This document shows, in pieces, positions 1 through 64,000 of a stretch of DNA of 64,000 nucleotides. Source of the DNA: Candidatus Manganitrophus noduliformans (lineage in GTDB: Bacteria > Nitrospirota > Nitrospiria > SBBL01 > Manganitrophaceae). The stretch spans positions 496,001-560,000 of the forward strand of contig NZ_VTOW01000002.1 in assembly GCF_012184425.1 (NCBI RefSeq). Direction: 5' to 3'. The notes beneath the pieces are model-generated. The model saw only the letters and a list, made by a program, of their open reading frames with translations, did not search any database and was not told the origin of the DNA. The number at the start of each line of letters is the position of its first letter. Positions within the stretch are counted from its first letter, which is position 1. The position numbers and the translations under genes were made by a program.

Positions 1-1290
1 ATTCCAAGAAAGGTTGATCTGACTGGAGGAAGCGGCCGTCGCCGTCAGGCCCGTCGGCGCCGTCGGCGCCGACGTATCCGCAGTGGATGCTGAATAAGTG
101 ATGCTCAAATACGGCCGAAGAGTGGCGGTCGGGTGCTCCATGCTGGCGAAGAAGCGGTAGCGATCGGCCCCTTTGCTGGCATCGGAGTTCACCAGCAGCC
201 CGAAGTTGCTCGAAGGACTGCTCATCCACTCCCGCACCATCGCGGTGATGTCCCACACCTTGTTCCCCAGCGTCTTGTTGATCAACTCCGTGTCATAGGC
301 CGCCGAGATGTCCGCCTGCGCCAACGGATAATTATTGCGGCAGCAGCTATTCGCCGTCCACGCGTTGGTCCCGTCATACGTCATACCGGTGGCCAGGGTC
401 AGATCGGGATTCCGATTGATCAGCTTGTGCACGGCAACACTGTAGGTGGCATCTGCGGTCGCATCACTCTCCACCAGAGAGAGATTCAGCGTCGCGCTCT
501 GAATCACCACCCCGGCCGGAAGACTGCTTAATGCAAATTTCATCAACACCGCATTGGCTGTCTGGTTTGCAGGAAAGGTGTAGGTGTTTAACGTCGTCGA
601 CGTATTGTACACCGACGTGTTGATATTGATGAACGTGTCGGCCGCCGGACTCAATCTCACCGTCGTCGGCGTGGATGTGGGCGGAGGAAGGGGCGCGGCG
701 GTAGTGAAAGTATTGTCCAACGAGGTTGCGAGGTTTCCTGCGGCATCCCGGCTCAACACACGGTAGTGATAGAGCGTTTGAGGCTGCAGACCGGTCAAGG
801 TTTGGCTATGAACCGTCACCAGGGTTGCCACCCGCGCGGTGGAAGAGCCATAAGCCGTGGTGGTCCCATACTGTATCTGTGTATCGGTCGGCTCGTTGGT
901 TCCCCATGTAATCACCGCGCTGTTGCCGGTGACGCTCCCCGCGTTGATGCTGGAGATCACCGGGGCCAATGTATCGGGCGTCGTGAGCGTCTTCGTCACT
1001 TCGGCAGAGAAGCTGCTTTCATTTCCTGCGGTATCATAGGCCGTCACAGCAAAAAAATAGGTTTGGTTCGCAAGACCGGTCAGGGTATACGATGTCGTCT
1101 TGCCGACATTGATCGAAGGTCCATACGTCCGTGAGGCGGTCCCGAAATAGACGCGATATCCGGCCAGATCCGACTCGGCGTTCGCGCTCCAGGTCAGCGT
1201 GGCATCCCCGGCAAAAACGGTCATGCTAAAAAAGAGAAAAGAAAAAATGAAGACACCAAAGATCAGGCCAACCTTCTTAGCGTCACTCAC
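1..1290 (-). CDS. Secreted FN3/DNRLRE-domain protein, 3' end outside window
   Basis: An open frame of 430 codons runs from a GTG at 1290 to the window edge without a stop, so the C-terminus is missing. The GTG follows a GGAGG ribosome site 6 bases upstream. The first 30 residues are a signal peptide with a Phe-rich hydrophobic core. Two fibronectin type III domains follow (about 30-120 and 121-215, with the usual LTGL..Y.F.V/YRV strands). A DNRLRE-type beta-domain covers about 225-410 (VWDITAMVREW, then GLLVNSDA, then RPYLSITY), and a third FN3 begins at the edge. Such proteins are cell-surface or secreted, with structural or adhesive roles. The exact function is unknown. Its leader carries two dinucleotide riboswitches, so expression probably tracks a cyclic dinucleotide. 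Confidence 0.85.
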   Translation of the reverse strand, partial: MSDAKKVGLIFGVFIFSFLFFSMTVFAGDATLTWSANAESDLAGYRVYFGTASRTYGPSINVGKTTSYTLTGLANQTYFFAVTAYDTAGNESSFSAEVTKTLTTPDTLAPVISSINAGSVTGNSAVITWGTNEPTDTQIQYGTTTAYGSSTARVATLVTVHSQTLTGLQPQTLYHYRVLSRDAAGNLATSLDNTFTTAAPLPPPTSTPTTVRLSPAADTFININTSVYNTSTTLNTYTFPANQTANAVLMKFALSSLPAGVVIQSATLNLSLVESDATADATYSVAVHKLINRNPDLTLATGMTYDGTNAWTANSCCRNNYPLAQADISAAYDTELINKTLGNKVWDITAMVREWMSSPSSNFGLLVNSDASKGADRYRFFASMEHPTATLRPYLSITYSASTADTSAPTAPTGLTATAASSSQINLSWN

Positions 1291-1310
1291 GATGGACCTC
1301 CTTTTTTCCA

Positions 1311-1348
1311 AATAAAAAAGCCGCCAAATAGAAAATCCTTTGGCGGCT
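1311..1348 (-). terminator. Intrinsic terminator of proximal riboswitch
   Basis: A 10-bp stem AGCCGCCAAA/TTTGGCGGCT is followed on the minus strand by a run of six T. It overlaps the 3' part of the aptamer P1, as expected for a transcription-attenuating riboswitch, and ends about 20 bases before the GTG start at 1290. Confidence 0.85.
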
Positions 1349-1424
1349 CGGCGGACATGGCCTTTCGGCTTTAGCCCCGTTGCTCTGCGTCCCCACCTTT
1401 CGATGGGTTTGCTCTGAGCAAAGG
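1313..1424 (-). promoter_or_regulatory. GEMM-I riboswitch, proximal copy, cGAMP-type (A20)
   Basis: Read on the minus strand, the aptamer has the GEMM-I signatures in order: AGAGCAAAC, a stem capped by a GAAA tetraloop, GGACGCAGAGC, GGGGCTAAA, a second hairpin, and a CCGCCGAGCC 3' side. Aligned to Vc2 by the GAAA loop and the intercalating A47, position 20 is A (base 1413), not G. G20A is the known discriminator for 3',3'-cGAMP recognition in GEMM-Ib switches. The 5' strand CCTTTGCTC (1424-1416) can pair with GAG..CAAAGG (1349-1337), which is also the terminator 5' arm. A bound ligand should therefore block termination (ON switch). Ligand identity is inferred. Confidence 0.85.
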
Positions 1425-1480
1425 TCAGATTGAAACAGGACCGCTCATTCGATCATCCCCGCGATCACACGCAATCGCAA

Positions 1481-1515
1481 ATAAAAAAGCCGCCAACGGG
1501 ATTCCCTTGGCGGCT
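1481..1515 (-). terminator. Intrinsic terminator of distal riboswitch
   Basis: The stem AGCCGCCAA/TTGGCGGCT is extended by GGG/CCC and followed by six T on the minus strand. It shares its 5' arm with the aptamer 3' side. Confidence 0.8.
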
Positions 1516-1599
1516 CGGCGGGCATGGAAGAGGAGCGTCTCTTCTTTAGCCCCGTTGCTCTGCGCCCTCTCCTTTCGGAGAGTTTGCTCTGAGCAAAGG
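1483..1599 (-). promoter_or_regulatory. GEMM-I riboswitch, distal copy, cGAMP-type (A20)
   Basis: A second, independent aptamer is transcribed first. It has the same core (AGAGCAAAC, GAAA tetraloop, GGGCGCAGAGC, GGGGCTAAA, CCGCCGAGCC) but different stem sequences, so the stems have co-varied rather than being a fresh duplication. Position 20 is again A (base 1588). The P1 strand CCTTTGCTC (1599-1591) pairs with GAG..CAAGGG (1516-1504) using a G-U where the proximal copy has A-U. The switch carries its own terminator. Two complete switches in series usually give a steeper or two-gate response. Confidence 0.85.
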
Positions 1600-1638
1600 A
1601 TGAACGAATATTTCAATTGCCTTGTTATGATGTCGCAG

Positions 1639-1667
1639 TTTATATCATCCGACTTATTCACTGTCAA
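1639..1667 (-). promoter_or_regulatory. Sigma-70 promoter of riboswitch-controlled gene
   Basis: On the minus strand TTGACA (1667-1662), a 17-base spacer and TATAAA (1644-1639) form a near-consensus promoter. Transcription would start near 1632, about 30 bases before the distal aptamer. Between here and about 1930 I see nothing else recognisable. Confidence 0.8.
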
Positions 1668-1930
1668 TCGGACAGTGACCTTACGTGAGGAAGTGTGTAT
1701 TCCAGATCACAAGAAATGTTATCTCGGAATTTCAGCGGGTTGACATTGTGCTCTCTCCGAATCATGCGCGTTCGCCGAAACGAAGCACAACTTCTCTTAT
1801 TTCCTTCCACGCGCTTTTCCGTAGCGGCCATTCATTTTTCTTCGATCTTGAAGTAGGCGAGCGCGCCCGGGCGCGCTCTGATCGCCTGTTTCGTAGACGC
1901 ATTTTGGGGGTGTAAAAGGGGTCCGAACTA

Positions 1931-1939
1931 TGGTATGAT
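1931..1939 (+). promoter_or_regulatory. Extended -10 promoter candidate for nfuA-like gene
   Basis: TGG-TATGAT gives an extended -10 element (TG one base before TATGAT). No good -35 is visible. It would start transcription near 1946, 50 bases before the ATG at 1997. Confidence 0.4.
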
Positions 1940-1996
1940 CGGCCTAATAATCAATTGAGGCTTCTTAGGAACGCCAAGAAGGAGATCGATCCAAAA

Positions 1997-2614
1997 ATGA
2001 TCCAGATAACCGAGATTGCAAGGAAGAGAATCGCCGTCCTGAAGCAAGATCAAGAAACCAATCATGGGAAAAAGATCGAGGGACTCCGGCTGGTGGTCAA
2101 GTCGATGTCGCCGAGCCCCGAGTATGCCCTTGCCTTCGTCGAGCAGGGGAAGAAAGAGTTGAACGACACGGTGGTCGAAGTCGATGGAATTAAGTTATTC
2201 ATGGAGTCGCGCCATGCGAACCTTCTCGAAGATGTGAAGATCGACTTCATCACCGGCCTCCAGCAGACCGGCTTTAAGGTCGATAATCCCAAGGTCATCG
2301 AATCGAAACCGGCGACGCCGGCGACACCCCCCAACTTGGAGAGCCCCCAGGCGAAAGCGGTCCAACAGGTCATCGATACCGAGATCAATCCGGGGGTGGC
2401 CGCGCACGGAGGGTATATCACCTTGGTCGATGTGAAGGAGGAGATCGCCTACATCCGGCTGGGAGGGGGCTGCCAGGGTTGCGGGATGTCCAATGTGACG
2501 CTCAAACAGGGGGTCGTCGTCGCGATCAAGAAAGCGATTCCCGAAATAAAAGATGTCGTCGATGTCACCGATCATGCCGGCGGAACCAATCCTTATTACA
2601 CCCCCGGAAAATAA
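1997..2614 (+). CDS. NfuA-like Fe-S cluster carrier (A-type fold + NifU C-terminal domain)
   Basis: 205 residues from the ATG at 1997, which follows AAGGAG; an in-frame ATG at 1955 lacks a ribosome site. Residues 1-95 have an A-type carrier (HesB/IscA) fold without its cysteines, as in NfuA. A Pro/Ala linker spans about 100-117. A NifU-like domain (118-205) keeps the cluster-binding CxxC (C159, C162, in GGGCQGCGMS). Proteins of this build bind a [4Fe-4S] cluster between two subunits and pass it to apo-enzymes in the cytosol. It stands alone with its own candidate promoter. Possible clients nearby are the peroxidase-maturation and radical-SAM enzymes, but this is only an inference. The gene symbol nfuA is likely but not proven by context. 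Confidence 0.85.
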   Translation: MIQITEIARKRIAVLKQDQETNHGKKIEGLRLVVKSMSPSPEYALAFVEQGKKELNDTVVEVDGIKLFMESRHANLLEDVKIDFITGLQQTGFKVDNPKVIESKPATPATPPNLESPQAKAVQQVIDTEINPGVAAHGGYITLVDVKEEIAYIRLGGGCQGCGMSNVTLKQGVVVAIKKAIPEIKDVVDVTDHAGGTNPYYTPGK

Positions 2615-2755
2615 CCAATCCCCCTTCCACCGTTCCAGCCCATCGAAAATGAACGGCCCGGGTCGGAGCACCCGTTTCGGCCGAACCAAGCCGGGGCATC
2701 GCACAATCAACCATCATCCGTTTCCAAGCTCTCCCCTCATTTTTCGGAGGGTTCC

Positions 2756-3997
2756 ATGAAACGGCTTCTTCTCCTCCTCCCGAGCACGTCGTATCGCGCG
2801 GCCGACTTTCTCATTGCCGCGGAGCGCCTCGGCGTGGCGGTCGTCGTCGGCTCGAATGAGCGACAGGCCCTCGAATCGGTCGTTCCCGGAAAAACGATCA
2901 CCCTCGATTTCGCCGATTTAAAAGGGGCCGCCGAAAAAGTGGTCGACTTCGCCAAGGATCATCCGATCGATGCTGTTGTGTCGGCCGATGAAGAGTCGAT
3001 CGTTCTGGCCGCAACGATCTCGGAAGCGCTCTCGCTCCCCCACAACCCCGTCTCGGCGACCGCCGCCGCAAAGGACAAACATCGCCTCCGCGAGGTCTTG
3101 ACCGCCGCCTCGCTCCCGACCCCTCCGTTCCAGCTCTTCTCGACCGACGATCCGCCGGAGGTCCTTTCGCAAAAGGTCTTTTATCCTTGCGTCTTGAAGC
3201 CGACCTTTCTCTCCGCCAGCCGCGGCGTGATCCGGGCGAATCATCCCGATGAGTTTGTCGCCGCTTTTTATTGGTTGAGCCGCATTCTAAAAGAGCCGGA
3301 GGTAAAGCGCCTCGGCGGCGATGCCGCCAAACAGATTTTGGTCGAGGATTTTATACCGGGAAAAGAGGTCGCGCTGGAAGGACTGCTCCGGGAGGGACAT
3401 CTTTCGGCCCTGGCGCTCTTCGATAAGCCCGACCCGCTCGATGGGCCTTTCTTCGAGGAGACGATTTATGTGACCCCCTCGCGCCTCCCCCCCTCGATGC
3501 AAGAGGCGATCACCGAATGCACCGGCCGGGCCGCGGCGGCGCTCGGGCTGAAGGAGGGGCCGATTCATGCCGAGCTTCGGGTCAATGAGAGAGGCCCCTG
3601 GATCATCGAATTGGCCGCCCGATCGATCGGCGGGATCTGCTCCCGCGCGCTTCGATTCGGCGTCGGCCTCACCTTGGAAGAGATCATCCTTCGCCATGCC
3701 CTCGGCATGCCGATCGAATCGCTCGAGCGGGAGCGCCCCGCAGCCGGGGTGATGATGATCCCGATCCCGGCCTCGGGAACGTTGCTCAATTATCAAGGGG
3801 TCGAAGAGGCGAAAAAGGTGCCGGGGATCGTCGATGTGAAGATCACGATCCACCGCAAACAGAAGGTGATCCCCCTTCCGGAAGGGAGACGCTACCTCGG
3901 ATTTATCTTTGCCCGCGCCCCTCAAGCTGAACAGGTCGAAGCCGCCCTCCGAGACGCCCACCGGAAGCTGAAATTTGAGATTGTCCCGTTTAAGTAA
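2756..3997 (+). CDS. ATP-grasp domain enzyme (carboxylate-amine ligase type)
   Basis: 413 residues; the ATG follows CGGAGGG. The N-terminal 100 residues form a Rossmann-like pre-ATP-grasp domain. The ATP-grasp core follows, with a lysine strand (YPCVLKP, about 145), the hinge ILVEDFIPGKE (about 195) and the metal-binding strand HAELRVNE..WIIELAARSIGG (about 270-295). A C-terminal lid similar to the biotin carboxylase/PurK C-domain completes it. The family joins a carboxylate to an amine or thiol through an acylphosphate. The substrate cannot be told from sequence. It lies between the Fe-S carrier and a convergent rhodanese gene, 140 bases after the former, so it may have its own promoter. Confidence 0.8.
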   Translation: MKRLLLLLPSTSYRAADFLIAAERLGVAVVVGSNERQALESVVPGKTITLDFADLKGAAEKVVDFAKDHPIDAVVSADEESIVLAATISEALSLPHNPVSATAAAKDKHRLREVLTAASLPTPPFQLFSTDDPPEVLSQKVFYPCVLKPTFLSASRGVIRANHPDEFVAAFYWLSRILKEPEVKRLGGDAAKQILVEDFIPGKEVALEGLLREGHLSALALFDKPDPLDGPFFEETIYVTPSRLPPSMQEAITECTGRAAAALGLKEGPIHAELRVNERGPWIIELAARSIGGICSRALRFGVGLTLEEIILRHALGMPIESLERERPAAGVMMIPIPASGTLLNYQGVEEAKKVPGIVDVKITIHRKQKVIPLPEGRRYLGFIFARAPQAEQVEAALRDAHRKLKFEIVPFK

Positions 3998-4009
3998 CGG
4001 CGCCGGCCG

Positions 4010-4396
4010 TCAGGAGGCATCCCCCTGCTCCATCGGATACCCCGCCGCTCGCCACGCTTTGATCCCCCCGTCCATCGACACCACATTCGTATATCCCATC
4101 TTCTGCAGGTTGTCGGCCGCCAGGGCCGACCGATACCCTCCCCCGCAGTAGACGACGATCTCTGCCTTCTTATCGGGGATCAACCCCTCGATATCCCGCT
4201 CCAAAATTCCCCGCCCCAGGTGCCTTGCTCCGGCCGCGCGATCCTTCCCCCATTCATGGTCCTCCCGGACATCGATGAAGTGAACCGGCCTTCCCTCTTC
4301 CAACCTCGCCTTCACCTCCGCGACCGTGCACTCTTTAATCCGTTTTTTGGCCTCCTCGACCAGCTTGAGAAAACCGGGATGGTGCGCCATATACAT
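4010..4396 (-). CDS. Single-domain rhodanese (sulfurtransferase)
   Basis: 128 residues; the ATG follows AAAGGAG. A rhodanese fold fills residues 25-122: the IDVRE motif (41-45) and the active-site loop CGGGYRS with catalytic C84. The N-terminal 20 residues are helical. Single-domain rhodaneses carry a persulfide on the loop cysteine and move sulfane sulfur to acceptors in the cytosol. No signal peptide is present. It follows the helical-repeat gene on the same strand but is separated from it by a hairpin, so it may be transcribed separately. The DsrEFH genes 9 kb away could be partners in sulfur relay, but nothing links them directly. Confidence 0.85.
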   Translation of the reverse strand: MYMAHHPGFLKLVEEAKKRIKECTVAEVKARLEEGRPVHFIDVREDHEWGKDRAAGARHLGRGILERDIEGLIPDKKAEIVVYCGGGYRSALAADNLQKMGYTNVVSMDGGIKAWRAAGYPMEQGDAS

Positions 4397-4408
4397 GACT
4401 CCTTTAAT

Positions 4409-4455
4409 AAAGGGGCTCCATTAATAAAAAGGGCTTCATCTCTGGAGCCCCCTTT
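4409..4455 (-). terminator. Hairpin between helical-repeat gene and rhodanese
   Basis: The inverted repeat AGGGGCTCCA...TGGAGCCCCCT encloses a 22-base loop. The T-tract after it is short and broken, so it may only attenuate read-through from the gene ending at 4478. Confidence 0.45.
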
Positions 4456-4477
4456 ACTAAATCGAGTTTGACCAATC

Positions 4478-6262
4478 TTAATGTTTCGCAGGAGCCGCCG
4501 CGACCGCCAGGGTGAAGAGGCCGTCCCCTTCCTGCGTGAGCTTGAATTTCGCCCCCGCGGGGACGACATCGCCGAGGTCCCCCGCGAAGAGATCTTCGAT
4601 CATCTTCTTCACAAAGTCCTTCCCCATCTGCGCCGCGCCGATTCCGAGCCCTTGCGCCTTCGCCTGCTGAAAGTTCCCGAACTCCAACTCCTTGCTCCCG
4701 CCGAACTCAGCCGGAAGGGCAAAACCGTCGAAGACGATCCGGGCGCTGTTCAACGGCTCGATCAGCGCAATGAGCGTTTTCGCCACCTGGTCGGCCGGAA
4801 GGATCTGCGGTTCCGGCAGGGCGCTTTCCGCTTGCGGGAACTCTCGAAGAGTCTCATGGAGTTTCACCTTCGCATCGTTCATCATCAGAAGGGGGGCCAA
4901 ATCCCGCAGCTTCTTGAAAATATCATCGTCCCCCGGCAGCTTCTTCGCCGATTCGATGACTTTGATATGCATCATCGGAAGATCAAACCGCTCCAACACC
5001 GGCCGCTTGCTTTTGTCGTCGAGGCGAAGCCAACGGAGTAATCGGGGCTTGAGGCTCGGGATTTCGGAAAAAAGTTTATCGGCCAGTTTTGCCTGGACGT
5101 CGGCATGGAGCCCCTTCCCTTCGAGGAGCTTCTCCATCTCCGCCTCGACCTCCTCGTCGGGGACAAAACCGGAGAGGGCGTCGATCGTCGTCTTCTGCGC
5201 CTCCAGACGGAGCCCGGTGAAATTGACCTTCACCATCTTGATCAGCTCGGCGCGGGTTTCCGGAGTCTTGAAGGTTCCGATCAGCCCGACGACGTTCTGC
5301 TTTTGAAGCTCGTCCTGGACCCGATACATCAATTCGAAGAGCTTCGCGAGCCGGGCGGCGTTGGTCGGAAGATGGCGGAGCCCCTCTCTCGCCTGGTCTT
5401 TGTCGAGGGCGGTGGTGGAGGGAAGCCGCGTCTGATAGAGATTGAAGAGCGCCTCCCAAACCTCATCCTCGAGCGGAATCGACTTCTTCTCCTTCCGAGC
5501 CACCTTGGCCCGGGAAGCAAGGGCGATCGCCGCCTCTTTCCGGATATTTTCGCTCCGATTCTTCAGCCCGACCAGCAGGGCGCGGATGACCGCCTCTGTG
5601 CTCGGATAGCCGATCGCGGGCCCCTCTTTCGGGAGTGTCTGGATCAGGGCCCGCATGGTGTGGATGACCGTGTCATCCGCTTTGGACGTGACCGCGCCGG
5701 CCAGGAGGGTATCGAGGCCCGCCGGGGGATATTTTCCCTGGATATACTGCGCGAAGAAAAGAAGCGCCTCCTCCCCCCCCTTCGGGAGCATCTCGATGAG
5801 AACGGCATTGGTCGCATCACTGTGGGAGAAATAACTCAACGTCTTGTACAGCTCGATCCAGACCGGATTGTGGCCGTCTCCTTCGGCCCGCAGCCGCGCC
5901 GCCAGCATCTCGCGAAGTTTTTCTTCAAAGAGCTTCCGCTCCTCTTTTTTCTTCTCCGTTACAAGCTGGATGATCATGTTTCTCAGCAGGATCGCCGTCT
6001 CCAGGCGGATCTCTTTTTGAGGGGCCGAGAGAAGGGCGGCGATCGAGCCGATCGTCTCAGGGTCGAATGGAAGCCGTTTGAGGAGCCGCATTTCGAGTTT
6101 CTGAATCCACTCGACCGGCTCCTTTTGAACGATCGGTATCAGAATCAATCCGATCTTCGGGTCCGGCGCCGTGGTGCTGTAAACGAGTTTTTCCACGGTC
6201 GATTGCCGCACCGCATCCGGCGTCTTCGCCGGGTCCAACTTTGCTTCCAACTCTGTCGCCAT
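4478..6262 (-). CDS. Helical-repeat (HEAT-like) protein of unknown function
   Basis: 594 residues with no signal peptide or membrane segment. The first two-thirds are amphipathic helix pairs of HEAT/ARM style (for example around 95-130 and 225-260). The last 80 residues have a different character, with Gly/Phe-rich and KFKLTQEGDGLF segments resembling a small beta-domain. The family is not recognised. Such scaffolds usually bind proteins. A candidate promoter (TTGAAT, 18 bases, TATAAA) lies 45 bases upstream. The gene sits between uvrA and the rhodanese on the same strand, but the uvrA terminator separates it from uvrA. Two other HEAT-type proteins occur in this window (20539 and 47540), with no clear similarity to it. 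Confidence 0.7.
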   Translation of the reverse strand: MATELEAKLDPAKTPDAVRQSTVEKLVYSTTAPDPKIGLILIPIVQKEPVEWIQKLEMRLLKRLPFDPETIGSIAALLSAPQKEIRLETAILLRNMIIQLVTEKKKEERKLFEEKLREMLAARLRAEGDGHNPVWIELYKTLSYFSHSDATNAVLIEMLPKGGEEALLFFAQYIQGKYPPAGLDTLLAGAVTSKADDTVIHTMRALIQTLPKEGPAIGYPSTEAVIRALLVGLKNRSENIRKEAAIALASRAKVARKEKKSIPLEDEVWEALFNLYQTRLPSTTALDKDQAREGLRHLPTNAARLAKLFELMYRVQDELQKQNVVGLIGTFKTPETRAELIKMVKVNFTGLRLEAQKTTIDALSGFVPDEEVEAEMEKLLEGKGLHADVQAKLADKLFSEIPSLKPRLLRWLRLDDKSKRPVLERFDLPMMHIKVIESAKKLPGDDDIFKKLRDLAPLLMMNDAKVKLHETLREFPQAESALPEPQILPADQVAKTLIALIEPLNSARIVFDGFALPAEFGGSKELEFGNFQQAKAQGLGIGAAQMGKDFVKKMIEDLFAGDLGDVVPAGAKFKLTQEGDGLFTLAVAAAPAKH

Positions 6263-6306
6263 CCGATCCCCCCGTAGAATGTAAATGAAAAAGCTTGCAA
6301 TTGTCT

Positions 6307-6336
6307 TTTATAACCCATCTCCGGGTCTGAATTCAA
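6307..6336 (-). promoter_or_regulatory. Candidate promoter of helical-repeat gene
   Basis: On the minus strand TTGAAT (6336-6331), 18 bases, TATAAA (6312-6307). It lies just downstream of the uvrA terminator. Confidence 0.5.
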
Positions 6337-6345
6337 GAAATTCTT

Positions 6346-6386
6346 GACAAAAAAAGAGGGGCACGGCGCCGCCGTCTCCCCTCTTT
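6346..6386 (-). terminator. uvrA intrinsic terminator
   Basis: The stem AAAGAGGGG/CCCCTCTTT has an inner ACGGCG/CGCCGT extension and is followed on the minus strand by seven T. It lies 24 bases after the uvrA stop. Confidence 0.85.
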
Positions 6387-6409
6387 CCCTCTGATTCTTC
6401 ACCGATATT

Positions 6410-9229
6410 CTATGATTTCAGCATCTTCCGTAGAAATTGTCCCGTATAAGACTGTTCTACCTGGGCCACCTTCTCGGGAACCCCGGTCGCAACGACCTCC
6501 CCGCCCCCCGTTCCCCCCTCCGGGCCGAGGTCGATGACCCAATCGGCGTTTCGAATGACATCGAGATTATGCTCGATGACGACGACCGTATTCCCCGATT
6601 CGGCAAAGCGGTTGAGCACATCGAGCAGCCGTTGGATGTCGGCGAAGTGAAGGCCGGTGGTCGGCTCGTCGAGGATATAAAGGGTCTTTCCGGTGGGACG
6701 TTTGGAGAGCTCCTTGGAGAGTTTCACCCGCTGCGCCTCCCCGCCGGAGAGGGTCGTCGCCGATTGCCCCAGCTTGACATAGCCGAGGCCGACCTCCTGG
6801 AGGGTGAGAAGCTTGCTCTTGACCGAGGGGATCGCCTGGAAAAAATCCAAGGCCCCCTCGACCGTCATGTCGAGGACATCTGCGATGCTCTTCCCCCTGT
6901 AGAGGATGTCGAGGGTCTCCCGGTTGTACCGCTTCCCGCTGCAGACTTCGCAGGTCACGTAAATATCGGGAAGGAAGTGCATCTCGATCTTGATCACCCC
7001 GTCCCCCTGGCAGGCCTCGCAGCGGCCCCCTTTGACGTTGAACGAGTAACGTCCCGACTTATAGCCGCGCATCCGCGACTCGGGAAGCTGCGTGAAAAGG
7101 TCGCGGACGAAAGTGAAAACGCCGGTGTAGGTGGCCGGGTTCGAACGGGGGGTCCGCCCGATCGGCGACTGATCGATATGGATCACCTTGTCGATCTGAT
7201 CCATCCCGTCGATTCCGCGGCAGCTCCCCGGCCGCTCGCTGCTCCGGTAGATCTTCTGCGCCAGGTTTTTGTAAAGAACCTCCAAGACCAACGTCGATTT
7301 GCCCGACCCGGAAACGCCGGTCACGCAGGTGAGGAGCCCTAACGGAATCTCGACCTCGATGTTCTTGAGATTATTCTCGGTCGCTCCCTTGATTTTCAAA
7401 AACCCCTTCGCCTCCCGGCGGCGCGGCGGCAACGAAATCGACCGCTCCCCGGAGAGATACTTCCCGGTGAGGGAGCGGGGATGATCGAGGATCTCCTTCG
7501 GCGTCCCCTGCGCGATGACCTCCCCGCCATGAATTCCGGCGGCGGGGCCCATGTCGATCACCCAATCGGCCGTCTCGATCGTCTCCTGGTCATGCTCGAC
7601 GACCAGCACGGTATTCCCCAGGTCGCGAAGGCGGCGAAGGGTGTTCAGCAGCCGGACGTTGTCCCGCTGGTGCAGGCCGATGCTCGGCTCGTCGAGGATG
7701 TAGAGGACGCCGACGAGCGACGAGCCGATCTGCGTCGCAAGGCGAATCCGCTGCCCCTCCCCGCCGGAGAGGGTCCCCGCCGCCCGATCGAGGGTGAGGT
7801 ATTCGACACCCACATTGGCGAGAAACCCAAGCCGGTCCCGGATCTCCTTCAAGATCCGTTGGGCGATGACCCGCTCCTTTTCGGTCAGCTGCAGATCGAG
7901 GATGAATTGAAGCGCCTCCTGGATGGAGAACTTCGTGATCTCGGCGATCGACTTGGCGCCGATCTTGATGGCGAGGCTCTCCGGCTTGAGGCGGTTTCCT
8001 TTGCAGGCGGGGCAGGGGTTCATCCCCATGAACTCTTCGATTTCGGCCCGGATGTAGGAAGAGTCGGTCTCCTTATAACGGCGCTCCAGGTTCCGGATCA
8101 CCCCCTCGAACGGCCGGCGGAAGAATTCGCGGCGGCCGTCTTTTTCATAGTAGAAGCGGATCTCGTCCGTGCCCGACCCGTAGAGGAGGATTTTTTGATG
8201 CTCCGGGGCCAGCTCCTGGAAGGGGGCGCGCAGGTCGAAGTTGTAATGCTCGGCGAGCGCTTCGAGCATTTGATAATAAAACATCGAGCTGCGCCGCTCC
8301 CAGGGACGGATCGCCCCTTCGCGGATGGAGAGCTGCTTGTTCGGAATGACCCGGTTGGGGTCGATATCGAGCGTGGTCCCGAGCCCGTCGCAGGAGGAAC
8401 AGGCCCCATGCGGGGAGTTGAACGAGAAGATCCGCGGCTCGATCTCCGGGTAGCTCACCCCGCAATCGACGCAGGCAAGGTGCTCGGAGAAGAGGATCTC
8501 TTCCTTCTCTTTGAGGAGGAAGACGATCCCCTCCCCCATCTTGGCCGCGAGTTCCAGGGAGTCGGCAAGCCGCCGCTCGAGCCCTTCTTTGACGATCAGC
8601 CGGTCGACCACCACTTCGATCGTATGCTTCTTGTTTTTGTCCTGGATCGGGTGCTCCTCTTGCGAGAGATCGATCATCTTCCCGTCTACTCGGACCCGAA
8701 CAAAACCCTTCTGCCGGATCGCGAGGAGCTCTTTTTTATACTCCCCTTTCCGGCCCCGGACGATCGGCGCGAGGATCTGAATCTTCTCCCCTTTTGGAAA
8801 TTGCATGACGGTGTCGACCATCTGCTGGATCGTCTGGGCGGTGATCTCCTTGCCGCACTTGTAGCAGAAAGGGCGGCCGATCCGGGCATAGAGGAGACGG
8901 AAGTAGTCGTAGATCTCCGTGACCGTCCCGACGGTGGAGCGGGGGTTTTTGCTGGTCGTCTTCTGCTCGATCGAAATCGCCGGAGAGAGCCCTTCGATCG
9001 TATCGACGTCGGGCTTGTCCATCTGCTCCAAAAACTGCCGGGCATAAGCCGAAAGCGACTCGACGTAGCGCCGCTGCCCCTCGGCATAGATCGTGTCAAA
9101 CGCCAGCGATGACTTCCCCGACCCGGAGAGCCCCGTGATCACGACGAACCGATCTCGCGGAATCTCCAGATCGATGTTCTTGAGGTTGTGCTCCCGCGCC
9201 CCTTTGATGACGATTTTTTGGTCTTTCAT
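6410..9229 (-). CDS. uvrA: Excinuclease ABC subunit A
   Basis: 939 residues, the usual length for UvrA; ATG after AGGATTTT. There are two ABC ATPase modules, with Walker [10 protein letters not shown] (about 33) and GVSGSGKST (about 640), and signatures LSGGEGQR and LSGGEAQR. Zinc-finger cysteine pairs are present: CYKC, CVDC..CSSC and CPAC in the first half, and CEAC..CEVC in the second. The final DEPTTGLH Walker B is intact. UvrA dimers scan DNA for bulky lesions and load UvrB in nucleotide excision repair. The gene is monocistronic: a strong promoter lies about 70 bases upstream and a terminator follows. The untranslated leader carries a GGGCGAA...TTCGCCC palindrome. No convincing LexA box was seen. 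Confidence 0.98.
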
Positions 9230-9245
9230 AAAATCCTATTAAAGA

Positions 9246-9271
9246 GGGCGAAACACAAGATTCGCCCCTAC
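9246..9271. repeat. GGGCGA palindromic repeat in uvrA leader
   Basis: GGGCGAA, 8 bases, TTCGCCC followed by CTAC. It is related to the GTAGGGGCG..CGCCCCTAC palindromes at 15284 and 31600. Confidence 0.6.
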
Positions 9272-9292
9272 ATTGAATGATTCGAACCAGCG

Positions 9293-9321
9293 ATTTTATC
9301 ACGCAGTTCTGGTCAGGTCAA
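9293..9321 (-). promoter_or_regulatory. Sigma-70 promoter of uvrA
   Basis: On the minus strand TTGACC (9321-9316), 17 bases, TAAAAT (9298-9293). Confidence 0.75.
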
Positions 9322-9338
9322 CGAGGGTAGGGCCATTT

Positions 9339-9366
9339 GGAATGAGGAATCGGGGAAAGGAGATCA
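9339..9366. repeat. One-arm heptamer array
   Basis: Four contiguous 7-bp units start at 9339, 9346, 9353 and 9360. The first two are GGAATGA and GGAATCG; later ones drift. They share the GGAATNN unit with the array at the end of tlyA (58606-58654, opposite strand). No matching inverted arm follows; a hexamer microsatellite does instead. Confidence 0.5.
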
Positions 9367-9369
9367 CTT

Positions 9370-9411
9370 CATTATCTTTATCTTTATCTTTATCTCTATC
9401 TTTTTCTCTCC
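9370..9411. repeat. Hexamer microsatellite (TTTATC)n
   Basis: About seven 6-bp units of the form TTTATC, the last ones degenerate (TCTATC, TTTTTC). It is intergenic, between uvrA and the peptidase gene end, and likely slippage-prone. Confidence 0.8.
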
Positions 9412-9586
9412 CTCCCAGCGGAGCCGATCGATGGAGGCGCCGGCACAGCGTTGTAAGAGTTGCGAGACAGGGTGCCTGAAATGCGCGTCCTCACACGCGC
9501 ATTCCAGGCCAATCTGCAGGGAGTCCGATCCCAAACGGACCGATCGCATTGGGCCAGCGCCGGAATCGACCGGCTCCGCGCCCCCC
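9412..9586. other. Intergenic stretch with imperfect hairpin
   Basis: This completes the roughly 350-base gap 9230-9586. The only structure seen is an inverted repeat CCTGAAATGCGCGT / ACGCGCATTCCAGG (9475-9508, one 2-base mismatch). It lacks a T-tract, so it is not a clear terminator for the gene ending at 9587. Confidence 0.5.
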
Positions 9587-12500
9587 CTATCTTTCTTTCA
9601 CGGTTGCTTCGGCGATCTCCTCTTTTCCGTCGCGAAGGAAGAAAATGGAGATCCGATCTCCCGGATGGAGCGTCTTGAGGAATTCGGAAAAATCGCGGAG
9701 GTTCGTCACCGGGACGGCGCCGATCCGGACGATCCGGTCCCCCTTTTGAAGCCCCGCTTGGTCGGCGGGGGAGCCGGGGACGATCCCTTCCAGCAAGATC
9801 CCTTTTCCCTGATCACCGAAGTCGGGGATCGTCCCGAGGCTGACCCTTCTTCCGGGAGCGGGGGCTGGCGCCTCCCCGGCGCGCCGCTGCGGGAGGAGAG
9901 AGGTGAGCGGCTCCGGCCGGGCGGCGAGATAGGCGACTGCCTCCTTGAGAACGGAGGCGATCTTGATCAAGCCCGCCTGATCGATCTTGTCGGCGGTGTC
10001 GGAGGGACGATGGTAATCGAGATTCGGACCGCTGTTGAGCTGGACCGCCGGGACGCCGGCATCGGCGAAGCTGACCTGGTCGCTCGTCCCGAGATCTTTC
10101 TGAGCCGACTGAATCGGCACCCCGGTGACAAAACCGACCCCGTTGAAGAGATGAATCCACTCTTCGGCCGAACCGGTCCCGAAGACAAGGAGCTTATTTT
10201 GTCCGAGCCGGCCGACCGTATCGAGATTCACCATCCCCATCATCTTCTCTGGCGGGAAGTTTTTGGAATGGGCGACGAAGCGCTTCGACCCCCGGCGTCC
10301 CGCTTCCTCGCCGGAGAAGGCGACGAAGATCACCGTCCGCTCGGGCGGTTTCTCCTTTGCCAAGACCCGCGCCAGTTCCAGCAGAATCGCCACGCCGCTC
10401 GCGTTGTCGTCGGCGCCGGGGTGGACCTTTCCTTTATCCCCTTGGTGGACGTCGGGCCACCCCTCTCCGAGGTGGTCGTAATGCGCTCCGACCACAACAC
10501 TCTGACCGGCCCACTCCGGCCTGCTCCCGGGAAGGATGCCGATGACATTCTTCAACGTGGTCTCTTGCTCCGGATCCCCCCCTCGCTCTTTCCAGCTCTG
10601 GAAATAGTTTCCCTCCGAATCGCCCCCCGGCGAAAGAGCTGCTTTACGGAATTGGCCGGCGATGTACTCCGCCGCCTGATCGAGCTCCGGGCTCCCAAAC
10701 CCGCGGCCCCGCAACGTCTCCGCGGAAAGGAACCGGATATCCTCCATCATCCTCGCATCGGAGAAAACGGCGGGAAGGGTCGCCAGCGCCTGCCGGGGGG
10801 GGAGAGTCGCGCGGTCGATTTCAACCCGCTCTCCCCGGTTGTTCAGGGGATAGAGGGTCATCGGGGAGTGGATCACCGGCCACTGCCCCTTGACCACGTT
10901 GGTCGGCTCCTCCCCCTCGAAGGCGAGATAACTGTAAGGGCCGTAGTGGGGAAGCTTTCGCGCCAGGCCCGGAAGGGCGTCGGGCCGGTCGGTCGCGATC
11001 CAGGAGAGCGATCTCGCCGGATTGGCCGGATGCCGCGTGGTGAAGACGAGGCTATGATTTCGGATGGGGATGGTGACGTTGTTGACCTTCAAGCTGGAGC
11101 GCTCGACGTCGGCCCCTCCTTTCGGTAGGACGCCGCTGAACTCCAGATGGTAATCGGCGAGGGCGCCGATCATCGTCATTTTAAATCGGTTGTTCCAGCC
11201 GAGGATCCAGACCGCCCGGTCGGCGGGAAGGGTCTCCACCTCGCTGTCGAGCTTGATTTCGATCTCCGTCGACTGTGTCTTACTCCAGGCCTCGGCCAAT
11301 CGGCGATACTCTTCAAGCAGCGCTTTCGACTCCGACGACGGGAGGATCATCAATCCCTTCTCCGCGCCGAAGGCAAATGAGAGAGCGGGGGGAATTTCGT
11401 TCCGATCGAGCCGCCGGAAGAGGTCGAACTCCGGATCGATGTCGAATCGAAGCGGCCGGGCCGGCAGTGAGAGCGAGAAGGTCTGCCGCTTCGCGTCCAT
11501 GTCGACAGTGATCGAATGGACCCTCTCTTGCCCCTCCAGGGTGACGGCGATCGGAACGCGCAGTCGATAAGCCGGACCGGTCTGGATCTGCTCCAACGCG
11601 ACGGTCAGGAGAAAACCGTTCTCCTCCTCCGTTGCCGTCGTCTCGCCGACACGGAGGGCCGGCGCGCCGCTCCGGGTCACCCACTGGTCGAACTTGGCCT
11701 GAAGATCTTTGCCGGAGACGGCGGAGAAGGCCCGCTGCAGGTCGGCGAACCCGGCCCGCTTGAACCGGTGGTCGCGATAAAACTGTTGAAGCGACCGGAC
11801 GAAGAGGTCGTCACCGAGTTGCCGGCGGAGCATGTGGAAGAACATCAGCGTCTTGCCGTAGCCGACCGCTTCGCTCGCCGGGCTGTGACGCCCGCGGAAG
11901 GCGGTGAGCGGAAAATCTTTTCCCTCCGCGACATAATCGGCATACTTTTGAAGCGACGCCCGACGCGCCTCCGCCCCCTTCCCCCGCTGCTCCGAGATCA
12001 GATGATCGGCCAGGTAAGCGGTCAACCCCTCGCTCCAGTTGCCGCCAGTGAATTCAACGTAGACGCCGTTCCCCCACCAGTTGTGGAGGACTTCGTGCGG
12101 ATAAGAAGAGTGGAGAATGAACGGCAGGCGGATCACCTGCGAGCCGAGCAGCGTGAACGACGGCATTCCGTAGCCGGTCTCCCAGTAGTTCTCGACCAGC
12201 GCGAACTTCTTGTAGGGGTAGGGGCCGATCAGCTTTTGGTACATCTCGATATACTGCCCCGTGACGCCGAGATATTTCTCGGCCAACTCCGGATCGGGCT
12301 TTCTCAGAAACGCCATCGCTTCGACCGGACCGGCTTTGCGGTACTCGGTCAGCGGCCCGCCGACGAGAAAAATCTCCTCCTGCGGCTCGGGGGACTCCCA
12401 GCGGACCGTGGTCCCGCTTTCGCTCCGTTCATGTTCGGTCCGCTCCCCCTGGCTGATCGCCTCCCACCCTTGAGGCGACTGCGCCTCGACCGCGAAGGTC

Positions 12501-13000
12501 ACCCGGCCGCCGTCGAACCAGGGATACCAAAAGGTCGATGCGGCCAGATAAACCCCCTCGGGGGAAAGGGCCCCCGGTGTCTCGCCGAAGCTTCGGGCGT
12601 ATTCCTCTCCTTCTTCTTCGGGATGGTCGATGGCCCCCTGATATTTCAGGACGAACTCCCGCTTCCCGGCGGGGAGGGTGACGCGGTACTCATCCAGCGG
12701 CAGCTTCATGCCGAGCGCCTCCAAGTCGACGCCGAGCATCTCTTCGGACGGTTTCTCGGCCCGGACGATTTCGACCCCCGGCGTGGGGGAGCCGGGGGCG
12801 AGGCCTTCGTGAAGGAGAAAGGGAATTTCAGCGCCGGAAGGGGTCCGCGCCTCCGGCAGAGTGATCCGATCCTCGACCTCGATCCTGTGCGCTTCGGGAT
12901 GGAGGGTGATTTTGATTTCGTGGTGGACCTGGGCGTGGAGGGAGGCAGGGAATAGGATCAGGACAAGTAAAGCAAAGATGCGGTATCCACGGTGTTTCAT
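9587..13000 (-). CDS. Secreted M1-M28-PDZ double metallopeptidase
   Basis: 1137 residues from the ATG at 13000; an in-frame ATG at 13030 has no ribosome site. A signal peptide ends near AQA/HA (about residue 24). Residues 25-540 are an M1-family peptidase with zinc site HEVLHNWWG followed 18 residues on by E in WSEGLTAY. About 545-715 is a linker beta-domain. About 740-1000 is an M28 aminopeptidase with all zinc ligands: GAHYDHLG, HPGADDNASG, the catalytic SGEEAG, NLDTVG and the late YHRPSD. A PDZ domain (about 1030-1130) closes the protein. Two aminopeptidase engines and a peptide-binding domain in one exported chain suggest periplasmic or extracellular peptide degradation; the T2SS in this window is a possible exporter. 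It is expressed from its own promoter. Confidence 0.9.
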   Translation of the reverse strand: MKHRGYRIFALLVLILFPASLHAQVHHEIKITLHPEAHRIEVEDRITLPEARTPSGAEIPFLLHEGLAPGSPTPGVEIVRAEKPSEEMLGVDLEALGMKLPLDEYRVTLPAGKREFVLKYQGAIDHPEEEGEEYARSFGETPGALSPEGVYLAASTFWYPWFDGGRVTFAVEAQSPQGWEAISQGERTEHERSESGTTVRWESPEPQEEIFLVGGPLTEYRKAGPVEAMAFLRKPDPELAEKYLGVTGQYIEMYQKLIGPYPYKKFALVENYWETGYGMPSFTLLGSQVIRLPFILHSSYPHEVLHNWWGNGVYVEFTGGNWSEGLTAYLADHLISEQRGKGAEARRASLQKYADYVAEGKDFPLTAFRGRHSPASEAVGYGKTLMFFHMLRRQLGDDLFVRSLQQFYRDHRFKRAGFADLQRAFSAVSGKDLQAKFDQWVTRSGAPALRVGETTATEEENGFLLTVALEQIQTGPAYRLRVPIAVTLEGQERVHSITVDMDAKRQTFSLSLPARPLRFDIDPEFDLFRRLDRNEIPPALSFAFGAEKGLMILPSSESKALLEEYRRLAEAWSKTQSTEIEIKLDSEVETLPADRAVWILGWNNRFKMTMIGALADYHLEFSGVLPKGGADVERSSLKVNNVTIPIRNHSLVFTTRHPANPARSLSWIATDRPDALPGLARKLPHYGPYSYLAFEGEEPTNVVKGQWPVIHSPMTLYPLNNRGERVEIDRATLPPRQALATLPAVFSDARMMEDIRFLSAETLRGRGFGSPELDQAAEYIAGQFRKAALSPGGDSEGNYFQSWKERGGDPEQETTLKNVIGILPGSRPEWAGQSVVVGAHYDHLGEGWPDVHQGDKGKVHPGADDNASGVAILLELARVLAKEKPPERTVIFVAFSGEEAGRRGSKRFVAHSKNFPPEKMMGMVNLDTVGRLGQNKLLVFGTGSAEEWIHLFNGVGFVTGVPIQSAQKDLGTSDQVSFADAGVPAVQLNSGPNLDYHRPSDTADKIDQAGLIKIASVLKEAVAYLAARPEPLTSLLPQRRAGEAPAPAPGRRVSLGTIPDFGDQGKGILLEGIVPGSPADQAGLQKGDRIVRIGAVPVTNLRDFSEFLKTLHPGDRISIFFLRDGKEEIAEATVKER

Positions 13001-13028
13001 TGAATGTCTCCAAGGGAGTCCTTCCAAC

Positions 13029-13057
13029 ATTAAAGGATTTCATTTGATTTATGTCAA
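13029..13057 (-). promoter_or_regulatory. Sigma-70 promoter of M1-M28 peptidase
   Basis: On the minus strand TTGACA (13057-13052), 17 bases, TTTAAT (13034-13029). It is divergent from the dsrE-type promoter 24 bases away. Confidence 0.75.
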
Positions 13058-13080
13058 GATGTTTAAAGGGGGGCGCTGCG

Positions 13081-13109
13081 TTGACTTCCCCCCCTCTCCG
13101 TGATAGAAC
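13081..13109 (+). promoter_or_regulatory. Sigma-70 promoter of dsrEFH-like operon
   Basis: TTGACT, 17 bases, TAGAAC. The predicted start near 13116 leaves a leader of about 10 bases. Confidence 0.55.
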
Positions 13110-13125
13110 TTTTTCTACATCGCCT

Positions 13126-13494
13126 ATGGAAAACCAATCCACCGAAAAACGTCCGCTGGCAATCGGGTTCTTGTTGACGACCAGCCCGGAGCATCAGAAC
13201 AGCCACACCGTTTTTCGGTTGATCGAGGCGCTGCTCGCCGCGGGACACCGGGTTTCTCTCTTTTTGATGGACGATGGGATCTACAATATCGTCCGGATCG
13301 ATTCGCCGAACAGCCCCTCCGCGCATCTTGAAAAGCTGATAAAGGCGGGATTGGCCGTCTCCCTTTGCACGCAGTCGGCGGAGGGGCGGGGGATCTTCGA
13401 GGCCGATGCGGTTTCCGGGATCGGCTGGCTCTCGCAGCATGCGCTCTCCCGGATCGTCGCAGGATCGGATCGTTTTATGTCCTTTGGAGCCTGA
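13126..13494 (+). CDS. DsrE-family sulfur-relay protein
   Basis: 122 residues from the ATG at 13126. The fold starts with a DsrE-type strand (LAIGFLLTTSPEHQNSH), then VSLFLMDDGIYN, then the cysteine segment LCTQSAEGRGI with C81 at the place of the sulfur-carrying cysteine of TusD/DsrE. In TusBCD and DsrEFH complexes the E/D subunit accepts persulfide and passes it to TusE/DsrC. It is the first gene of a tight three-gene operon (gaps of 3 and -4 bases) with DsrF- and DsrH-like genes. No dsrAB or dsrC is in the window, so either tRNA thiolation or oxidative sulfur metabolism is possible. Confidence 0.8.
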   Translation: MENQSTEKRPLAIGFLLTTSPEHQNSHTVFRLIEALLAAGHRVSLFLMDDGIYNIVRIDSPNSPSAHLEKLIKAGLAVSLCTQSAEGRGIFEADAVSGIGWLSQHALSRIVAGSDRFMSFGA

Positions 13495-13497
13495 GCA

Positions 13498-13845
13498 ATG
13501 AAGAAAGTCCTCGTCCTCATTCAAGACGGCCCATTCAATACGATTCGGAGCAGCGAGGGGTTTCGGATGACGATGGGGCTTTCCCTCGCCGACAATGAGG
13601 TGTCGCTCCTGTTGATGGGAGATGGGGTCTTCAACCTCCTCCCGCTCCGGGCGGAAACGATCGGACAGCCGTCGATCCAGACCTATCTTGAATACTTCCC
13701 GAAGGTCCGCGTTCAACTCTATGCCGAAGCGGGGGCGCTGGCGGACCGCGGGGTGCAATCACTTTCGGAAGGGGTCAAACGGATCTCGCATCAAGAGGCA
13801 TTTCAACTCGTCTCAGCCGCGGAGGTGGTGATTCCGTTTCGATGA
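13498..13845 (+). CDS. DsrF/TusC-like protein
   Basis: 115 residues with the typical opening KKVLVLIQDGPFNT and GLSLA..VSLLLMGDGVF segment of the DsrE/DsrF fold. No cysteine is present, as is usual for the non-catalytic F/C subunit that holds the hexamer together. It starts 3 bases after the DsrE-like stop and overlaps the next gene by 4 bases. Confidence 0.8.
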   Translation: MKKVLVLIQDGPFNTIRSSEGFRMTMGLSLADNEVSLLLMGDGVFNLLPLRAETIGQPSIQTYLEYFPKVRVQLYAEAGALADRGVQSLSEGVKRISHQEAFQLVSAAEVVIPFR

Positions 13846-14087
13846 AGACACTCCACATTCTCAGAAAGACGAGCGAACCGATCGCGCTCGAAGCGATCCA
13901 AAGCGACCCGCGGGCGGCGGTCCTCCTGATTCAGGACGCGGTCCTGACAAAGGGGGTCTTTCCAGTGGAAACGTATGCTTGCCGCGAGGACCTGGACGCC
14001 CGGGGGATTGACCGCTCTTTCCGTCCGGTCGACTACAACGATATCGCCCGGCTCATCGTCGAATACGACCGGGTCATCACCTGGTAG
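13842..14087 (+). CDS. DsrH/TusB-like protein
   Basis: 81 residues, the length of DsrH/TusB, beginning MKTLHIL and ending in the family's typical VITW. One cysteine (in ETYACREDL) sits where DsrH proteins often have one. The start overlaps the previous stop (ATGA), so translation is probably coupled. It completes an E-F-H set. Confidence 0.8.
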   Translation: MKTLHILRKTSEPIALEAIQSDPRAAVLLIQDAVLTKGVFPVETYACREDLDARGIDRSFRPVDYNDIARLIVEYDRVITW

Positions 14088-14234
14088 CCTTCCGCATCCG
14101 CCGAATGTCCGAGCCTTTCCGAATGTAATTTTAAGAAAAATCGTTTTTTCCCGGAATAAAAATCGGCGCCCGACTGTTTTAATCGGTAGAAACCGGAAAA
14201 ATTCCCAAAACCGATCAACCAGGAGAGGAGAAAT

Positions 14235-15287
14235 ATGAATCATCAAAAAAGGTCGTTAGGGATCTGGGCGGTGGTGGCCTTCGCCGCTTTTTTCCTCATT
14301 CAAATCACCGCGGCCGCCGAACCTTCCAAAAAAGAGGCCCGCCCCGCCATCCTGTTGGGACTCGATGAGGCGTCTTTCCAGGTCCCCGCCGATAATCCGA
14401 TGACGCCGGAGAAGATCGAGCTGGGACGGCTTCTCTTCTTCGACAAACGCCTCTCGGGGGACAACAGCATCGCCTGCGCCACCTGCCACATGCCGGCGCT
14501 CGCCTTCACCGACGGGCAGCCGGTCTCCGCCGGCATCCGCCGCCAACTGGGGGGACGGAGCGCCCCGACCGCGATCAACCGCGCCTTCAGCCAGATCCAG
14601 TTCTGGGACGGACGGGCGGCGACGCTCGAAGCGCAGTCGATCGGCCCCTTCACCAACCCGATCGAGCACGGTTTCGCCGACTATGACCAGATGCTCGCCA
14701 AGATGAAAAAGATCGAAGGCTACCGGACGCTTTTCAAAAAAGTTTTCGGAACCGATATCACGATGGACGGGGTCGGGAAGGCGATCGCGAGCTTCCAGCG
14801 GACGCTGATCTCCGGAAACAGCCCGGCCGACCGGTACGACTACGGCGAAGACGAAAACGCCATCTCCGATTCAGCCAAGCGGGGGCTGGTCCTCTTTCGC
14901 AACAAAGCCCGCTGCACCAAATGCCACTCCGGTTTCAACTTCACCGACGAGAAATTCCACAACCTCGGCCTCGGCTGGGACACCGGGAACGTCGACCTCG
15001 GCCGGTATATGGTGACGAAGAACACGAGCGAGATCGGGGCGTTCAAGACACCGACCCTCCGGGAGATCGCGAACACCGCCCCCTATATGCACGACGGCCG
15101 GTTCGGCACCCTGGAGGAGGTGGTTGACTTCTATAATCAGGGAGGAATCAAAAATCCGTTCCTGAGCGAGCTGATCCTTCCGCTCGAATTGACCGCGCAG
15201 GAGCGGAAGGACCTGGTCGCCTTCTTGAGAGCGCTCAACGGCGAAGGATGGCAGCATGTAAAAGCGCCGGAGGAGTTTCCACAGTAG
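14235..15287 (+). CDS. Diheme cytochrome c peroxidase (MauG/CcpA family)
   Basis: 350 residues, normal for the family; ATG after AGGAGAGGAG. A signal peptide covers residues 1-28. Two c-type heme sites are CATCH (81-85) and CTKCH (227-231). The loop around QPVSAGIRRQLGGRSAPTAINRAF and the late PYMHDGRF segment fit bacterial diheme peroxidases that reduce H2O2 in the periplasm with electrons from a small cytochrome c or azurin. The TAG stop lies inside a GTAGGGGCGA repeat arm. Downstream is a bidirectional terminator, then the convergent anti-sigma gene, which itself ends in a CxxCH motif. Confidence 0.95.
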   Translation: MNHQKRSLGIWAVVAFAAFFLIQITAAAEPSKKEARPAILLGLDEASFQVPADNPMTPEKIELGRLLFFDKRLSGDNSIACATCHMPALAFTDGQPVSAGIRRQLGGRSAPTAINRAFSQIQFWDGRAATLEAQSIGPFTNPIEHGFADYDQMLAKMKKIEGYRTLFKKVFGTDITMDGVGKAIASFQRTLISGNSPADRYDYGEDENAISDSAKRGLVLFRNKARCTKCHSGFNFTDEKFHNLGLGWDTGNVDLGRYMVTKNTSEIGAFKTPTLREIANTAPYMHDGRFGTLEEVVDFYNQGGIKNPFLSELILPLELTAQERKDLVAFLRALNGEGWQHVKAPEEFPQ

Positions 15288-15338
15288 GGGCGAATCTAAG
15301 ATAAGGGAAAAGGGGGCGATCACAAGGATCGCCCCTAC
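15284..15338. repeat. GTAGGGGCGA...TCGCCCCTAC palindromic repeat
   Basis: The outer arms GTAGGGGCGA (15284-15293) and TCGCCCCTAC (15329-15338) flank a 35-base centre holding another hairpin (GGGCGATC..GATCGCCC). The left arm supplies the peroxidase stop codon. Related palindromes occur at 9246, 31600 and 62742. Confidence 0.8.
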
Positions 15339-15353
15339 ATCAGATCTGAAAAT

Positions 15354-15388
15354 AGAAAGGGGGCCGAAAGGCCCCCTTTCTATTTATC
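15354..15388. terminator. Bidirectional terminator, peroxidase / anti-sigma
   Basis: A 12-bp perfect stem AGAAAGGGGGCC/GGCCCCCTTTCT has a GAAA loop and T/A-rich flanks on both sides, between two convergent genes. Confidence 0.8.
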
Positions 15389-15406
15389 GGTTAACTCGGG
15401 CGTCTT

Positions 15407-16237
15407 TTACATCAAGTTTCGGTCCGGTTCATCGGCATGGCAGAGGAGGCATCCCTCCTTCGCCGCGCGAAGCTGGTCCGCCACCAGAAGATAGCTGACG
15501 TTGGCGTCGCTCCAGGCGATCACGTCGTAGCCGTGATGGCGAAGGGTGTAGAAGGAAAGCGTTCCCCGCTCGGCCGCCTTGTCGCCGACCGCCATCGGCT
15601 GAGCCGGCCCCAGAAGCAAGGAGGAGAGCCCCCCTTCCGTTCGGAAAACGATCAGCGGCACCCGAAGGGCGCCGACCTGCTCAATCCTCCCCCCGATCAT
15701 TTCGATCGAACCGCTCCCTGCCGGCAAGGTAAAGGGGACATCGACCTTTCCCTCAAACCAGGCCGAGAGGGCGGCCGGATCGCTCTCCCGCACGTCCAAT
15801 CCCTTCTGATCCGCAACCACCGCCGCATGGGCCTCGACCGCCAGATCGACCCAAGTCAACGCCTCGGGATGCTCCGCCGGTTTTGAAAACAAGAAGAATC
15901 CCCCCGCGCCGAAGAGGAAGAAAACCGCCAGGAGAGAGGCGACCCGCACGGCGGAGCCCCAGCCGGCGCCGAAGCGCGATCCCCATCGGAAACGGGCCTC
16001 CCCCGCGGGAACCTCATCGGCGATCTCCTCCCGAATCCGCCCGCGGAGCGACGCCGGAGCGGGCTCGGCCGGGATTCCCCCCCGCAGTTCTTCCAGAAAG
16101 GAGCGCTCTTTTTCGAAGCGGCCGCGGCAAGGGGCGCACTCGTCGAGATGGATCTGCACCCGAAGCGCCTCTTTCACATCGAGCTCGTTATCCAGGTAGG
16201 GATAGAGGAGCTTCGTCATGGTTTGGCAATCATACAT
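15407..16237 (-). CDS. Transmembrane anti-sigma factor with C-terminal CxxCH motif
   Basis: 276 residues. Residues 25-40 hold a zinc anti-sigma motif (HLDECAPC, HxxxCxxC). One membrane segment lies near residues 92-112 (VASLLAVFFLFGAGGFFLF), followed by a periplasmic domain of about 160 residues with the YTLRHHGYDVIAWSD..YLLVADQL segment common to membrane anti-sigma factors. Unusually, the C-terminus reads EGCLLCHADEPDR: CLLCH is a consensus heme c attachment site in the periplasm. A redox- or heme-linked signal could therefore control sigma release (inference). The gene overlaps the ECF sigma gene by 8 bases and converges on the diheme peroxidase gene. Confidence 0.85.
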   Translation of the reverse strand: MYDCQTMTKLLYPYLDNELDVKEALRVQIHLDECAPCRGRFEKERSFLEELRGGIPAEPAPASLRGRIREEIADEVPAGEARFRWGSRFGAGWGSAVRVASLLAVFFLFGAGGFFLFSKPAEHPEALTWVDLAVEAHAAVVADQKGLDVRESDPAALSAWFEGKVDVPFTLPAGSGSIEMIGGRIEQVGALRVPLIVFRTEGGLSSLLLGPAQPMAVGDKAAERGTLSFYTLRHHGYDVIAWSDANVSYLLVADQLRAAKEGCLLCHADEPDRNLM

Positions 16238-16811
16238 CGCGCTCTCCTCCCGAGACGCCGGGCCGGTCGGTCACCGAAAAAGGCCCGCTCTCATAATCCT
16301 TCAAATGTCGCTTCAGCTGATTTCTCGCCCGAAAGAGACGGGACATCACCGTCCCCAGCGGGACGCCGATCAGGCGGCCGATCTCTTTGTAGTCAAACCC
16401 CTCCGCGTCTTTCAAAAGAACCACCTCCCGAAGGTGGGCCGGAAGGGCCTCCAGCGCCTTCTTGAGGTCATGCCTCGCGATCCGGCTTTTGAGGGAGCCG
16501 TCTTCCCGCGATACCCCCGGCGGAGAGAGCGGCTCAAAGTCGCCCGGCTCATCGAACTCCGAGACCAATACCTCCCGCGACCGTTGATGATACTGATTGA
16601 TGAAAATGTTCCGCAGGATCGTCATCAGCCACGCCTTGCAGTGGGTCCCCCTTTCATACCGGTCGAAGAAGCGGCAGGCGCGCAGATAGGTCTCCTGCAC
16701 CAGATCCTCCGCCTGGTCCCGATCGCCGGTCAAAAGAGCGGCGTAGCGATAGAGCGAATCGAGAAAGGGTAAAGTGGTCTCTTCGAATTCCCGCGGATCT
16801 TTGTTCTTCAT
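16230..16811 (-). CDS. ECF-type RNA polymerase sigma factor
   Basis: 193 residues. Region 2 (about 15-85) contains the DLVQETYLRACRFFDRYERG core-binding helix. Region 4 (about 125-180) has LPAHLREVVLLKDAEGFDYKEIG and the recognition helix around GVPLGTVMSRLFRARNQLKRHL. No region 1.1 or 3 is present, as in ECF factors. Its partner is the overlapping anti-sigma gene, so free sigma would appear only when the periplasmic sensor is triggered. Likely targets include its own operon, since an ECF-like promoter lies just upstream, and perhaps the facing peroxidase gene. Confidence 0.93.
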   Translation of the reverse strand: MKNKDPREFEETTLPFLDSLYRYAALLTGDRDQAEDLVQETYLRACRFFDRYERGTHCKAWLMTILRNIFINQYHQRSREVLVSEFDEPGDFEPLSPPGVSREDGSLKSRIARHDLKKALEALPAHLREVVLLKDAEGFDYKEIGRLIGVPLGTVMSRLFRARNQLKRHLKDYESGPFSVTDRPGVSGGERDV

Positions 16812-16840
16812 ATGATGCGGCGCCCTTCCTCCCTAAACCC

Positions 16841-16868
16841 TAAACCGCCGGGCGGGCTGTTTTATTCC
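16841..16868 (-). promoter_or_regulatory. Candidate ECF promoter (autoregulation)
   Basis: On the minus strand GGAATAA (16868-16862) and CGGTTTA (16847-16841) stand 14 bases apart, resembling GGAA-N16/17-CGTT ECF promoters. It sits 30-57 bases before the sigma gene. Function is inferred from layout only. Confidence 0.35.
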
Positions 16869-17025
16869 ATGTCATTTCGAATCCGGTCGGCGGAAACGCT
16901 TTATTTTAACCGAGACGCGGGGCGATGAACAGCCCGGAGGGAGGGAACCGCTGCGGTCGGGATATTTCCGGCTTGACAAGAGTGGGAACCGAATGTTACC
17001 CATTGGCAGACTTCAAGAGGGCGAT

Positions 17026-17745
17026 ATGGCTTCGACGGCGACAGGTTCCGATAAAGAGAAGACGGTCCAGAAGATGTTTTCCTCGATCGCCCGCTTTTAC
17101 GATCTGAACAATACCCTTCTCTCCTTCGGCCTTCACCACCGGTGGAAGGTCCGAACCATCCAGATCGCCTCTCTGCAGACCGGAGAGCGGGTCGCCGATG
17201 TCGGCGCCGGCACCGCCGACCTTTCGATCCTCGCCGCTCACGCGGTCGGCGAAAAGGGATCGGTCATCGCGATCGACCTGAACGAGCCGATGCTCCAAAT
17301 CGGCCGGCGGAAACTTTCCGCCCGGCGGCTCCGCCAAACCGCCTGCAGCCTCGGCAACGCCGAGCGGCTCCCCCTCCCCGATCGATCGGTCGATGCGGTC
17401 CTCACCGGCTTCTGCATGCGAAACGTCTCGGACCTCGACCAGGCCTTACGCGAGATCCACCGGGTCCTGAAACCGGGCGGCCGGATGGTCTGCCTGGAAT
17501 TCTCGACGCCGCCGGGCCCGGCCCTTCGCAAACTGTACGACTTCTACTCCTTCACCCTCCTCCCCAAAATCGGCACCTGGGTCGCCAAAGACCACACCGG
17601 CGTCTACACCTATCTTCCGGACTCAATTCGAAAATTCCCGGACCAGGAAGGATTGAAGAAGCGGATGGAGAGTGCCGGGTTTCAACAGGTCGCCTATGAA
17701 AATCTCACCGGCGGCATTGTGGCGATTCACACCGGACGGAAGTAG
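17026..17745 (+). CDS. ubiE: UbiE/MenG-type quinone C-methyltransferase
   Basis: 239 residues from the ATG at 17026, close behind AGAGGGCG; an upstream in-frame start at 16993 has no ribosome site. UbiE-family landmarks are present: FSSIARFYDLNN near the N-terminus, SAM motif I VADVGAGTADLS (about 58), NAERLPLPDRSVDAV, and RVLKPGGRMVCLEFS (about 150). The enzyme methylates the ring of demethylmenaquinone or a ubiquinone precursor at the membrane. Quinone type is unknown; menaquinone is the likelier choice for this kind of organism. No other quinone gene is adjacent. Confidence 0.9.
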   Translation: MASTATGSDKEKTVQKMFSSIARFYDLNNTLLSFGLHHRWKVRTIQIASLQTGERVADVGAGTADLSILAAHAVGEKGSVIAIDLNEPMLQIGRRKLSARRLRQTACSLGNAERLPLPDRSVDAVLTGFCMRNVSDLDQALREIHRVLKPGGRMVCLEFSTPPGPALRKLYDFYSFTLLPKIGTWVAKDHTGVYTYLPDSIRKFPDQEGLKKRMESAGFQQVAYENLTGGIVAIHTGRK

Positions 17746-18174
17746 CCTCGCTCCGGGCGAACGACGGCCGCATTGCATGCCGACGAAGGAGGACTGCCGG
17801 AAAACTTTACACTTTACACCGGCGGACCATCAGACTCAAATCGGAATCAACCCCGTATCGGCCTTGCCCCCATTGAAATAACCCTTTTAGTTCAACCTCT
17901 TAATTAAGGCACGGCACCGCGTTCCTCGGCGCGTCGCATCATTGAACACGATCACCGGCGGATAGGGCGCCGGATTTCTTGACAACCGCTTTCCGATACG
18001 GAGCGCCACCCCTTGCGGCCCCCGTGGAAGCGCACAAAAAATAATAATTAATTCAATAAGATATAACTCAATATCGAGATTACAAACACCCTCTCTTTAC
18101 CGGCCTGGATTTTGTATGATCTATGCGAATTGCTTTCGGTAAGATGACCTGCCGAATTAAACTCAGGAGGGGCC
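17746..18174. other. AT-rich intergenic region upstream of PEP-CTERM gene
   Basis: About 430 bases without a convincing gene. A TTGACA at about 17981 has no matching -10. The second half (18030-18120) is strikingly AT-rich compared with the rest of the window. I could not identify a sigma-54 type promoter of the kind that drives some PEP-CTERM genes. Confidence 0.5.
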
Positions 18175-18783
18175 TTGCACAGATCAATCTTCAGGAAAAT
18201 TTCTACCCACTCCGCGATGGCGATCATTCTTTTGCTCGTTCTGCGAGGGAATGCCGATGCGTTTCCATGCAGCATCGGATATGTCGACGGCAGTCTGAAC
18301 GGGGTGAACGACGGGAGCTATCCCTGCATCGACGGACCGTCCCAGGATAAAAACGATCAGGTGACCGATCTCAACGGAGGAAACTATTTCGGCATCAACA
18401 CATGGGAATTTCTTCAGAAACAGGATACACCTGGAGATCTGTCCACCGGCGCGTTCGACCTCGGGTTGATCGTCAATCCCGACACCGGAACGACCGAAGG
18501 AACCTGGACCTTCACCAACGATCCCTGGGGAACGTACGGTCAAATCGTTATCGTCGTGAAGGATGGGAAGGCCGGGGCCCCCGCCGACGGAATTTACTGG
18601 ACCGTCTATCTGGTTGACGAGGGCGATCTCAGCGGCGATTGGAACATGCCGACCCGGGACCTTTCCCACCTTTCGGTATATGGAAACAGGGGCACCGCCC
18701 AGGTCCCCGAGCCGGCGACCCTGGGCCTGCTCGGCATGGGCCTCGTCGGTCTCGGCTTGATGCGCCGCCGTCTGCTCCGCTAA
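18175..18783 (+). CDS. PEP-CTERM sorted exoprotein
   Basis: 202 residues starting at TTG, directly behind AGGAGG; the next possible start is the ATG at 18217, inside the signal peptide. A signal peptide covers about residues 1-28. The mature part is rich in Gly, Asp and Asn (CSIGYVDGSLNG, TGTTEGTWTF), like other small PEP-CTERM proteins of unknown role. The C-terminus is a textbook sorting signal: VPEPATLGLLGMGLVGLGL followed by basic MRRRLLR. Exosortase (EpsH/XrtA) cleaves at PEP and delivers such proteins to the exopolysaccharide matrix. No exosortase gene is in the window. A strong terminator follows. Confidence 0.85.
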   Translation: MHRSIFRKISTHSAMAIILLLVLRGNADAFPCSIGYVDGSLNGVNDGSYPCIDGPSQDKNDQVTDLNGGNYFGINTWEFLQKQDTPGDLSTGAFDLGLIVNPDTGTTEGTWTFTNDPWGTYGQIVIVVKDGKAGAPADGIYWTVYLVDEGDLSGDWNMPTRDLSHLSVYGNRGTAQVPEPATLGLLGMGLVGLGLMRRRLLR

Positions 18784-18812
18784 CAAGCCTCAAATATTTC
18801 ATTGTTTGATCG

Positions 18813-18844
18813 GAAACCCCGCCGCTGCGCGGGGTTTCTTTTTT
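18813..18844 (+). terminator. Terminator after PEP-CTERM gene
   Basis: The stem GAAACCCCGC/GCGGGGTTTC with a 6-base loop is followed by six T. Confidence 0.9.
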
Positions 18845-18947
18845 GCCGCACGCCCGACTCTATTCATTAGATCGTTCATATCGGCCCTGAACAAAACCTT
18901 GCCGTTCCGTTTTCGACTATGTTATCTTTGCTCCAACACGGAGCCCA

Positions 18948-20534
18948 ATGATGCCTCGCCCCAAATCGGTTCTCTACGTTTTTCTTCCCTGTAAAAAAGT
19001 CTATCCCCTCGGCGTCACCTACCTGGCCCACTTTCTTCATCAGCACCATCCGGAAGCGCCGCAGCGGATTCTCGATCTCTCCCAAATCACCCGCCCGCAG
19101 CGGCATGCCGCCCTCCGGGAAACAATTTCCGACTTTAAACCGGACCTGATCGCTTTTTCATGGAGAGACATCCAGCTCTTCGCCCCGCATGAGGGGGACG
19201 GCTCGCTCAAATATGCCTTCGACTTCTACTATTCGATGAACCCGATCAAAAAGCTCGTCGCCTCGGTTCAGGGACTGAGGCACCTCTGGATCTACTACAG
19301 CAACCTGCGGGAGCACTTCACCTATTTGGAGCAGGTCCGCCGCGAGTTCCCGCAGGTGCAGATGACCGTCGGCGGGGGCGCTTTCTCCGTCTTCTCCGAG
19401 CCGATCATCCGGCGGCTGCCGGAGGGGATTGTCGGGATCATCGGCGAGGGGGAAGATGCCCTGCTCAACCTCTATGAAGAGAAGACGATCATGAACGACC
19501 GCTGCATCTTCCGGAAGGGAGACCAGATCATCACCGGAACGCAGAAAGAGGTCGTGAAGCTCGACAGCTCCGTTCAAGATCCCGCCTATATCGAATCGAT
19601 CTTCCCGCAGTACAAGGCCTACATCGACGAGCCGATCGGCATCCAAACCAAACGCGGCTGCCCCTACGACTGCCAGTTCTGCCTCTATACCTACATCGAG
19701 GGGAAGCGGGTTTACACGCGTCCTGCGGAGAACGTCGTCGCCGAGATGAAGGCCTTCTACGACCGCTGGGGAACGCGCCGCTTCTGGTTCGCCGACGCGC
19801 AGTGGATCCCCGGATCGAAATATTATTCCCACTGCACCGAGACCCTGGAGCGGATCATCTCAAGCGGAATGAAGATCGAGTGGGGAGCCTATATTCGAAC
19901 CAGCCTGATCACGAAGGAGCTGGCGGAGTTGATGGTGCGATCGGGCCTCGGCGATACCGAGGTGGCGATCACCTCCGGCTCGCAGAAGGTGCTCGATGAG
20001 TTAAAGATGGGATTCCGGCTCGACAAGCTCTATGAGGGATGCCGCCATTTGAAGGAGGCCGGCTTTACCGGAAAGATCATCTTGAACTACTCGTTGAACT
20101 CCCCCGGCGACACCGAGGAGACGCTGATGGAAAGCGTCGCTTCTTACAAAAAGATCGTCGAGATCATGGGGGAGTCCCAGGTTTATCCGGCGCTTTTCTT
20201 CCTCGGCATCCAGCCGCACACCGGCCTCGCCGACCGTCTGGTGGAAGAAGGGTATCTGCCGCGCAACTACAACCCCTTTTCGATGAACCCGCTGATGATC
20301 AAAAAGCTCCTCTACAACCCGCCGCCGCTCGGAAAGATCATCACCCGCGCCTGTCTCAAGGCGTGGGAGAATCAAAAACGAACCCCGACCGACCCCTTCG
20401 CCAAGCGGAACATCGCCTACGCCGACGACTCCCTCGCCAACATCTTCGAAGGAAACACCGGCCGCGCCGCGCTGCTGAATTTGGAGGCGGAGTTGAAGGC
20501 CCGAGGCATTCAGCCGGTCACCTCTAGAGAGTAA
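18948..20534 (+). CDS. B12-binding radical SAM protein
   Basis: 528 residues; two ATGs (18948, 18951) with only a weak ribosome site. Residues 1-170 look like a B12-binding Rossmann domain (YPLGVTYLAHFL, DLIAFSWRD, VGGGAFSVF, IVGIIGEGED). The radical SAM barrel follows with the cluster motif CPYDCQFC (C238, C242, C245). A C-terminal part of about 150 residues carries NYNPFSMNP and a helical tail. Such enzymes use a 5'-deoxyadenosyl radical, often with methylcobalamin, for methylations or ring formation on lipids, tetrapyrroles or natural products. The substrate is unknown. A HEAT-repeat gene follows only 4 bases later. Confidence 0.85.
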   Translation: MMPRPKSVLYVFLPCKKVYPLGVTYLAHFLHQHHPEAPQRILDLSQITRPQRHAALRETISDFKPDLIAFSWRDIQLFAPHEGDGSLKYAFDFYYSMNPIKKLVASVQGLRHLWIYYSNLREHFTYLEQVRREFPQVQMTVGGGAFSVFSEPIIRRLPEGIVGIIGEGEDALLNLYEEKTIMNDRCIFRKGDQIITGTQKEVVKLDSSVQDPAYIESIFPQYKAYIDEPIGIQTKRGCPYDCQFCLYTYIEGKRVYTRPAENVVAEMKAFYDRWGTRRFWFADAQWIPGSKYYSHCTETLERIISSGMKIEWGAYIRTSLITKELAELMVRSGLGDTEVAITSGSQKVLDELKMGFRLDKLYEGCRHLKEAGFTGKIILNYSLNSPGDTEETLMESVASYKKIVEIMGESQVYPALFFLGIQPHTGLADRLVEEGYLPRNYNPFSMNPLMIKKLLYNPPPLGKIITRACLKAWENQKRTPTDPFAKRNIAYADDSLANIFEGNTGRAALLNLEAELKARGIQPVTSRE

Positions 20535-20538
20535 AGCG

Positions 20539-22068
20539 ATGCGCTCTTCCAGAGTGATCTCTTTGTCGATCGGACTGGCTTTGCTGCTGACGCAAGGCGG
20601 ATTCGCTTTCGATGAGGGTCCCTCGAAGACCGAAACCGTATCCTCCCTCTTTAAACCAGAAAACAAAAATATTGATCCAATCATTTTTGAGGAGTTATCC
20701 CGGCTCGCCAAAGATCCCGATCCTTACGTTCGTCTTGAAGCAGTCAATCAACTCAACACCTGGTATGAAGATCCGAAGGTGGCAGAAGTTCTGAGAGCGG
20801 CGGCCCACGATGATATCTGGATCGTGCGGCGTGCTCCCTTCCCCTACGGAACACCGAGAGACCTACTACTTGATGATATGGTAGATGAAGACGTGGGAAT
20901 ACGAGACTCTGCCGTTTTTCAGGCAGCTCGGCCTAACGACTCGCGTTTTGTTGATGCTTTCCTCGATCGGCTCTATGACCCTTATAGCAAGATCGTTTAT
21001 GATTCGTTAATCGCTCTGGGGGAGTCGAACGACAAAAGAGCAATTAAACCGATCTTAGAATTCCTGCTGTCCCATCCAGAGTGGGAGTCTTCTGTCAAAA
21101 TTTCCATCAAGCTTCTAACCGGCGAGCCTTTAGAAAAGGTAATGGAAGCGTATCGGTCCGAATTGAAACCGGCACCCAAGAACAAAGTAACCTTCAAGCA
21201 AAGAGAAGCCGCACCTCAGATAAAACTCCTCCAAGAGGGCAACCGGATCGAACGTGTCTCCGCGGCATTGCGTTTGGCCTGGGCCGATAAACCGGAAGCT
21301 TTAAACGCCTTGATCTGGGCACTTAAAGACAACGATTCCACCGTTCGTGCCGCAGCCGCTCAATCGCTAGGAGCGTGGCCCCTAATGGGGCGGTGGACGG
21401 AGAAAGTTCTACATGCCTTAATGGAATCAGCAATAGATTCCGATTCGATGGTACGGGAAATAAGCATGGTTGGTGTGGGACAGTTTACATACGGAGAGTA
21501 TAGCGCTCCAGCGATCGAATTTCTAGAAAAGGCTGTACAGAATGAAAAAGATCCCTCTGTCAGGGCTGCGGCCGTTTACTCGTTAGGCGGGGTCAATACA
21601 ACACGTTCCAGCAAAATCTTGCTTGGTTTCCTAAATGACCCATCTGCTGAAGTACGAGAACATGCGGTTCGAGGTGTCAACCTCGAATGTCTTCCGAGCG
21701 GATTGGAGCACGTAATCAAAGCACTGTATGACCCCAATCCATCGGTTCGCAGATTTGCTGCCTTTTCGGTTGGACGACCCAAAGACCGAGTGGCGGTACA
21801 ACCCTTGATTGACGTCTTAATGGACTCAGATGAGATGGTCCGATTCGGTGCTGTGTCATCGTTGGGTTTCATTGGAGCCCCGGAAGCGATTCAGAAAATG
21901 AAAGAAGTCGCGGAGGCTGATCCTTCTGAAGAGGTTCGAGAAAGGGCAAGAGAAGCAATTCAAAACATTGAAAACCAACCTGCCGAAGAAAGCAAATATC
22001 CAATTGTAAACTGGCTTTTCAAACTCATCTCAAAATTGAAGCCTCTTCCGGAGCACTGTAAAGGTTAG
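20539..22068 (+). CDS. Exported HEAT-repeat protein
   Basis: 509 residues. A signal peptide (about 1-24, ending GGFAF) is followed by many HEAT repeats of about 31 residues through the whole chain. Typical units are DPDPYVRLEAVNQLN, DNDSTVRAAAAQSLG, DPSVRAAAVYSLG, DPSAEVREHAVRG and DPNPSVRRFAAFSVG. Such solenoids bind proteins or tetrapyrrole enzymes; this one would act in the periplasm or outside. It starts 4 bases after the radical SAM gene, so probably in one operon with it. Its bases are visibly richer in A/T, especially at third positions, than the neighbours, which may reflect recent transfer or weak expression. Confidence 0.8.
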   Translation: MRSSRVISLSIGLALLLTQGGFAFDEGPSKTETVSSLFKPENKNIDPIIFEELSRLAKDPDPYVRLEAVNQLNTWYEDPKVAEVLRAAAHDDIWIVRRAPFPYGTPRDLLLDDMVDEDVGIRDSAVFQAARPNDSRFVDAFLDRLYDPYSKIVYDSLIALGESNDKRAIKPILEFLLSHPEWESSVKISIKLLTGEPLEKVMEAYRSELKPAPKNKVTFKQREAAPQIKLLQEGNRIERVSAALRLAWADKPEALNALIWALKDNDSTVRAAAAQSLGAWPLMGRWTEKVLHALMESAIDSDSMVREISMVGVGQFTYGEYSAPAIEFLEKAVQNEKDPSVRAAAVYSLGGVNTTRSSKILLGFLNDPSAEVREHAVRGVNLECLPSGLEHVIKALYDPNPSVRRFAAFSVGRPKDRVAVQPLIDVLMDSDEMVRFGAVSSLGFIGAPEAIQKMKEVAEADPSEEVRERAREAIQNIENQPAEESKYPIVNWLFKLISKLKPLPEHCKG

Positions 22069-22097
22069 CCGCAGTTAAAGATCACTTCCTAAACAAA

Positions 22098-22127
22098 GAA
22101 GGCCGAACCCAAACCGGCTCGGCCTTC
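22098..22127 (+). terminator. Hairpin after HEAT-repeat gene
   Basis: The stem GAAGGCCGA/TCGGCCTTC has a 12-base loop. There is no T-tract, so it may be a weak or factor-dependent terminator. Confidence 0.4.
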
Positions 22128-22146
22128 ATCGCTGCTGCATCCCTAC

Positions 22147-22419
22147 TTATTTCTTCTGCTCTTTCCCTTCGTCTCGCTTCGCCAAACTTGTCCAGGTGAA
22201 GAGGACCGCTCTTCCCATGCAGGTGATGTCGAGGACAAACGGCTCCACCCGATGATGCCGAAGAAAGCGGAACTTCCGCAATGTTATCGGCGAACGAAGC
22301 TGCTTTTCAGGAAAATGGATCTCGATCGGCGAGGGGGGCTCCCATTCCCACCGCTCCGGACTTCTCCGTCTGATTTTAGACAACGCGTCGTTTGCCCTTC
22401 TCTTTTCAGAGGGGATCAT
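22147..22419 (-). CDS. Small hypothetical protein, 90 residues
   Basis: An open frame of 90 codons that is not the shadow of another gene. It is very basic, with many Arg and Pro (RRRSPERWEWEPPSP, RKFRFLRHHRVEPF). No family is recognised. The ATG has GGGGA upstream, which is poor. It is placed 32 bases downstream of another small gene on the same strand. It may be real or a remnant. Confidence 0.4.
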   Translation of the reverse strand: MIPSEKRRANDALSKIRRRSPERWEWEPPSPIEIHFPEKQLRSPITLRKFRFLRHHRVEPFVLDITCMGRAVLFTWTSLAKRDEGKEQKK

Positions 22420-22451
22420 TCCCCAACTGTTCTTCTCCTGGAAAGCGCTGC

Positions 22452-22625
22452 TTAGTCTTTCCCGCCGATTTTTTTCTTCTTCACGTAGGCCCAGAGGACC
22501 TTCGTCATCTCCGCCGGGCTGATCGGCTTTTTCCCGAAAACCGTTTCCAACGATTCGGTCGCGCCGTTGAAGTTAACCGAATACCCGCCGAACGCTTTCT
22601 TCTTTCCTGCCGTCTTTGTCGCCAT
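22452..22625 (-). CDS. Small basic protein with SWIB-like helix segment
   Basis: 57 residues from the ATG at 22625, which follows AAGGAGG. The lysine-rich N-terminus (MATKTAGKKKAFGG) is followed by SPAEMTKVLWAYVKKKKIGGK. That segment resembles the helical core of bacterial SWIB/MDM2-like domains (pattern ..kklWeyIkknnl). Too short for a full SWIB fold. It may bind DNA or RNA, but this is only a guess from its charge. It is followed on the same strand by another small frame. Confidence 0.6.
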   Translation of the reverse strand: MATKTAGKKKAFGGYSVNFNGATESLETVFGKKPISPAEMTKVLWAYVKKKKIGGKD

Positions 22626-22775
22626 TCGATGGCCTCCTTGGGTTATTAAGCTACGGGTCAAAAGCGATTGTTCACTTGTATATTACACTTCACGAACCTT
22701 CGTGCCAAGAGGGTGACTTGAATGGACCGCCTCAAGCAGACACGTAGACCTGGACTGAACACCAACTCTGAGTTC

Positions 22776-25148
22776 TTAATAACATCGCGAATAGCCGCAA
22801 AAATGGCACTTCTCGCACCCTTCCGCGAATTCCAGCTCGCAGCCGCAATCGGGGCAGGGGAAGGCGATCTTCTTCTCCTGAACGATCTCCTCCTCGATGA
22901 CCGCCGCTTGCGCGACCTGGGCGATCGGGTCGGGATAACGCTTCTCGGGAACTTTGTTCTCGAACGCCTGGTTGAAGATCTTGGCGACCGCGTCGGAGCA
23001 GGAGAGGACCTTCTCCTTGCCGAGACCGAACGGCTTGTCGCAGCGAATCCCGATCAACTGCTTGACGATATCCCGCGGCGTCACGCCGGCCCGAAGACAG
23101 AGCGAGATCAGACGGCCGATCGCCTCGTTGAACGACCCTTCGCAGCCTCCCGCTTTACCCATCGTCGCGAACGCCTCGAACGGCAGCCCCTTCTCGTCTT
23201 GATTGACCGTCAGGTAGAGATCGCCGCAGGAAGTTCGCTTCCGCGTCGTCGTTCCGATCATCATCTCCGGCCGGGGACGAGGCGCAATCACCTTCAACGG
23301 CTGATCGGGCTGAAGGAGAGGCGCATCGGTGGCGATCGCCGCTTCCGCCTTTTTGGTCTCCCCCTTTTTCGACTCCCCGACGTTCATCACCTGATCGGGA
23401 CGGGCGCCGTCGCGGTAGACCGTGATCCCCTTGCAGCCGAGTTTAAAAGCCAACAGATACGCCTCCTTCACCTCTTTGGAGGTGGCGTGCGACGGGAGGT
23501 TGATCGTCTTGCTGACGGCGGAGTCGGACGACTCCTGGAACGCCGCCTGCATCCGGACATGCCACTCGGGCGAGATGCCGTGCGAGGTGACGAAGACCCG
23601 CTGCCAATAACCGGGAACTTGATCGATCCCGTGAACCGAGCCGTGGTTCTTGATGATTTTTTCGAGCAGATCTTCGCTCCAGAAGCCCTCGCGCTTGGCG
23701 ACCTCGATGAAGTAGTCGAGGACATACGGAAGATGATCCCCCCCCATGACGTTCTTATACCAGATCAACGAGAATTCCGGCTCGCAGCCGCCGGAGGTGT
23801 CGGCGATCATCGAGATCGTCCCGGTCGGCGCCACCGTCGTCACGTAAGAGTTGCGAATCCGTTCTCCCCGTTTTTGGTGCAGCGATCCCTGCCAGAATTT
23901 ATAGGTCCCCCGCTTCTCGGCAAGGCGGCCCGACTCATCGTAGCCGATCTTGCGGATAAAGCCCATGACCTTCCGGGCGGTCTCGATCCCTTCATCGGAG
24001 TTGTAGGGAATCTCGAGCTTGAAGAGCATCCGGGCGAAGCCCATCACCCCGAGACCGATCTTCCGGTTCGACTTGGTGATCTCTTCGATCTGCTGGATCG
24101 GGTAGCGGTTCATGTCGATGACGTTGTCGAGGAAATGGATCGAGGTCCGGATGCTTTTCTCCAGCTTCTTCCAATCGATCTGATACCGGCCGTCAATCTC
24201 GACAAGATGCTGCTCCAGATTGATGCTCCCGAGGTTGCAGCTCTCGTACGGCAAGAGCGGCTGCTCGCCGCAAGGATTGGTCGCTTCCATGTCGGAGATA
24301 TGCGGGGTCGGGTTGGTCCGGTTGGTCACGTCGATGAAGAAAAGCCCCGGCTCGCCGGTGGCGCAGGCCTGCTCGGCGATTTTGTCCATGACCATCCGCG
24401 CGGAAATTTTCCGGACCACCTGCTTGCTGCGGGGCGAGATCAGCTCGTACTCCTCGTCCTTCTCGAAGGCTTCCATAAACCGATCGGTGATCGCGACCGA
24501 GATGTTGAAGTTGATGATCTGGCTGGTGTCGGCCTTGCACCCGATGAACTCGAGAATGTCGGGATGGTCGACCCGCAAGATCCCCATGTTCGCGCCCCGA
24601 CGGGTCCCCCCCTGCTTGACGGCCTCTGTGGCATGGTTGAAGACCTTCATGAAGGAGACCGGTCCGGACGCGACACCGCCGGTGGAGCGGACGACGTCGT
24701 CTTTGGGACGAAGACGGGAAAACGAAAAGCCGGTCCCGCCGCCGGTCTTGTGAATGATCGCCGCCTGTTTGACCGTCTCGAAGATCGACTCCATCGAGTC
24801 TTCGACCGGCAACACGAAGCAGGCGGAGAGCTGCTGCAGGTCGCGGCCGGCATTCATGAGGGTGGGGGAGTTCGGCAAGAACCGAAGCGACGCCATCAGG
24901 TCATAGAAATCTTCTTCCACGGCGCCGAGATTCGCGCTCGGATCGTACTGCCGGTCCGCCTCGGCGATATTTCGCGCAACCCGCCGAAAGAGCGCATCGG
25001 GGGCCTCGATGACTTTTCCTTCCTGATCCTTGGCCAGGTACCGCTTCTCTAAAACGCGCAACGCATTCGGGGAGAGATTCAGCGTTGAACTGGAATCCGC
25101 TCCGCTCTGCTTCTCACCTGCCTTTCCGATTTGCTCAGTCATCTCCAT
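22776..25148 (-). CDS. nrdJ: B12-dependent (class II) ribonucleotide reductase
   Basis: 790 residues, a normal single-chain length, with no intein. N-terminal ALRVLEKRYL is followed by the catalytic core: LPNSPTLMNAG, then SACFVLPVEDS with a redox cysteine, GGGTGFSFSRLR, the active-site loop NPCGEQPLLPYESCNLGSINL, and PTGTISMIADTSGG. The C-terminal part has the TSCGD region and a zinc-ribbon-like end (CPDCGCELEFAEGCEKC..CGYSRCY). It makes deoxynucleotides from ribonucleoside diphosphates using adenosylcobalamin, with or without oxygen. It stands alone. Regulation is visible: a strong promoter, two NrdR-like boxes spaced by three helical turns, and a perfect DnaA box. Confidence 0.97.
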   Translation of the reverse strand: MEMTEQIGKAGEKQSGADSSSTLNLSPNALRVLEKRYLAKDQEGKVIEAPDALFRRVARNIAEADRQYDPSANLGAVEEDFYDLMASLRFLPNSPTLMNAGRDLQQLSACFVLPVEDSMESIFETVKQAAIIHKTGGGTGFSFSRLRPKDDVVRSTGGVASGPVSFMKVFNHATEAVKQGGTRRGANMGILRVDHPDILEFIGCKADTSQIINFNISVAITDRFMEAFEKDEEYELISPRSKQVVRKISARMVMDKIAEQACATGEPGLFFIDVTNRTNPTPHISDMEATNPCGEQPLLPYESCNLGSINLEQHLVEIDGRYQIDWKKLEKSIRTSIHFLDNVIDMNRYPIQQIEEITKSNRKIGLGVMGFARMLFKLEIPYNSDEGIETARKVMGFIRKIGYDESGRLAEKRGTYKFWQGSLHQKRGERIRNSYVTTVAPTGTISMIADTSGGCEPEFSLIWYKNVMGGDHLPYVLDYFIEVAKREGFWSEDLLEKIIKNHGSVHGIDQVPGYWQRVFVTSHGISPEWHVRMQAAFQESSDSAVSKTINLPSHATSKEVKEAYLLAFKLGCKGITVYRDGARPDQVMNVGESKKGETKKAEAAIATDAPLLQPDQPLKVIAPRPRPEMMIGTTTRKRTSCGDLYLTVNQDEKGLPFEAFATMGKAGGCEGSFNEAIGRLISLCLRAGVTPRDIVKQLIGIRCDKPFGLGKEKVLSCSDAVAKIFNQAFENKVPEKRYPDPIAQVAQAAVIEEEIVQEKKIAFPCPDCGCELEFAEGCEKCHFCGYSRCY

Positions 25149-25274
25149 AGATCGATCTCCTCACAGCTTTAAGGTCAACAATAAATTCAGATTGAATAGT
25201 GCCTGGGGATTTTGCGGAAAAGAGGGTTTCTCACAACCAAAAACCGAAAGATCAACATTGTTGTGACATGATCA

Positions 25275-25303
25275 ATCGTAGGAGAAAGCCAATTTTTTGT
25301 CAA
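25275..25303 (-). promoter_or_regulatory. Sigma-70 promoter of nrdJ
   Basis: On the minus strand TTGACA (25303-25298), 17 bases, TACGAT (25280-25275). Transcription would begin near 25268, about 120 bases before the start codon. Confidence 0.8.
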
Positions 25304-25311
25304 GGGGAAAA

Positions 25312-25327
25312 ATACAAGATATAGCGG
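25312..25327. promoter_or_regulatory. NrdR box 1 (promoter-proximal)
   Basis: The 16-mer matches the NrdR consensus ACACWATATATWGTGT at 11 of 16 places, with core ACAAGATATAG. Its centre is 31 bp from box 2, matching the three-turn spacing typical of paired NrdR sites. Confidence 0.55.
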
Positions 25328-25342
25328 GATGGGAATCCGCAG

Positions 25343-25358
25343 CAACAACATATTGTGG
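25343..25358. promoter_or_regulatory. NrdR box 2 (distal)
   Basis: 12 of 16 matches to the NrdR consensus, with core ACATATTGTG. Both boxes lie just upstream of the -35 of nrdJ rather than over it. NrdR is the ATP/dATP-sensing repressor of ribonucleotide reductase genes. Confidence 0.6.
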
Positions 25359-25375
25359 AATTGCTGGAGATAACC

Positions 25376-25384
25376 TGTGGATAA
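25376..25384 (-). promoter_or_regulatory. DnaA box upstream of nrdJ
   Basis: TTATCCACA on the minus strand is a perfect DnaA box, 73 bases upstream of the nrdJ -35. A single 9-mer can occur by chance, but DnaA control of RNR genes is known in E. coli. Confidence 0.45.
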
Positions 25385-25400
25385 GGTGTGGAGAGAGCGG

Positions 25401-26357
25401 CTATTCTACCTTAAAATAAAGGAGTTCCATCGGATTACCCCTTCGGATGATGGCCCGGACGATTTTTCGGGTGTTTTGAACCTTCCCCTCGGCGGTGATG
25501 GAGAAAAAATTGCTTTTGGTATCGATTCCGGAGGTGGTGCCGGCGGTGGTGAACCGGGTCTTTACATCGGCCGGCACACTGTCGATAAATTTCTGCTTGT
25601 TCTCATAAGGGCGATTCTCAATCAGGCGGCCCGCAATCGACTCATCGATTCCCCCCTCGAAATCCAAACTTTGTATAATCAGCGAATCGGCGGTGTTTAC
25701 ATTGATGAGGCCGTCGCCGTAGACGGTGAGGTAAGGGGAGATTTTGCGGTAGACGTCGTCGGTGATCCCCCAGACCATATGAAGCTCCTCCAACGTGTCG
25801 AAGCGGGCATTTTTGGCGGAGTAAGGGGGATCGAGACGGCGGTAGCTCTCATCCTCGGCGCCGTAGGCCGAAATCGGCTCGCTGTCGATATCGACCCAGT
25901 CGACGATCGGATCGGCCAGCTCCGGGTCGAGCTGGAGCAGCTCGAAGAGCCGCCGGAGTTGCTTGTGCCTCGTCTTCTGTACGGTGGCCGTGGTTTTTCC
26001 GTTATTGTCCACCAGGCTGTTGAGGTTGAACTTTCCCGTCTCGTCGGTGATGGAGCCGGAGAGGACCCCGTCTCCCAGGGGATACTCCGGAACAGGATAG
26101 GCCCAGAGCTCATCGAGGCCGTCGTAGCGGTTGCTGAAGCGCAAATCCTCTTTCAGAATCGCCTCGCCGGCCGAGACCGCCGAGCGGGCGAGGTAGAAAG
26201 CTTTCAAGTCGTCGCGGAAATTCCCGGCGGCGCGCAGATCGGCCCGGACCTGAAAGTCGAGCTCCAGGATCAGGACGGTGAGAAGCAGGACCACCAGGAG
26301 GCTCAACAGCAGGGCGAATCCCCCCTCGTTTTTCAATAATTTGTTGTGCCCTTGCAC
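25401..26357 (-). CDS. gspK: Type II secretion minor pseudopilin GspK
   Basis: About 319 residues from a GTG at 26357; other starts are an ATG at 26381 (overlapping the divergent lipoprotein start) and a TTG at 26336. A short leader ends in NEGG, then the pseudopilin helix FALLLSLLVVLLLTVLILELD. The body shows GspK features: FYLARSAVSAGEAIL, DETGKFNLNSLVD, DPIVDWVDIDSE, and a helix-hairpin-helix-like GLINVNTADSLI. GspK caps the pseudopilus tip with GspI and GspJ. It is the last gene of the T2SS operon, placed after gspM instead of after gspJ, and cut off from gspM by an opposite-strand lipoprotein gene. Confidence 0.88.
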   Translation of the reverse strand: MQGHNKLLKNEGGFALLLSLLVVLLLTVLILELDFQVRADLRAAGNFRDDLKAFYLARSAVSAGEAILKEDLRFSNRYDGLDELWAYPVPEYPLGDGVLSGSITDETGKFNLNSLVDNNGKTTATVQKTRHKQLRRLFELLQLDPELADPIVDWVDIDSEPISAYGAEDESYRRLDPPYSAKNARFDTLEELHMVWGITDDVYRKISPYLTVYGDGLINVNTADSLIIQSLDFEGGIDESIAGRLIENRPYENKQKFIDSVPADVKTRFTTAGTTSGIDTKSNFFSITAEGKVQNTRKIVRAIIRRGNPMELLYFKVE

Positions 26358-26379
26358 CGCTTCTGCTATACTCCCGCCC

Positions 26380-27336
26380 ATGAAAAACGTCTTTCTCTCT
26401 TTCTTTCTACTCACTTTGCTCTCTCTGACAACCGGCTGCGGCGAAGGGGATTCGGGGGTCATCGTGAGGGCGACCACCGAGACGCCGGGGGTCGCCCCGG
26501 TCGAAAAACCGCTCCAAGCGGTCACCGGGGACAACGACGCCTTCCCTGACATAAAACTGACGCCGAGCAGCTTTACCGTCGCCTTCACCCACGTCCGTCT
26601 TATTGAGGCAACCGATCTCGACACAGACCCCATCCAGACCCACACCGTCTTCGAGCGCGATCCTTCCGATCCGATCGAAATCTCCCTCACAACCGGAGAA
26701 GTCGAAGAGGTCGAAGAGAGCAATCGCGAGCCGCAGGCGAGAACCTACAATCTGATCGAATACGGGGTCCGCTACTTCGAGATGACGATCCCCCTCTGCG
26801 AGGCCGACGACGACTGCGAAAACCGCCGGGTCCGATACTATCTCACCACCGATGCGCTCGCTGACCCCGTTCTCAACTTCACACCGCAAGCCCGGGAAAT
26901 CCTGATCTCACGAAGCCCGACCGGCGACCTCTTCAGCTGGATCTACCCCGAATTGGGGCTTCCCCTCTCCCTCAACGAGTTCCCGATTACCGGCCAGCGA
27001 CCGCCCGAGGTCTACCAGGTTCCGCTGGGGGTTTTTCCTGCGACCGGTCCGAGTCCGATCTTCAGACAGCCCCTCTCGCCGCCGCTGGAGGTTGAGGAGA
27101 ATCCGGATGAAGTCTTCGTCTTCACCCTCCGATTCGACCTCACCGACCTCTTCTTCTTCGACAATACCGATGGGGAGACCGAACCGGTCCGCTTCAACGC
27201 CCGCGTCGACAATCTCGATCTTTCACGGGATGGCAAGATCCTCAACGGATGTGCCAGTCCGCCCATCTGCACGGCCGACTTCTGGCCCGGCCTCCCGGAC
27301 GTGACCGTTACCGTCGAGCGGGAAGAGCGGGACTAA
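26380..27336 (+). CDS. Lipoprotein of unknown function inside T2SS operon
   Basis: 318 residues from the ATG at 26380. The signal peptide ends in the lipobox LTTGC. The rest has no family I recognise. It is beta-rich, with acidic stretches (DTDPIQTHTVFERD) and a C-terminal NARVDNLDLSRDGKI segment, and cysteine pairs CEADDDCEN and CASPPIC. The gene is read against all surrounding gsp genes, and its ATG overlaps candidate starts of gspK. It may be a lipoprotein secreted by, or serving, the T2SS, or a later insertion. Transcription of the gsp operon would run antisense through it. Confidence 0.8.
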   Translation: MKNVFLSFFLLTLLSLTTGCGEGDSGVIVRATTETPGVAPVEKPLQAVTGDNDAFPDIKLTPSSFTVAFTHVRLIEATDLDTDPIQTHTVFERDPSDPIEISLTTGEVEEVEESNREPQARTYNLIEYGVRYFEMTIPLCEADDDCENRRVRYYLTTDALADPVLNFTPQAREILISRSPTGDLFSWIYPELGLPLSLNEFPITGQRPPEVYQVPLGVFPATGPSPIFRQPLSPPLEVEENPDEVFVFTLRFDLTDLFFFDNTDGETEPVRFNARVDNLDLSRDGKILNGCASPPICTADFWPGLPDVTVTVEREERD

Positions 27337-27357
27337 GCCTTCGCCTCAAGCGCAACC

Positions 27358-27924
27358 TTACGACGACATTCTCTCATACGACGACACCAGGAAGGTCACG
27401 TCCATCAGCGACGGATCGGAGAAGCGGGTTTTCATCGAAAGCCGCTTGATCCGGACCGGAAAGGGGGCGTTTTCGACCGCGGCCAGGAAGGGGACGATTC
27501 GGGCGAGGGTGACATTCTCCACCTTCACCTCCACCGGGATCTCCCGGTAGGGATCGTGAGCCTGCGGGGAGAGAGGGCGGATGTAGGCGATGTTCGGCCG
27601 GATCTGGTTTTTCGCGGCGGTCTCCTCCAGGAAAGAGAGGGGGGAGAACTGGTTGGTCGTCGGGAGACGCCGTTCGATCTCCTGGATTCCCTGCGAGACG
27701 GTGAGGTACTCCCCCTTCAGGGCGGCGAACTCGCGCGCCTCTTTTTCTTTCTGGGGAATCAGGCGGTCGAGGATCTCCATCCGCTCCCAAAGCGGGCCGA
27801 CCAGCACAAAATAAAAAATCAGGAGAAAAGCGATCACTCCCCCTCCCCCCAAGACCCATTTCTCGCGGGGAGAAAGCCGCATCAAGAACTGATCGACCCC
27901 TTTACGAACTCCGCTTCCGTTCAT
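27358..27924 (-). CDS. gspM: Type II secretion GspM/PilO-like protein
   Basis: 188 residues. A short cytoplasmic tail is followed by one membrane helix (VLGGGGVIAFLLIFYFVLVGPLW, about 24-46), a coiled coil (about 47-90) and a ferredoxin-like domain (about 110-185). This is the GspM/PilO layout of the inner-membrane platform. It overlaps the gspL stop by 23 bases, so the two are translationally coupled and presumably form the L-M pair that links the ATPase GspE to the pseudopilus. Confidence 0.82.
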   Translation of the reverse strand: MNGSGVRKGVDQFLMRLSPREKWVLGGGGVIAFLLIFYFVLVGPLWERMEILDRLIPQKEKEAREFAALKGEYLTVSQGIQEIERRLPTTNQFSPLSFLEETAAKNQIRPNIAYIRPLSPQAHDPYREIPVEVKVENVTLARIVPFLAAVENAPFPVRIKRLSMKTRFSDPSLMDVTFLVSSYERMSS

Positions 27925-29608
27925 CTTTCTTTCCTTCCATCATCGTCAGCTGAATCCGAAAGCCGACCTTGGATTGATCGGCCGAGATCTTGGCGTCGCT
28001 GACGTTCACCTCTTCAAAATGCCCCACCTTCATCAGCCCCCCCCGGATCCGATCGACCGAATCGTACGAGTCGGTCTGCGCCTCGATCCGGATCTTGTCT
28101 CCGTCGATGACCAGCTCGGTGACGTCGATCCGCACCTCGGTCGGGATTCCGGCGGTCACCACCTTCAACACCTCGAGCGGGCTCTCCTCGCCGACCCCCA
28201 GAAAGTCGCCGCTCCGCTTCCGCTCGTTGATCGCGGCGCGGGTCTGCTCCACCTCATTCGCGACATTCTTCGTCTGCGGGAAGGTCTTCGTGAACTCGGA
28301 CCGAAGCTCCTGCTTGAGCGCCTGAAACTTCTTTTCCTTCTGATGATAGTGCAGATAAAAATCTCCCCCCATCAATCCTAGGAGGAGGAGGGAGACCAGC
28401 CCGACCGACGCCAGCCGGTGCCGCCGCTCGATCGACTCCTTGCCGAAGACGAACTCTCCCTGTCGAAAATTAATCTGCGTCCCCTGCGCCGGCGACAAGG
28501 CGAGGCCGAGCGCTTCGGCATACCGCGGCAGGGCGGTCGAGAAATGGGCCGTATCCAGGCCCGCAATCGGCGGCGATCCGCTCAACGTTTCCGGCGTCAT
28601 CTGAAAGTGCTGTGCGATCAGCTCTTTCAGTCCCCGCCACTGTCCCCCTCCGCCGCAGAGATAGAATCCGCTGCGCGACTCCCCGTTCGCCCCTCCCGTC
28701 AATGAAAGGCTCTTCTCGATCTCGACCAACCAGGAGGAGACCCGCTTCTGAACCGCCTCTCCGGCCTCGGTTCGGGGAGGGACGCTCAGGTCGACCTCGC
28801 TCTTCCGCTTCTCGGCCTCCTCCCACGAAAGCCCCAGATCCTGCTGAAGGGCCTCCGTAAAATCGTCCGACCCGATCGGAATCGTCCGGACCCATCGCAA
28901 TCGCGGCGAAGTCTGCTTCGCCGCGACCGAGAGACCGCAGAGGACGGTCTTGGAAGCGCCGAGGTCGATCAGCAGATGTTCCGACCGCTCTTCCCCGGCG
29001 GCGGCGCCCCGCTTTTTCTCGCCGTTGGAGGGTTGGGTCATCTGCTGGTAGAAGGTATAAAGAGAGAGGGCATCGACGCCGACCCACGCCGGGTCGATGC
29101 CGACCGACTGCAGCGCGCTCAAATATCGGCGCAGCACCCCTTTCGGAACCGCGGAGACCAACAGATGCGACGATTCGGCCGGCTCCGCCTTTCCCGGCTC
29201 GGCCGCGCCCCGGATCTGAAGATCCCGGGCCGCCCCCTGTGGAAGGAGTTGGTAGTCGATCACGATCTCCTCCAGATCGAACGGGAGCTGTCCTTCGACC
29301 TCGAAGGGGACCACCTGGCGAAGACGCTTCGGATCGGTGAACGGAACGGTGATCTCCCGCGTCGAAACGAGGTGGCCCGGCAGGGCGATGGCGGTCATCT
29401 CGCCCGGCTTGATCTTCCCCTCCGAACGAAGCCGGCGGAGCGCCTCGATCTGCGCTTCATCAGGGAGGTCCCCTCGCCCCCGCTCACCCTGCCGCTCCAC
29501 CTTCCGCTCGAAGGCATCGACGAGACGAAGCCCCCGCAGGGTCCGCGCAATCCGAACCCCCTTGATGACCGATCGTCCAATATCTAGTCCGAGAATAATT
29601 TGAGCCAT
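27902..29608 (-). CDS. gspL: Type II secretion GspL (PilM-PilN-like fusion)
   Basis: 568 residues, longer than typical GspL (about 400). The N-terminal 380 residues have a complete actin-like fold as in PilM (ILGLDIGRSVIKGVRIA at the start, LLIDLGASKTVLCGLSV near 205). A membrane helix (ASVGLVSLLLLGLMGGDFYL, about 420-440), a coiled coil and a ferredoxin-like domain (about 490-560) correspond to PilN/GspL-C. The protein recruits GspE at the membrane. The gene lies 21 bases after gspN and overlaps gspM. Confidence 0.87.
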   Translation of the reverse strand: MAQIILGLDIGRSVIKGVRIARTLRGLRLVDAFERKVERQGERGRGDLPDEAQIEALRRLRSEGKIKPGEMTAIALPGHLVSTREITVPFTDPKRLRQVVPFEVEGQLPFDLEEIVIDYQLLPQGAARDLQIRGAAEPGKAEPAESSHLLVSAVPKGVLRRYLSALQSVGIDPAWVGVDALSLYTFYQQMTQPSNGEKKRGAAAGEERSEHLLIDLGASKTVLCGLSVAAKQTSPRLRWVRTIPIGSDDFTEALQQDLGLSWEEAEKRKSEVDLSVPPRTEAGEAVQKRVSSWLVEIEKSLSLTGGANGESRSGFYLCGGGGQWRGLKELIAQHFQMTPETLSGSPPIAGLDTAHFSTALPRYAEALGLALSPAQGTQINFRQGEFVFGKESIERRHRLASVGLVSLLLLGLMGGDFYLHYHQKEKKFQALKQELRSEFTKTFPQTKNVANEVEQTRAAINERKRSGDFLGVGEESPLEVLKVVTAGIPTEVRIDVTELVIDGDKIRIEAQTDSYDSVDRIRGGLMKVGHFEEVNVSDAKISADQSKVGFRIQLTMMEGKKDERKRSS

Positions 29609-29629
29609 ATCTTAAAACCACATTTTCAT

Positions 29630-30514
29630 TTATAACGCAAACGGCCTGCCGTTCACCGAGATCTGCGGTTGGCCGATCGATCCCTTCAACCCCAGGAGCA
29701 GCGGCTCGCGTCCCGAATACCCCTGGATGAAGAGCGAGGCCATCTGCTGAAGACTCCCCTTGGGGGTCGCCTTAAAACTGAGCGAAAGGAGACTTCCCTC
29801 CAACGGCTCTCGGAGAACCAGATTCCCTCCGTCGCTCGTCAGATCGACCTCATTTCCCTGGGCGGCGAATCGCTCCACCACCAGCATGCCGTTACGAAGA
29901 TTGATCTTACCACGAATGTTTGAAAAGGACACCTCCCCGATCGGGACCATCCACTGCCCCACCTGCTTCAACTGAACGCTGTTGATCGTGAAGGTGAGGC
30001 TCCCTTTCGCCTTCGACAGATCGGGCCCGACCCCGCTCCCCTCCCCCTGCAAATCGAGAAGTCCCGAGAGGCCCAGCCGGCTCAGGTTGAGCTTCTGTCC
30101 CTCGCTCTTGAAAGAGAGGGAGAGCCCTTCCCGCGTTTGGACCGCCGTCGCATGGCCGACGATTTCCCCTTCGGCGATCCCGACCCGATAATCGATTTCT
30201 CCCCGCCGATTGAAGAGAAGGGGCAACGGGGCGACCGCCGCATCGAGCGATTGGATCTTCCACTGAGGAACCGGCCCCGCCGGGCAATCGACCTGAATCT
30301 CCCGCCAGGACAAGCGCAGCGGGAAAAAGATCCCCCGCTTTCCGACCGCCATCGTGCAGCCGCTTTCCGACTGGATCGCCGCGATCAGGCGCGACTCGAG
30401 CAGACCGAAGGGAAAGGTCAGATAGAGAAAGAAAAGGAGCATCAGAAGGCCGAAGAAGGCATACCCCAGTCCGACCGCCCATTTTCTTTTCTGATTTTTA
30501 ATCCAATCGAACAT
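29630..30514 (-). CDS. gspN: Type II secretion protein GspN
   Basis: 294 residues. One N-terminal membrane helix (YAFFGLLMLLFFLYLTFPFG, about 18-37) precedes a periplasmic AsmA-like beta-rich domain with repeating short strands (GDLDLQGEG-style, SFSNIRGKINLRNGMLVVERFAAQGNEVDL). GspN is an accessory T2SS part found in a subset of systems; its role is not settled. It lies between gspJ (6-base gap) and gspL, an order seen in some delta-proteobacterial-type operons rather than in Gammaproteobacteria. Confidence 0.82.
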   Translation of the reverse strand: MFDWIKNQKRKWAVGLGYAFFGLLMLLFFLYLTFPFGLLESRLIAAIQSESGCTMAVGKRGIFFPLRLSWREIQVDCPAGPVPQWKIQSLDAAVAPLPLLFNRRGEIDYRVGIAEGEIVGHATAVQTREGLSLSFKSEGQKLNLSRLGLSGLLDLQGEGSGVGPDLSKAKGSLTFTINSVQLKQVGQWMVPIGEVSFSNIRGKINLRNGMLVVERFAAQGNEVDLTSDGGNLVLREPLEGSLLSLSFKATPKGSLQQMASLFIQGYSGREPLLLGLKGSIGQPQISVNGRPFAL

Positions 30515-30520
30515 CGTCTG

Positions 30521-31240
30521 CTACGACCTTCTCGCCATCGGAAGATCGACCGTTGTTTTAAAACGAAGGCCCTCCTTACCGCGGCCCCGGAGGATCAATT
30601 CGATCTCCACCGCCAAAGGGAGCTCCTTGGTATTTTCAGAATCCCAGCGATCGACCCAATTCTTATCGGCCCGATTGAGATAGCGGAAATTGATTCCGAG
30701 GACCTCTTCCCCGATCTCGTTCCGGATCACCCGCTCGTTCGCCAGGGCCGCCTCATGCATCAGGAACTCCTCTTCAAGGCCGTAGGAGATCAACGCCCAA
30801 TCCGATTCGGGGGCGTCCCGCAAGGTTCGCCCGTGGGAGACGGCGGTGAACCGGATCAAGTCGTCCGGGTAATCTGTCCCATCGATCGTTCGGGTCCGAT
30901 CTTCTCCCAAAAAAAGAAACGACTTCGTCACCGCCGATCCTGGAGGGAGTTGCGGACTCGTCGGTTGTCCCGGAATCGGTTTCGTCTGATAGATCATGCT
31001 GAGATCTTTCGCCAGATGATAAAAACCGAGCCGCGCCAGGCGGTAAGAATCGGCCTGCTCCTCCAGCTGCTCCGAAACCCGGTAAGTCGCATTAAACGAC
31101 CCGTACACCAGGGTGAAAAGAACCGCCAGAATCGCGAGCGAGACGAGGATTTCCAGGAGGGTGAAACCGCCGGAAGCCCCGCGCCTTCCACCTTCCGCCT
31201 CCCCCCTCCCGCTTTCTCCAATCACGTTAACCTCTCGCAT
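30521..31240 (-). CDS. gspJ: Type II secretion minor pseudopilin GspJ
   Basis: 239 residues from an ATG that overlaps the gspI end by 14 bases. The prepilin leader is long (24 residues, MREVNVIGESGRGEAEGGRR...) and is followed by the cleavage motif GG|FTLLEILVSLAILAVLF. The long leader is encoded largely by a heptamer array (31181-31215), so that DNA does not reach the mature protein. The globular part resembles GspJ (tip complex with GspI and GspK). Confidence 0.88.
   Translation of the reverse strand: MREVNVIGESGRGEAEGGRRGASGGFTLLEILVSLAILAVLFTLVYGSFNATYRVSEQLEEQADSYRLARLGFYHLAKDLSMIYQTKPIPGQPTSPQLPPGSAVTKSFLFLGEDRTRTIDGTDYPDDLIRFTAVSHGRTLRDAPESDWALISYGLEEEFLMHEAALANERVIRNEIGEEVLGINFRYLNRADKNWVDRWDSENTKELPLAVEIELILRGRGKEGLRFKTTVDLPMARRS
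31181..31215. repeat. One-arm heptamer array in gspJ leader
   Basis: Five contiguous 7-bp units start at 31181, 31188, 31195, 31202 and 31209, with consensus CCNCCTY on the plus strand. No opposite arm is visible. It encodes part of the cleaved GspJ leader. Confidence 0.6.
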
Positions 31241-31592
31241 TGAATAAAAACGTGGTGAACCGGACGCTCTCCTCCCGCTTCCCCTCTTTCCAGAGGACCT
31301 CCAGATTCAATTCCCTGACCACCTCATACGGGGTCTGTTTCACCTCTTCCTTCCATTTATAGTTGGGGTATTCCTCGCCGAAATCCCCTTCCCGCGCCCC
31401 CAGTTCGGGAAATCCGGCGAAAGTGATCTCCGAGATCCGCTGGCGCGCCAGCAGCGTCGCCTCGGTGATATGGCCGGCGTAGGAAGAGAGGGCGATGTCC
31501 CGGTTGCGAAGCCCCAGCAACACCGTGAGCGCGATCGCCAACACCGCCAACGAAACCATGATCTCGATGAGGGTGAAGCCAGAATTTCGCAT
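31227..31592 (-). CDS. gspI: Type II secretion minor pseudopilin GspI
   Basis: 121 residues from the ATG at 31592. This gives a normal 4-residue leader (MRNS) before [19 protein letters not shown] longer frame from 31658 would translate a palindromic repeat (31600-31627) and is rejected as the start. The tail has the GspI-type WKEEVKQTPYEVVRELNLEVLW segment. It is part of the pseudopilus tip. Confidence 0.88.
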   Translation of the reverse strand: MRNSGFTLIEIMVSLAVLAIALTVLLGLRNRDIALSSYAGHITEATLLARQRISEITFAGFPELGAREGDFGEEYPNYKWKEEVKQTPYEVVRELNLEVLWKEGKREESVRFTTFLFNARG

Positions 31593-31599
31593 CCGCGCC

Positions 31600-31627
31600 G
31601 TAGGGGCGAGGCGTGCCTCGCCCCTAC
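31600..31627. repeat. Perfect GTAGGGGCGAGGC palindrome between gspH and gspI
   Basis: 13-bp arms GTAGGGGCGAGGC/GCCTCGCCCCTAC with a 2-base loop. On the minus strand its first bases supply the gspH TAG stop. The hairpin may stabilise or trim the operon mRNA between the two cistrons. Confidence 0.85.
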
Positions 31628-32223
31628 CTTTGTGAGATTTGAACATCGACATACTCATCCATCACCTTCACCCGGCCGGTCAGGGGATTGACGACCAGGG
31701 TCCACTGCCGCTCCCCTTGCTTCAGATGAATCCAGACCTTCTCCACCCCCACCGGGAAGAACTGCATGAAGGCCTCCCCCTCGTTCACCTTTCCCTGCGC
31801 CGGGGTCACGACATCTTCGAAAGAGATCTCTTTCGGAAGGACCCGCCGCCGGGTCATCGGATCGGTCGCTTCGACGAACTCGCCGTTTTCCCCCAACACC
31901 GCCGCCCAATAAGCGCCATTTTCAAGATTGAAGTAGAGCCGGTAGGTCTGCTTGGTCGTGGAGGATTCTTGGGCGAGATGCTGGATCAACCCGGCGAAGT
32001 GGCGCGCCGTCCGCTTCAGATCGGCCGCGCCGAACGAGGAAACCCGGGGAAAAACAAAGAGCGCCGTCACGCTGAGGATAAAGACGACCAGCATCAATTC
32101 GAGGAGGGTGAAGCCTGATGAAGATCCGCGAGGCGTGAGGCGTGAAGCGTGAGGGGTAAGCCCTTTTAATCTTTCTCGCCTCACGCCGAACGCCGCACCC
32201 CTCCTGTAATTCAGCACCTTCAT
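31624..32223 (-). CDS. gspH: Type II secretion minor pseudopilin GspH
   Basis: 199 residues. The ATG overlaps the gspG stop (TAATG), fixing the start. The leader is exceptionally long, about 38 residues, and Arg-rich. It is encoded almost wholly by a two-arm heptamer element (32127-32206). Cleavage is expected at SSG|FTLLELMLVVFILSV, so the mature pilin is normal. The body has GspH-like features (ARHFAGLIQHLAQES, PLTGRVKV near the end). Its stop codon lies in a palindromic repeat. Confidence 0.85.
   Translation of the reverse strand: MKVLNYRRGAAFGVRRERLKGLTPHASRLTPRGSSSGFTLLELMLVVFILSVTALFVFPRVSSFGAADLKRTARHFAGLIQHLAQESSTTKQTYRLYFNLENGAYWAAVLGENGEFVEATDPMTRRRVLPKEISFEDVVTPAQGKVNEGEAFMQFFPVGVEKVWIHLKQGERQWTLVVNPLTGRVKVMDEYVDVQISQR
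32127..32206. repeat. Two-arm heptamer element inside gspH leader
   Basis: The left arm has five contiguous 7-bp units (32127-32161, consensus CGTGAGG). A 10-base spacer follows, then a right arm of five units (32172-32206, consensus CCTCACG-like, the reverse complement). The arms are inverted with respect to each other and can fold into an imperfect stem. Confidence 0.75.
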
Positions 32224-32702
32224 TATTCCATGTTCCAGCTCTCGATGTCGGCGCTTTTTCCTTCTCCCCCCCCTTCGCCGTCGGCGCCGTAGGAGAGGAG
32301 ATCGAAATCGCCGTGGGTCCCGGGGCTGACGTAGACATATTGATTTCCCCAGGGATCGGCCGGAATCTTCGGAAGGTACCCCCCCTCCCGCCAGTTTTTC
32401 GGGATCTCGCCGACGCTCGGCTTGTTCACCAGCGCATCGAGCCCCTGTTCGGTGCTCGGATAGTCGCCGTTGTCGAGCTTGTACATCTGAAGGCCCTCTT
32501 CGATACTCTTGATCTGGACCTTCGCCGCCACCCGCCGCGCCTCATCGGTCCGCCCGACCAGCTTCGGGACGACCAATACCGACAGGATCGCCAAGATCGT
32601 GATGACGACCATGATTTCAATCAGTGTAAAACCGGCCTGCGCCTGTCGGCTCAACCGAACGAGCCGCCCCAAAACCCCATTTCGAGCGCTGTATTGCTTC
32701 AT
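32223..32702 (-). CDS. gspG: Type II secretion major pseudopilin GspG
   Basis: 159 residues from the ATG at 32702, directly behind AGGAGGGAC. A frame beginning at 32756 would run through a palindrome and is rejected. The leader ends QAG, then [24 protein letters not shown]. The GspG C-terminus is typical: [30 protein letters not shown], and an acidic end that in relatives binds calcium. It forms the shaft of the pseudopilus. Confidence 0.95.
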
Positions 32703-32720
32703 GTCCCTCCTAATTTGAAC

Positions 32721-32749
32721 GTAGAGACGTCCCGGCGGGACGTCTCTAC
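32721..32749. repeat. GTAGAGACGTCCC palindrome between gspF and gspG
   Basis: Perfect 13-bp arms GTAGAGACGTCCC/GGGACGTCTCTAC with a 3-base loop. It is repeated almost exactly at 34002-34028, one gene upstream in the same operon. Confidence 0.85.
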
Positions 32750-32761
32750 TCTGCATTCCGA

Positions 32762-33982
32762 CTATTTTACGATTTGAGATACCTCGAAGATCGGCAGCAA
32801 AATCGCCAGGACGATAAAAAGAACGACCCCCCCCATGCCCAGGATCATCAATGGTGCGAGGAGCGACGTCATCCCGGTCACCACCGTCTCCACCTCGTTG
32901 TCGTACGCCTCGGAGACCTTCTGCAGCATCCCTTCGAGCTCGCCGCTCTTCTCCCCGATGGCAATCATATGGGTCACCAGCGGGGGAAAAAGGCCGCTTC
33001 TCTTGAGCGGCTCGGCGATGCTCTGCCCCTCCCGGATATTGCCGCGGGCCCCCTGGATCGCCTCCTCAAGGACCTTGTTTCCGACCACCTGCTGGACGAT
33101 CTCCAGCGCCGTCAACAGCGGAACGCCGCTCGCCAGCAGGGTCGCCAGCGTCCGGGTGAACCGGGAGATGGCGACCATCTTCGCCACCCTTCCGGCCAGC
33201 GGGATTCTCAAAAGAAGCCGGTCATACTGCTCCCTTCCCCGCGGCGTTTGGATATGCCGCCGGTAGATCATTCCGCCGAGGACGCCGGCTCCGATCAAGA
33301 GCCATCCGTAACCGCGCAGGAAATCGCTCAGCGCGAGGAGGATCACCGTCGGGAGGGGAAGCGCCTGGTTCAAATCGGCGAAGATCGCCGTCACCTTCGG
33401 AACGACGAACGAGATCAGGAAAATCAAGATCGCGCCGCTGACGAACAACATCAAGACCGGGTAGGTCAAGATCGAGAAGAGCTTGTTCCGAAGCCGAACC
33501 TGGCTCTCCAGATAATCGGCCAGCCGGACCAAGATCCGGTCGAGCGTTCCGCTCGCCTCCCCCGCCCGGACCATCTGCCGATAGAGCACCGAGAAGACCT
33601 TCGGATGGCGCGTCAGGGCATCGGCGAGCGAGGCCCCTTCCTTCACCCCCTCCCGGACGTCGATCCAGATCTTCTTCGCCGCCGGCTTCTCGACCTGTTC
33701 GGTCAGCGCCCCCAGCGCTTCCATCAGGGAGATCCCCGCCCCCAGCAGCGTCGAGAGCTGGCGGGTCATCACCGCCGTCTCGGCCAGCGTCATCCCCTCC
33801 GAGAAGAGGGTGACCGGTTTCGACAGCCCGGTCGGCGCCGCTTGCTGCGTCTGGGTAATCTCCACCGGAAAAATCCCGCTTTTGCGCAGCTTCGCCCGCG
33901 CCACCTTGGGGCTGTCGGCATCGACAATCCCCGCCTTGCTCTTCCCCTCTACATCGAGTCCTTTGTATTCGTAAATGGCCAT
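32762..33982 (-). CDS. gspF: Type II secretion inner-membrane platform GspF
   Basis: 406 residues, the usual length. It begins [24 protein letters not shown], the standard GspF opening. Two T2SSF domains follow (about 70-190 and 270-395), with three membrane helices near 170, 220 and 380-400 ([24 protein letters not shown]). It anchors the GspE ATPase and moves pseudopilins. It is flanked on both sides by the same palindrome. Confidence 0.95.
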
Positions 33983-34001
33983 GTCAAATGTGATGCGGGG
34001 C

Positions 34002-34028
34002 AGAGACGTCCCGCCGGGACGTCTCTAC
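34002..34028. repeat. GAGACGTCCC palindrome between gspE and gspF
   Basis: AGAGACGTCCC, 3 bases, GGGACGTCTCT followed by AC. Nearly identical to the palindrome at 32721. Confidence 0.8.
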
Positions 34029-34037
34029 AGTCCGACA

Positions 34038-35750
34038 TTAAAATATTTCCTCCTGCGTCACCCTCAATACCTCCTCCGTCGTCGTCATCCCGGACAGGAT
34101 TCTCCGCGCGCCGTCCTCCCTTAAAGTGAGCATCCCCTTGCCGACCGCTTTCGCTTTGATCCGGGACGAATCGACTTTGGAGAGAATCAGGTTTCGAATC
34201 TCGTCGTCGAGGACGAGGATCTCGTAGATGCCGGACCGGCCGCGGTAACCGGTGTTGATGCAGTGGGCGCACCCCTTCCCCCGATAAAAGACCAGGTTGG
34301 GCGGCGCCTGTTTGATTCCGAGCTTTCCCAATTCCTCGGGGGTGGGGCGATAGGAGACGCGGCACTCGGGACAGATCTGCCGGACCAGCCGCTGCGCGAC
34401 GATCGCGACGACCGAGGAGGAGACGAGGAACGGCTCGATCCCCATGTCGAGAAGACGGGTGATCGCGCCTGCCGAATCGTTGGTGTGAAGGGTCGAGAAG
34501 ACGAGATGCCCGGTGAGCGAGGCTTGGATGGCGATTTCGGCGGTTTCGGTGTCGCGGATTTCCCCCACCATGATGACATCGGGGTCTTGCCGGAGGATCG
34601 ATCGAAGCCCGCTGGCAAAGGTGAGCTGGATCTTCGGATTCACCTGGATCTGCCCGATCCCCTTGAGCTGATATTCGATCGGGTCTTCGATCGTGATGAT
34701 GTTTTTGTCGGGCGAGTTGATTTTGCTGAGCCCGGCATAAAGGGTCGTCGTCTTGCCGCTCCCGGTCGGTCCGGTCACGAGGATGATTCCGTGGGCCATC
34801 TGGATCAGCTGGTCCATCGTCGCCAGCCCACTGGGAGAGAGGCCGATATCTTCCAGGTTCAGAAGGATGCTCGTCTTATCGAGGAGACGCAAAACCAACC
34901 GTTCGCCGTGCGCCGTGGGGACGTCGGAGACGCGGATGTCGATCTCCCGGCCCCCGATCTTCAGCCCGATCCGCCCGTCCTGCGGCAGCCGCTTCTCGGC
35001 GATGTTCATCCCCGCCATGATCTTGATCCGGGAGATCAGCGACGACTGCAGCCGCTTCGGCGGCGCGAGGATGTTGTAGAGAACCCCGTCGATCCGGTAG
35101 CGGATGGCGATCTCCTTCTCGAACGGCTCGAAGTGAATGTCGGAGGCGCGCTGCTGCACCGCCTGGAAGAGAACCGAGTTGACCAGGCGGATCATCGGCG
35201 CTTCATCGCTCGCGTCGAGAAGATCTTCCGGCTCCGCCAGCTCCTCCGCCAAGGCGCTCAGGCTCTCCCCCTCGGCCAGATCGGAGATCGCCTGCTCTGC
35301 GCCGACGGTGGCCCGCTCGTAAACATAGTTGATGCTGCTGACGACCACCCGGGAGGGAACGGCGATCACCTCGATCGGCTCCCCCAAAAGCAGCCGCAGG
35401 TCGTCGAGAGGGGAGAGATTGAGCGGATTGGAGGCGGCGACCTGAATGATCTTTCCCGCCCGCTTGAAGGGAAGAAGTTCATAACGCTTCGCGAAGGAGA
35501 TCGGAACCTTCTCCGAAAGGGGGAGATCGATTTCTTTGGGGTCAAGGGAGGCGCGGTAGGGCAATTGCCATTGTTGGGAGAGGGCCTCCAGGACGGCCTC
35601 CTCGGCGAGGACCTTCGACCGGACCAGGATCTCTCCGATCTTGCCCCCCTGCTCTTTTTGAAGGCGAAGCCCCTCTTCGAGCTGTGCGGGGGTCAACCCG
35701 TGTTTTTCGATCAAAATCTGCCCGATGAGCGGGCGTTTCGGCTGTGCCAT
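34038..35750 (-). CDS. gspE: Type II secretion ATPase GspE
   Basis: 570 residues. N1E domain at about 1-150 (GQILIEKHGLTPAQLEEGL). Walker A GPTGSGKTTTLYAGL (about 330) is followed by the Asp box, Walker B DPDVIMVGEIRDTETAEIA and a His box. The zinc-binding Cys module is CPEC..CAHC (about 475-510). It powers pseudopilus assembly. It is third in the operon after gspC and gspD; the gap to gspD holds a two-arm heptamer element. Confidence 0.96.
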   Translation of the reverse strand: MAQPKRPLIGQILIEKHGLTPAQLEEGLRLQKEQGGKIGEILVRSKVLAEEAVLEALSQQWQLPYRASLDPKEIDLPLSEKVPISFAKRYELLPFKRAGKIIQVAASNPLNLSPLDDLRLLLGEPIEVIAVPSRVVVSSINYVYERATVGAEQAISDLAEGESLSALAEELAEPEDLLDASDEAPMIRLVNSVLFQAVQQRASDIHFEPFEKEIAIRYRIDGVLYNILAPPKRLQSSLISRIKIMAGMNIAEKRLPQDGRIGLKIGGREIDIRVSDVPTAHGERLVLRLLDKTSILLNLEDIGLSPSGLATMDQLIQMAHGIILVTGPTGSGKTTTLYAGLSKINSPDKNIITIEDPIEYQLKGIGQIQVNPKIQLTFASGLRSILRQDPDVIMVGEIRDTETAEIAIQASLTGHLVFSTLHTNDSAGAITRLLDMGIEPFLVSSSVVAIVAQRLVRQICPECRVSYRPTPEELGKLGIKQAPPNLVFYRGKGCAHCINTGYRGRSGIYEILVLDDEIRNLILSKVDSSRIKAKAVGKGMLTLREDGARRILSGMTTTEEVLRVTQEEIF

Positions 35751-35754
35751 GATT

Positions 35755-35831
35755 CGCTATCCGTTATTTGTTAATCGTTATTCGTTATTCGGTTTCAACG
35801 CTTAACGGTTAACGTTTAACGAATAACGCTT
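35755..35831. repeat. Two-arm heptamer element between gspE and gspD
   Basis: Exactly eleven contiguous 7-bp units without spacer. Left arm: six units (35755-35796, consensus CGTTATT). Right arm: five units (35797-35831, consensus AACGNTT). On one strand, all units share a TAACG core, direct in the right arm and inverted in the left. This is the clearest copy of the element. Confidence 0.85.
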
Positions 35832-35838
35832 CTCCGGT

Positions 35839-37332
35839 TTACCTGGGGAGGTTGATCAGTTGATTGAAAAATTCCTCGCGGTGCTCCCGCCGTTCCAGAC
35901 GGTTTTCCTCTAGGAACGTCGCGGCCCCCCCGACTTTTCTCCCCCGGATCGTATCGAGATCTCCCGACTCGCGAACCAGGTGCGGGGTGAGAAAGATCAA
36001 GAGATTCGTCTTTTCAAACCGCCGCGATTGAAACTTGAAAAGCCAACCCAAAAGCGGGATATCCCCCAGCAGTGGGATCTTCCGCTGCGTGACGACGACG
36101 TTGTCCCGGATCAACCCCCCGATGACGACGGTCTGCGCGTCGTGGACGATGACGGTGGTGTTCGCCGACCGTTTGTTGGTGGTCGGACCCAGGACGATCG
36201 TGCCGACGGTCTGCGCGCTATCGACCACCGAGGAGATCTCCTGGTAGACGTCGAGTTTCACCAGGTCGTTCTCCAACACCTGCGGGGTGAGCCGCAGGAT
36301 GATCCCGACGTCCCGCCGCTCGATCGTCGTCTGGACGTTTCCGCCGACCGTCTGGCTTTGCGCCCCCGGGAAGGGGACGTTTTGAGCGACGACGATCTCG
36401 GCCTTTTGGTTGTCGCTCGTCAGGATCTGGGGCGTGGACAAAATGTTCACGTCGGTATTCGATTGCAGCGCCCGCAGCAGGGCGCGGATGTTGACCGTCC
36501 CGACCTCCACCCCCGGCACCCGCGCCAGCTCGATCAGGTCGTTCGGGTTCTGGTTGAACCCGCCGATCGCCGCCACATCTCCGCTGTCGGTCGTGTATCC
36601 GAAGACGGCGCCGAGATCGGTCCCGAGCTCCCTGAACTTGTCGGCGGCCATCTCCAGGACCACCGCCTCGACATAGACCTGCCGCCGCTTCATATCGAGC
36701 TTCTGGATCACCGCTTTGAGGACCTCATAGTCCTCGTCGGTCGCGGTGATGATGAGGCTGTTGGTGGTTTTATCGGCGAGGATCTGGACCGTCCCGGTCA
36801 GCTCCCCCGTCGGCCGCGCCGTTCCCCGGCGCGCCGGGCCCGCCGTCCTTGCCACCAGTCCCAGCAGCACCTTCGCCACCTCCTCGGCCTGGGTGTTCTC
36901 CAGCGTGTAGACATGGACCGATCGATCGGGAGGGACCTCGGCGGCCGGCACGATCTGATAGACCGGCCCGCTCTGGACGACGCTGAACCCTTTCAGCTCC
37001 AAAACCGAGAGAAAGAGATCGTACACGCGGTCCACCGGCACCTTCGACGGGGAGAAGATCGTCACCTTTCCCCTCACCCGCTCGTCGATGACGAAATTCC
37101 TTCCGGTCAGCTCGCTGACGAACTTGACGAAAACGGGAAGATCGACATTGTTAAAATCGAGGGTGATGAGCCGTTCATTCGGTGCGGGGCTTTCTTTTTC
37201 CGGGGCCGGGGCTTCCGGCGCTTGAGCGCGAAGGGGAGAAGGGGCCTCGATTCCAATCGCAACAATCATCCAGAGCGCGAGACAGATCCCCGAGAGGACC
37301 GCTCGGGGACAGGCCGCAAGGCGTCTCTTCAT
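35839..37332 (-). CDS. gspD: Type II secretion outer-membrane secretin GspD (short form)
   Basis: 497 residues, against about 650 for classical GspD. A signal peptide is followed by an N0 domain (ITLDFNNVDLPVFVKFVSELTG, about 55-130) and one N1-like domain (VHVYTLENTQAEEVAKVLLGL, about 138-225, with a Gly/Arg-rich insert). The secretin pore follows directly (VEAVVLEM, then SNTDVNILSTPQILTSDN, then VVIGGLIRD). The usual N2/N3 domains and S-domain seem absent. It forms the outer-membrane channel. The short build suggests either a different pilotin route or a shorter periplasmic vestibule. Confidence 0.92.
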   Translation of the reverse strand: MKRRLAACPRAVLSGICLALWMIVAIGIEAPSPLRAQAPEAPAPEKESPAPNERLITLDFNNVDLPVFVKFVSELTGRNFVIDERVRGKVTIFSPSKVPVDRVYDLFLSVLELKGFSVVQSGPVYQIVPAAEVPPDRSVHVYTLENTQAEEVAKVLLGLVARTAGPARRGTARPTGELTGTVQILADKTTNSLIITATDEDYEVLKAVIQKLDMKRRQVYVEAVVLEMAADKFRELGTDLGAVFGYTTDSGDVAAIGGFNQNPNDLIELARVPGVEVGTVNIRALLRALQSNTDVNILSTPQILTSDNQKAEIVVAQNVPFPGAQSQTVGGNVQTTIERRDVGIILRLTPQVLENDLVKLDVYQEISSVVDSAQTVGTIVLGPTTNKRSANTTVIVHDAQTVVIGGLIRDNVVVTQRKIPLLGDIPLLGWLFKFQSRRFEKTNLLIFLTPHLVRESGDLDTIRGRKVGGAATFLEENRLERREHREEFFNQLINLPR

Positions 37333-37341
37333 AAACCTTTC

Positions 37342-38250
37342 CTATCGGACTTCGTAGCTGAATGTCTCCCTTTGGTTGTTTCGAACCAGGTCGACGTTAA
37401 TGGCGTTCTCATCTTTGAGTTGCTCAAAGACCTTGAGGAAGTTTTGGGGGTCTTTCACTTCGATGCCGTTGACCCGGTGGAGGACGTCGCCGTTTTGCAG
37501 ACCGATCTTGGCGTAGAGGGAATCCTCCGTGATGGCGAAGATACGGAACCCGTCCGGTTTGCCCTCGCTGAAATTCGGAACGATCCGCGCCTTGGTCAAA
37601 AGCTGGGGAAGATTGTTGACCGCGTTTTCAATTTCGCGGCGGTCGACCACCCAGCTGTTTTTTCCGGCCTGCCGGATATTGGCTCCGGGGGTGGACGGCG
37701 CGTTCGGGGTCAACACGGTCGGCGCGGCGCGTGGGCCCGGTTTATTCTCTTCGGGGAAGAGCGACACCTCCAAGATCTCCTCTTCGCCCCCCCGGAGAAT
37801 CACGACCTTGTTCCGGCTGATTTTCGCGATCCGGCCGTCCTCGCCGACAACATCGCCGATCCGATAGAGGAGCTGCTCGCGGGTCTTAATGTCTTCGATC
37901 ACCGCGTACGATTCCTCGTCGCTTCCGACCATCGTTCCGAGGAGGGTTTGATTAAGGGGAACTCGGGGGGCCGACATCGCCGGAAACGACGGATCCGCGT
38001 TCGGCCCCGCGACTTCCGGCTGTTTTCCCCGCATTTTGGAATTGAAGATGTTTCCTTCGACGATGGCGTTGTAGTCGCGGAAGGTCCCTTTCGATGCGGC
38101 CGCGGGAACACCGCCGGGATTTCCGGCGCTTCGGGGGGCGATCGACGCCTCCAGGCGGGAGCCGATGGCGACATTCGCCATATCGGCGATAAAATAAGCC
38201 CCGGCCGCAATCATCGCCAGATGCAACACCCAAAAATAGGATTTGAACAT
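37342..38250 (-). CDS. gspC: Type II secretion protein GspC
   Basis: 302 residues. One membrane helix (about 5-27, VLHLAMIAAGAYFIADMANVAI) precedes a periplasmic HR domain (about 55-170, LLGTMVGSDEESYAVIEDIKTREQLLYRIGD) and a PDZ domain (about 225-295, LQNGDVLHRVNGIEVKD). GspC links the inner platform to the secretin and helps choose substrates. It is the first gene of the operon; ATG after GAAGGA. Confidence 0.92.
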   Translation of the reverse strand: MFKSYFWVLHLAMIAAGAYFIADMANVAIGSRLEASIAPRSAGNPGGVPAAASKGTFRDYNAIVEGNIFNSKMRGKQPEVAGPNADPSFPAMSAPRVPLNQTLLGTMVGSDEESYAVIEDIKTREQLLYRIGDVVGEDGRIAKISRNKVVILRGGEEEILEVSLFPEENKPGPRAAPTVLTPNAPSTPGANIRQAGKNSWVVDRREIENAVNNLPQLLTKARIVPNFSEGKPDGFRIFAITEDSLYAKIGLQNGDVLHRVNGIEVKDPQNFLKVFEQLKDENAINVDLVRNNQRETFSYEVR

Positions 38251-38284
38251 GGAATCCTTCGTAAGGAATGAGAATTTCTTATCT

Positions 38285-38312
38285 ATTATAAGGAATTTGA
38301 CGGCAATGTCAA
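38285..38312 (-). promoter_or_regulatory. Promoter of the T2SS operon
   Basis: On the minus strand TTGACA (38312-38307), 16 bases, TATAAT (38290-38285): perfect hexamers. The predicted start near 38278 leaves a leader of about 28 bases. The -35 lies inside an inverted repeat TTGAC-N6-GTCAA (38297-38312) that could be an operator. Confidence 0.8.
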
Positions 38313-38515
38313 ATGGGGAGGTCTTACGAAAAAGCCAGCAAGCCGAAGGTAAAACGTTAAGGAACGGGGTTCATCCACAGAAACGTGGAGCCGATAGCGG
38401 TTACGCCTCCCCGAAATAACAAGCTGGACTGCTGATAATGATAACGCAGGACGATTTCCCCTTGCAATACCCCGCCGGTTTGAATAAGATACCGGGCTGG
38501 ACAAAGGATACCGAT

Positions 38516-39055
38516 ATGATGAAACCGATCGAAAAACTCTTCGAAACCCTCCTCTGGCGAAGCCGCTTCATCGTCATCTTGGCGGTCGTCGCCAGCCTCG
38601 TCTCCTCGTTCATCCTCTTTGTGATTGCGACGATCGACGTCGGATGGTTGGTGGTGAAAACGGCGGCCTATCTGGTCGGCTCAAGCGGCGGGGAGGGATA
38701 CGATGCCTTCCACAGCAACGTCATCAGCCACGTCATCACCGCCATCGACGACTACCTGCTGGCGACGGTGCTGCTGATCTTCTCGTTGGGGCTCTATGAG
38801 CTCTTCATCAGCAAGATCAAACAGGCCGAAGAAGACACCCAAAGCAGCTCTCGGATTCTGCTGATCAAGACCCTCGATGACCTCAAAGACCGGCTGGCAA
38901 AAGTGATCTTGATGATCCTGATCGTCTCCTTCTTCAAAAACGTCGTTCACACCAAGTTCGACAATCCCCTCAACATCCTCTACTTGGGCTTCGGCATCCT
39001 GATGGTCGCCCTGGCCCTCTACTTTACCAACAAGTCCGGCCACCACGGGGATTGA
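38516..39055 (+). CDS. YqhA-like (UPF0114) membrane protein
   Basis: About 179 residues from the paired ATGs at 38516/38519 behind AAAGGA. There are four membrane helices: VILAVVASLVSSFILFVIA, a long amphipathic stretch around VISHVITAIDDYLLATVLLIFSLGLY, then KVILMILIVSFFKNVV and NILYLGFGILMVALALYF. UPF0114 proteins begin with a LFE..LWRSRF segment like this one. Function is not known. It lies alone between the T2SS promoter and a toxin-antitoxin pair. Confidence 0.8.
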   Translation: MMKPIEKLFETLLWRSRFIVILAVVASLVSSFILFVIATIDVGWLVVKTAAYLVGSSGGEGYDAFHSNVISHVITAIDDYLLATVLLIFSLGLYELFISKIKQAEEDTQSSSRILLIKTLDDLKDRLAKVILMILIVSFFKNVVHTKFDNPLNILYLGFGILMVALALYFTNKSGHHGD

Positions 39056-39151
39056 TTTACCCAATTAGCCTTCCGATCGCTCAGGCGGGATGGGATCACA
39101 CTGCTCACGCCTTTGTACCTCTCCAGAACGGATTTAAATCCCTGGTTCTTA

Positions 39152-39180
39152 TTGCGCGTTCCCCCCTTTTGTGTTATTTT
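39152..39180 (+). promoter_or_regulatory. Candidate promoter of DUF433/PIN pair
   Basis: TTGCGC, 17 bases, TATTTT. Only a moderate match; a start near 39187 would leave a leader of about 28 bases. Confidence 0.4.
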
Positions 39181-39214
39181 CTAACCATATTGCTTTAGAT
39201 TAGGAGAACTCCGG

Positions 39215-39430
39215 ATGAACCCACGCATTGTATCCGACCCTCAGATCTGCGGGGGAGAACCTTGCATTCAAGGAACACGTATTCCGGTGCAGGTCATCCT
39301 CAGCCATCTTGCAGCAGGAGAGGATCACCAAACCCTTCTCAAACAATTCCCTCGCCTGACGCAGGAGGACATCTTAGCCTGTCTTGAATACGCTGCCTTT
39401 CTCGCAACCGAGAAAGTGGCACCGGCTTGA
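39215..39430 (+). CDS. DUF433-family antitoxin
   Basis: 71 residues; ATG after AGGAG. The DUF433 pattern is complete: RIVSDPQICGGEPCIQGTRIPV, then VILSHLAAGE, then FPRLTQEDILACLEYA. DUF433 proteins have a winged-helix-like fold and pair with DUF5615 PIN-like toxins. The stop overlaps the next start (TTGA), the usual coupling in toxin-antitoxin operons. Confidence 0.88.
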   Translation: MNPRIVSDPQICGGEPCIQGTRIPVQVILSHLAAGEDHQTLLKQFPRLTQEDILACLEYAAFLATEKVAPA

Positions 39431-39777
39431 GATTTGTCGTCGATGAAAACGTCAGTTACGATTTGGTTGCGGTTTTAAGGGAAGCCGGTTTTGACGTCAC
39501 GGCTATCGCCGAAACAGCCACAACCGGACTCCATGATGAAGGGGTGTTCAAAATCGTGGAAGAAAACGGATCGGTTCTGATCACTCGCGATTATCACTTC
39601 ACAAATCCCGTTCGGTTTCCCGCCGAAAGAACGGGAGGCATTCTCTACATCCGCCGCGGGAACCTGACATCCGAAGAAGAAATCGGATTGGTTCAAAACT
39701 TCCTATCAAGATACTCAAAAAAGGATTATTCCGGAAAGCTGGTAACACTCTACAAAAACCGAGTTCAGATTCGATAA
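39427..39777 (+). CDS. DUF5615 PIN-like toxin
   Basis: 116 residues from a TTG start overlapping the antitoxin stop. The opening RFVVDENVSYDLVAVLREAGFDV carries the first acidic residues of the PIN nuclease site (D, E), and SVLITRDYHF the next Asp. Members are presumed RNases neutralised by DUF433 partners. All expected motifs are present, so the pair is probably functional. Confidence 0.87.
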   Translation: MRFVVDENVSYDLVAVLREAGFDVTAIAETATTGLHDEGVFKIVEENGSVLITRDYHFTNPVRFPAERTGGILYIRRGNLTSEEEIGLVQNFLSRYSKKDYSGKLVTLYKNRVQIR

Positions 39778-39812
39778 ACCATGCAAATCAGGCAGATCTA
39801 ACAGAAGCAGGG

Positions 39813-40142
39813 TCAACACGAAACAAAATTCAAGACCTCCAGAAAAGTTCGATGTTCTCTCATATCGACGTTGCCCTTTCGCAACGGCAGCGATCTCTTT
39901 CCCGCGTGACCTTCGATCATCGTTTTGAATTGACTATACCAGGCACAGGCCTTTTCATAAGCGGCGCCTACCTCGGGCCGATCGAGATATTCTTCCCAGG
40001 GAATCTCGTCGTTGAAGAGGACTTCCAGCCAGAGCAGACGGAGACTCTTGGGGTTGTTGAGAGCCGCTTCCAGACTTTCGTCACCGGTGTAGAATGGGAT
40101 AATTCGAAGCTTTGATCGATCCACGCCGAGATCCTTACTCAC
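39813..40142 (-). CDS. Hypothetical protein, 109 residues (possible remnant)
   Basis: Open frame from a GTG without a ribosome site. The frame is open only 16 further codons upstream. The middle (KSLRLLWLEVLFNDEIPWEEYLDRPEVGAAYEKACAWYSQF) reads as real protein, but no family is recognised. It could be the C-terminal part of a decayed gene in this toxin-antitoxin-rich stretch. Confidence 0.4.
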   Translation of the reverse strand: MSKDLGVDRSKLRIIPFYTGDESLEAALNNPKSLRLLWLEVLFNDEIPWEEYLDRPEVGAAYEKACAWYSQFKTMIEGHAGKRSLPLRKGNVDMREHRTFLEVLNFVSC

Positions 40143-40205
40143 ATGAATATGAGTTTTTTGCTTCGATATAATGGCAGGAGTCTCAAGGAATTATAAGTAG
40201 TCTGC

Positions 40206-40620
40206 CTAGTTCAGATCCTGTAACGAGCTGTGCCTGGCAATTGCCTCAAAATCTTGATCTAGATGGATCAAAGAAACTTGATGGCGGATTGCCGTGGCTG
40301 CGATGAGACATTCGGCGGCAGATGGCGTAATGCCGTTCTTTCTCAGCCCAACCGCTAATTTCCACCCTGCTTCCCAACAGGAAGAATCGATATCAAATCG
40401 CGGAAGGGGCATCAAAAAGGCATTGAGCGTTTTTTGATCTTCATCGGACCGGATGCGGGTCATCAGCTCCAAGATAATCCAGTCGATGATCGCAGCCTGT
40501 CCCGATAGGATCAAGGGACGAAGCTTTTCTTGGATTTTCGGGCTTCCACACGGCACGGAGAGCGTGCACCCCAATAGAGGTATCAACGAGATGCTTTCCG
40601 TTTTCTTCGCTGCGATCGGA
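40206..40620 (-). pseudogene. VapC-type PIN toxin, frameshifted
   Basis: The main open frame (40206-40586) encodes the C-terminal three-quarters of a PIN-domain toxin (AIIDWIILELMTRI, TPSAAECLIAATAIRHQVSLIHLDQDFEAIA). The missing N-terminus, with its active-site Asp, is found in another frame just upstream as LVDTSIGVHALR, beginning about 40592. No start codon precedes LVDTS in that frame: the bases read GCATCTCGTT, where one lost G (GCATGCTCGTT) would restore ATG. The usual Trp of the DTSIW motif is Gly. At least two frame lesions therefore inactivate it. Confidence 0.7.
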
Positions 40621-40798
40621 TGCTTTCCCGGCTTAGGTCCAAATCAATCTTTCCAAGCAATTGGGCCGATTGTTCCAAAGCCTTGTGATGGACCACTTCT
40701 TCAAAGCTTTTTTCAATGGTTTCCCGAAGGGTTTCCGTACCTAGAATACGCTTGACCTGTGCCAGCAGTTTTTCATCAATTTCAACAGACGTTTTCAT
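40583..40798 (-). CDS. VapB-family antitoxin
   Basis: 71 residues. MKTSVEIDEKLLAQVKRILGTETLRETIEKSFEEVV is a typical VapB opening (ribbon-helix-helix-like, KTSVEID then TLRETI), and the basic tail RSQRRKRKASR ends where the toxin gene should begin. The antitoxin frame is intact although its toxin is broken, so it is probably an orphan on the way to loss. Confidence 0.75.
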   Translation of the reverse strand: MKTSVEIDEKLLAQVKRILGTETLRETIEKSFEEVVHHKALEQSAQLLGKIDLDLSRESIRSQRRKRKASR

Positions 40799-40907
40799 CG
40801 TTCCTATTCCTGTTGCATGTTTCTATCTTTAAACTCTAATTTAGATATCTTGTCAATATGAATAAGATGTCATCCGGTTCAGGCGAATGGGTTCACTCCG
40901 CAATCTT

Positions 40908-41594
40908 TCAAAACCACCCTTCCTGTCGCCGCTTTCGCTGCTTCTTCTTAAAGGGGTAGATCAGCGCCATGCCGGCAATGAAACCGCCGATGTGGGCGAA
41001 CCAGGCGATCCCGCCGACCTGGCCTCCGCTGAAGAGGCCGCTGACCGTTTGAACCAGAAACCAGATCCCCAAGACCAACACGGCCGGGATGCGGATGATC
41101 TGAATGAAGAAGCCGATCGGAACGAGGGTCAAGACCTTCGCATGAGGGAAAAGAAGAAGATAGGCGCCGAGCACCCCCGATACGGCGCCGCTGGCCCCGA
41201 TCATCGGGACGCGGGAGCCGGGCTCGGTGAGGGCGTGGCTGTAGGCGGCAAGCACGCCGCAAATGAGATAGAAGAAGATGAAGCGGACATGCCCCATCAC
41301 ATCTTCGATGTTGTTTCCGAAAATCCAAAGGTAGAGCATGTTCCCCGCCACATGCATCAAACCGCCGTGCAGGAACATCGAGGTCAAGACGCTGGACGCC
41401 GCTACGATCGACGGCGCCCCCCCTTCCAGCCCCCGGACCAGGTTCGCCGGGATCGCGCCGAAGGCGAAGATAAATTCCTCGGCCGCCGGACCGAGCGAAA
41501 TCTCATAGAAGAACACAACGATATTCACGGCGATCAGGCCGATCGTCACCACCGGCGTGGTGCGGGTCGGAAGATCATCTTTCAACGGGATCAT
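40908..41594 (-). CDS. Rhomboid-family intramembrane serine protease
   Basis: 228 residues; ATG after GGAAG. Six membrane helices begin with VVTIGLIAVNIVVFFYEI. The active-site serine is in GASGAVSG (about residue 133) and the catalytic histidine in AHIGGFIAGM (about 206). The L1-loop HVAGNMLYLWIFG pattern is also present. It cleaves membrane-spanning substrates within the bilayer. The C-terminus is basic (KKKQRKRRQEGW). It is downstream of the ExeA-like gene's stop by reading order. Confidence 0.9.
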   Translation of the reverse strand: MIPLKDDLPTRTTPVVTIGLIAVNIVVFFYEISLGPAAEEFIFAFGAIPANLVRGLEGGAPSIVAASSVLTSMFLHGGLMHVAGNMLYLWIFGNNIEDVMGHVRFIFFYLICGVLAAYSHALTEPGSRVPMIGASGAVSGVLGAYLLLFPHAKVLTLVPIGFFIQIIRIPAVLVLGIWFLVQTVSGLFSGGQVGGIAWFAHIGGFIAGMALIYPFKKKQRKRRQEGWF

Positions 41595-41671
41595 CTGGGA
41601 CTTCCTTTTTTGTGTTTGAGCTGAAAGCGGATGATGGATCGCTTATTAAATCACGAACGGGGGTCTGTCGT

Positions 41672-43417
41672 CTATCTTAAGGAGGGAGTCCCTTCGCCGG
41701 CCCGCTTGGAGAGAAGAAGATGGGTCTCGGTTCCGAAGAGACCATCTTCCTCCAGCCCCTCTTTCTGCTGAAAGAAGCGGAGGGCCTTCGCCGTTTGCGG
41801 TCCCCAAAGGCCGTCGGCCGGCCCGACGTAGAGACCTTCTTTGGTCAGGACCTCTTGGATTTTTTGAACGGAGGGGTCCGGCCCCACCCTTCGGAATGGA
41901 AGTTCCAACCCTTCCATTTCCCGCCAAAGCAGAATGCCGCTCCCCTTCCATGCCGCGGTCAGCTCGCGAAGGGGAACCCGCTTCCGTCCGTCCAATGGAT
42001 CATAGAGCAATGCCTCCTCCCCCTCGATCTTAACGAGAACCTGGTAGCGGTGTCCAGCCTCTTCACTGAAGGAGAAGAGAAGCGGCGAATTAAACGCGAG
42101 GACCTTCTTCAGCGTGAGCGGCAGCGGATACGTCTCGATACTGTTTTCCCGCAGCCACTGAAGCACCTCCCCCATGCTCTTCTCCCGCCATCGCTCCTCG
42201 AGCGGAAGCGGGGTCAAGAGATTCAGCAGGGTGAGATAGGCCCCCTTTTCGGTCTCGGCAAGAAGTTCAACCCGATAAATGCCGTCCGGATCGAAGAGAG
42301 GTTTGGACGGAGCTATCTCCGGGATATTTTTTTCCGGAGGGAGGACGATGGGGGCCGGGCTCCCCGCGGATTTCTCCTGCAGGCCGACGGTCCCCGTCAA
42401 CGTCTCGATGGAAGGGGGCGATGCAACCTCGGGCGAGGGCCGGGCCTGCACCGTCTCAACCCGGACCGTTTCCCGAGAGAAAAGCCCACCTTTCCAAAGA
42501 AGAGCTGCCAAAAAAATCGGAACCAAGAGGGCCATCCCCCAGGCGACCGGGAGCGCGTACCGGCCGAGCGATGCGCTCTGCTTCGCCGGCAGGCGGGAGG
42601 GGCCGGCGGCATCGGCCTTCTTCAACTCTTCCACCGCTTGCTGGACCAGCGCCTCGGAGACAAAGGTCGTGTTCGCCACATAGGCGGCCAGAAGGGCCTG
42701 GTCTGCGACGACGTTGATCAACCGCGGAAACCCATTGCTGAAAGCATAAATCCGATCGGTTGCCTTCGGCGCAAAGGAGACCTTTTCCTTTCCCCCCGCC
42801 ACCTCGATTCGGGCGTCGATATAGGCGGTGACCTCCTTCCGGTCGAGCGGCTCGATGTCGTACATGATCGAGATCCGCTGCCGAAGCTGGCGTAGCGCAT
42901 GCTGCGAGAGGGTCTCCTTCAGCTCCGGCTGCCCGATCAGGAGAATCTGGATCAGCTTCGATTGATCGGTCTCCAGGTTGGAGAGAAGGCGGATCTCCTC
43001 CAGACACTCGATGGTCAACAGCTGCGCTTCGTCGATGATGAGGAGGGCGTTTCCCCCCTGCGCGAGAAGATCGAGAAGAAACCGGTTCAGCTCATCCAGA
43101 AGGGCCTTCTTGGTCTGCCCATCCCCCTTCAGACCGAAGTCCTGGTTGATGCTCTGCAGCAGCTCCACCGTGGTCAGCTGGGGATTGAAGAGAAGGGCGG
43201 TCCGGACGGTCGGATCGAGCTTGGCCAGCAGGAGCCGGCAAAGGGTCGTCTTCCCGGTGCCGACCTCCCCGGTGACGACGATGAAACCTTTCCGCTCTTT
43301 CAGGCCGTAAAGAATATGCGAGAAAGCCTCTTGATGTTTCTTGCTGGAGAAAAAAAAGCGCGGGTCGGGGGAGAGCTTGAAAGGGGGCTCTTTAAAACCG
43401 AAAAAAGGAAGATACAT
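41672..43417 (-). CDS. ExeA/GspA-type ATPase with peptidoglycan-binding domain
   Basis: 581 residues. The N-terminus YLPFFGFKEPPFKLSPDP is standard for GspA/ExeA. The AAA domain has Walker A GEVGTGKTT (50-58) and Walker B LLIIDEAQ (about 130). A membrane helix lies at about 275-295 (VAWGMALLVPIFLAALLW). The periplasmic part has a peptidase-C39-like-fold segment (about 380-490, VLQWLRENSIETYPLPL, YQVLVKIEGEEALLYDPLDG) and a C-terminal PG_binding_1 domain (VQKIQEVLTKEGLYVGPADGLWGPQT). ExeA remodels peptidoglycan to seat the secretin. No gspB is next to it, and the gsp operon is 3 kb away. Confidence 0.88.
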   Translation of the reverse strand: MYLPFFGFKEPPFKLSPDPRFFFSSKKHQEAFSHILYGLKERKGFIVVTGEVGTGKTTLCRLLLAKLDPTVRTALLFNPQLTTVELLQSINQDFGLKGDGQTKKALLDELNRFLLDLLAQGGNALLIIDEAQLLTIECLEEIRLLSNLETDQSKLIQILLIGQPELKETLSQHALRQLRQRISIMYDIEPLDRKEVTAYIDARIEVAGGKEKVSFAPKATDRIYAFSNGFPRLINVVADQALLAAYVANTTFVSEALVQQAVEELKKADAAGPSRLPAKQSASLGRYALPVAWGMALLVPIFLAALLWKGGLFSRETVRVETVQARPSPEVASPPSIETLTGTVGLQEKSAGSPAPIVLPPEKNIPEIAPSKPLFDPDGIYRVELLAETEKGAYLTLLNLLTPLPLEERWREKSMGEVLQWLRENSIETYPLPLTLKKVLAFNSPLLFSFSEEAGHRYQVLVKIEGEEALLYDPLDGRKRVPLRELTAAWKGSGILLWREMEGLELPFRRVGPDPSVQKIQEVLTKEGLYVGPADGLWGPQTAKALRFFQQKEGLEEDGLFGTETHLLLSKRAGEGTPSLR

Positions 43418-43480
43418 CGGGTCGGTCTTCAGCTCACGATTTTAATACTGACAAATGTAATAAAAGATGTTCTATTGCCG

Positions 43481-43537
43481 GTAGGGGCAGACCTGTGTGT
43501 CTGCCCTCTTGAGGGCGCACACATTGGTGCGCCCTAC
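43481..43537. repeat. Double-hairpin repeat GTAGGGGCAGAC...GTGCGCCCTAC
   Basis: Two adjacent stem-loops (GGGCAGAC/GTCTGCCC and GGGCGCAC/GTGCGCCC), each with a 6-base loop, are bounded by GTAG and CTAC. The style matches the other GTAGGGG palindromes here but with two hairpins. Confidence 0.85.
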
Positions 43538-43552
43538 AAATCTATATCTCCT

Positions 43553-43577
43553 GGATTCCCGCTTGCGCGGGAATGAC
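43553..43577. repeat. ATTCCC-N8-GGGAAT palindromic repeat
   Basis: ATTCCC and GGGAAT flank 8 bases. This is the same pattern as the neisserial dRS3 repeat, in an unrelated genome. It lies 16 bases after the double-hairpin repeat and just before the end of the gene at 43585. Confidence 0.75.
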
Positions 43578-43584
43578 ACCTTAC

Positions 43585-45597
43585 TTATGGATATCGGTTG
43601 CCGTGGAGATCTTGATAAAAAATCTCGGTCTGCTTCTGCACCGTCGTTCCGGCCGGAAGCCCCTTTCGGATCCGAACGCTGACGGCGAAGGTCCGCTTCT
43701 GCTGCGGTCCCAGATCGTTCATCTTCCAGATCCACCGCTTGCCCTCTTTTTCGGTCGGCTCGGGATCGGCATGAACGAATTCCAGCTCCGGCGGAAGGAG
43801 CTCCGAAACGATCACGTTCCGCGCAAGGCCGGAGCCGTTGTTGGTGACCGTCGCCTGGTACGAGATCACCCCCCCCGGGAGGTTGTCGCGCGATAGAAGC
43901 TGGCTCTGAATCGCCACCATCGGGAGGCTCAAAAGGAGCGCCCGGCTCGCCGTGGCGATCGCTTTGCCGTCGTGTCTCGACTGGGCATCGAGGCGAATAT
44001 CGAGCCGCTCGCCGTCGCGCCCGACCGGCACCTTCACCCCCACCAACACCGGGAAGTTCTCCCGTGTGCCGAGAAGCGGCGTCTCAGTGATCGCCGGCTC
44101 GCCCGATTGGAAAAGGCCGTCCTGGTTCTTATCGAAATAGAGGGTCAAGCGGTCCGACGGGGCGCCGGCCGCCTTCAACGCAAACTGGTCCGGACCGTTC
44201 CCCAGGTTCGTCAGGGTGAACGGGAAGAAAACCTGATCTCCGGAAACGACCCGCTGCTCCTCCTTCGCCCCCTCGAGGCGGAGCGAGGCGACCTGCATCA
44301 CGGAGACCGGCGGCGAGAGAAAGGGAACCTCTCCGCCGACCGAGGCGAGATAGGTCCCGCGGTTCAATACCTGCTGGCCGGCGGCGGTCTCGTCCCCCAC
44401 CTTGAAGGCGACCTCGATCTTTTCATTCCCCTTCGAATTGATTCCGGAGAGGTTCCAATAGATCGCCCGGCCGGCCGACTCGACCCGCTCCGGCTGAGGC
44501 GAAGCGCTCAAGAAGACCAAAGAAGGATGATAAGCGTAGCGGACACGCACGTCCCGCGCTTCCGAACTTCCATTGTTGATCAGGACGATCGTATACCGGA
44601 CCTCTTCCCCCGGACGCGCCCGCTCTTTGTCGGAGCGGTACTCGCCGAGGAGCAGCGGGGCCGACGCGACGACCGTCTTCCTCACCCACTGAAAACTGTT
44701 CCGGTCGAATCGGGAGGCGACCTTGATCTCAAAGACTTTGTTCTGGTTGTCGGTCATGTTCGAAGGAAGATGGACCCGCAGCCGCGCCCGGAACGATTGG
44801 TCGGGCTGGAGGGTCGGGGTGGTCTGGATCGTCTCCCCGGCGCCTCCCTCGGCATAGAAGGTGGGGCGGAACTCGATCGGAAAGGTCGAATCGAGGGTAA
44901 ACGAATCTTCGCCGTTTCCACGATTGGTGATCACGACCGGAAACTCGACATCCTCGCCGGGATATCCCCGCTTCTCATCGGCCGCCGGCTCGACCTTGAC
45001 CTCGGCGACCTGCGGAATGACGAGAAGAAATCCCTCGGCCGGACGGGTGGACGCGGACCGCGGCGGGGCCGGCATTTTCTCTTCCGAAAGCGCTTCCTTG
45101 GCCGCGGCGGGAGGGGTTTTCTTCGCGGCGGCTTTGGGACGGGAGGCCGCTTTCGCCGCCGCTTCCTTCGCTTCTCTTTCCCTTTTCTCCGCCTCTCGTT
45201 TTTCCGCCCGGGCCAGCGCGGCTTCTTTGGAGACGATCATTCTCCGCAATTTTGTCCGGAGGGGGCTCTCCGGAAAGTCTTTCTCAAGCTGGGAGAGGGC
45301 TTCCCGGCTCTTGTCGGTCTGCTTCGTTTCCAGATAGGCGCGGCCGAGCCAAAAGAGCGCCAGATCGCGTATTTTGCTCTCGGGATATTTTTCAAGCACC
45401 GCTTCGAAGATCGGAATCGCCTTCTCCGCCTGGCGTTTCTCCATCAGATCATGCGCTTGGAAGAAAAGCGCGCTGTCGTCTTTTTCGGCGGAGAATACCA
45501 CGGGAGTAAAGAGGGGAAGAAGTAGGAGGGAGAACACCCGGAGAAGGGTCCCTGATCTTTTCCAAAGAGATCTGGATAAGAGCTGAAATGCCTTCAA
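43585..45597 (-). CDS. Exported TPR/DUF11-type repeat protein
   Basis: 670 residues. A signal peptide (about 1-36) is followed by a TPR-like part (about 45-125, EKAIPIFEAVLEKYPESKIRD..ALFWLGRAYLETKQTDKSREALSQL). A charged Ala/Lys/Glu linker (about 130-170) comes next. Several beta-sandwich modules of NEW1/DUF11 type then run to the end (VVITNRGNGEDSFTLDS, NNGSSEARDVRVRYAYHPSL, TNNGSGLARNVIVSELLPPELEF). DUF11 chains are cell-surface spacers. It lies directly upstream (in reading order) of the ExeA-like gene, separated by repeats. Role unknown. Confidence 0.78.
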   Translation of the reverse strand: MKAFQLLSRSLWKRSGTLLRVFSLLLLPLFTPVVFSAEKDDSALFFQAHDLMEKRQAEKAIPIFEAVLEKYPESKIRDLALFWLGRAYLETKQTDKSREALSQLEKDFPESPLRTKLRRMIVSKEAALARAEKREAEKREREAKEAAAKAASRPKAAAKKTPPAAAKEALSEEKMPAPPRSASTRPAEGFLLVIPQVAEVKVEPAADEKRGYPGEDVEFPVVITNRGNGEDSFTLDSTFPIEFRPTFYAEGGAGETIQTTPTLQPDQSFRARLRVHLPSNMTDNQNKVFEIKVASRFDRNSFQWVRKTVVASAPLLLGEYRSDKERARPGEEVRYTIVLINNGSSEARDVRVRYAYHPSLVFLSASPQPERVESAGRAIYWNLSGINSKGNEKIEVAFKVGDETAAGQQVLNRGTYLASVGGEVPFLSPPVSVMQVASLRLEGAKEEQRVVSGDQVFFPFTLTNLGNGPDQFALKAAGAPSDRLTLYFDKNQDGLFQSGEPAITETPLLGTRENFPVLVGVKVPVGRDGERLDIRLDAQSRHDGKAIATASRALLLSLPMVAIQSQLLSRDNLPGGVISYQATVTNNGSGLARNVIVSELLPPELEFVHADPEPTEKEGKRWIWKMNDLGPQQKRTFAVSVRIRKGLPAGTTVQKQTEIFYQDLHGNRYP

Positions 45598-45679
45598 CCT
45601 GAGGCGACTCCTTACTTATGTCGAAAGGAAAAGTGTGGGGTGACAAAATTCGTATAAAAGTTTACACACATTCCAATTT

Positions 45680-45686
45680 TTGTCAA
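45680..45686 (-). promoter_or_regulatory. -35 candidate for DUF11-type gene
   Basis: TTGACA (45686-45681 on the minus strand) with TAAACT 16 bases downstream. The -10 is poor. The region is shared with the divergent kinase gene. Confidence 0.3.
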
Positions 45687-45760
45687 ATCGAAGATCTCCC
45701 CGGCCCTTCTTGATCCTTCAAGACAATCTTGCTAAGATGGGCTGCTTACGTGAGGTCTTC

Positions 45761-47482
45761 GTGACGGCCAAAGCGGCAACCGATCCAACTACCGACGCCT
45801 CCTCGGAAAACCGGGAGATCCCCTCCGGCTCCCCTCCGATCGACATCCCGCCGACACCGGTCGGGGAGCAGATCTATCTGAGGCGCCGGGCGCTGCGTAT
45901 TCTCTGGGTCGCCTTTCGGATTTTTTTCAGCTACTTCCTCTACAAGCTCGGCTCCCTCTACGTCCCTCGAATGAAGGCGGCGGAGTGGAAAGAGGCGCTG
46001 CATCGCAAAAACGCCCTCCGGATGCAGAAGGCGGCCCTCACCCTCAAGGGATTGTTGATCAAGGTCGGCCAGTTCATGAGCGCCCGGGTCGATCTTCTCC
46101 CCGACGCCTACACGCAGACCCTCTCCCTGCTGCAGGATCAAGTCCCTCCCGCCCCCTATTCGACGATCCGGACCCGTTTCATCCAGGAGTTCGGCCTCCC
46201 CCCCGAGGCCCTCTTCGAAACGTTCAACGAGATCCCCCTCGCGTCGGCCTCCCTGGGGCAGGTCCACGAGGCGACCCTTCGGGAAGATGGAATGCGGGTG
46301 GCGGTAAAGGTGCAATACCCCGAGATCGAGCAGATCGTCGAGATCGATCTTCGCGCCATCCGCTGGATCGTCTGGGTCCTGCAGAAGGTGATGACCAATA
46401 TCCGGTTCGACGTTCTCTATACGGAGTTCTCCAAGATCGTCCACAAGGAGCTCGACTATTTTGTCGAGGCCCGGCAGGCGGAGCAGTTTCATAAAAACTT
46501 CGCAAGCGATCCCCGCATCGTCGTTCCGAAGGTCCTCTGGAATTACACCACCGGCCGCATCCTGACGCTCGAATTCGTAGAGGGGATTAAGATCAGCCGG
46601 ACCGAGGAGATCCGCCGGGCCGGGATCGACACCAAAGCGGTCGCCACCCTCCTGGTCGAATCGTACATGAAGCAGATCCTCCAGCACCGCTTCTTCCACG
46701 GCGATCCCCATCCGGGAAACCTCTTCGTCCAGCCGGGGCCGCGGCTCGTCTTCGTCGATTTCGGGCTGATGCAGCAGATCGACACCGGGGTCCACCGCGG
46801 GATGGAGAAAATGATGATCGCGATCATCGACCGGGAGATCACCGGCATCGCCCGCGCGCTCCTCGACCTTGGATTCATCGCCCGGACCGAGCGGATGGAG
46901 GACATTGAAAACGTGGTCCGCTTCTTCATGGACCGATACCGCGACATCTCCCCCCGCGCGTTCAAGCGGATCACCCTGACGCAGATCGCGCAAGATCTCG
47001 AAACCCTCTTCCACGTCTACCCGTCGCTTCAGGTCCCGAATCACTTCATCCTCGTCGGACGGACCGCCGGGATGCTCAACGGCCTCTGCTCGCAGCTCGA
47101 TCCCGACCTGAACATCATCGAAATCGCCGAGCCGTACGCTAAGAAATTCGTCGGCTCGCCCGATTTTGTCGGCGAGATCTTCTCAAGAGGAAAAGAGATC
47201 GCGATCGCGCTGATCGAGCTTCCGGTGGTTCTTCGAAACTTCCTGGAGCTTGCCAGCAACGGGCAGTTTCGGACAAGGATGAATTCGGAAGATCTGACGG
47301 CTATTCTGACCAAGATCTACAAGCTTGCCTACCGAACCGTCCTTGCGGGATTTATCGTGACAATGACGCTGCTTTATAGTAACCTGGTCCGCAGTTTCAA
47401 TACGCCCATCGGCATCGTGCTCAGCACGCTGATTGTTTTTCCGGCGCTCGCCCTTCTCTACTCATTCGTCAGGCGAAAATAA
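45761..47482 (+). CDS. UbiB/AarF/ABC1-family kinase-like protein
   Basis: About 573 residues from a GTG at 45761 behind GAGG; an upstream ATG (45737) lacks a ribosome site. ABC1 landmarks are KVGQFMSARVDLLP (the KxGQ motif), the Ala-rich loop LASASLGQVHEATL, VAVKVQYP, the catalytic HGDPHPGNLFV and FVDFGLMQQ. Two C-terminal membrane helices follow (about 515-570). UbiB-type proteins are atypical ATPases that support ubiquinone or isoprenoid lipid handling at the membrane. With the UbiE-type enzyme and the dxs/ispA cluster in the window, a quinone role is plausible. Confidence 0.9.
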   Translation: MTAKAATDPTTDASSENREIPSGSPPIDIPPTPVGEQIYLRRRALRILWVAFRIFFSYFLYKLGSLYVPRMKAAEWKEALHRKNALRMQKAALTLKGLLIKVGQFMSARVDLLPDAYTQTLSLLQDQVPPAPYSTIRTRFIQEFGLPPEALFETFNEIPLASASLGQVHEATLREDGMRVAVKVQYPEIEQIVEIDLRAIRWIVWVLQKVMTNIRFDVLYTEFSKIVHKELDYFVEARQAEQFHKNFASDPRIVVPKVLWNYTTGRILTLEFVEGIKISRTEEIRRAGIDTKAVATLLVESYMKQILQHRFFHGDPHPGNLFVQPGPRLVFVDFGLMQQIDTGVHRGMEKMMIAIIDREITGIARALLDLGFIARTERMEDIENVVRFFMDRYRDISPRAFKRITLTQIAQDLETLFHVYPSLQVPNHFILVGRTAGMLNGLCSQLDPDLNIIEIAEPYAKKFVGSPDFVGEIFSRGKEIAIALIELPVVLRNFLELASNGQFRTRMNSEDLTAILTKIYKLAYRTVLAGFIVTMTLLYSNLVRSFNTPIGIVLSTLIVFPALALLYSFVRRK

Positions 47483-47539
47483 ATCTACCCTAAAAAACCG
47501 GTCGGAACCGGAGGCGGATCAAAACCCAGAGGAATTGAA

Positions 47540-48925
47540 ATGAGCAATAAAAAAGGACACCTGATCGTCGCATGGATCGTCTGCGGACTCAGCCTGCTCC
47601 CGCTCGGCTGCAGCCGCTCTTCCGAGAAAGAGATCGCGCAGGCGGAAGCGGCCTATCAAAAGAAAAACTTCAGCCGAGCGGTCGCCCTGAGCGAGGCGGT
47701 CCTCCAGAAAGAGCCGGCCTCCCTCCCGGCCCATCGCCTGAAGGTTCTGGCCTCGATGGCCCAGGGAGAAATCGAGGGGGCCTTCAACGATTACAATCAG
47801 GTGGAGAAGAACCATCCCGAAATCGCGGCGGCCCTTCTCAAGGAAATCTCCGTCGGGATGATCAACAATTCTCTGAAGCACGAAAATTATTTCGTCCGCA
47901 GCGCCGCGGTCAAAGCGATCGGCGAGATGGGGGATCGGTCTCAAATCCCCCTGATTATTCCCGGGCTGAAAGATCCCGCTCCGTTCGTCCGATTCTTCAC
48001 CGTCGAATCGCTCGGCCAGCTCGGCGGGCCGGAGGCGTTGAAACTCCTCCTCGCCATGGGGGAAGATCCCGACGGGATGGTCCGCGTGGCGGTGGTGAAA
48101 TCGCTCGACGACATGGCCGCGTCCAAAAACGGCGCCCCCGACGGGGTTGATATGAACAACATCCTCGCCACGTTGATCGACGACACCGAGCCGACGGTAA
48201 GGCTCTTCGCTCTCGCCGCCCTGACCCGAAACGGCGACGAGAAGGCCTTCTCCAAGATCATGGAGATTGTCCCGAAATTGGAGGGCCCGGCGCGGTCGGC
48301 CGGGGCCGCGGCATTGGGGCGGACCAAGCGGCGCGAGACGGCCCCCCTTTTAATCAAGATGCTGTCCGATCCGGATGCCACTCTTCGGATGTATGCGGCC
48401 GAGGCGATGGGAGAAGTGGTCGCCCCGGAGAGCTTTGCCCCGCTCGCCGAGGCGATCACCGACGCCGACCCGGCCGTTCGCGGCGCCGCGGCCACCTCGC
48501 TCGGCAAGCTCGGCGATCCGAAGGCAATCCCCTTCCTGGACAAGGCGGTCAACGATCCCGACCCGATCGTCCGGGTCTCCGCGGCGGAGGGTCTCCACCG
48601 CCTCGGAAAACGGGCGATGCCGATCTTTGAGGCGGCCCTCGGCGAGAGCGACTACGCGGTCCGCCATTTTACGGTCGGCTCGTTGCGGAAGGTCGGCGGG
48701 AAAGAGGCGATGCCGCTGTTGGAGAAAGCGCTCGGCGACGAGGCGCAGCGGGTCCGCATCGCCGTCGTCCGGGCCCTCGGCGAGGTCGGCGGTCGGGAGG
48801 CGATTCCGATCTTGAAGGAGAGCCTGAAAGACCCCGACAGCTCGGTTCGGACCTACGCGGCGGGAAATGTCGCCCGGCTCCTCATCCAGACGGAGGAAAG
48901 GCTCGCGAAGAAGGAGGGGGCGTAG
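47540..48925 (+). CDS. HEAT-repeat lipoprotein
   Basis: 461 residues. The signal peptide ends in the lipobox LPLGC. A TPR-like stretch (about 30-95, AQAEAAYQKKNFSRAVALSEAVLQKEPASLPAHRLKV) is followed by about eleven HEAT repeats to the end (FVRSAAVKAIGEMGD, PFVRFFTVESLGQLGG, AVRGAAATSLGKLGD, QRVRIAVVRALGEVGG). Anchored in the membrane facing the periplasm, it probably acts as an assembly scaffold. The next gene starts 2 bases later, so they form an operon. Confidence 0.85.
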   Translation: MSNKKGHLIVAWIVCGLSLLPLGCSRSSEKEIAQAEAAYQKKNFSRAVALSEAVLQKEPASLPAHRLKVLASMAQGEIEGAFNDYNQVEKNHPEIAAALLKEISVGMINNSLKHENYFVRSAAVKAIGEMGDRSQIPLIIPGLKDPAPFVRFFTVESLGQLGGPEALKLLLAMGEDPDGMVRVAVVKSLDDMAASKNGAPDGVDMNNILATLIDDTEPTVRLFALAALTRNGDEKAFSKIMEIVPKLEGPARSAGAAALGRTKRRETAPLLIKMLSDPDATLRMYAAEAMGEVVAPESFAPLAEAITDADPAVRGAAATSLGKLGDPKAIPFLDKAVNDPDPIVRVSAAEGLHRLGKRAMPIFEAALGESDYAVRHFTVGSLRKVGGKEAMPLLEKALGDEAQRVRIAVVRALGEVGGREAIPILKESLKDPDSSVRTYAAGNVARLLIQTEERLAKKEGA

Positions 48926-48927
48926 CG

Positions 48928-49362
48928 ATGTTCAGAGCGCTCTTTTTGCTCCTCCTGCTCGCCGCTTCTTTCGGGGCCGGCTACTTTCTCGGCGCCGCCG
49001 GGACGACCGAGGTCAAGAAAAATTACATGACCCTGAAAGAGGAGATGTTCTCCAAGACCCGCGGCCTTGAAACCGAGGTCTCCATGATGCGCGTCCGGCT
49101 GAACCTGACCGAGGCGCGCGAATTCTTGAGCGCGGCCCGCGACGACGTGAAGGAGAAAAACTTCGGCGAGGCGGAGACGCAGGCGGGTAAAGCCAAGGAA
49201 CGGATCGCCAAGGCGATCTCTCTCGCTTCCGAGACACAAAAGAAAAACCTCACCCCGATCCAATCGGAACTGGAATCGATCCAGGCGTCGATCAAGAAGT
49301 TGGACCCGAAGGTCGCCGGCAAAATCGAGGCGCTGGAAAAGGCGTTGGAAAAGGCGGGCTGA
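48928..49362 (+). CDS. Membrane-anchored coiled-coil protein
   Basis: 144 residues. One N-terminal helix (FRALFLLLLLAASFGAGYFLGA, which could be a signal anchor) is followed by charged coiled-coil helices (about 35-140, LKEEMFSKTRGLETEVSMMRVRL, then ESIQASIKKLDPKVAGKIEALEKALEKAG). No family recognised. It is coupled to the HEAT lipoprotein, and the two may act together in the periplasm. Confidence 0.75.
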   Translation: MFRALFLLLLLAASFGAGYFLGAAGTTEVKKNYMTLKEEMFSKTRGLETEVSMMRVRLNLTEAREFLSAARDDVKEKNFGEAETQAGKAKERIAKAISLASETQKKNLTPIQSELESIQASIKKLDPKVAGKIEALEKALEKAG

Positions 49363-49412
49363 GCGGCCGCGCCTGAAACCCCCTCTCCGCTGATCCTCCG
49401 ATAACGCTCCGC

Positions 49413-50918
49413 TTAAACCTTCGCCCTTAAACGGGAGAGCGCTTCTTTAACGGCCGCATTCTCGGGGGCCTTTATCAGCGCTTCTTCGTATGCCTTCATC
49501 GCGCTGTCGGTCTTCCCCTGCCGTTCGTAGACACGGGCCAATTCAATGCGATATTCAATCCGGCCCGGTTCGATGGCAACCGCACGGCGGAAAGCCAGCT
49601 CCGCCCGATGAAGCCGCTCCGGAACATAGAGGAGCGCTTTTCCAAGACAAGCGAAATAGGAGGAGTTGTTTGGCATCATCCGGGCCGCCGCCTCGAATAG
49701 TTCGACGGCCCGCTTATAATCTTTCGCCGCGTACGCTTTTCTTCCCTCATTGAAGGAACGCTCCGCGTGCTCGGCGATGCTGACCGGTGTGGCTGCGGGC
49801 TTCTCCGGTTTCGACAACCGCTCGTTATAAGCGGTCCGCTTCGAGTCGCTGCTTAAGACGTCGTACGCGTCTTTCACCTTTGCGAAAAGCGTTTCGAGCT
49901 CCTTCTTTAATTCCCGCATCGACGCTTCGAAGTGACGATCCGGATGGTAGATTTTCGCCAGACGATAGTAGGATCGCTTAATCTCCTCCCGGGTCGCCTG
50001 CATCCCCACGCCCAAAATCTCATAATAGTTCCGCGCGCCGATCTTTCGATAGGCGTCTCGGATCTCTTCAACAGTCGGCGCCGTGTCGGCTTCTTTTCTG
50101 TCGATCGTCGCCCGGATTTCTTCGGTAATAATCCGATGGGTCACCGAATACCGCTCTTCGAAGGAAGCGATCGATTCGGCGGTCTGCTCGGACAATTCGA
50201 CCATCCCGGCCGAGACGAAAAAGTAAAGAAGCCGCAGGGTCTCAAACGCAGGCAGCGGGGACCCGATCAGGAGTTCCAGAATCGTCCGCCCGTTTAAACC
50301 GCCGAGCAACGCGACTTCATCGGACGCCAGATCGACCCTCTGAAAAAGGCCTCTCGGGTCTTTCGTCAGCAGCAGGGGGTGATCGAACGAGGGAAGGCGG
50401 CCGGCGAGCCAGGTCCAGTCTGAAATGCGGCGGATTCCCTGAAGAATCAAGGTCGCCGTGCTGATGTTCAAGGTGATCAACTCTCGGGAAGGAAGCGGGC
50501 CTTCGACAAACTGGTACTCTCCGTCGATCCAGGTAAAGAGACCGAGGATAATCTCTGTGACCTGGACAACCACGGCGTTGTAGAGTTCCTTCGGCGTGAG
50601 GAACCCTTGTTTGATCAGGATCGTTCCCTGGCGAAGTTTTGTTTTATCGGAACCCTGGAGCGAGGCCTCGTAAATCCGGACGACGGTTTCATATTGGGCA
50701 TAGGTCAGCTTTCCGGTCTTTACCAACAGCATTCCCAGACGGTCGTCGGGATACCGGGAGGCGGCAAAGATGATCTCCCCCTCTTTGATATAAACCGATT
50801 TATCGAGATCGTTTAATCGAACCCGAAGAATCCCGGTCAGCTGCCTTCGCTGAAGCATGTAGAAAATCGACGAGAGGTGCGCTTCGCGAAGCCGTCCGGA
50901 AAAGGGAATCTCCCCAAC
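49413..50918 (-). CDS. DUF4388-DnaJ-TPR protein
   Basis: About 501 residues from the ATG at 50918 (MVGEIPFSGRLREAHLS); an in-frame start at 50984 is possible. A DUF4388/PATAN-like region covers about 1-240 (LSSIFYMLQRRQLTGILRVRLNDLDKSVYIKEGEIIFA). A J-domain follows at about 300-360 (YYEILGVGMQATREEIKRSYYRLAKIYHPDRHF, with intact HPD). Three TPR repeats end the protein (about 390-495). DUF4388 proteins are found with two-component and gliding regulators in delta-proteobacterial types. The J-domain would recruit DnaK. No partner genes are adjacent. Confidence 0.85.
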   Translation of the reverse strand, partial: VGEIPFSGRLREAHLSSIFYMLQRRQLTGILRVRLNDLDKSVYIKEGEIIFAASRYPDDRLGMLLVKTGKLTYAQYETVVRIYEASLQGSDKTKLRQGTILIKQGFLTPKELYNAVVVQVTEIILGLFTWIDGEYQFVEGPLPSRELITLNISTATLILQGIRRISDWTWLAGRLPSFDHPLLLTKDPRGLFQRVDLASDEVALLGGLNGRTILELLIGSPLPAFETLRLLYFFVSAGMVELSEQTAESIASFEERYSVTHRIITEEIRATIDRKEADTAPTVEEIRDAYRKIGARNYYEILGVGMQATREEIKRSYYRLAKIYHPDRHFEASMRELKKELETLFAKVKDAYDVLSSDSKRTAYNERLSKPEKPAATPVSIAEHAERSFNEGRKAYAAKDYKRAVELFEAAARMMPNNSSYFACLGKALLYVPERLHRAELAFRRAVAIEPGRIEYRIELARVYERQGKTDSAMKAYEEALIKAPENAAVKEALSRLRAKV

Positions 50919-51031
50919 CATACCGTCTCTTAAAAGGAACACGAGATGTTGAACAGAACCGTCTTCAGCGGGAGAGGGTCTCATCCCCCTGCGGTTTGTT
51001 TAACTCTAGCATGAAAAGGAAGGGGTTTCGG

Positions 51032-51077
51032 AAAATCAGGAATAATCTGACCTCAAAATCAGAAATTACCCGACCTC
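51032..51077. repeat. 23-bp tandem duplication across cyclase stop codon
   Basis: Two adjacent 23-bp units (51032-51054 and 51055-51077) agree at 19 of 23 bases. The second unit contains the end of the GGDEF gene. Confidence 0.5.
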
Positions 51078-53150
51078 GTACATATCCTGGGTCAGGTCTT
51101 TGAAGAGGGTCGAGCGGTTTCGACCCGCCCGTTTTGAGGAATAGAGCGCCTTGTCGGCGCAGGCGATGAGCTCTTCGCGCTGGGCCGCATCGGCCGGCTG
51201 AGAGGCAACACCGATGCTGACGGTGATCTCGATCTTCTGCCCCTGCCAATCGATCGGGGCCGACTCGATCGTCTTGCGGATCCGCTCGGCCATCTGCCAC
51301 GCCTGCATCGAATCGGTCTTCAGCAACAGGACCACAAACTCCTCTCCGCCGTAGCGGGCGACCACGTCGAGCTTCCGGACCATTTTGGCCAGGAGCTTGG
51401 CGATGACCTTCAGGACGGCGTCCCCCGCCGGATGCCCGAAGGTGTCGTTGATCTTTTTGAAAAAGTCGATGTCGATCATCAGAATCGAGAAGGGCTCGGG
51501 GTGGCGCGCATTGCGGACGAATTCCTCCTGGAGCCGCTCTTGAAAACGGCGGTGATTGTAGACGCCGGTCAAGCCGTCGGTGATCGCCAACCGCTCCACC
51601 TGCGCGTGGGCCTGCGCCTCGGCGATGGAGATCGCGACATGATTGCAGAGAATCGAGAGGACGTGCCGATCATAGGTGGTGAAGGCGTTTTCCTTTTCGG
51701 AGAGAAAGAGGACCACCCCCATCGCCCGGTCCTCGATGATCAACGGGAGCCCGAGGAACGATCGGCAATCGACGCTGATTTTACACCCGTCGGGAAAAAT
51801 CTTGTGTTTGGCCCGCTGCGAAGGGAGCTGAGAGAAGAGGAGCACCTGCCGGTTCTTCACGATGATGCTGAGCAATCCGTTCGTGAGGGCGAAGTTATAA
51901 TCGACGACGGCCGGATCATACCCCTTCACCGCCTTCACCGTCAGCCGCCGCTCTCCCGGCTCGACCAGGAAGATAAAGCAACGGTCGTAATCGATGATCT
52001 CTTTCGCCGAATCGGCCGTGATCTCCAGACGATGATCGAGATCGAGCCGGGAGCCGAGACTTTTGCTGATCTCCAGAAGGGCCGAGTAGACCCGCGTCCG
52101 CTGGCTCATCCGCTGCTGCTCCCGGTAATAGGTCAGCACCGTCACGATCTCCCGGGCCACCCCTTGAAGCACCTCCTCGTCCTGGATCGAGAAGGCATGG
52201 TCGGCAAGGCTATCGACGCAGAGAAGCCCTTCAAAGAGATCTTGATCGAGCACCGGAACGGCTAAAAGAGAATGCGGAACGACCGATCCGTCGTCGTAAT
52301 CGAGCGGCTCCTTCTGATCCGGCAGATCGGCGACCGCAACGGCTCTCCTCTCCTTCGCGATCCAGCCGAGAATCCCCTCGCCGAGGGGGATCGTCCTTTG
52401 GAGATCGATGCCGAGCGGCGATTGTCGTCCCCTCGCCGCCCGGACCCAGAGGAGCTCTCCCTCCCGGTCGTATGACAGGAAAACGGCGCGATGCGCCTGC
52501 ATCCGGCTCGCCAGAATCAGGCCGAGGAGATGCTCCAGATGCGCCTCCATCCGCTTCGCCAGCATCTGCGCCTCATCCTTCTCTTCTTCTTTCGAAAGAC
52601 GCGCCAGCTCCGGCCGCTGCTTCATATCGGGGAGAGGCACGGCCGCCTCCATCTTTTTATTCTTCAGCTTCTTCATCAACATCTCCCGCTCCCGGTAGAA
52701 CGCGCGGAGCCCCCACTTCACGGTGAGCGGGATGACGATCAAAGCGAGCGGGAAGAAGACCATCCATTGGGAAAGGGGATCGGCCGGGGGGGCGGCGGAT
52801 AAACTCACCCCCTCCAGGAAAAAGATGCCGGAGACCAGGATCATGCTTCTGAAAAAGCTGAATTGGAAAGAGGCGATCAGGAGGACGACGGGATAAAGGT
52901 AGAGGAAGTAGGAATGGACGCCGCCGGTTTGCTGAACGACGGCGTTGACCGACAACAGGGAGAGGGCCGCCCCCTCCCATTTCATGGCGGCGGTCCGAGC
53001 CGGCGCCCGGGTCCACCGGTAAGCGAGAGAGGCGGCGAGATAAACGAAGAGGGTCAGCCAGACGATCCGCCCCGGGGAGAAAAAAAGATCGCTCGGCCTG
53101 GCATTTCCGGCGGAGAGAAGAAAGAGGATGAAAAGCGAGACGATCCTCAA
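51066..53150 (-). CDS. Membrane GAF-GGDEF diguanylate cyclase
   Basis: 694 residues. About five N-terminal membrane helices (1-165) are followed by two GAF-like domains (about 195-345 and 360-520) and a GGDEF domain with ARYGGEEF (about 605). The active site is intact: DIDFFKKIND for metal and base, and GHPAGD, where the last Asp is the guanine-reading residue. Hypr enzymes that make cGAMP carry Ser there, so this should be a normal c-di-GMP synthase. An RKLD inhibitory site (RxxD) lies 5 residues before RYGGEEF, so product feedback is expected. It overlaps the DUF4177 gene by 4 bases. Confidence 0.93.
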   Translation of the reverse strand: MRIVSLFILFLLSAGNARPSDLFFSPGRIVWLTLFVYLAASLAYRWTRAPARTAAMKWEGAALSLLSVNAVVQQTGGVHSYFLYLYPVVLLIASFQFSFFRSMILVSGIFFLEGVSLSAAPPADPLSQWMVFFPLALIVIPLTVKWGLRAFYREREMLMKKLKNKKMEAAVPLPDMKQRPELARLSKEEEKDEAQMLAKRMEAHLEHLLGLILASRMQAHRAVFLSYDREGELLWVRAARGRQSPLGIDLQRTIPLGEGILGWIAKERRAVAVADLPDQKEPLDYDDGSVVPHSLLAVPVLDQDLFEGLLCVDSLADHAFSIQDEEVLQGVAREIVTVLTYYREQQRMSQRTRVYSALLEISKSLGSRLDLDHRLEITADSAKEIIDYDRCFIFLVEPGERRLTVKAVKGYDPAVVDYNFALTNGLLSIIVKNRQVLLFSQLPSQRAKHKIFPDGCKISVDCRSFLGLPLIIEDRAMGVVLFLSEKENAFTTYDRHVLSILCNHVAISIAEAQAHAQVERLAITDGLTGVYNHRRFQERLQEEFVRNARHPEPFSILMIDIDFFKKINDTFGHPAGDAVLKVIAKLLAKMVRKLDVVARYGGEEFVVLLLKTDSMQAWQMAERIRKTIESAPIDWQGQKIEITVSIGVASQPADAAQREELIACADKALYSSKRAGRNRSTLFKDLTQDMYEVG

Positions 53151-53329
53151 TCGTATCCCTCCGCGCCGTATCCCTCCAGGCGTTTTTTGAGGATGCAGAG
53201 GAAGGGATAGGTTTCTTCAGGCTGGTGGATGATCTGAACCAGCTCCCATCCCTGCGCCCCAAGAAAGTTGAGCTGGTTGTCGATCTGCACCCCGGCGAGT
53301 CGTTCCGCCTTATATTCCCATTTCGGCAC
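53147..53329 (-). CDS. DUF4177-like small protein
   Basis: 60 residues. WEYKAERL, LNFLGAQGWELVQII and FLCILKKR match the short DUF4177 pattern (two strands, a helix with GWELV, then strands). Its stop overlaps the start of the cyclase gene (ATGA), so it is translationally coupled to it. Function is not known; it may be a small regulatory partner of the cyclase. Confidence 0.75.
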   Translation of the reverse strand: MPKWEYKAERLAGVQIDNQLNFLGAQGWELVQIIHQPEETYPFLCILKKRLEGYGAEGYD

Positions 53330-53374
53330 GTCGGACTCCTTCAGAACGGGGGTGGAACGATAACAAGACCGTCC

Positions 53375-54286
53375 TCAGACTTTGATCATCAACAATTTCT
53401 TCATCTTCTTTTTCCAGAGAAGCCGCTTGAGCTCTTCGATCTTTTCCCGCGCGGCCTCCTCCCCTTTCCGGATCGCCTCGTCGGAACGCCAGAAGTCGGA
53501 CCAGTGAAGCTGGCCGACATCCGGGCGAATGACCACATCGGCTTTCGCCAATTGGGAGCTGGATAAGGCCCGGCGGGTGATCTCGCTGGCGCGCAACACG
53601 ATGTCGAGCCCGCTGGTAAACGCCCGGACCGTCCCGGTGCTCTCCGAAGCATCGATGGCGATGACGAAGTCGGCCCCCCGTTGGATGAGCGGGTCGACCG
53701 GCACCTGGTTTACCCATCCGCCGTCGATCAGCTTCGCATCCCCGATCGTGATCGGCGGGAAAACGCCCGGAATAGCGCAGCTGGCCGCGATCGCCCTTCG
53801 GATCGGACCCTCCGAGAGGACCACCTCTCTGCCGTGGGCCAGATCGGCCGCAACGGCCAGAAAGGGAATTACCGTCTCTTCAATCCCTTTGTCGTCAAAA
53901 AGCCGGCTGATGTGCGCGACATAATCTTGCTCGGAAATGAACGAGGAGCGCCGGAGGGAGATTCCCCAGAAGATTCCCTTCTGGAGATACGATTTGAGGT
54001 TTGTGATGAAGGTCGCGCGCTTTTCCTCTTCGTAATGTCTTTTGATGAAGAAGAGCTTGGTCCGGCGGAACGATTCGCTGCTTAAGTAGTCGCAGGCCCG
54101 CTGGCGGACCTGATCGGCGTTCGGGTGCTGCGCGTACATGGCGCCGGCGATGGCGCCGAAGCTGGTCCCGGCAATCAGATGGAGTTCGATCCCCTCCGAC
54201 TCCAGGACTTTCAACACACCCAAATGAGCCAGCCCGCGCGCCCCTCCCCCGCCGAGCGCCAGGCCAACTTTAAAATACTTCTGCAT
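53375..54286 (-). CDS. Patatin-like phospholipase (RssA type)
   Basis: 303 residues from the ATG at 54286; a TTG three codons upstream is possible. The family motifs are in order: the oxyanion loop LALGGGGARGLAHLG (9-23), the nucleophile elbow GTSFG (40-44, S42) and the catalytic Asp in LIDGGWVNQVP (about 190). There is no signal peptide, so it is probably cytosolic or membrane-associated and hydrolyses acyl esters of membrane lipids. The last 30 residues are strongly basic. It starts the series that continues with DUF4177 and the cyclase genes. Confidence 0.9.
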   Translation of the reverse strand: MQKYFKVGLALGGGGARGLAHLGVLKVLESEGIELHLIAGTSFGAIAGAMYAQHPNADQVRQRACDYLSSESFRRTKLFFIKRHYEEEKRATFITNLKSYLQKGIFWGISLRRSSFISEQDYVAHISRLFDDKGIEETVIPFLAVAADLAHGREVVLSEGPIRRAIAASCAIPGVFPPITIGDAKLIDGGWVNQVPVDPLIQRGADFVIAIDASESTGTVRAFTSGLDIVLRASEITRRALSSSQLAKADVVIRPDVGQLHWSDFWRSDEAIRKGEEAAREKIEELKRLLWKKKMKKLLMIKV

Positions 54287-54315
54287 CTTAAACAATCAAA
54301 AATTGTTTATGACCC

Positions 54316-54400
54316 AGGAAATGCAGGTCGCGGAATGCGGACATTGGGGAGACGCGCGCATCGCCCCGGCCGAATCCGCAATCCGCATTCCGCACTTGCC
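54316..54400. repeat. Two-arm heptamer element upstream of patatin gene
   Basis: Left arm: units at 54316, 54323, 54330, 54337 and 54344, consensus GCGGAAT. Centre: 54351-54372. Right arm: units at 54373, 54380, 54387 and 54394, consensus AATCCGC, the inverse. The right arm abuts the stop codon of the next gene. Confidence 0.7.
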
Positions 54401-54622
54401 TTATGAAGCGGCCCCTTCGGCCTTCTTCTCTTTCTTTTTGCCCTTCGCCTCAATGAAGGCGATCCGGGTTTGAATCGTTTTCTTTCGCCGCTGCGCCCGC
54501 TTCAGCTTCTTGAGGGTCTCTCGAAACGAGGCGCGATCTCCCCCCGCGGACTCTTTCCGCTGCGCCGCCACTTTTGTCTTCAGCTTGCTGATCCGCTTCT
54601 CCAAATCTTTTACCTCTGCCAC
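54401..54622 (-). CDS. Small lysine-rich coiled-coil protein
   Basis: 73 residues from a GTG at 54622 behind AAGGAG. A longer frame that starts at 54772 would overlap the pseudopilin gene and is rejected. The protein is one charged helix (VKDLEKRISKLKTKVAAQ, then LKKLKRAQRRKKTIQTRI) with a very basic end. No family recognised. It directly follows the pseudopilin gene, so it may belong to that operon. Confidence 0.6.
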   Translation of the reverse strand: MAEVKDLEKRISKLKTKVAAQRKESAGGDRASFRETLKKLKRAQRRKKTIQTRIAFIEAKGKKKEKKAEGAAS

Positions 54623-54665
54623 GCTCTTCTCCTTATATAATTTATACCACACCTTCTCTTCTTTA

Positions 54666-55160
54666 CTACCACGTTTGCACTTTGGTTCCATCGAGCCCGA
54701 CCTGGTCGCCGCGGCTGTAGACATCATAGACGTCTCTGTCGCATGAGATCGTTGAATCGGGCTCGTCTTCATAACAGCGGGTTCCCCATTCGGTCGAACG
54801 GGTGAAGGGATCGATGGGGATCCGCCGAAGATATTTCCGGATCTTTTTATCGTTCGGATCGGGCACCGGAACCCCCTCCACCAAAACCTCCAGGCTTCTC
54901 GGATAACCTGTCTCTTCGTTTGCGATATCCGATTCGGAGTGGGAAATCCGCTTCGAATCCCAGTCGTCCTTAAACCGATCGATCGCCGATCGGAGATCCC
55001 GCAACGCCTGACGCAATTCCATCTCTTTCGCCCGCCGCTCTCCCATCTTGGAAAGCGGCATCGCCGCCGAGGCGAGGATCAGAATAACGACCGCCGTCAC
55101 GATTAACTCAAGGAGGGTCAGTCCCGACTGATCTTTTAGTTTTCCGCAAAAAAACGTCAT
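54666..55160 (-). CDS. GspG-like pseudopilin of second secretin locus
   Basis: 164 residues. The leader MTFFCGKLKDQSG is followed by LTLLELIVTAVVILILASAAMPLSK, a class III prepilin motif. It has the conserved Glu at position 5 and GspG-like helix (ELRQALRDLRSAIDRFKDDW). The C-terminal loop (YLRRIPIDPFT, WGTRCYEDEPDS, DVYDVYSR) is typical for GspG. It overlaps the secretin stop by 4 bases. Together they suggest a small second T2SS- or type IV pilus-like machine. Confidence 0.87.
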   Translation of the reverse strand: MTFFCGKLKDQSGLTLLELIVTAVVILILASAAMPLSKMGERRAKEMELRQALRDLRSAIDRFKDDWDSKRISHSESDIANEETGYPRSLEVLVEGVPVPDPNDKKIRKYLRRIPIDPFTRSTEWGTRCYEDEPDSTISCDRDVYDVYSRGDQVGLDGTKVQTW

Positions 55161-57502
55161 CGAACATTAATGAGTCCGGGGAAAATATCGGCATTGATCG
55201 GGCCGCGCGAGGGATTCAGCAGGCGCACATTGCGGAAATCGACCCGGCTCGAAGCGCCGGCCCGCTGCCCCTCAAAAACGAGGGTGAAGAGGGTCCCCGA
55301 GCCGCTGATCCCCTTTTCATCGGTGACCCGGTTGATCTGGACATCGACGGCGCCTCCGTTCGGCGGCGTCGATGAGACCAACGATACATTCTTCCCGTCT
55401 TTTTTCATAAAGTCTCCCTCGACCACTTCCTTGAGGGTGAGGACGGTCGGATCGAACGCGATCGACAGGGTCGCCGAGGAGAGGTCTTTGGCGTTATCGA
55501 CACGGACTTCGATATTCACCGGCCCGTTGACGGTCGTCGTCGATTCCCTCGGAAGGACGGAGAGGATCGGAACCAATCGGTTCTCCGCCTGCGGTTGGAT
55601 CGGCGCCGTCCGCGACTGGCCCGAGGGAGGGAGCGGGGCCGAGGGAATAGAAGGTACCGGAGCCCCTTCCGGTTCGCCCCTGACCTCGCCGACGGTCGGA
55701 AACTCGGAGAAGAGCGGCCGCGTCGAGTAGGTCTCTTCGGTTCCCGACCAGAACGACTGCAGCGGCTTCTCCGGGGTCTCGAAGGTCCGAATGATCCGGG
55801 GGGTGATCGTCATGACGATATCGGTCTTCGCCTTGTTTTTTTCGACGTTGGAGAAGAGCCGGCCGATCAGCGGGATGTCCCCCAGTCCGGGAATCTTGTT
55901 CGTCGTCGTCCGCTCGTCGTCCCGGACCAAGCCGCTGATCACGACCGTCTCCCCGTCGCGGACATTCAAAACGGTCTCGGTATTCCGGTTGCCGAAACGG
56001 AACTGCTGCTGGCCGTTTCCCAAGTTGACCAGATCGCCGAGGGAGGTGACCTCCAGATTGAGCTTCATCGTGACATCATTGGTCAGATGGATGTTCGGCT
56101 CGATCGTCAGCTTGATGCCGACGTCCTTGAATTCAATCGAGGTGGTCGTGGTCGCTCCCCCGATCACCGTGGAGGTCGTCGGGTTCGAAGTGGTCGTCGA
56201 GAGGAGAATCGGAACCCGATCGCCGATGTTGATCTTCGCGCTTTTGTTGTCCATGACCCGGATGCGCGGATTCGCCAGGGTCTGCGCCTCCGACTCCTGC
56301 TTGAAGAAATCGACCAAGATCGAGGGAAGAATCAGGAAGATGGCGGAATCGTTGAGGTCCCGCAATTCTTGAAGGCTGAACGCCCCGGGCGTCTCGTCGT
56401 CGCTGATAAAACCGGAAATCCGGCCGTCGCTGAAGTTCCAGCCGATTCTCGAACCCTTCGTCCGGTTCATCTCCAGGATTTCGACCTCGAACATCACCTC
56501 AGCCACCTTCCGATCGTTCGCCTCGATGATCTTCTCCGCCAGCTTGACCTTTTCGGGGGTATCCCGAATGACGATGGTGTTCAATTCGTCGTTGACGAAA
56601 ACGCGCCGGGTCTCCAGCATCGTCCGGAGCAGGTTGACCATCTCCTTCGCCCGGACGTTCGAGAGATAAAAGGTCCGGATGATCAGGTCCTGGTATTGAT
56701 CGACCTTTTGTTTGGTCTTGGGAATGACCAGGATCGTCTCCTCGCTGATCCGCTTCATGAAGAGATTGTTGGTCGACAAAATCAGATTCAGCGCCTCTTT
56801 GAAGCTGGCATCTTTGACGAAAATGCTGATCGTTTCATCCCGGACGTCTTTGTCGAAAAGAATGTTGATCCCCGCCGATTTCGCCAAGAGCTCGAAAACC
56901 TCCTTCAGCCGCGCATTCTGGAACTTGAGCGTGATCGGCTGGGTCGATTTAAGAGAAAGCTCATCGACTTCATCCCCCACGGCCCGCTGTCCTTTTCTGG
57001 CCTGCGCCAAAATTTCCGCGCCTTGCGGGAGGGTCGGGTCGCGCTCCAGCGCCCGCTCGAGAAATTCGATCGCCTCGCCGAATCGCTCGGCCTTCAGCAG
57101 TTTTTGTCCGAGCGAGAAATGATCTTCCGCCTCTTTTTTCCGGAAGGTCTGGGCGAAAAGATCCTGGTACTCCGCCCGGCTCGGATCGAGGAGCATCGCC
57201 CGCTTGATTTCTTCCAGGGCGACGGGGAGATTTTTTTGGCTTAACAATACCTTGGCCCGGTCGGCATGGACGGCGGCCGCTTTCATCTTGGCCTCGTCCA
57301 TCTTCTGCTTGAGCTTTTGATTGAAGGGATCTTTCTTGAGGGCGTCCGAGTAGACGTGATACGCCTCTTCCCAGCGCTTCTCGTTCGCAAACTCATCGCC
57401 GAGACGGACCTGCTTGGAGGTAAAACAACCGGAGAGAAGAAAAAAGAAAAGGGCCGCCCCAATGGTGATTGATACGCGAACACGACCCCGGTTTTCTTGC
57501 AC
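55157..57502 (-). CDS. TPR-secretin lipoprotein with C-terminal cohesin-like domain
   Basis: About 781 residues from a GTG at 57502 behind GGGAGGG. The signal peptide ends in LLSGC, so it is a lipoprotein. TPR repeats cover about 25-150. A secretin short N-domain follows (ITLKFQNARLKEVFELLAKSAGINILFDKDV, about 190-260). The pore domain comes next (VMFEVEILEMNRTKGS, AQTLANPRIRVMDNKSAKINIGDRVPIL, VVISGLVRDDERTT, GDIPLIGRLF). A cohesin-like beta-sandwich ends the chain (about 650-780, STTTVNGPVNIEVRVDNAKDLSSATLSIAFDP, FTLVFEGQRAG, INADIFPGLINVR). Secretins form outer-membrane channels. The cohesin module may hold a partner at the surface or in the periplasm. Confidence 0.9.
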   Translation of the reverse strand: MQENRGRVRVSITIGAALFFFLLSGCFTSKQVRLGDEFANEKRWEEAYHVYSDALKKDPFNQKLKQKMDEAKMKAAAVHADRAKVLLSQKNLPVALEEIKRAMLLDPSRAEYQDLFAQTFRKKEAEDHFSLGQKLLKAERFGEAIEFLERALERDPTLPQGAEILAQARKGQRAVGDEVDELSLKSTQPITLKFQNARLKEVFELLAKSAGINILFDKDVRDETISIFVKDASFKEALNLILSTNNLFMKRISEETILVIPKTKQKVDQYQDLIIRTFYLSNVRAKEMVNLLRTMLETRRVFVNDELNTIVIRDTPEKVKLAEKIIEANDRKVAEVMFEVEILEMNRTKGSRIGWNFSDGRISGFISDDETPGAFSLQELRDLNDSAIFLILPSILVDFFKQESEAQTLANPRIRVMDNKSAKINIGDRVPILLSTTTSNPTTSTVIGGATTTTSIEFKDVGIKLTIEPNIHLTNDVTMKLNLEVTSLGDLVNLGNGQQQFRFGNRNTETVLNVRDGETVVISGLVRDDERTTTNKIPGLGDIPLIGRLFSNVEKNKAKTDIVMTITPRIIRTFETPEKPLQSFWSGTEETYSTRPLFSEFPTVGEVRGEPEGAPVPSIPSAPLPPSGQSRTAPIQPQAENRLVPILSVLPRESTTTVNGPVNIEVRVDNAKDLSSATLSIAFDPTVLTLKEVVEGDFMKKDGKNVSLVSSTPPNGGAVDVQINRVTDEKGISGSGTLFTLVFEGQRAGASSRVDFRNVRLLNPSRGPINADIFPGLINVR

Positions 57503-57523
57503 AGGCCCTCCCTTACACAAATA

Positions 57524-57603
57524 AAGTGAGGAGTGAGGTGTTCGGAGTGAAGAGAGAAAATCTTCCGACTTTACGCCTCACTGCTCACTCCTTACTCCTC
57601 ACC
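57524..57603. repeat. Two-arm heptamer element upstream of second secretin
   Basis: Left arm: five contiguous 7-bp units (57524-57558, consensus GAGTGAG). After 3 bases, the right arm: six units (57562-57603, consensus CCTCACT, the inverse). It lies between the secretin start and the epimerase stop. Confidence 0.85.
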
Positions 57604-57618
57604 TGTTTTATATCCTTA

Positions 57619-58536
57619 CTAGGCACTCTTAAAATAATCGACGGTCTTCATCAGACCCTCTTGGAGCGGAACGCGCGGCTCCCAATCGAGCACTTTATGA
57701 ATTTTCTGGCAATCGAGGCAGCTCCGGACCTGCTCTCCCTTCTTCTCCGGACCGTGGATCTCTTTCGCCTCCGTCCCGGTGATGTCGAGGAGGTGGCGGA
57801 AGAGCTGGTTGACCGACGTCTCCTTGCCGGTTCCGACATTGAAGGTGTCGTTGATCTGACCGTGGATCACCGCCATGTTCGCCTCGATGACATCTTCCAC
57901 AAAGACATAATCCCGGGTCTGCATTCCGTTTCCGTTGATGATCGGCTGCTCCCCCCGAAGCATCTTTTGGGTGAAGATCGCGACCACCCCCGCTTCCCCG
58001 AACGGGTCCTGCCTCGGGCCATAGACGTTGGCGTATCTCAGCGCGGAATAATCGAGGCCGCAGACCTTCTGATAATAATAGAGGTAATGCTCGCTCGACA
58101 GCTTGCTGACGCCGTAGGGCGAAAGCGGATGGGTCGGATGCTCCTCCGGCGCCGGAAAAACCTGTTGATCGCCGTAGATGGCCCCGCCGGAAGAAGCGAA
58201 GACGATCCGCCGGGCGCCGTTTCGAACGGCGCACTCCAGCAGATTCAAGAGGCCGATGATATTCGACTGGGCGTCAAAGGCCGGATCGGCCACCGACCGG
58301 CGGACGTCCATCTGCGCCGCATGATGGCTGACCACCTCGGGCTTTTCCTTCTGGAAAATCCGCTCCAGGCGATTGCTCAGGATATCGAGCTTGTAGAACT
58401 TCGCTTCTTTGTGGATGTTCTTTTTCTTTCCGGTCGAGAGATTATCGACCACCACCACCTCATGTCCCTCTTGGATCAGCCGATCGACCAGATGAGAACC
58501 GATAAACCCGGCCCCTCCCGTCACCAACACTTTCAT
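57619..58536 (-). CDS. NAD-dependent sugar-nucleotide epimerase (GalE-like SDR)
   Basis: 305 residues. Extended SDR with the NAD motif GGAGFIGSHLVDRLI (7-21), VVVVDNLSTGK, FASSGGAIYG (substrate Ser, about 123-132) and the catalytic SPYGVSK (Tyr-x-x-x-Lys, about 147). The tail resembles UDP-glucose/GlcNAc 4-epimerases (VNQLFRHLLDI, RSCLDCQKIHKVLDWEPRV). It supplies sugar nucleotides for surface polysaccharide. It is read with, but separated from, tlyA by a heptamer array. Confidence 0.9.
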   Translation of the reverse strand: MKVLVTGGAGFIGSHLVDRLIQEGHEVVVVDNLSTGKKKNIHKEAKFYKLDILSNRLERIFQKEKPEVVSHHAAQMDVRRSVADPAFDAQSNIIGLLNLLECAVRNGARRIVFASSGGAIYGDQQVFPAPEEHPTHPLSPYGVSKLSSEHYLYYYQKVCGLDYSALRYANVYGPRQDPFGEAGVVAIFTQKMLRGEQPIINGNGMQTRDYVFVEDVIEANMAVIHGQINDTFNVGTGKETSVNQLFRHLLDITGTEAKEIHGPEKKGEQVRSCLDCQKIHKVLDWEPRVPLQEGLMKTVDYFKSA

Positions 58537-58605
58537 CTGCGTCCTTCCTTTCTGTATGAGCAGGAGTTCACGAAGACGGCGTGAAATTGAAAAGATTTTT
58601 TGTTT

Positions 58606-58654
58606 TCATTCCCCATTCCGCGCTCCGAATTCCTCACGCGTCTGCTCTCCTGCC
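58606..58654. repeat. One-arm heptamer array at the tlyA 3' end
   Basis: Seven contiguous 7-bp units. The first four (58606-58633) follow NNNTTCC on the plus strand (GGAANNN on the minus strand). They encode the TlyA tail and its stop codon. Confidence 0.65.
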
Positions 58655-59409
58655 TCGGTCCTTCTAAAATATACCAGAAATTCGGCGTTTCCTTTTTGCC
58701 CAAGAATCGGCGAGGGAATCGACCCGCCGACCTGAAGTCCCCACCCCGCGGCCTGACTGTATATTCGATCCAACACGCTCCGGTGCTTTTCGGAGCTCCG
58801 AACAATTCCTCCCCGGCCGACCTCCCCCTTCCCGACCTCAAACTGCGGCTTGACCAATGCGACAATTTCGCCCCGCGTCTTCAGAAAAGGAATCACCGCG
58901 GGAATCACCTTCTCCAATGAGATGAACGAAACGTCGATGGTCGCCAGATCGACCGGCTCCGGAACCGACTCCGGAGGAAGGGTGCGGATGTTGCGGCGCT
59001 CCAAAACGATCACGCGGGGATCTTGCCGAAGCCGCCAGGCGAGCTGGCCGTAGCCGACATCGACCGCGTAGACGCGAGCCGCCCCCCGCTGTAAAAGACA
59101 GTCGGTAAAACCGCCGGTCGACGCGCCGACGTCGATCACCACCTTCCCGGAAGGATCCAGATGGAACGCGTTCAGGGCCCCCTCGAGCTTGATTCCACCC
59201 CGGCTGACGTAAGGAGAGACCGGACCGAGGAGAACGATCTCCGCGTCTTCCTTTACCTGGGCCCCCGCCTTTTCGATTTTTTTCCCGTCGACCAAAACCG
59301 ATCCGCTCAGGATCAGGCTTCGCGCCCGTTCCCGGCTCTCGGCCAGTCCACGCGATTGCAATAGGAGATCGAGACGTTCTTTCGGTTTGGCCGACCGAGC
59401 CGACATCAT
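58606..59409 (-). CDS. tlyA: TlyA-type rRNA 2'-O-methyltransferase
   Basis: 267 residues. An S4 RNA-binding domain (about 8-68, [31 protein letters not shown]) is followed by an FtsJ-like methyltransferase domain: SAM motif [17 protein letters not shown] (about 90), [12 protein letters not shown] and VALVKPQFE (about 195). TlyA methylates cytidine 2'-OH of rRNA. The last 14 residues or so after EFLVYFRR ([14 protein letters not shown]) are encoded by a heptamer array, so the C-terminus looks extended by it. The start overlaps the dxs stop by 4 bases. Confidence 0.92.
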
Positions 59410-61382
59410 TTCCCTAATCGAATCGCCCGATCTTCATTTTGAGGAGAGGCGACGATCCCGAGCTTAACGAAGTCGAGGACGGAGGCGGCGATGCGCTCTG
59501 CGTCGAGTCCGAGTTTCTCGCGAAGGATCCGCTGCGCCCCATGTTCGACGAACTGATCGGGAAGTCCGATCCGCCGAACATCGACCGCGGGAATCCGTCC
59601 GGTCCCCTTCTCCTCCTCGAGAAGGGCGAGAACCGACTCTCCGAACCCGCCCGCCAGGACATGCTCTTCCACCGTGACGATCCGGCGGCAGCGATGGGCA
59701 ATCGAAACGAGAAGATCCCGATCGATCGGTTTAATGAAGCGGGCATTGACGACCGCGACGGAGACCCCCTCCCGCTCCAAAAGGGCGGCGGCCGCAAGCG
59801 AAGGATAGACCATATTGCCGAGCGCCACCAAGGCGACGTCGATCTCTCGGGCGGCCGCTTCATTTTCCAGGCCATCCGTCGTTAAATCGCCCCGGAGAAG
59901 TTCCCCTTTTCCGATTTGAAGCGGCATCGCCGGCTCTTCCAGCGGAACTCCGACCGCCTCCCCCCGCGGATAACGGATCGCCGACGGCCCGGGATGTTTG
60001 ACCGCCGTGGCGAGCATCTGCTGAAGCTCATTTTCATCTTTCGGGGCCATCAGGACCATGTTCGGGATCCCTTTGAGGTAGGCGATGTCGAAGACGCCGT
60101 TGTGGGTCGGGCCGTCCTCGCCGACCAGTCCGGCCCGATCGAGACAAAAAACAACCGGCAGATTCTGGAGGGCGACATCGTGGACGATTTGATCGAAGGC
60201 GCGCTGCAAGAAGGTCGAGTAGATCGCCACCACCGGACGAAGACCGTCCGCCGCCATTCCGGCCGCCAGGGTAACCGCATGCTGCTCCGCGATGCCGACG
60301 TCGTAAAAGCGATCGGGGAATTCCTTCGCGAACTTGCTGAGGCCGGTCCCTTCCGGCATCGCCGCGGTGATCGCGACGATCCGGCGGTCTTCCTTCGCCA
60401 GCGCGATCAGCTGTTTTGCAAAGATCCCGGTGTAGCTCGGGGCCGAAGACTTCTTCTTGGCCACGCCGGTCGAAAGATCGAAGGCGGCGGTGCCGTGAAA
60501 GCCGGCCGGATCCCCTTCGGCCGGGGCGTACCCCTTCCCCTTCTTGGTGATCAGATGGACCAGCAGCGGCCCTTCCAGCTGCTTGACGTTCTCAAAGGTG
60601 GTCAACAGGTGATCGAGCCGGTGCCCGTCGATCGGGCCGATGTATCGAAAGCCCATCTCCTCGAAGAGAAGCCCGGGGGTGATCAATCCCTTCACCGATT
60701 CCTCGGCCCGGCGGGCCGCCTTGAGCATCGGCCGGCCGATCTTCGGGATGTTCTTCAAGAGCTCCGCCGTCTCGTTCCGGACTTTGGTATAAAGCGGACC
60801 GGTGATGATCCGCGCCAGATAGGCCGAGATCGCGCCGACATTTTTCGAGATCGACATTTCGTTGTCGTTGAGGACGACGATCATGTTGCGCCGGAGCGCC
60901 CCCGCGTGGTTGAGCGCCTCATAGGCCATTCCGGCGGTCATGGCGCCGTCGCCGATGATCGCGACGACATGATATTTTCCCTCTTGATGATCCCGCGCTT
61001 CCACCATGCCGAGGGCGGCGGAGATCGCCGTGCCGGCATGGCCGGCGCCGAAAGTATCATAGGGGCTCTCTGCCCGTGAGAGAAACCCGCTGATCCCCTG
61101 GTATTGACGGAGGGTGTGAAAGAGATCGCGCCTCCCGGTGAGAAGCTTGTGGGGATAAGCTTGATGACCGGTGTCCCAAACGAGCCGGTCCTGCGGCGGA
61201 TCGAAGACCGCATGAAGGGCAATGGCCAACTCGACCGCGCCGAGGCTCGCCCCGAGATGGCCCCCCTTGTCGGCGATCACCGCCAGGATCTTTTCCCGAA
61301 CCTCCTGCGCAAGCTGCGTGAGCGCCTCCCGCGGAACCGCCTTCAAATCCTTCGGACTGTTGATCTGATCCAAAAGCCCCAT
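59406..61382 (-). CDS. dxs: 1-deoxy-D-xylulose-5-phosphate synthase
   Basis: 658 residues, slightly longer than average. The thiamine-diphosphate site is [28 protein letters not shown] (about 150-185). The transketolase Pyr domain has [21 protein letters not shown] (about 365), and [15 protein letters not shown] is intact. It condenses pyruvate and glyceraldehyde 3-phosphate, the first step of the MEP isoprenoid pathway. It lies between ispA and tlyA, the classic order. Confidence 0.97.
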
Positions 61383-61414
61383 GCTTCTCCTCGATTCTAG
61401 AGTTTCCTAGCGTT

Positions 61415-62317
61415 TTACTTCTTCCGCTCGACCATGTAGAGCGCCAAGCCCCGAAGCGGATCGGCTTCCGGCCCGAATCCGTTTAACTCTCCCAACGCCT
61501 CTTCGACCAAAACATGAGCCTCTTTCTTCGCCCGCTCCAATCCGATGAGCCGAGGATAGGTCCACTTCTCCTTCGCCTGATCCTGGCCGACCGATTTCCC
61601 CATCTCCTTCTCTTCCCCTTCGACATCGAGGATGTCATCGGCGATCTGGAAGGCAAGACCGATCTTCTCCCCATATCGGGTCAGCGCGGTCAGCTTTTTG
61701 GACGAGGCGCCGCCGAGAACCCCGCCGATTCGAACCGAGGCCCGGATCAACGCCCCGGTCTTGTGGGTGTGGATATAGTGGAGTTCATCCTGGTCAATCG
61801 ATTTTTTTCCCTCCGATTGGATATCGACCAGCTGCCCGCCGACCATCCCGGTGCTCCCGGCCGCCGATCCCAACTCGAGAATCACCGAGAGGATCTTCTT
61901 ATGGGAGATCGTGCCGGCCAGCCCCTTCTCGGCCATCAGGGCGAAGGCGGCGGTCAGAAGGGCGTCTCCCGCCAGAATCGCCGTGCTCTCCCCGAACATC
62001 TTATGATTCGTCAATTTGCCGCGGCGGTAGGTATCGTTATCCATCGCCGGGAGATCGTCGTGGACGAGCGAGTAGGTATGGACCAGTTCGATCGCCGCCG
62101 CAAAGGGAAGGACGACCTCCCTTCTCCCGCCAACCGACTCCGCCGCCGCAAGACAAAGAATCGGCCGAAGCCGTTTTCCCCCTGCGAAAAGGGAATAGCG
62201 GATCGCCTCATGGATCAAGGGAGGGGGGCACTTCGGCCCGGGGAGGTACGAATGAAGAAGCTGATCGACCTCCGCCTGTCGATCGCGGAGATACTTCTTC
62301 AGCGGATCTTTATCCAT
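61415..62317 (-). CDS. ispA: Farnesyl/geranyl diphosphate synthase
   Basis: 300 residues. Both Asp-rich motifs are present: LVHDDLPAMDND (first, DDxxxxD bacterial form, about 90) and FQIADDILDVEGE (second, about 220). The KRLRP isopentenyl-diphosphate site (about 53) and the GGQ motif (VGGQLVDIQSEGK) are present. It builds C10-C15 (possibly C20) prenyl diphosphates for quinones and undecaprenyl lipid. It overlaps xseB by 8 bases. Confidence 0.94.
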   Translation of the reverse strand: MDKDPLKKYLRDRQAEVDQLLHSYLPGPKCPPPLIHEAIRYSLFAGGKRLRPILCLAAAESVGGRREVVLPFAAAIELVHTYSLVHDDLPAMDNDTYRRGKLTNHKMFGESTAILAGDALLTAAFALMAEKGLAGTISHKKILSVILELGSAAGSTGMVGGQLVDIQSEGKKSIDQDELHYIHTHKTGALIRASVRIGGVLGGASSKKLTALTRYGEKIGLAFQIADDILDVEGEEKEMGKSVGQDQAKEKWTYPRLIGLERAKKEAHVLVEEALGELNGFGPEADPLRGLALYMVERKK

Positions 62318-62594
62318 GAGGCGGGCGCTCCTTCGTTCCGAATGAGGACGATTCGTCGGCCGCCGGCGCTTGCTTCATTTCGAAAGGCCGCGCTCGCCGC
62401 TTCCCATCTTTCTCTTGGACGAGGATCTCAACCTTCTTTTCAGCCTCCTCCAGCATCTTCAGACAATTCTTTGAGAGGCGAACCCCCTCTTCGAAGACCT
62501 TGAGAGATTCCTCCAACGGAAGGTCTCCTTTTTCGAGCGACTTCACCGCTTCTTCCAACCGAGAAAGAGCCTCTTCAAATTTCAAATTCGCCAC
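62310..62594 (-). CDS. xseB: Exodeoxyribonuclease VII small subunit
   Basis: 94 residues from a GTG at 62594, which gives the common opening MANLKFEEALSRLEEAVKSLEKGDLPLEESLKVFEEG. The alternative ATG at 62630 lies in the loop of a perfect hairpin and has no ribosome site. A two-helix XseB fold covers residues 5-65; the tail is longer than usual and ends in RPPHG. XseB joins XseA to form the single-strand nuclease. No xseA is seen here; the small subunit alone heads the MEP cluster, as in many genomes. Confidence 0.88.
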   Translation of the reverse strand: MANLKFEEALSRLEEAVKSLEKGDLPLEESLKVFEEGVRLSKNCLKMLEEAEKKVEILVQEKDGKRRARPFEMKQAPAADESSSFGTKERPPHG

Positions 62595-62614
62595 ACCGGT
62601 CCCGGTTCCATCTC

Positions 62615-62640
62615 CCCGCAAAATCAGCATATTTTGCGGG
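62615..62640. promoter_or_regulatory. Perfect hairpin around the xseB upstream ATG
   Basis: 10-bp arms CCCGCAAAAT/ATTTTGCGGG with a 6-base loop that contains the ATG at 62630-62628. It lies 34 bases after the predicted transcription start. It could modulate translation or protect the mRNA 5' end. Confidence 0.5.
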
Positions 62641-62680
62641 AAAGCGCTTATAAAATCGGTCGTCCCGAAAAACCATCTCC

Positions 62681-62708
62681 ATTATACAAGAGAGCGGCGC
62701 AAGGTCAA
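62681..62708 (-). promoter_or_regulatory. Promoter of xseB-ispA-dxs-tlyA operon
   Basis: On the minus strand TTGACC (62708-62703), 16 bases, TATAAT (62686-62681). Confidence 0.75.
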
Positions 62709-62741
62709 GTTATTTTTCTTTTCTAATCGGCACTTTGATCA

Positions 62742-62770
62742 TGTAGGGGTTCGACATGTCGAACCCTACA
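62742..62770. repeat. TGTAGGGGTTCGACATG palindrome
   Basis: Perfect palindrome: TGTAGGGTTCGAC-type arms around ATGTCGAACCCTACA, with one extra G in the left arm. A member of the GTAGGGG family. It lies between the transporter end and the xseB promoter. Confidence 0.75.
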
Positions 62771-62807
62771 TAAAACGGCCGCCGCCGATTCGCATCACCC
62801 GATCAGC

Positions 62808-64000
62808 TCACATCAACCCCAACAGCGGACAGAGAAGTCGAAGAGTTCCCCAGATGATCAGGAACCCGAGGAGGTCGAAGAAAACACCCGCCCGAACCAT
62901 CCGGCCGATCGGGATCAAACCGGAGCCGTAGACGATCGCGTTCGGCGGGGTCGAGATGGGAAGCATAAAGCCGTAGCTCGCCCCCAATGTCGCGCCGAGC
63001 GCGGGAGGGATCGGACTGACCCCGGAGGCGAGCGCGAGCGCAATGATCACCGGGATGATCATGTTGGCCGAGGCGGTGTTCGAAGTCAACTCGCTGACGA
63101 CGATGCCGAGACCGATCGCAAAGGCGGTGATCCCCCAAAGCGAATCGATTTCGAGGGAGGCGAGGAGCCCTTCGCCGACCGCTTGCGAGAGACCGGTCTT
63201 GAACATCAAATCCCCCAGGGCCAATCCCCCCCCAAAGAGGAGAATCGTTCCCCAATCGATCCCGGCGGCCTCCCGCCAGGAAAGGGTGTACTCCTGCCTG
63301 CCCCAGTTTGTCGGCAAAAGAAAGAGAAAGCTCGCCGCGACGATCGCCGCCGCTCCCTCGGGCAAGCGGCTGTTGAAGAGCTTGACCGGCGCCCCCTCCG
63401 GTCCGAAGATCAGCGCCAAAAATCCCGGGAAGGTCCAGAGCAACACGGCCAGGAGAAAGGCGAAAAGGGTGTTCTTCTGGCCGCGGGTCCAGGGGCCGAT
63501 CGCCTCCCGCTGGGCCCGGATGAATTCTGAGACGCGTCCCGCACGCATCGACGGCCCGGCCGGATGGAGGAAGAGAAGCAGGAAGTAGAGGACGATGTAC
63601 ATCACGAGGAGGAGGGGAAGGGCCAGGAGCATCCAGTGAAAGAAGCTGATCTCTCTCCCCGTTTGCTTGGCGATCATCCCGATCCCGATCAGGTTCGGAG
63701 GGGTTCCGATCGGCGTCCCGACCCCGCCGATCGAAGCGGCATAAGCGATCATCAACATCACCCCGACCGCGTAGGGTTGCAGCGCCCCTTTCTCATCGGA
63801 GAATTCCTTCAAGGAAGAGAGGATCCCGAGGGCGATCGGAAACATCATGGCGGTCGACGCGGTGTTCGAAATCCACATCGAAAGGAAGGCGGTGATCGCC
63901 CCCAGCGTCCAGAGGATGCGGGTGGGACGATCCCCGACCCATCGAAAAGAAAGAAGCCAGAGCGAAAAGCGCCGGTCGAGGCGATGCCCCTCCATCGCGC
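62808..64000 (-). CDS. SLC13/DASS divalent-anion sodium symporter, 5' end outside window
   Basis: The frame is open to the window edge, so the N-terminus is missing; about 397 residues are visible. It has about nine membrane helices and both DASS signature loops: WISNTASTAMM (near the visible start) and SELTSNTASANMIIPV (about 310), which bind the carboxylate substrate and sodium. The conserved GTPIGTPPNLIGIG and STPPNAIVYGSG segments are present. The family imports succinate, malate, citrate or sulfate. The substrate cannot be read from this part. Confidence 0.9.
   Translation of the reverse strand, partial: AMEGHRLDRRFSLWLLSFRWVGDRPTRILWTLGAITAFLSMWISNTASTAMMFPIALGILSSLKEFSDEKGALQPYAVGVMLMIAYAASIGGVGTPIGTPPNLIGIGMIAKQTGREISFFHWMLLALPLLLVMYIVLYFLLLFLHPAGPSMRAGRVSEFIRAQREAIGPWTRGQKNTLFAFLLAVLLWTFPGFLALIFGPEGAPVKLFNSRLPEGAAAIVAASFLFLLPTNWGRQEYTLSWREAAGIDWGTILLFGGGLALGDLMFKTGLSQAVGEGLLASLEIDSLWGITAFAIGLGIVVSELTSNTASANMIIPVIIALALASGVSPIPPALGATLGASYGFMLPISTPPNAIVYGSGLIPIGRMVRAGVFFDLLGFLIIWGTLRLLCPLLGLM

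What the first reader, a model, noticed from the sequence alone, without database searches (positions are those of the whole stretch)
35755..35831. A family of intergenic elements built from inverted arrays of variable 7-bp units
Seen directly: eleven contiguous heptamers without a spacer, six in one orientation (CGTTATT-like) and five inverted (AACGNTT-like), so all share one TAACG core. Three further two-arm elements (32127-32206, 54316-54400, 57524-57603) have the same plan but a different unit each (CGTGAGG, GCGGAAT, GAGTGAG). Both arms of one element always share the unit; different elements do not. Ordinary REP, MITE or CRISPR repeats conserve sequence between copies; here only the plan (7-bp period, two inverted arms, each 4-6 units) is conserved. 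That points to an unknown generating or maintaining mechanism. I know of no formal description of such a class.
Basis: partly seen in the sequence, partly recalled or inferred. Interest (0 to 1): 0.85.

Follow-up and report, generated by a model that had tools for sequence, protein, structure and literature searches.

The report
Dispersed hairpins built from seven-base repeats
Between genes inside operons, this bacterium carries many hairpins made of repeated seven-base units, and in sister species the same gap often holds a different hairpin or none; paired seven-base repeats are known from other bacteria, but not with so many unit families swapping places.

Summary
The array at 35755-35831 is exactly as described and the plan is real. 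In 2.06 Mb from three congeneric genomes, hairpins found without any periodicity criterion include 31 of 150 with a 7-bp period in both arms; 6- and 8-bp periods give none, nor does shuffled sequence. But units are not private to each element: eight or nine unit families recur, each with one polarity, and same-family elements at unrelated loci share unit order and loop sequence, like diverged copies. Most lie between co-directional genes, next to a stop codon. Copy number slips by 7 bp between sister species, and whole slots are replaced: one unit family by another, presence by absence, once a c-di-GMP riboswitch. At 32127 the element encodes a prepilin leader in all five species read, with at least two unit swaps. 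The arms share the unit but not unit order, so pairing does not appear to be selected. Precedents: convergent GGGAATC pairs in Xanthomonas, the Nostoc trnL P6b stem. Y1 transposase and reverse transcriptase are missing from several carriers; the dispersal route is not shown. New variant of a known kind.

The parts
35755..35831 (.). Two-arm heptamer element, TAACG family: 5' arm CGTTATT-like (35755-35796), 3' arm AACGNTT-like (35797-35831); between a gspD-like stop codon and a gspE/pilB-like start codon (both minus strand)
   Evidence: best-pairing core 35762-35828; same element in G001 and G005, another palindrome in G002, none in G003 and G004
32127..32206 (.). Two-arm heptamer element, GTGAGGC family, inside the ORF of a prepilin: it encodes the leader before the G|FTLLEL processing site
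   Evidence: orthologous leaders carry GCGGATT (G001, G005, G003) or GTGAGGA (G002) elements
54316..54400 (.). Two-arm heptamer element, GCGGAAT family, with a second inner stem (GGGGCGATGC..) in the loop; between co-directional genes
   Evidence: conserved in G001 and G005
57524..57603 (.). Two-arm heptamer element, GTGAGGA family, between co-directional genes (epimerase-like gene stop, secretin-like gene start)
   Evidence: orthologous slot in G001 and G005 has GTGAGGC units
31182..31216 (.). Weak one-arm heptamer array (CCTTCCA/CCTCCGC-like) in the leader of the neighbouring prepilin ORF 30521-31240; G001 and G005 have a GCGGATT element in this slot
   Evidence: Tandem Repeats Finder period 14, orthologous comparison at G005 1115289
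31624..32223 (-). Prepilin-like gene whose leader is encoded by the element at 32127-32206
34038..35750 (-). GspE/PilB-type ATPase gene downstream of the element at 35755-35831
35839..37332 (-). GspD-type secretin gene upstream of the element at 35755-35831
   Evidence: family named from the sequence by inspection

Best explanation
Several families of short, dispersed, non-autonomous hairpin elements whose arms are convergent arrays of a family-specific heptamer. Inferred history: copies of whole elements (5' arm, loop, 3' arm) reach short spacers between co-directional genes by recombination or an unidentified transposition-like process. There each arm changes on its own by 7-nt replication slippage and point mutation, so that sequence is lost quickly and mainly the plan stays recognisable. 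Slots turn over by deletion-insertion or by recombinational import of a spacer holding another element, so that an orthologous slot can hold another unit family, another palindrome or nothing. The elements sit where they do little harm (just after a stop codon, before the next ribosome site, in a cleaved leader), are probably transcribed, and are probably near-neutral rather than kept for pairing. Shown here: period, recurring families, fixed polarity, whole-unit slippage, slot replacement, location, shared unit order within families. Inferred: the copying step and its route, and near-neutrality.
For: Period 7 only. Families with fixed polarity: 128 inward against 3 outward motif copies, the 3 in one element with misplaced bounds. 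Non-orthologous same-family elements share unit order beyond unit-permuted versions (F5 z 6.7, F4 3.7, F1 2.8, F2 2.0, F6 1.9) and loop similarity (P 1.4e-6); two neighbouring prepilin leaders in G001 carry elements 89% identical over 107 bp, loop included. Changes by whole heptamers between G001 and G005. Slot swaps, gains and losses, and replacement of a c-di-GMP-I riboswitch present in G001, G005 and G003. Lower flank identity at replaced than at kept slots (94.8 vs 97.7%, P 0.012). 39 of 40 outside strong ORFs and 34 between co-directional genes. Arms not matched in unit order and no G-U excess (27 vs 20).
Against: No clean insertion, target duplication or conserved terminus was found; gained and lost slots differ over the whole spacer. 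No enzyme tested accounts for copying. Families F8 and F9 show no shared unit order (three elements each). Same-family similarity could partly reflect a shared constraint. Neutrality is inferred from tests of limited power.
Confidence: 0.55

Rival explanations
1. Purely local origin: each element arises in place from a chance short palindrome whose arms expand by 7-nt slippage, and template switching between the arms keeps the unit the same. No dispersal is needed.
For: Whole-heptamer length changes between sister species; heptamers are reported as the commonest long simple repeats and slippage has been proposed (PMC4679880); template switching in imperfect palindromes is a published process (PMC4060949); no mobile-element hallmark found.
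Against: Does not explain recurrence of a few units at unrelated loci with one polarity, shared unit order and loops, or the wholesale swaps. Arm-to-arm copying predicts matched unit order, which is not seen.
Confidence: 0.2
2. Selected RNA hairpins: the elements act in the mRNA between cistrons (3'-end protection, processing, attenuation), and any unit that gives a stable hairpin will do, which is why units can be swapped.
For: Position after stop codons in co-directional spacers; stable RNA folds; plan kept while the unit is swapped.
Against: No G-U over A-C excess on the sense strand (27 vs 20); pairing no better than with permuted units; orthologous slots without any element exist; selection for a hairpin does not predict a 7-bp period.
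Confidence: 0.15
3. Break healing with templated addition: both 3' ends of a double-strand break in a spacer are extended with the same heptamer by a telomerase-like or self-templated polymerase and then joined, giving convergent arms of one unit.
For: Predicts fixed convergent polarity, same unit but unmatched order in the arms, and deletion-insertion at slots. Ku is in 6 of 6 genomes. A bacterial reverse transcriptase that makes tandem repeats exists (DRT10, 9-nt repeats; PMC12632851).
Against: RVT_1 is not found in G002, G003, G004 and G005, of which at least G002, G003 and G005 carry elements. Loops of 10-60 bp and shared unit order between loci are not predicted.
Confidence: 0.05
4. Members of the REP/REPIN class moved by a Y1 (RAYT) transposase.
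For: Short dispersed palindromes in spacers; G000 and G003 each encode a Y1 transposase.
Against: Y1_Tnp not found in G001, G002, G004 and G005, although G001, G002 and G005 carry elements; no common tag or sequence between families; internal 7-bp period.
Confidence: 0.03

Closest known systems
Convergent GGGAATC (GGGNATC) heptamer repeat pairs of Xanthomonas (Rehm et al. 2015, PMC4692102)
   Same: Heptamer arrays, always convergent when paired, 70 and 75 pairs in two genomes, intergenic, rare between divergent genes, near stop codons, length differing between species
   Different: One G-rich unit per lineage, discussed as G-quadruplexes; here eight or nine unit families in one genus, many not G-rich, exchanging places at orthologous slots
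Nostoc tRNA-Leu intron P6b heptamer stem (Kaasalainen et al. 2015, PMC4476775)
   Same: A stem built from one of two heptamer motifs (TDNGATT or NNTGAGT), with repeated replacement of one motif by the other at one locus
   Different: A single locus inside a group I intron; here many loci, mostly intercistronic, one in a coding leader
TAACTGA direct repeats of marine Beggiatoaceae (MacGregor 2015, PMC4679880)
   Same: Many intergenic heptamer arrays in one genome, similar arrays in distant phyla
   Different: Direct arrays ending at start codons, only one inverted case
Cyanobacterial short tandemly repeated repetitive (STRR) heptamers
   Same: Intergenic heptamer arrays with several unit types (from my own knowledge; the original papers were not read here)
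   Different: Inverted pairing, unit exchange at orthologous slots and polarity could not be compared here
REP / REPIN elements (PMC3733652, PMC3116915; abstracts only)
   Same: Short dispersed palindromes in spacers
   Different: No conserved end tag or sequence, internal 7-bp period, no Y1 transposase found in four of six genomes

Membership tests
Convergent heptamer repeat pairs (Xanthomonas type) | Head-to-tail units of 7 bp | tested here: met
Convergent heptamer repeat pairs (Xanthomonas type) | Two arrays in convergent orientation | tested here: met
Convergent heptamer repeat pairs (Xanthomonas type) | G-rich GGGNATC unit | tested here: not met
   Units are TAACG, GTGAGG, GCGGA, CAGC and other types; only the GGGGCC and GGGTGT families are strongly G-rich. 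A relative in plan, not a member by unit
Convergent heptamer repeat pairs (Xanthomonas type) | Intergenic, rare between divergent genes | tested here: met
   39 of 40 outside strong ORFs, 1 of 39 divergent (10% expected, P 0.09)
REP/REPIN | Conserved palindrome sequence with a GTAG or CGTC tag at one end | tested here: not met
   By inspection no common tag or terminus among 15 TAACG and GGGGCC elements
REP/REPIN | Y1 (RAYT) transposase in the genome | tested here: not met
   Absent from G001, G002, G004 and G005
MITE | Conserved terminal inverted repeats and target duplications | tested here: inconclusive
   No conserved ends across families; no clean empty site to read a duplication from
CRISPR array | Direct repeats of about 20-40 bp separated by unique spacers | tested here: not met
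   Contiguous 7-bp units without spacers
Any catalogued RNA family | Rfam match | tested here: not met
   No Rfam match up to E 0.5 at the four window elements

The most novel reading that the evidence does not exclude
A distinct class of dispersed element that conserves architecture rather than sequence: convergent heptamer arms of interchangeable unit families, present in several bacterial phyla, with a dedicated but unknown copying or synthesis mechanism that sets the 7-nt period and the fixed polarity.
Probability: 0.2. Interest if true: 0.8.

Novelty: new variant of a known kind. Interest (0 to 1): 0.52.

Why it matters
Heptamer repeats are reported as the commonest long simple repeats in most prokaryotic genomes examined, with only a conjecture as to why. 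This genus offers several unit families side by side, sister genomes at about 97-98% flank identity, and direct cases of slippage, swap, gain, and loss of a riboswitch. That makes the origin of the 7-nt period and of convergent pairs testable. It also shows that such repeats can supply coding sequence (a prepilin leader rebuilt from different heptamer families) and can take the place of a regulatory RNA.

Tried and rejected
(2) A pair-of-arrays test found no pair in the window, probably because contiguous opposite arms merge into one array; it is not used and the hairpin-first scan replaces it. (3) A 'conserved core plus free positions' unit model: within-array variation by position is not significant (z 0.8). 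(4) Mobilisation by a Y1 transposase: not found in several carriers. (5) Reverse-transcriptase synthesis: RVT_1 not found in several carriers. (6) RNA-level selection by G-U excess: not seen. (7) A-rich low-complexity hits at G000 603420 and orthologues dropped as artefacts. (8) The reversed pattern used as control itself hits GCAATNN heptamer arrays in some genomes, so it is not a clean negative. (9) First version of the arm script failed and was rerun.

Full report
OBSERVATION. The 77 bp at 35755-35831 are eleven contiguous heptamers, six CGTTATT-like and five AACGNTT-like. The other three elements are present, and Tandem Repeats Finder reports period 7 at all four. The window is G000:C2:496001-560000 of a 5.17 Mb genome.

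CHANCE. In 864 kb of this genome, period-7 arrays outnumber all other periods tested from 4 to 15 at score 12 or more, and shuffles give none at period 7. Inverted partners are clearly enriched at period 7. A test that does not presuppose periodicity first collected 150 hairpins with arms of at least 18 bp from 2.06 Mb of three congeneric genomes: 31 have lag-7 identity of 0.6 or more in both arms; lags 4, 5, 6, 8 and 10 give 0, other lags at most 3, and shuffled sequence 0. In 1.3 Mb of loci from mixed phyla, strong period-7 inverted pairs appear in loci labelled Deltaproteobacteria (L062, L094) and Planctomycetota (L084), so the plan is not confined to this genus.

FAMILIES AND POLARITY. Units recur: TAACG, GTGAGG, GCGGA, CAGC, GGGGCC, GGGTGT, AATTAGG and CATTT types. 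Within each family the same strand is in the 5' arm: 128 inward against 3 outward motif copies, the 3 belonging to one element with misplaced bounds that reads inward. Four consecutive TAACG units at 7-bp spacing occur in 8 of 198 genomes of the phylum, and several of those loci show the same inward plan. Same-family elements at non-orthologous loci share unit order beyond unit-permuted versions (F5 z 6.7, F4 3.7, F1 2.8, F2 2.0, F6 1.9; F8 and F9 not) and have more similar loops than elements of different families (P 1.4e-6). In G001 two neighbouring prepilin leaders carry elements 89% identical over 107 bp, loop included. This is evidence of common descent of whole elements.

ARMS. The two arms of one element share the consensus unit but not the order of unit variants: across 30 elements the observed pairing equals that of unit-permuted arms (Fisher P 0.76). 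Mismatches between arms are not enriched for G-U over A-C on the sense strand (27 vs 20). RNA folds are stable (z -2.8 to -6.1), DNA folds less so (z -2.0 to -3.1). So the hairpin exists, but no sign was found that base pairing is what is selected. Power is limited because arms hold only about 3-6 units.

TURNOVER AT ORTHOLOGOUS SLOTS. Sister genomes G001 and G005 differ by whole heptamers at several slots. At others the whole slot differs: TAACG versus CAGC (G001 3014178 / G005 1324178), GGGGCC versus GGGTGT-like (G000 707022 and G005 1280493 / G001 3058955), element versus 10 or 37 bp of unrelated spacer (G001 3299659 / G000 315873; G001 3105109 / G000 629981). Window 57524 carries GTGAGGA units in both arms where G001 and G005 carry GTGAGGC. 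Replaced slots have lower flank identity than kept ones (94.8 vs 97.7%, P 0.012; slots sorted by eye), compatible with recombinational import. At G000:C2:767576-767686 a TAACG element stands where G001, G005 and the more distant G003 have a c-di-GMP-I riboswitch (RF01051, 66 bits), with the downstream terminator-like sequence kept; no riboswitch is found there in G000. Presence in the outgroup suggests the riboswitch is ancestral. The GspE slot (35755) has the TAACG element in G000, G001 and G005, another palindrome in G002, and none in G003 and G004.

PREPILIN LEADER. The element at 32127 lies within the ORF of a prepilin and encodes the leader before the G|FTLLEL processing site. All five species in which the gene was found have a two-arm heptamer element there: GTGAGGC in G000, GTGAGGA in G002, GCGGATT in G001, G005 and G003. 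Given the GspE identities to G000 (98, 97, 93 and 88% for G001, G005, G002 and G003) this needs at least two swaps, each leaving an open frame into the mature protein. Start codons are inferred from sequence.

CONTEXT. Of 40 period-7 hairpins 39 are outside strong ORFs (other hairpins: 54 of 107 inside); 34 lie between co-directional genes, 4 convergent, 1 divergent; most begin within 20 bp of the stop codon and many end 10-35 bp before the next start. Gene calls come from a simple codon model of my own, which is why the prepilin leader counts as spacer here. The element at G000:C1:850008 ends next to what looks like a tRNA gene (by inspection).

MECHANISM. Shown: period, families, polarity, slippage by whole units, slot replacement, location, shared unit order within families. 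Inferred: dispersal by copying of whole elements by an unknown route, then independent slippage in each arm, and near-neutrality. Enzymes tested: Y1 transposase is found only in G000 and G003, reverse transcriptase only in G000 and G001; Ku is in all six genomes. A break-healing model with templated heptamer addition fits polarity and unmatched unit order, but lacks an enzyme and does not predict shared unit order between loci.

PRIOR ART. Rehm et al. 2015 (PMC4692102) report 70 and 75 convergent GGGAATC pairs in two Xanthomonas genomes with similar gene context. Kaasalainen et al. 2015 (PMC4476775) report a stem built from either of two heptamers that replace one another in Nostoc. MacGregor 2015 (PMC4679880) reports TAACTGA arrays and relays the proposal that 7 nt reflects polymerase contact. 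What appears new is the number of unit families in one lineage, their exchange at orthologous slots, the use as a prepilin leader, and the replacement of a riboswitch. The paper library holds open-licence papers only, so an earlier description could have been missed.

Noticed in passing
window 1339-1423 and 1505-1597 (minus strand): Two neighbouring c-di-GMP-I riboswitch matches (RF01051, 66 bits; RF03167, 52 bits, below its gathering score), a possible tandem riboswitch.
   Followed up: no
L141 7576-7686 (G000:C2:767576-767686): A TAACG heptamer element occupies the place of a c-di-GMP-I riboswitch that three relatives keep; the downstream terminator-like hairpin remains.
   Followed up: yes
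L154 (G002 GspE slot), G005:C1:1405996-1406062, G005:C1:1214752-1214865, L156: The same spacers in relatives hold other palindromic repeats (GTCATTGCGAGC.., GTAGGGGCGAC.., CAGCAGGCTGCT-type), which resemble GTAG- and CGTC-tagged REPs; slots seem to be exchanged between repeat classes.
   Followed up: partly
L246 (G000:C1:850008-850086): A TAACG element ends about one base before what looks like a tRNA-Ser gene.
   Followed up: no
L062 13515-13599, 15775-15824, 16505-16538: A locus labelled Deltaproteobacteria is rich in CGGCGGTC-type heptamer arrays besides a convergent CGTTCTT/AAGAACG pair.
   Followed up: no
G039, G053, G010, G020, G064: The reversed control pattern GCAATNN x4 hits many times in some genomes of the phylum (18 in G039, 17 in G053), which suggests another heptamer family there.
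   Followed up: no
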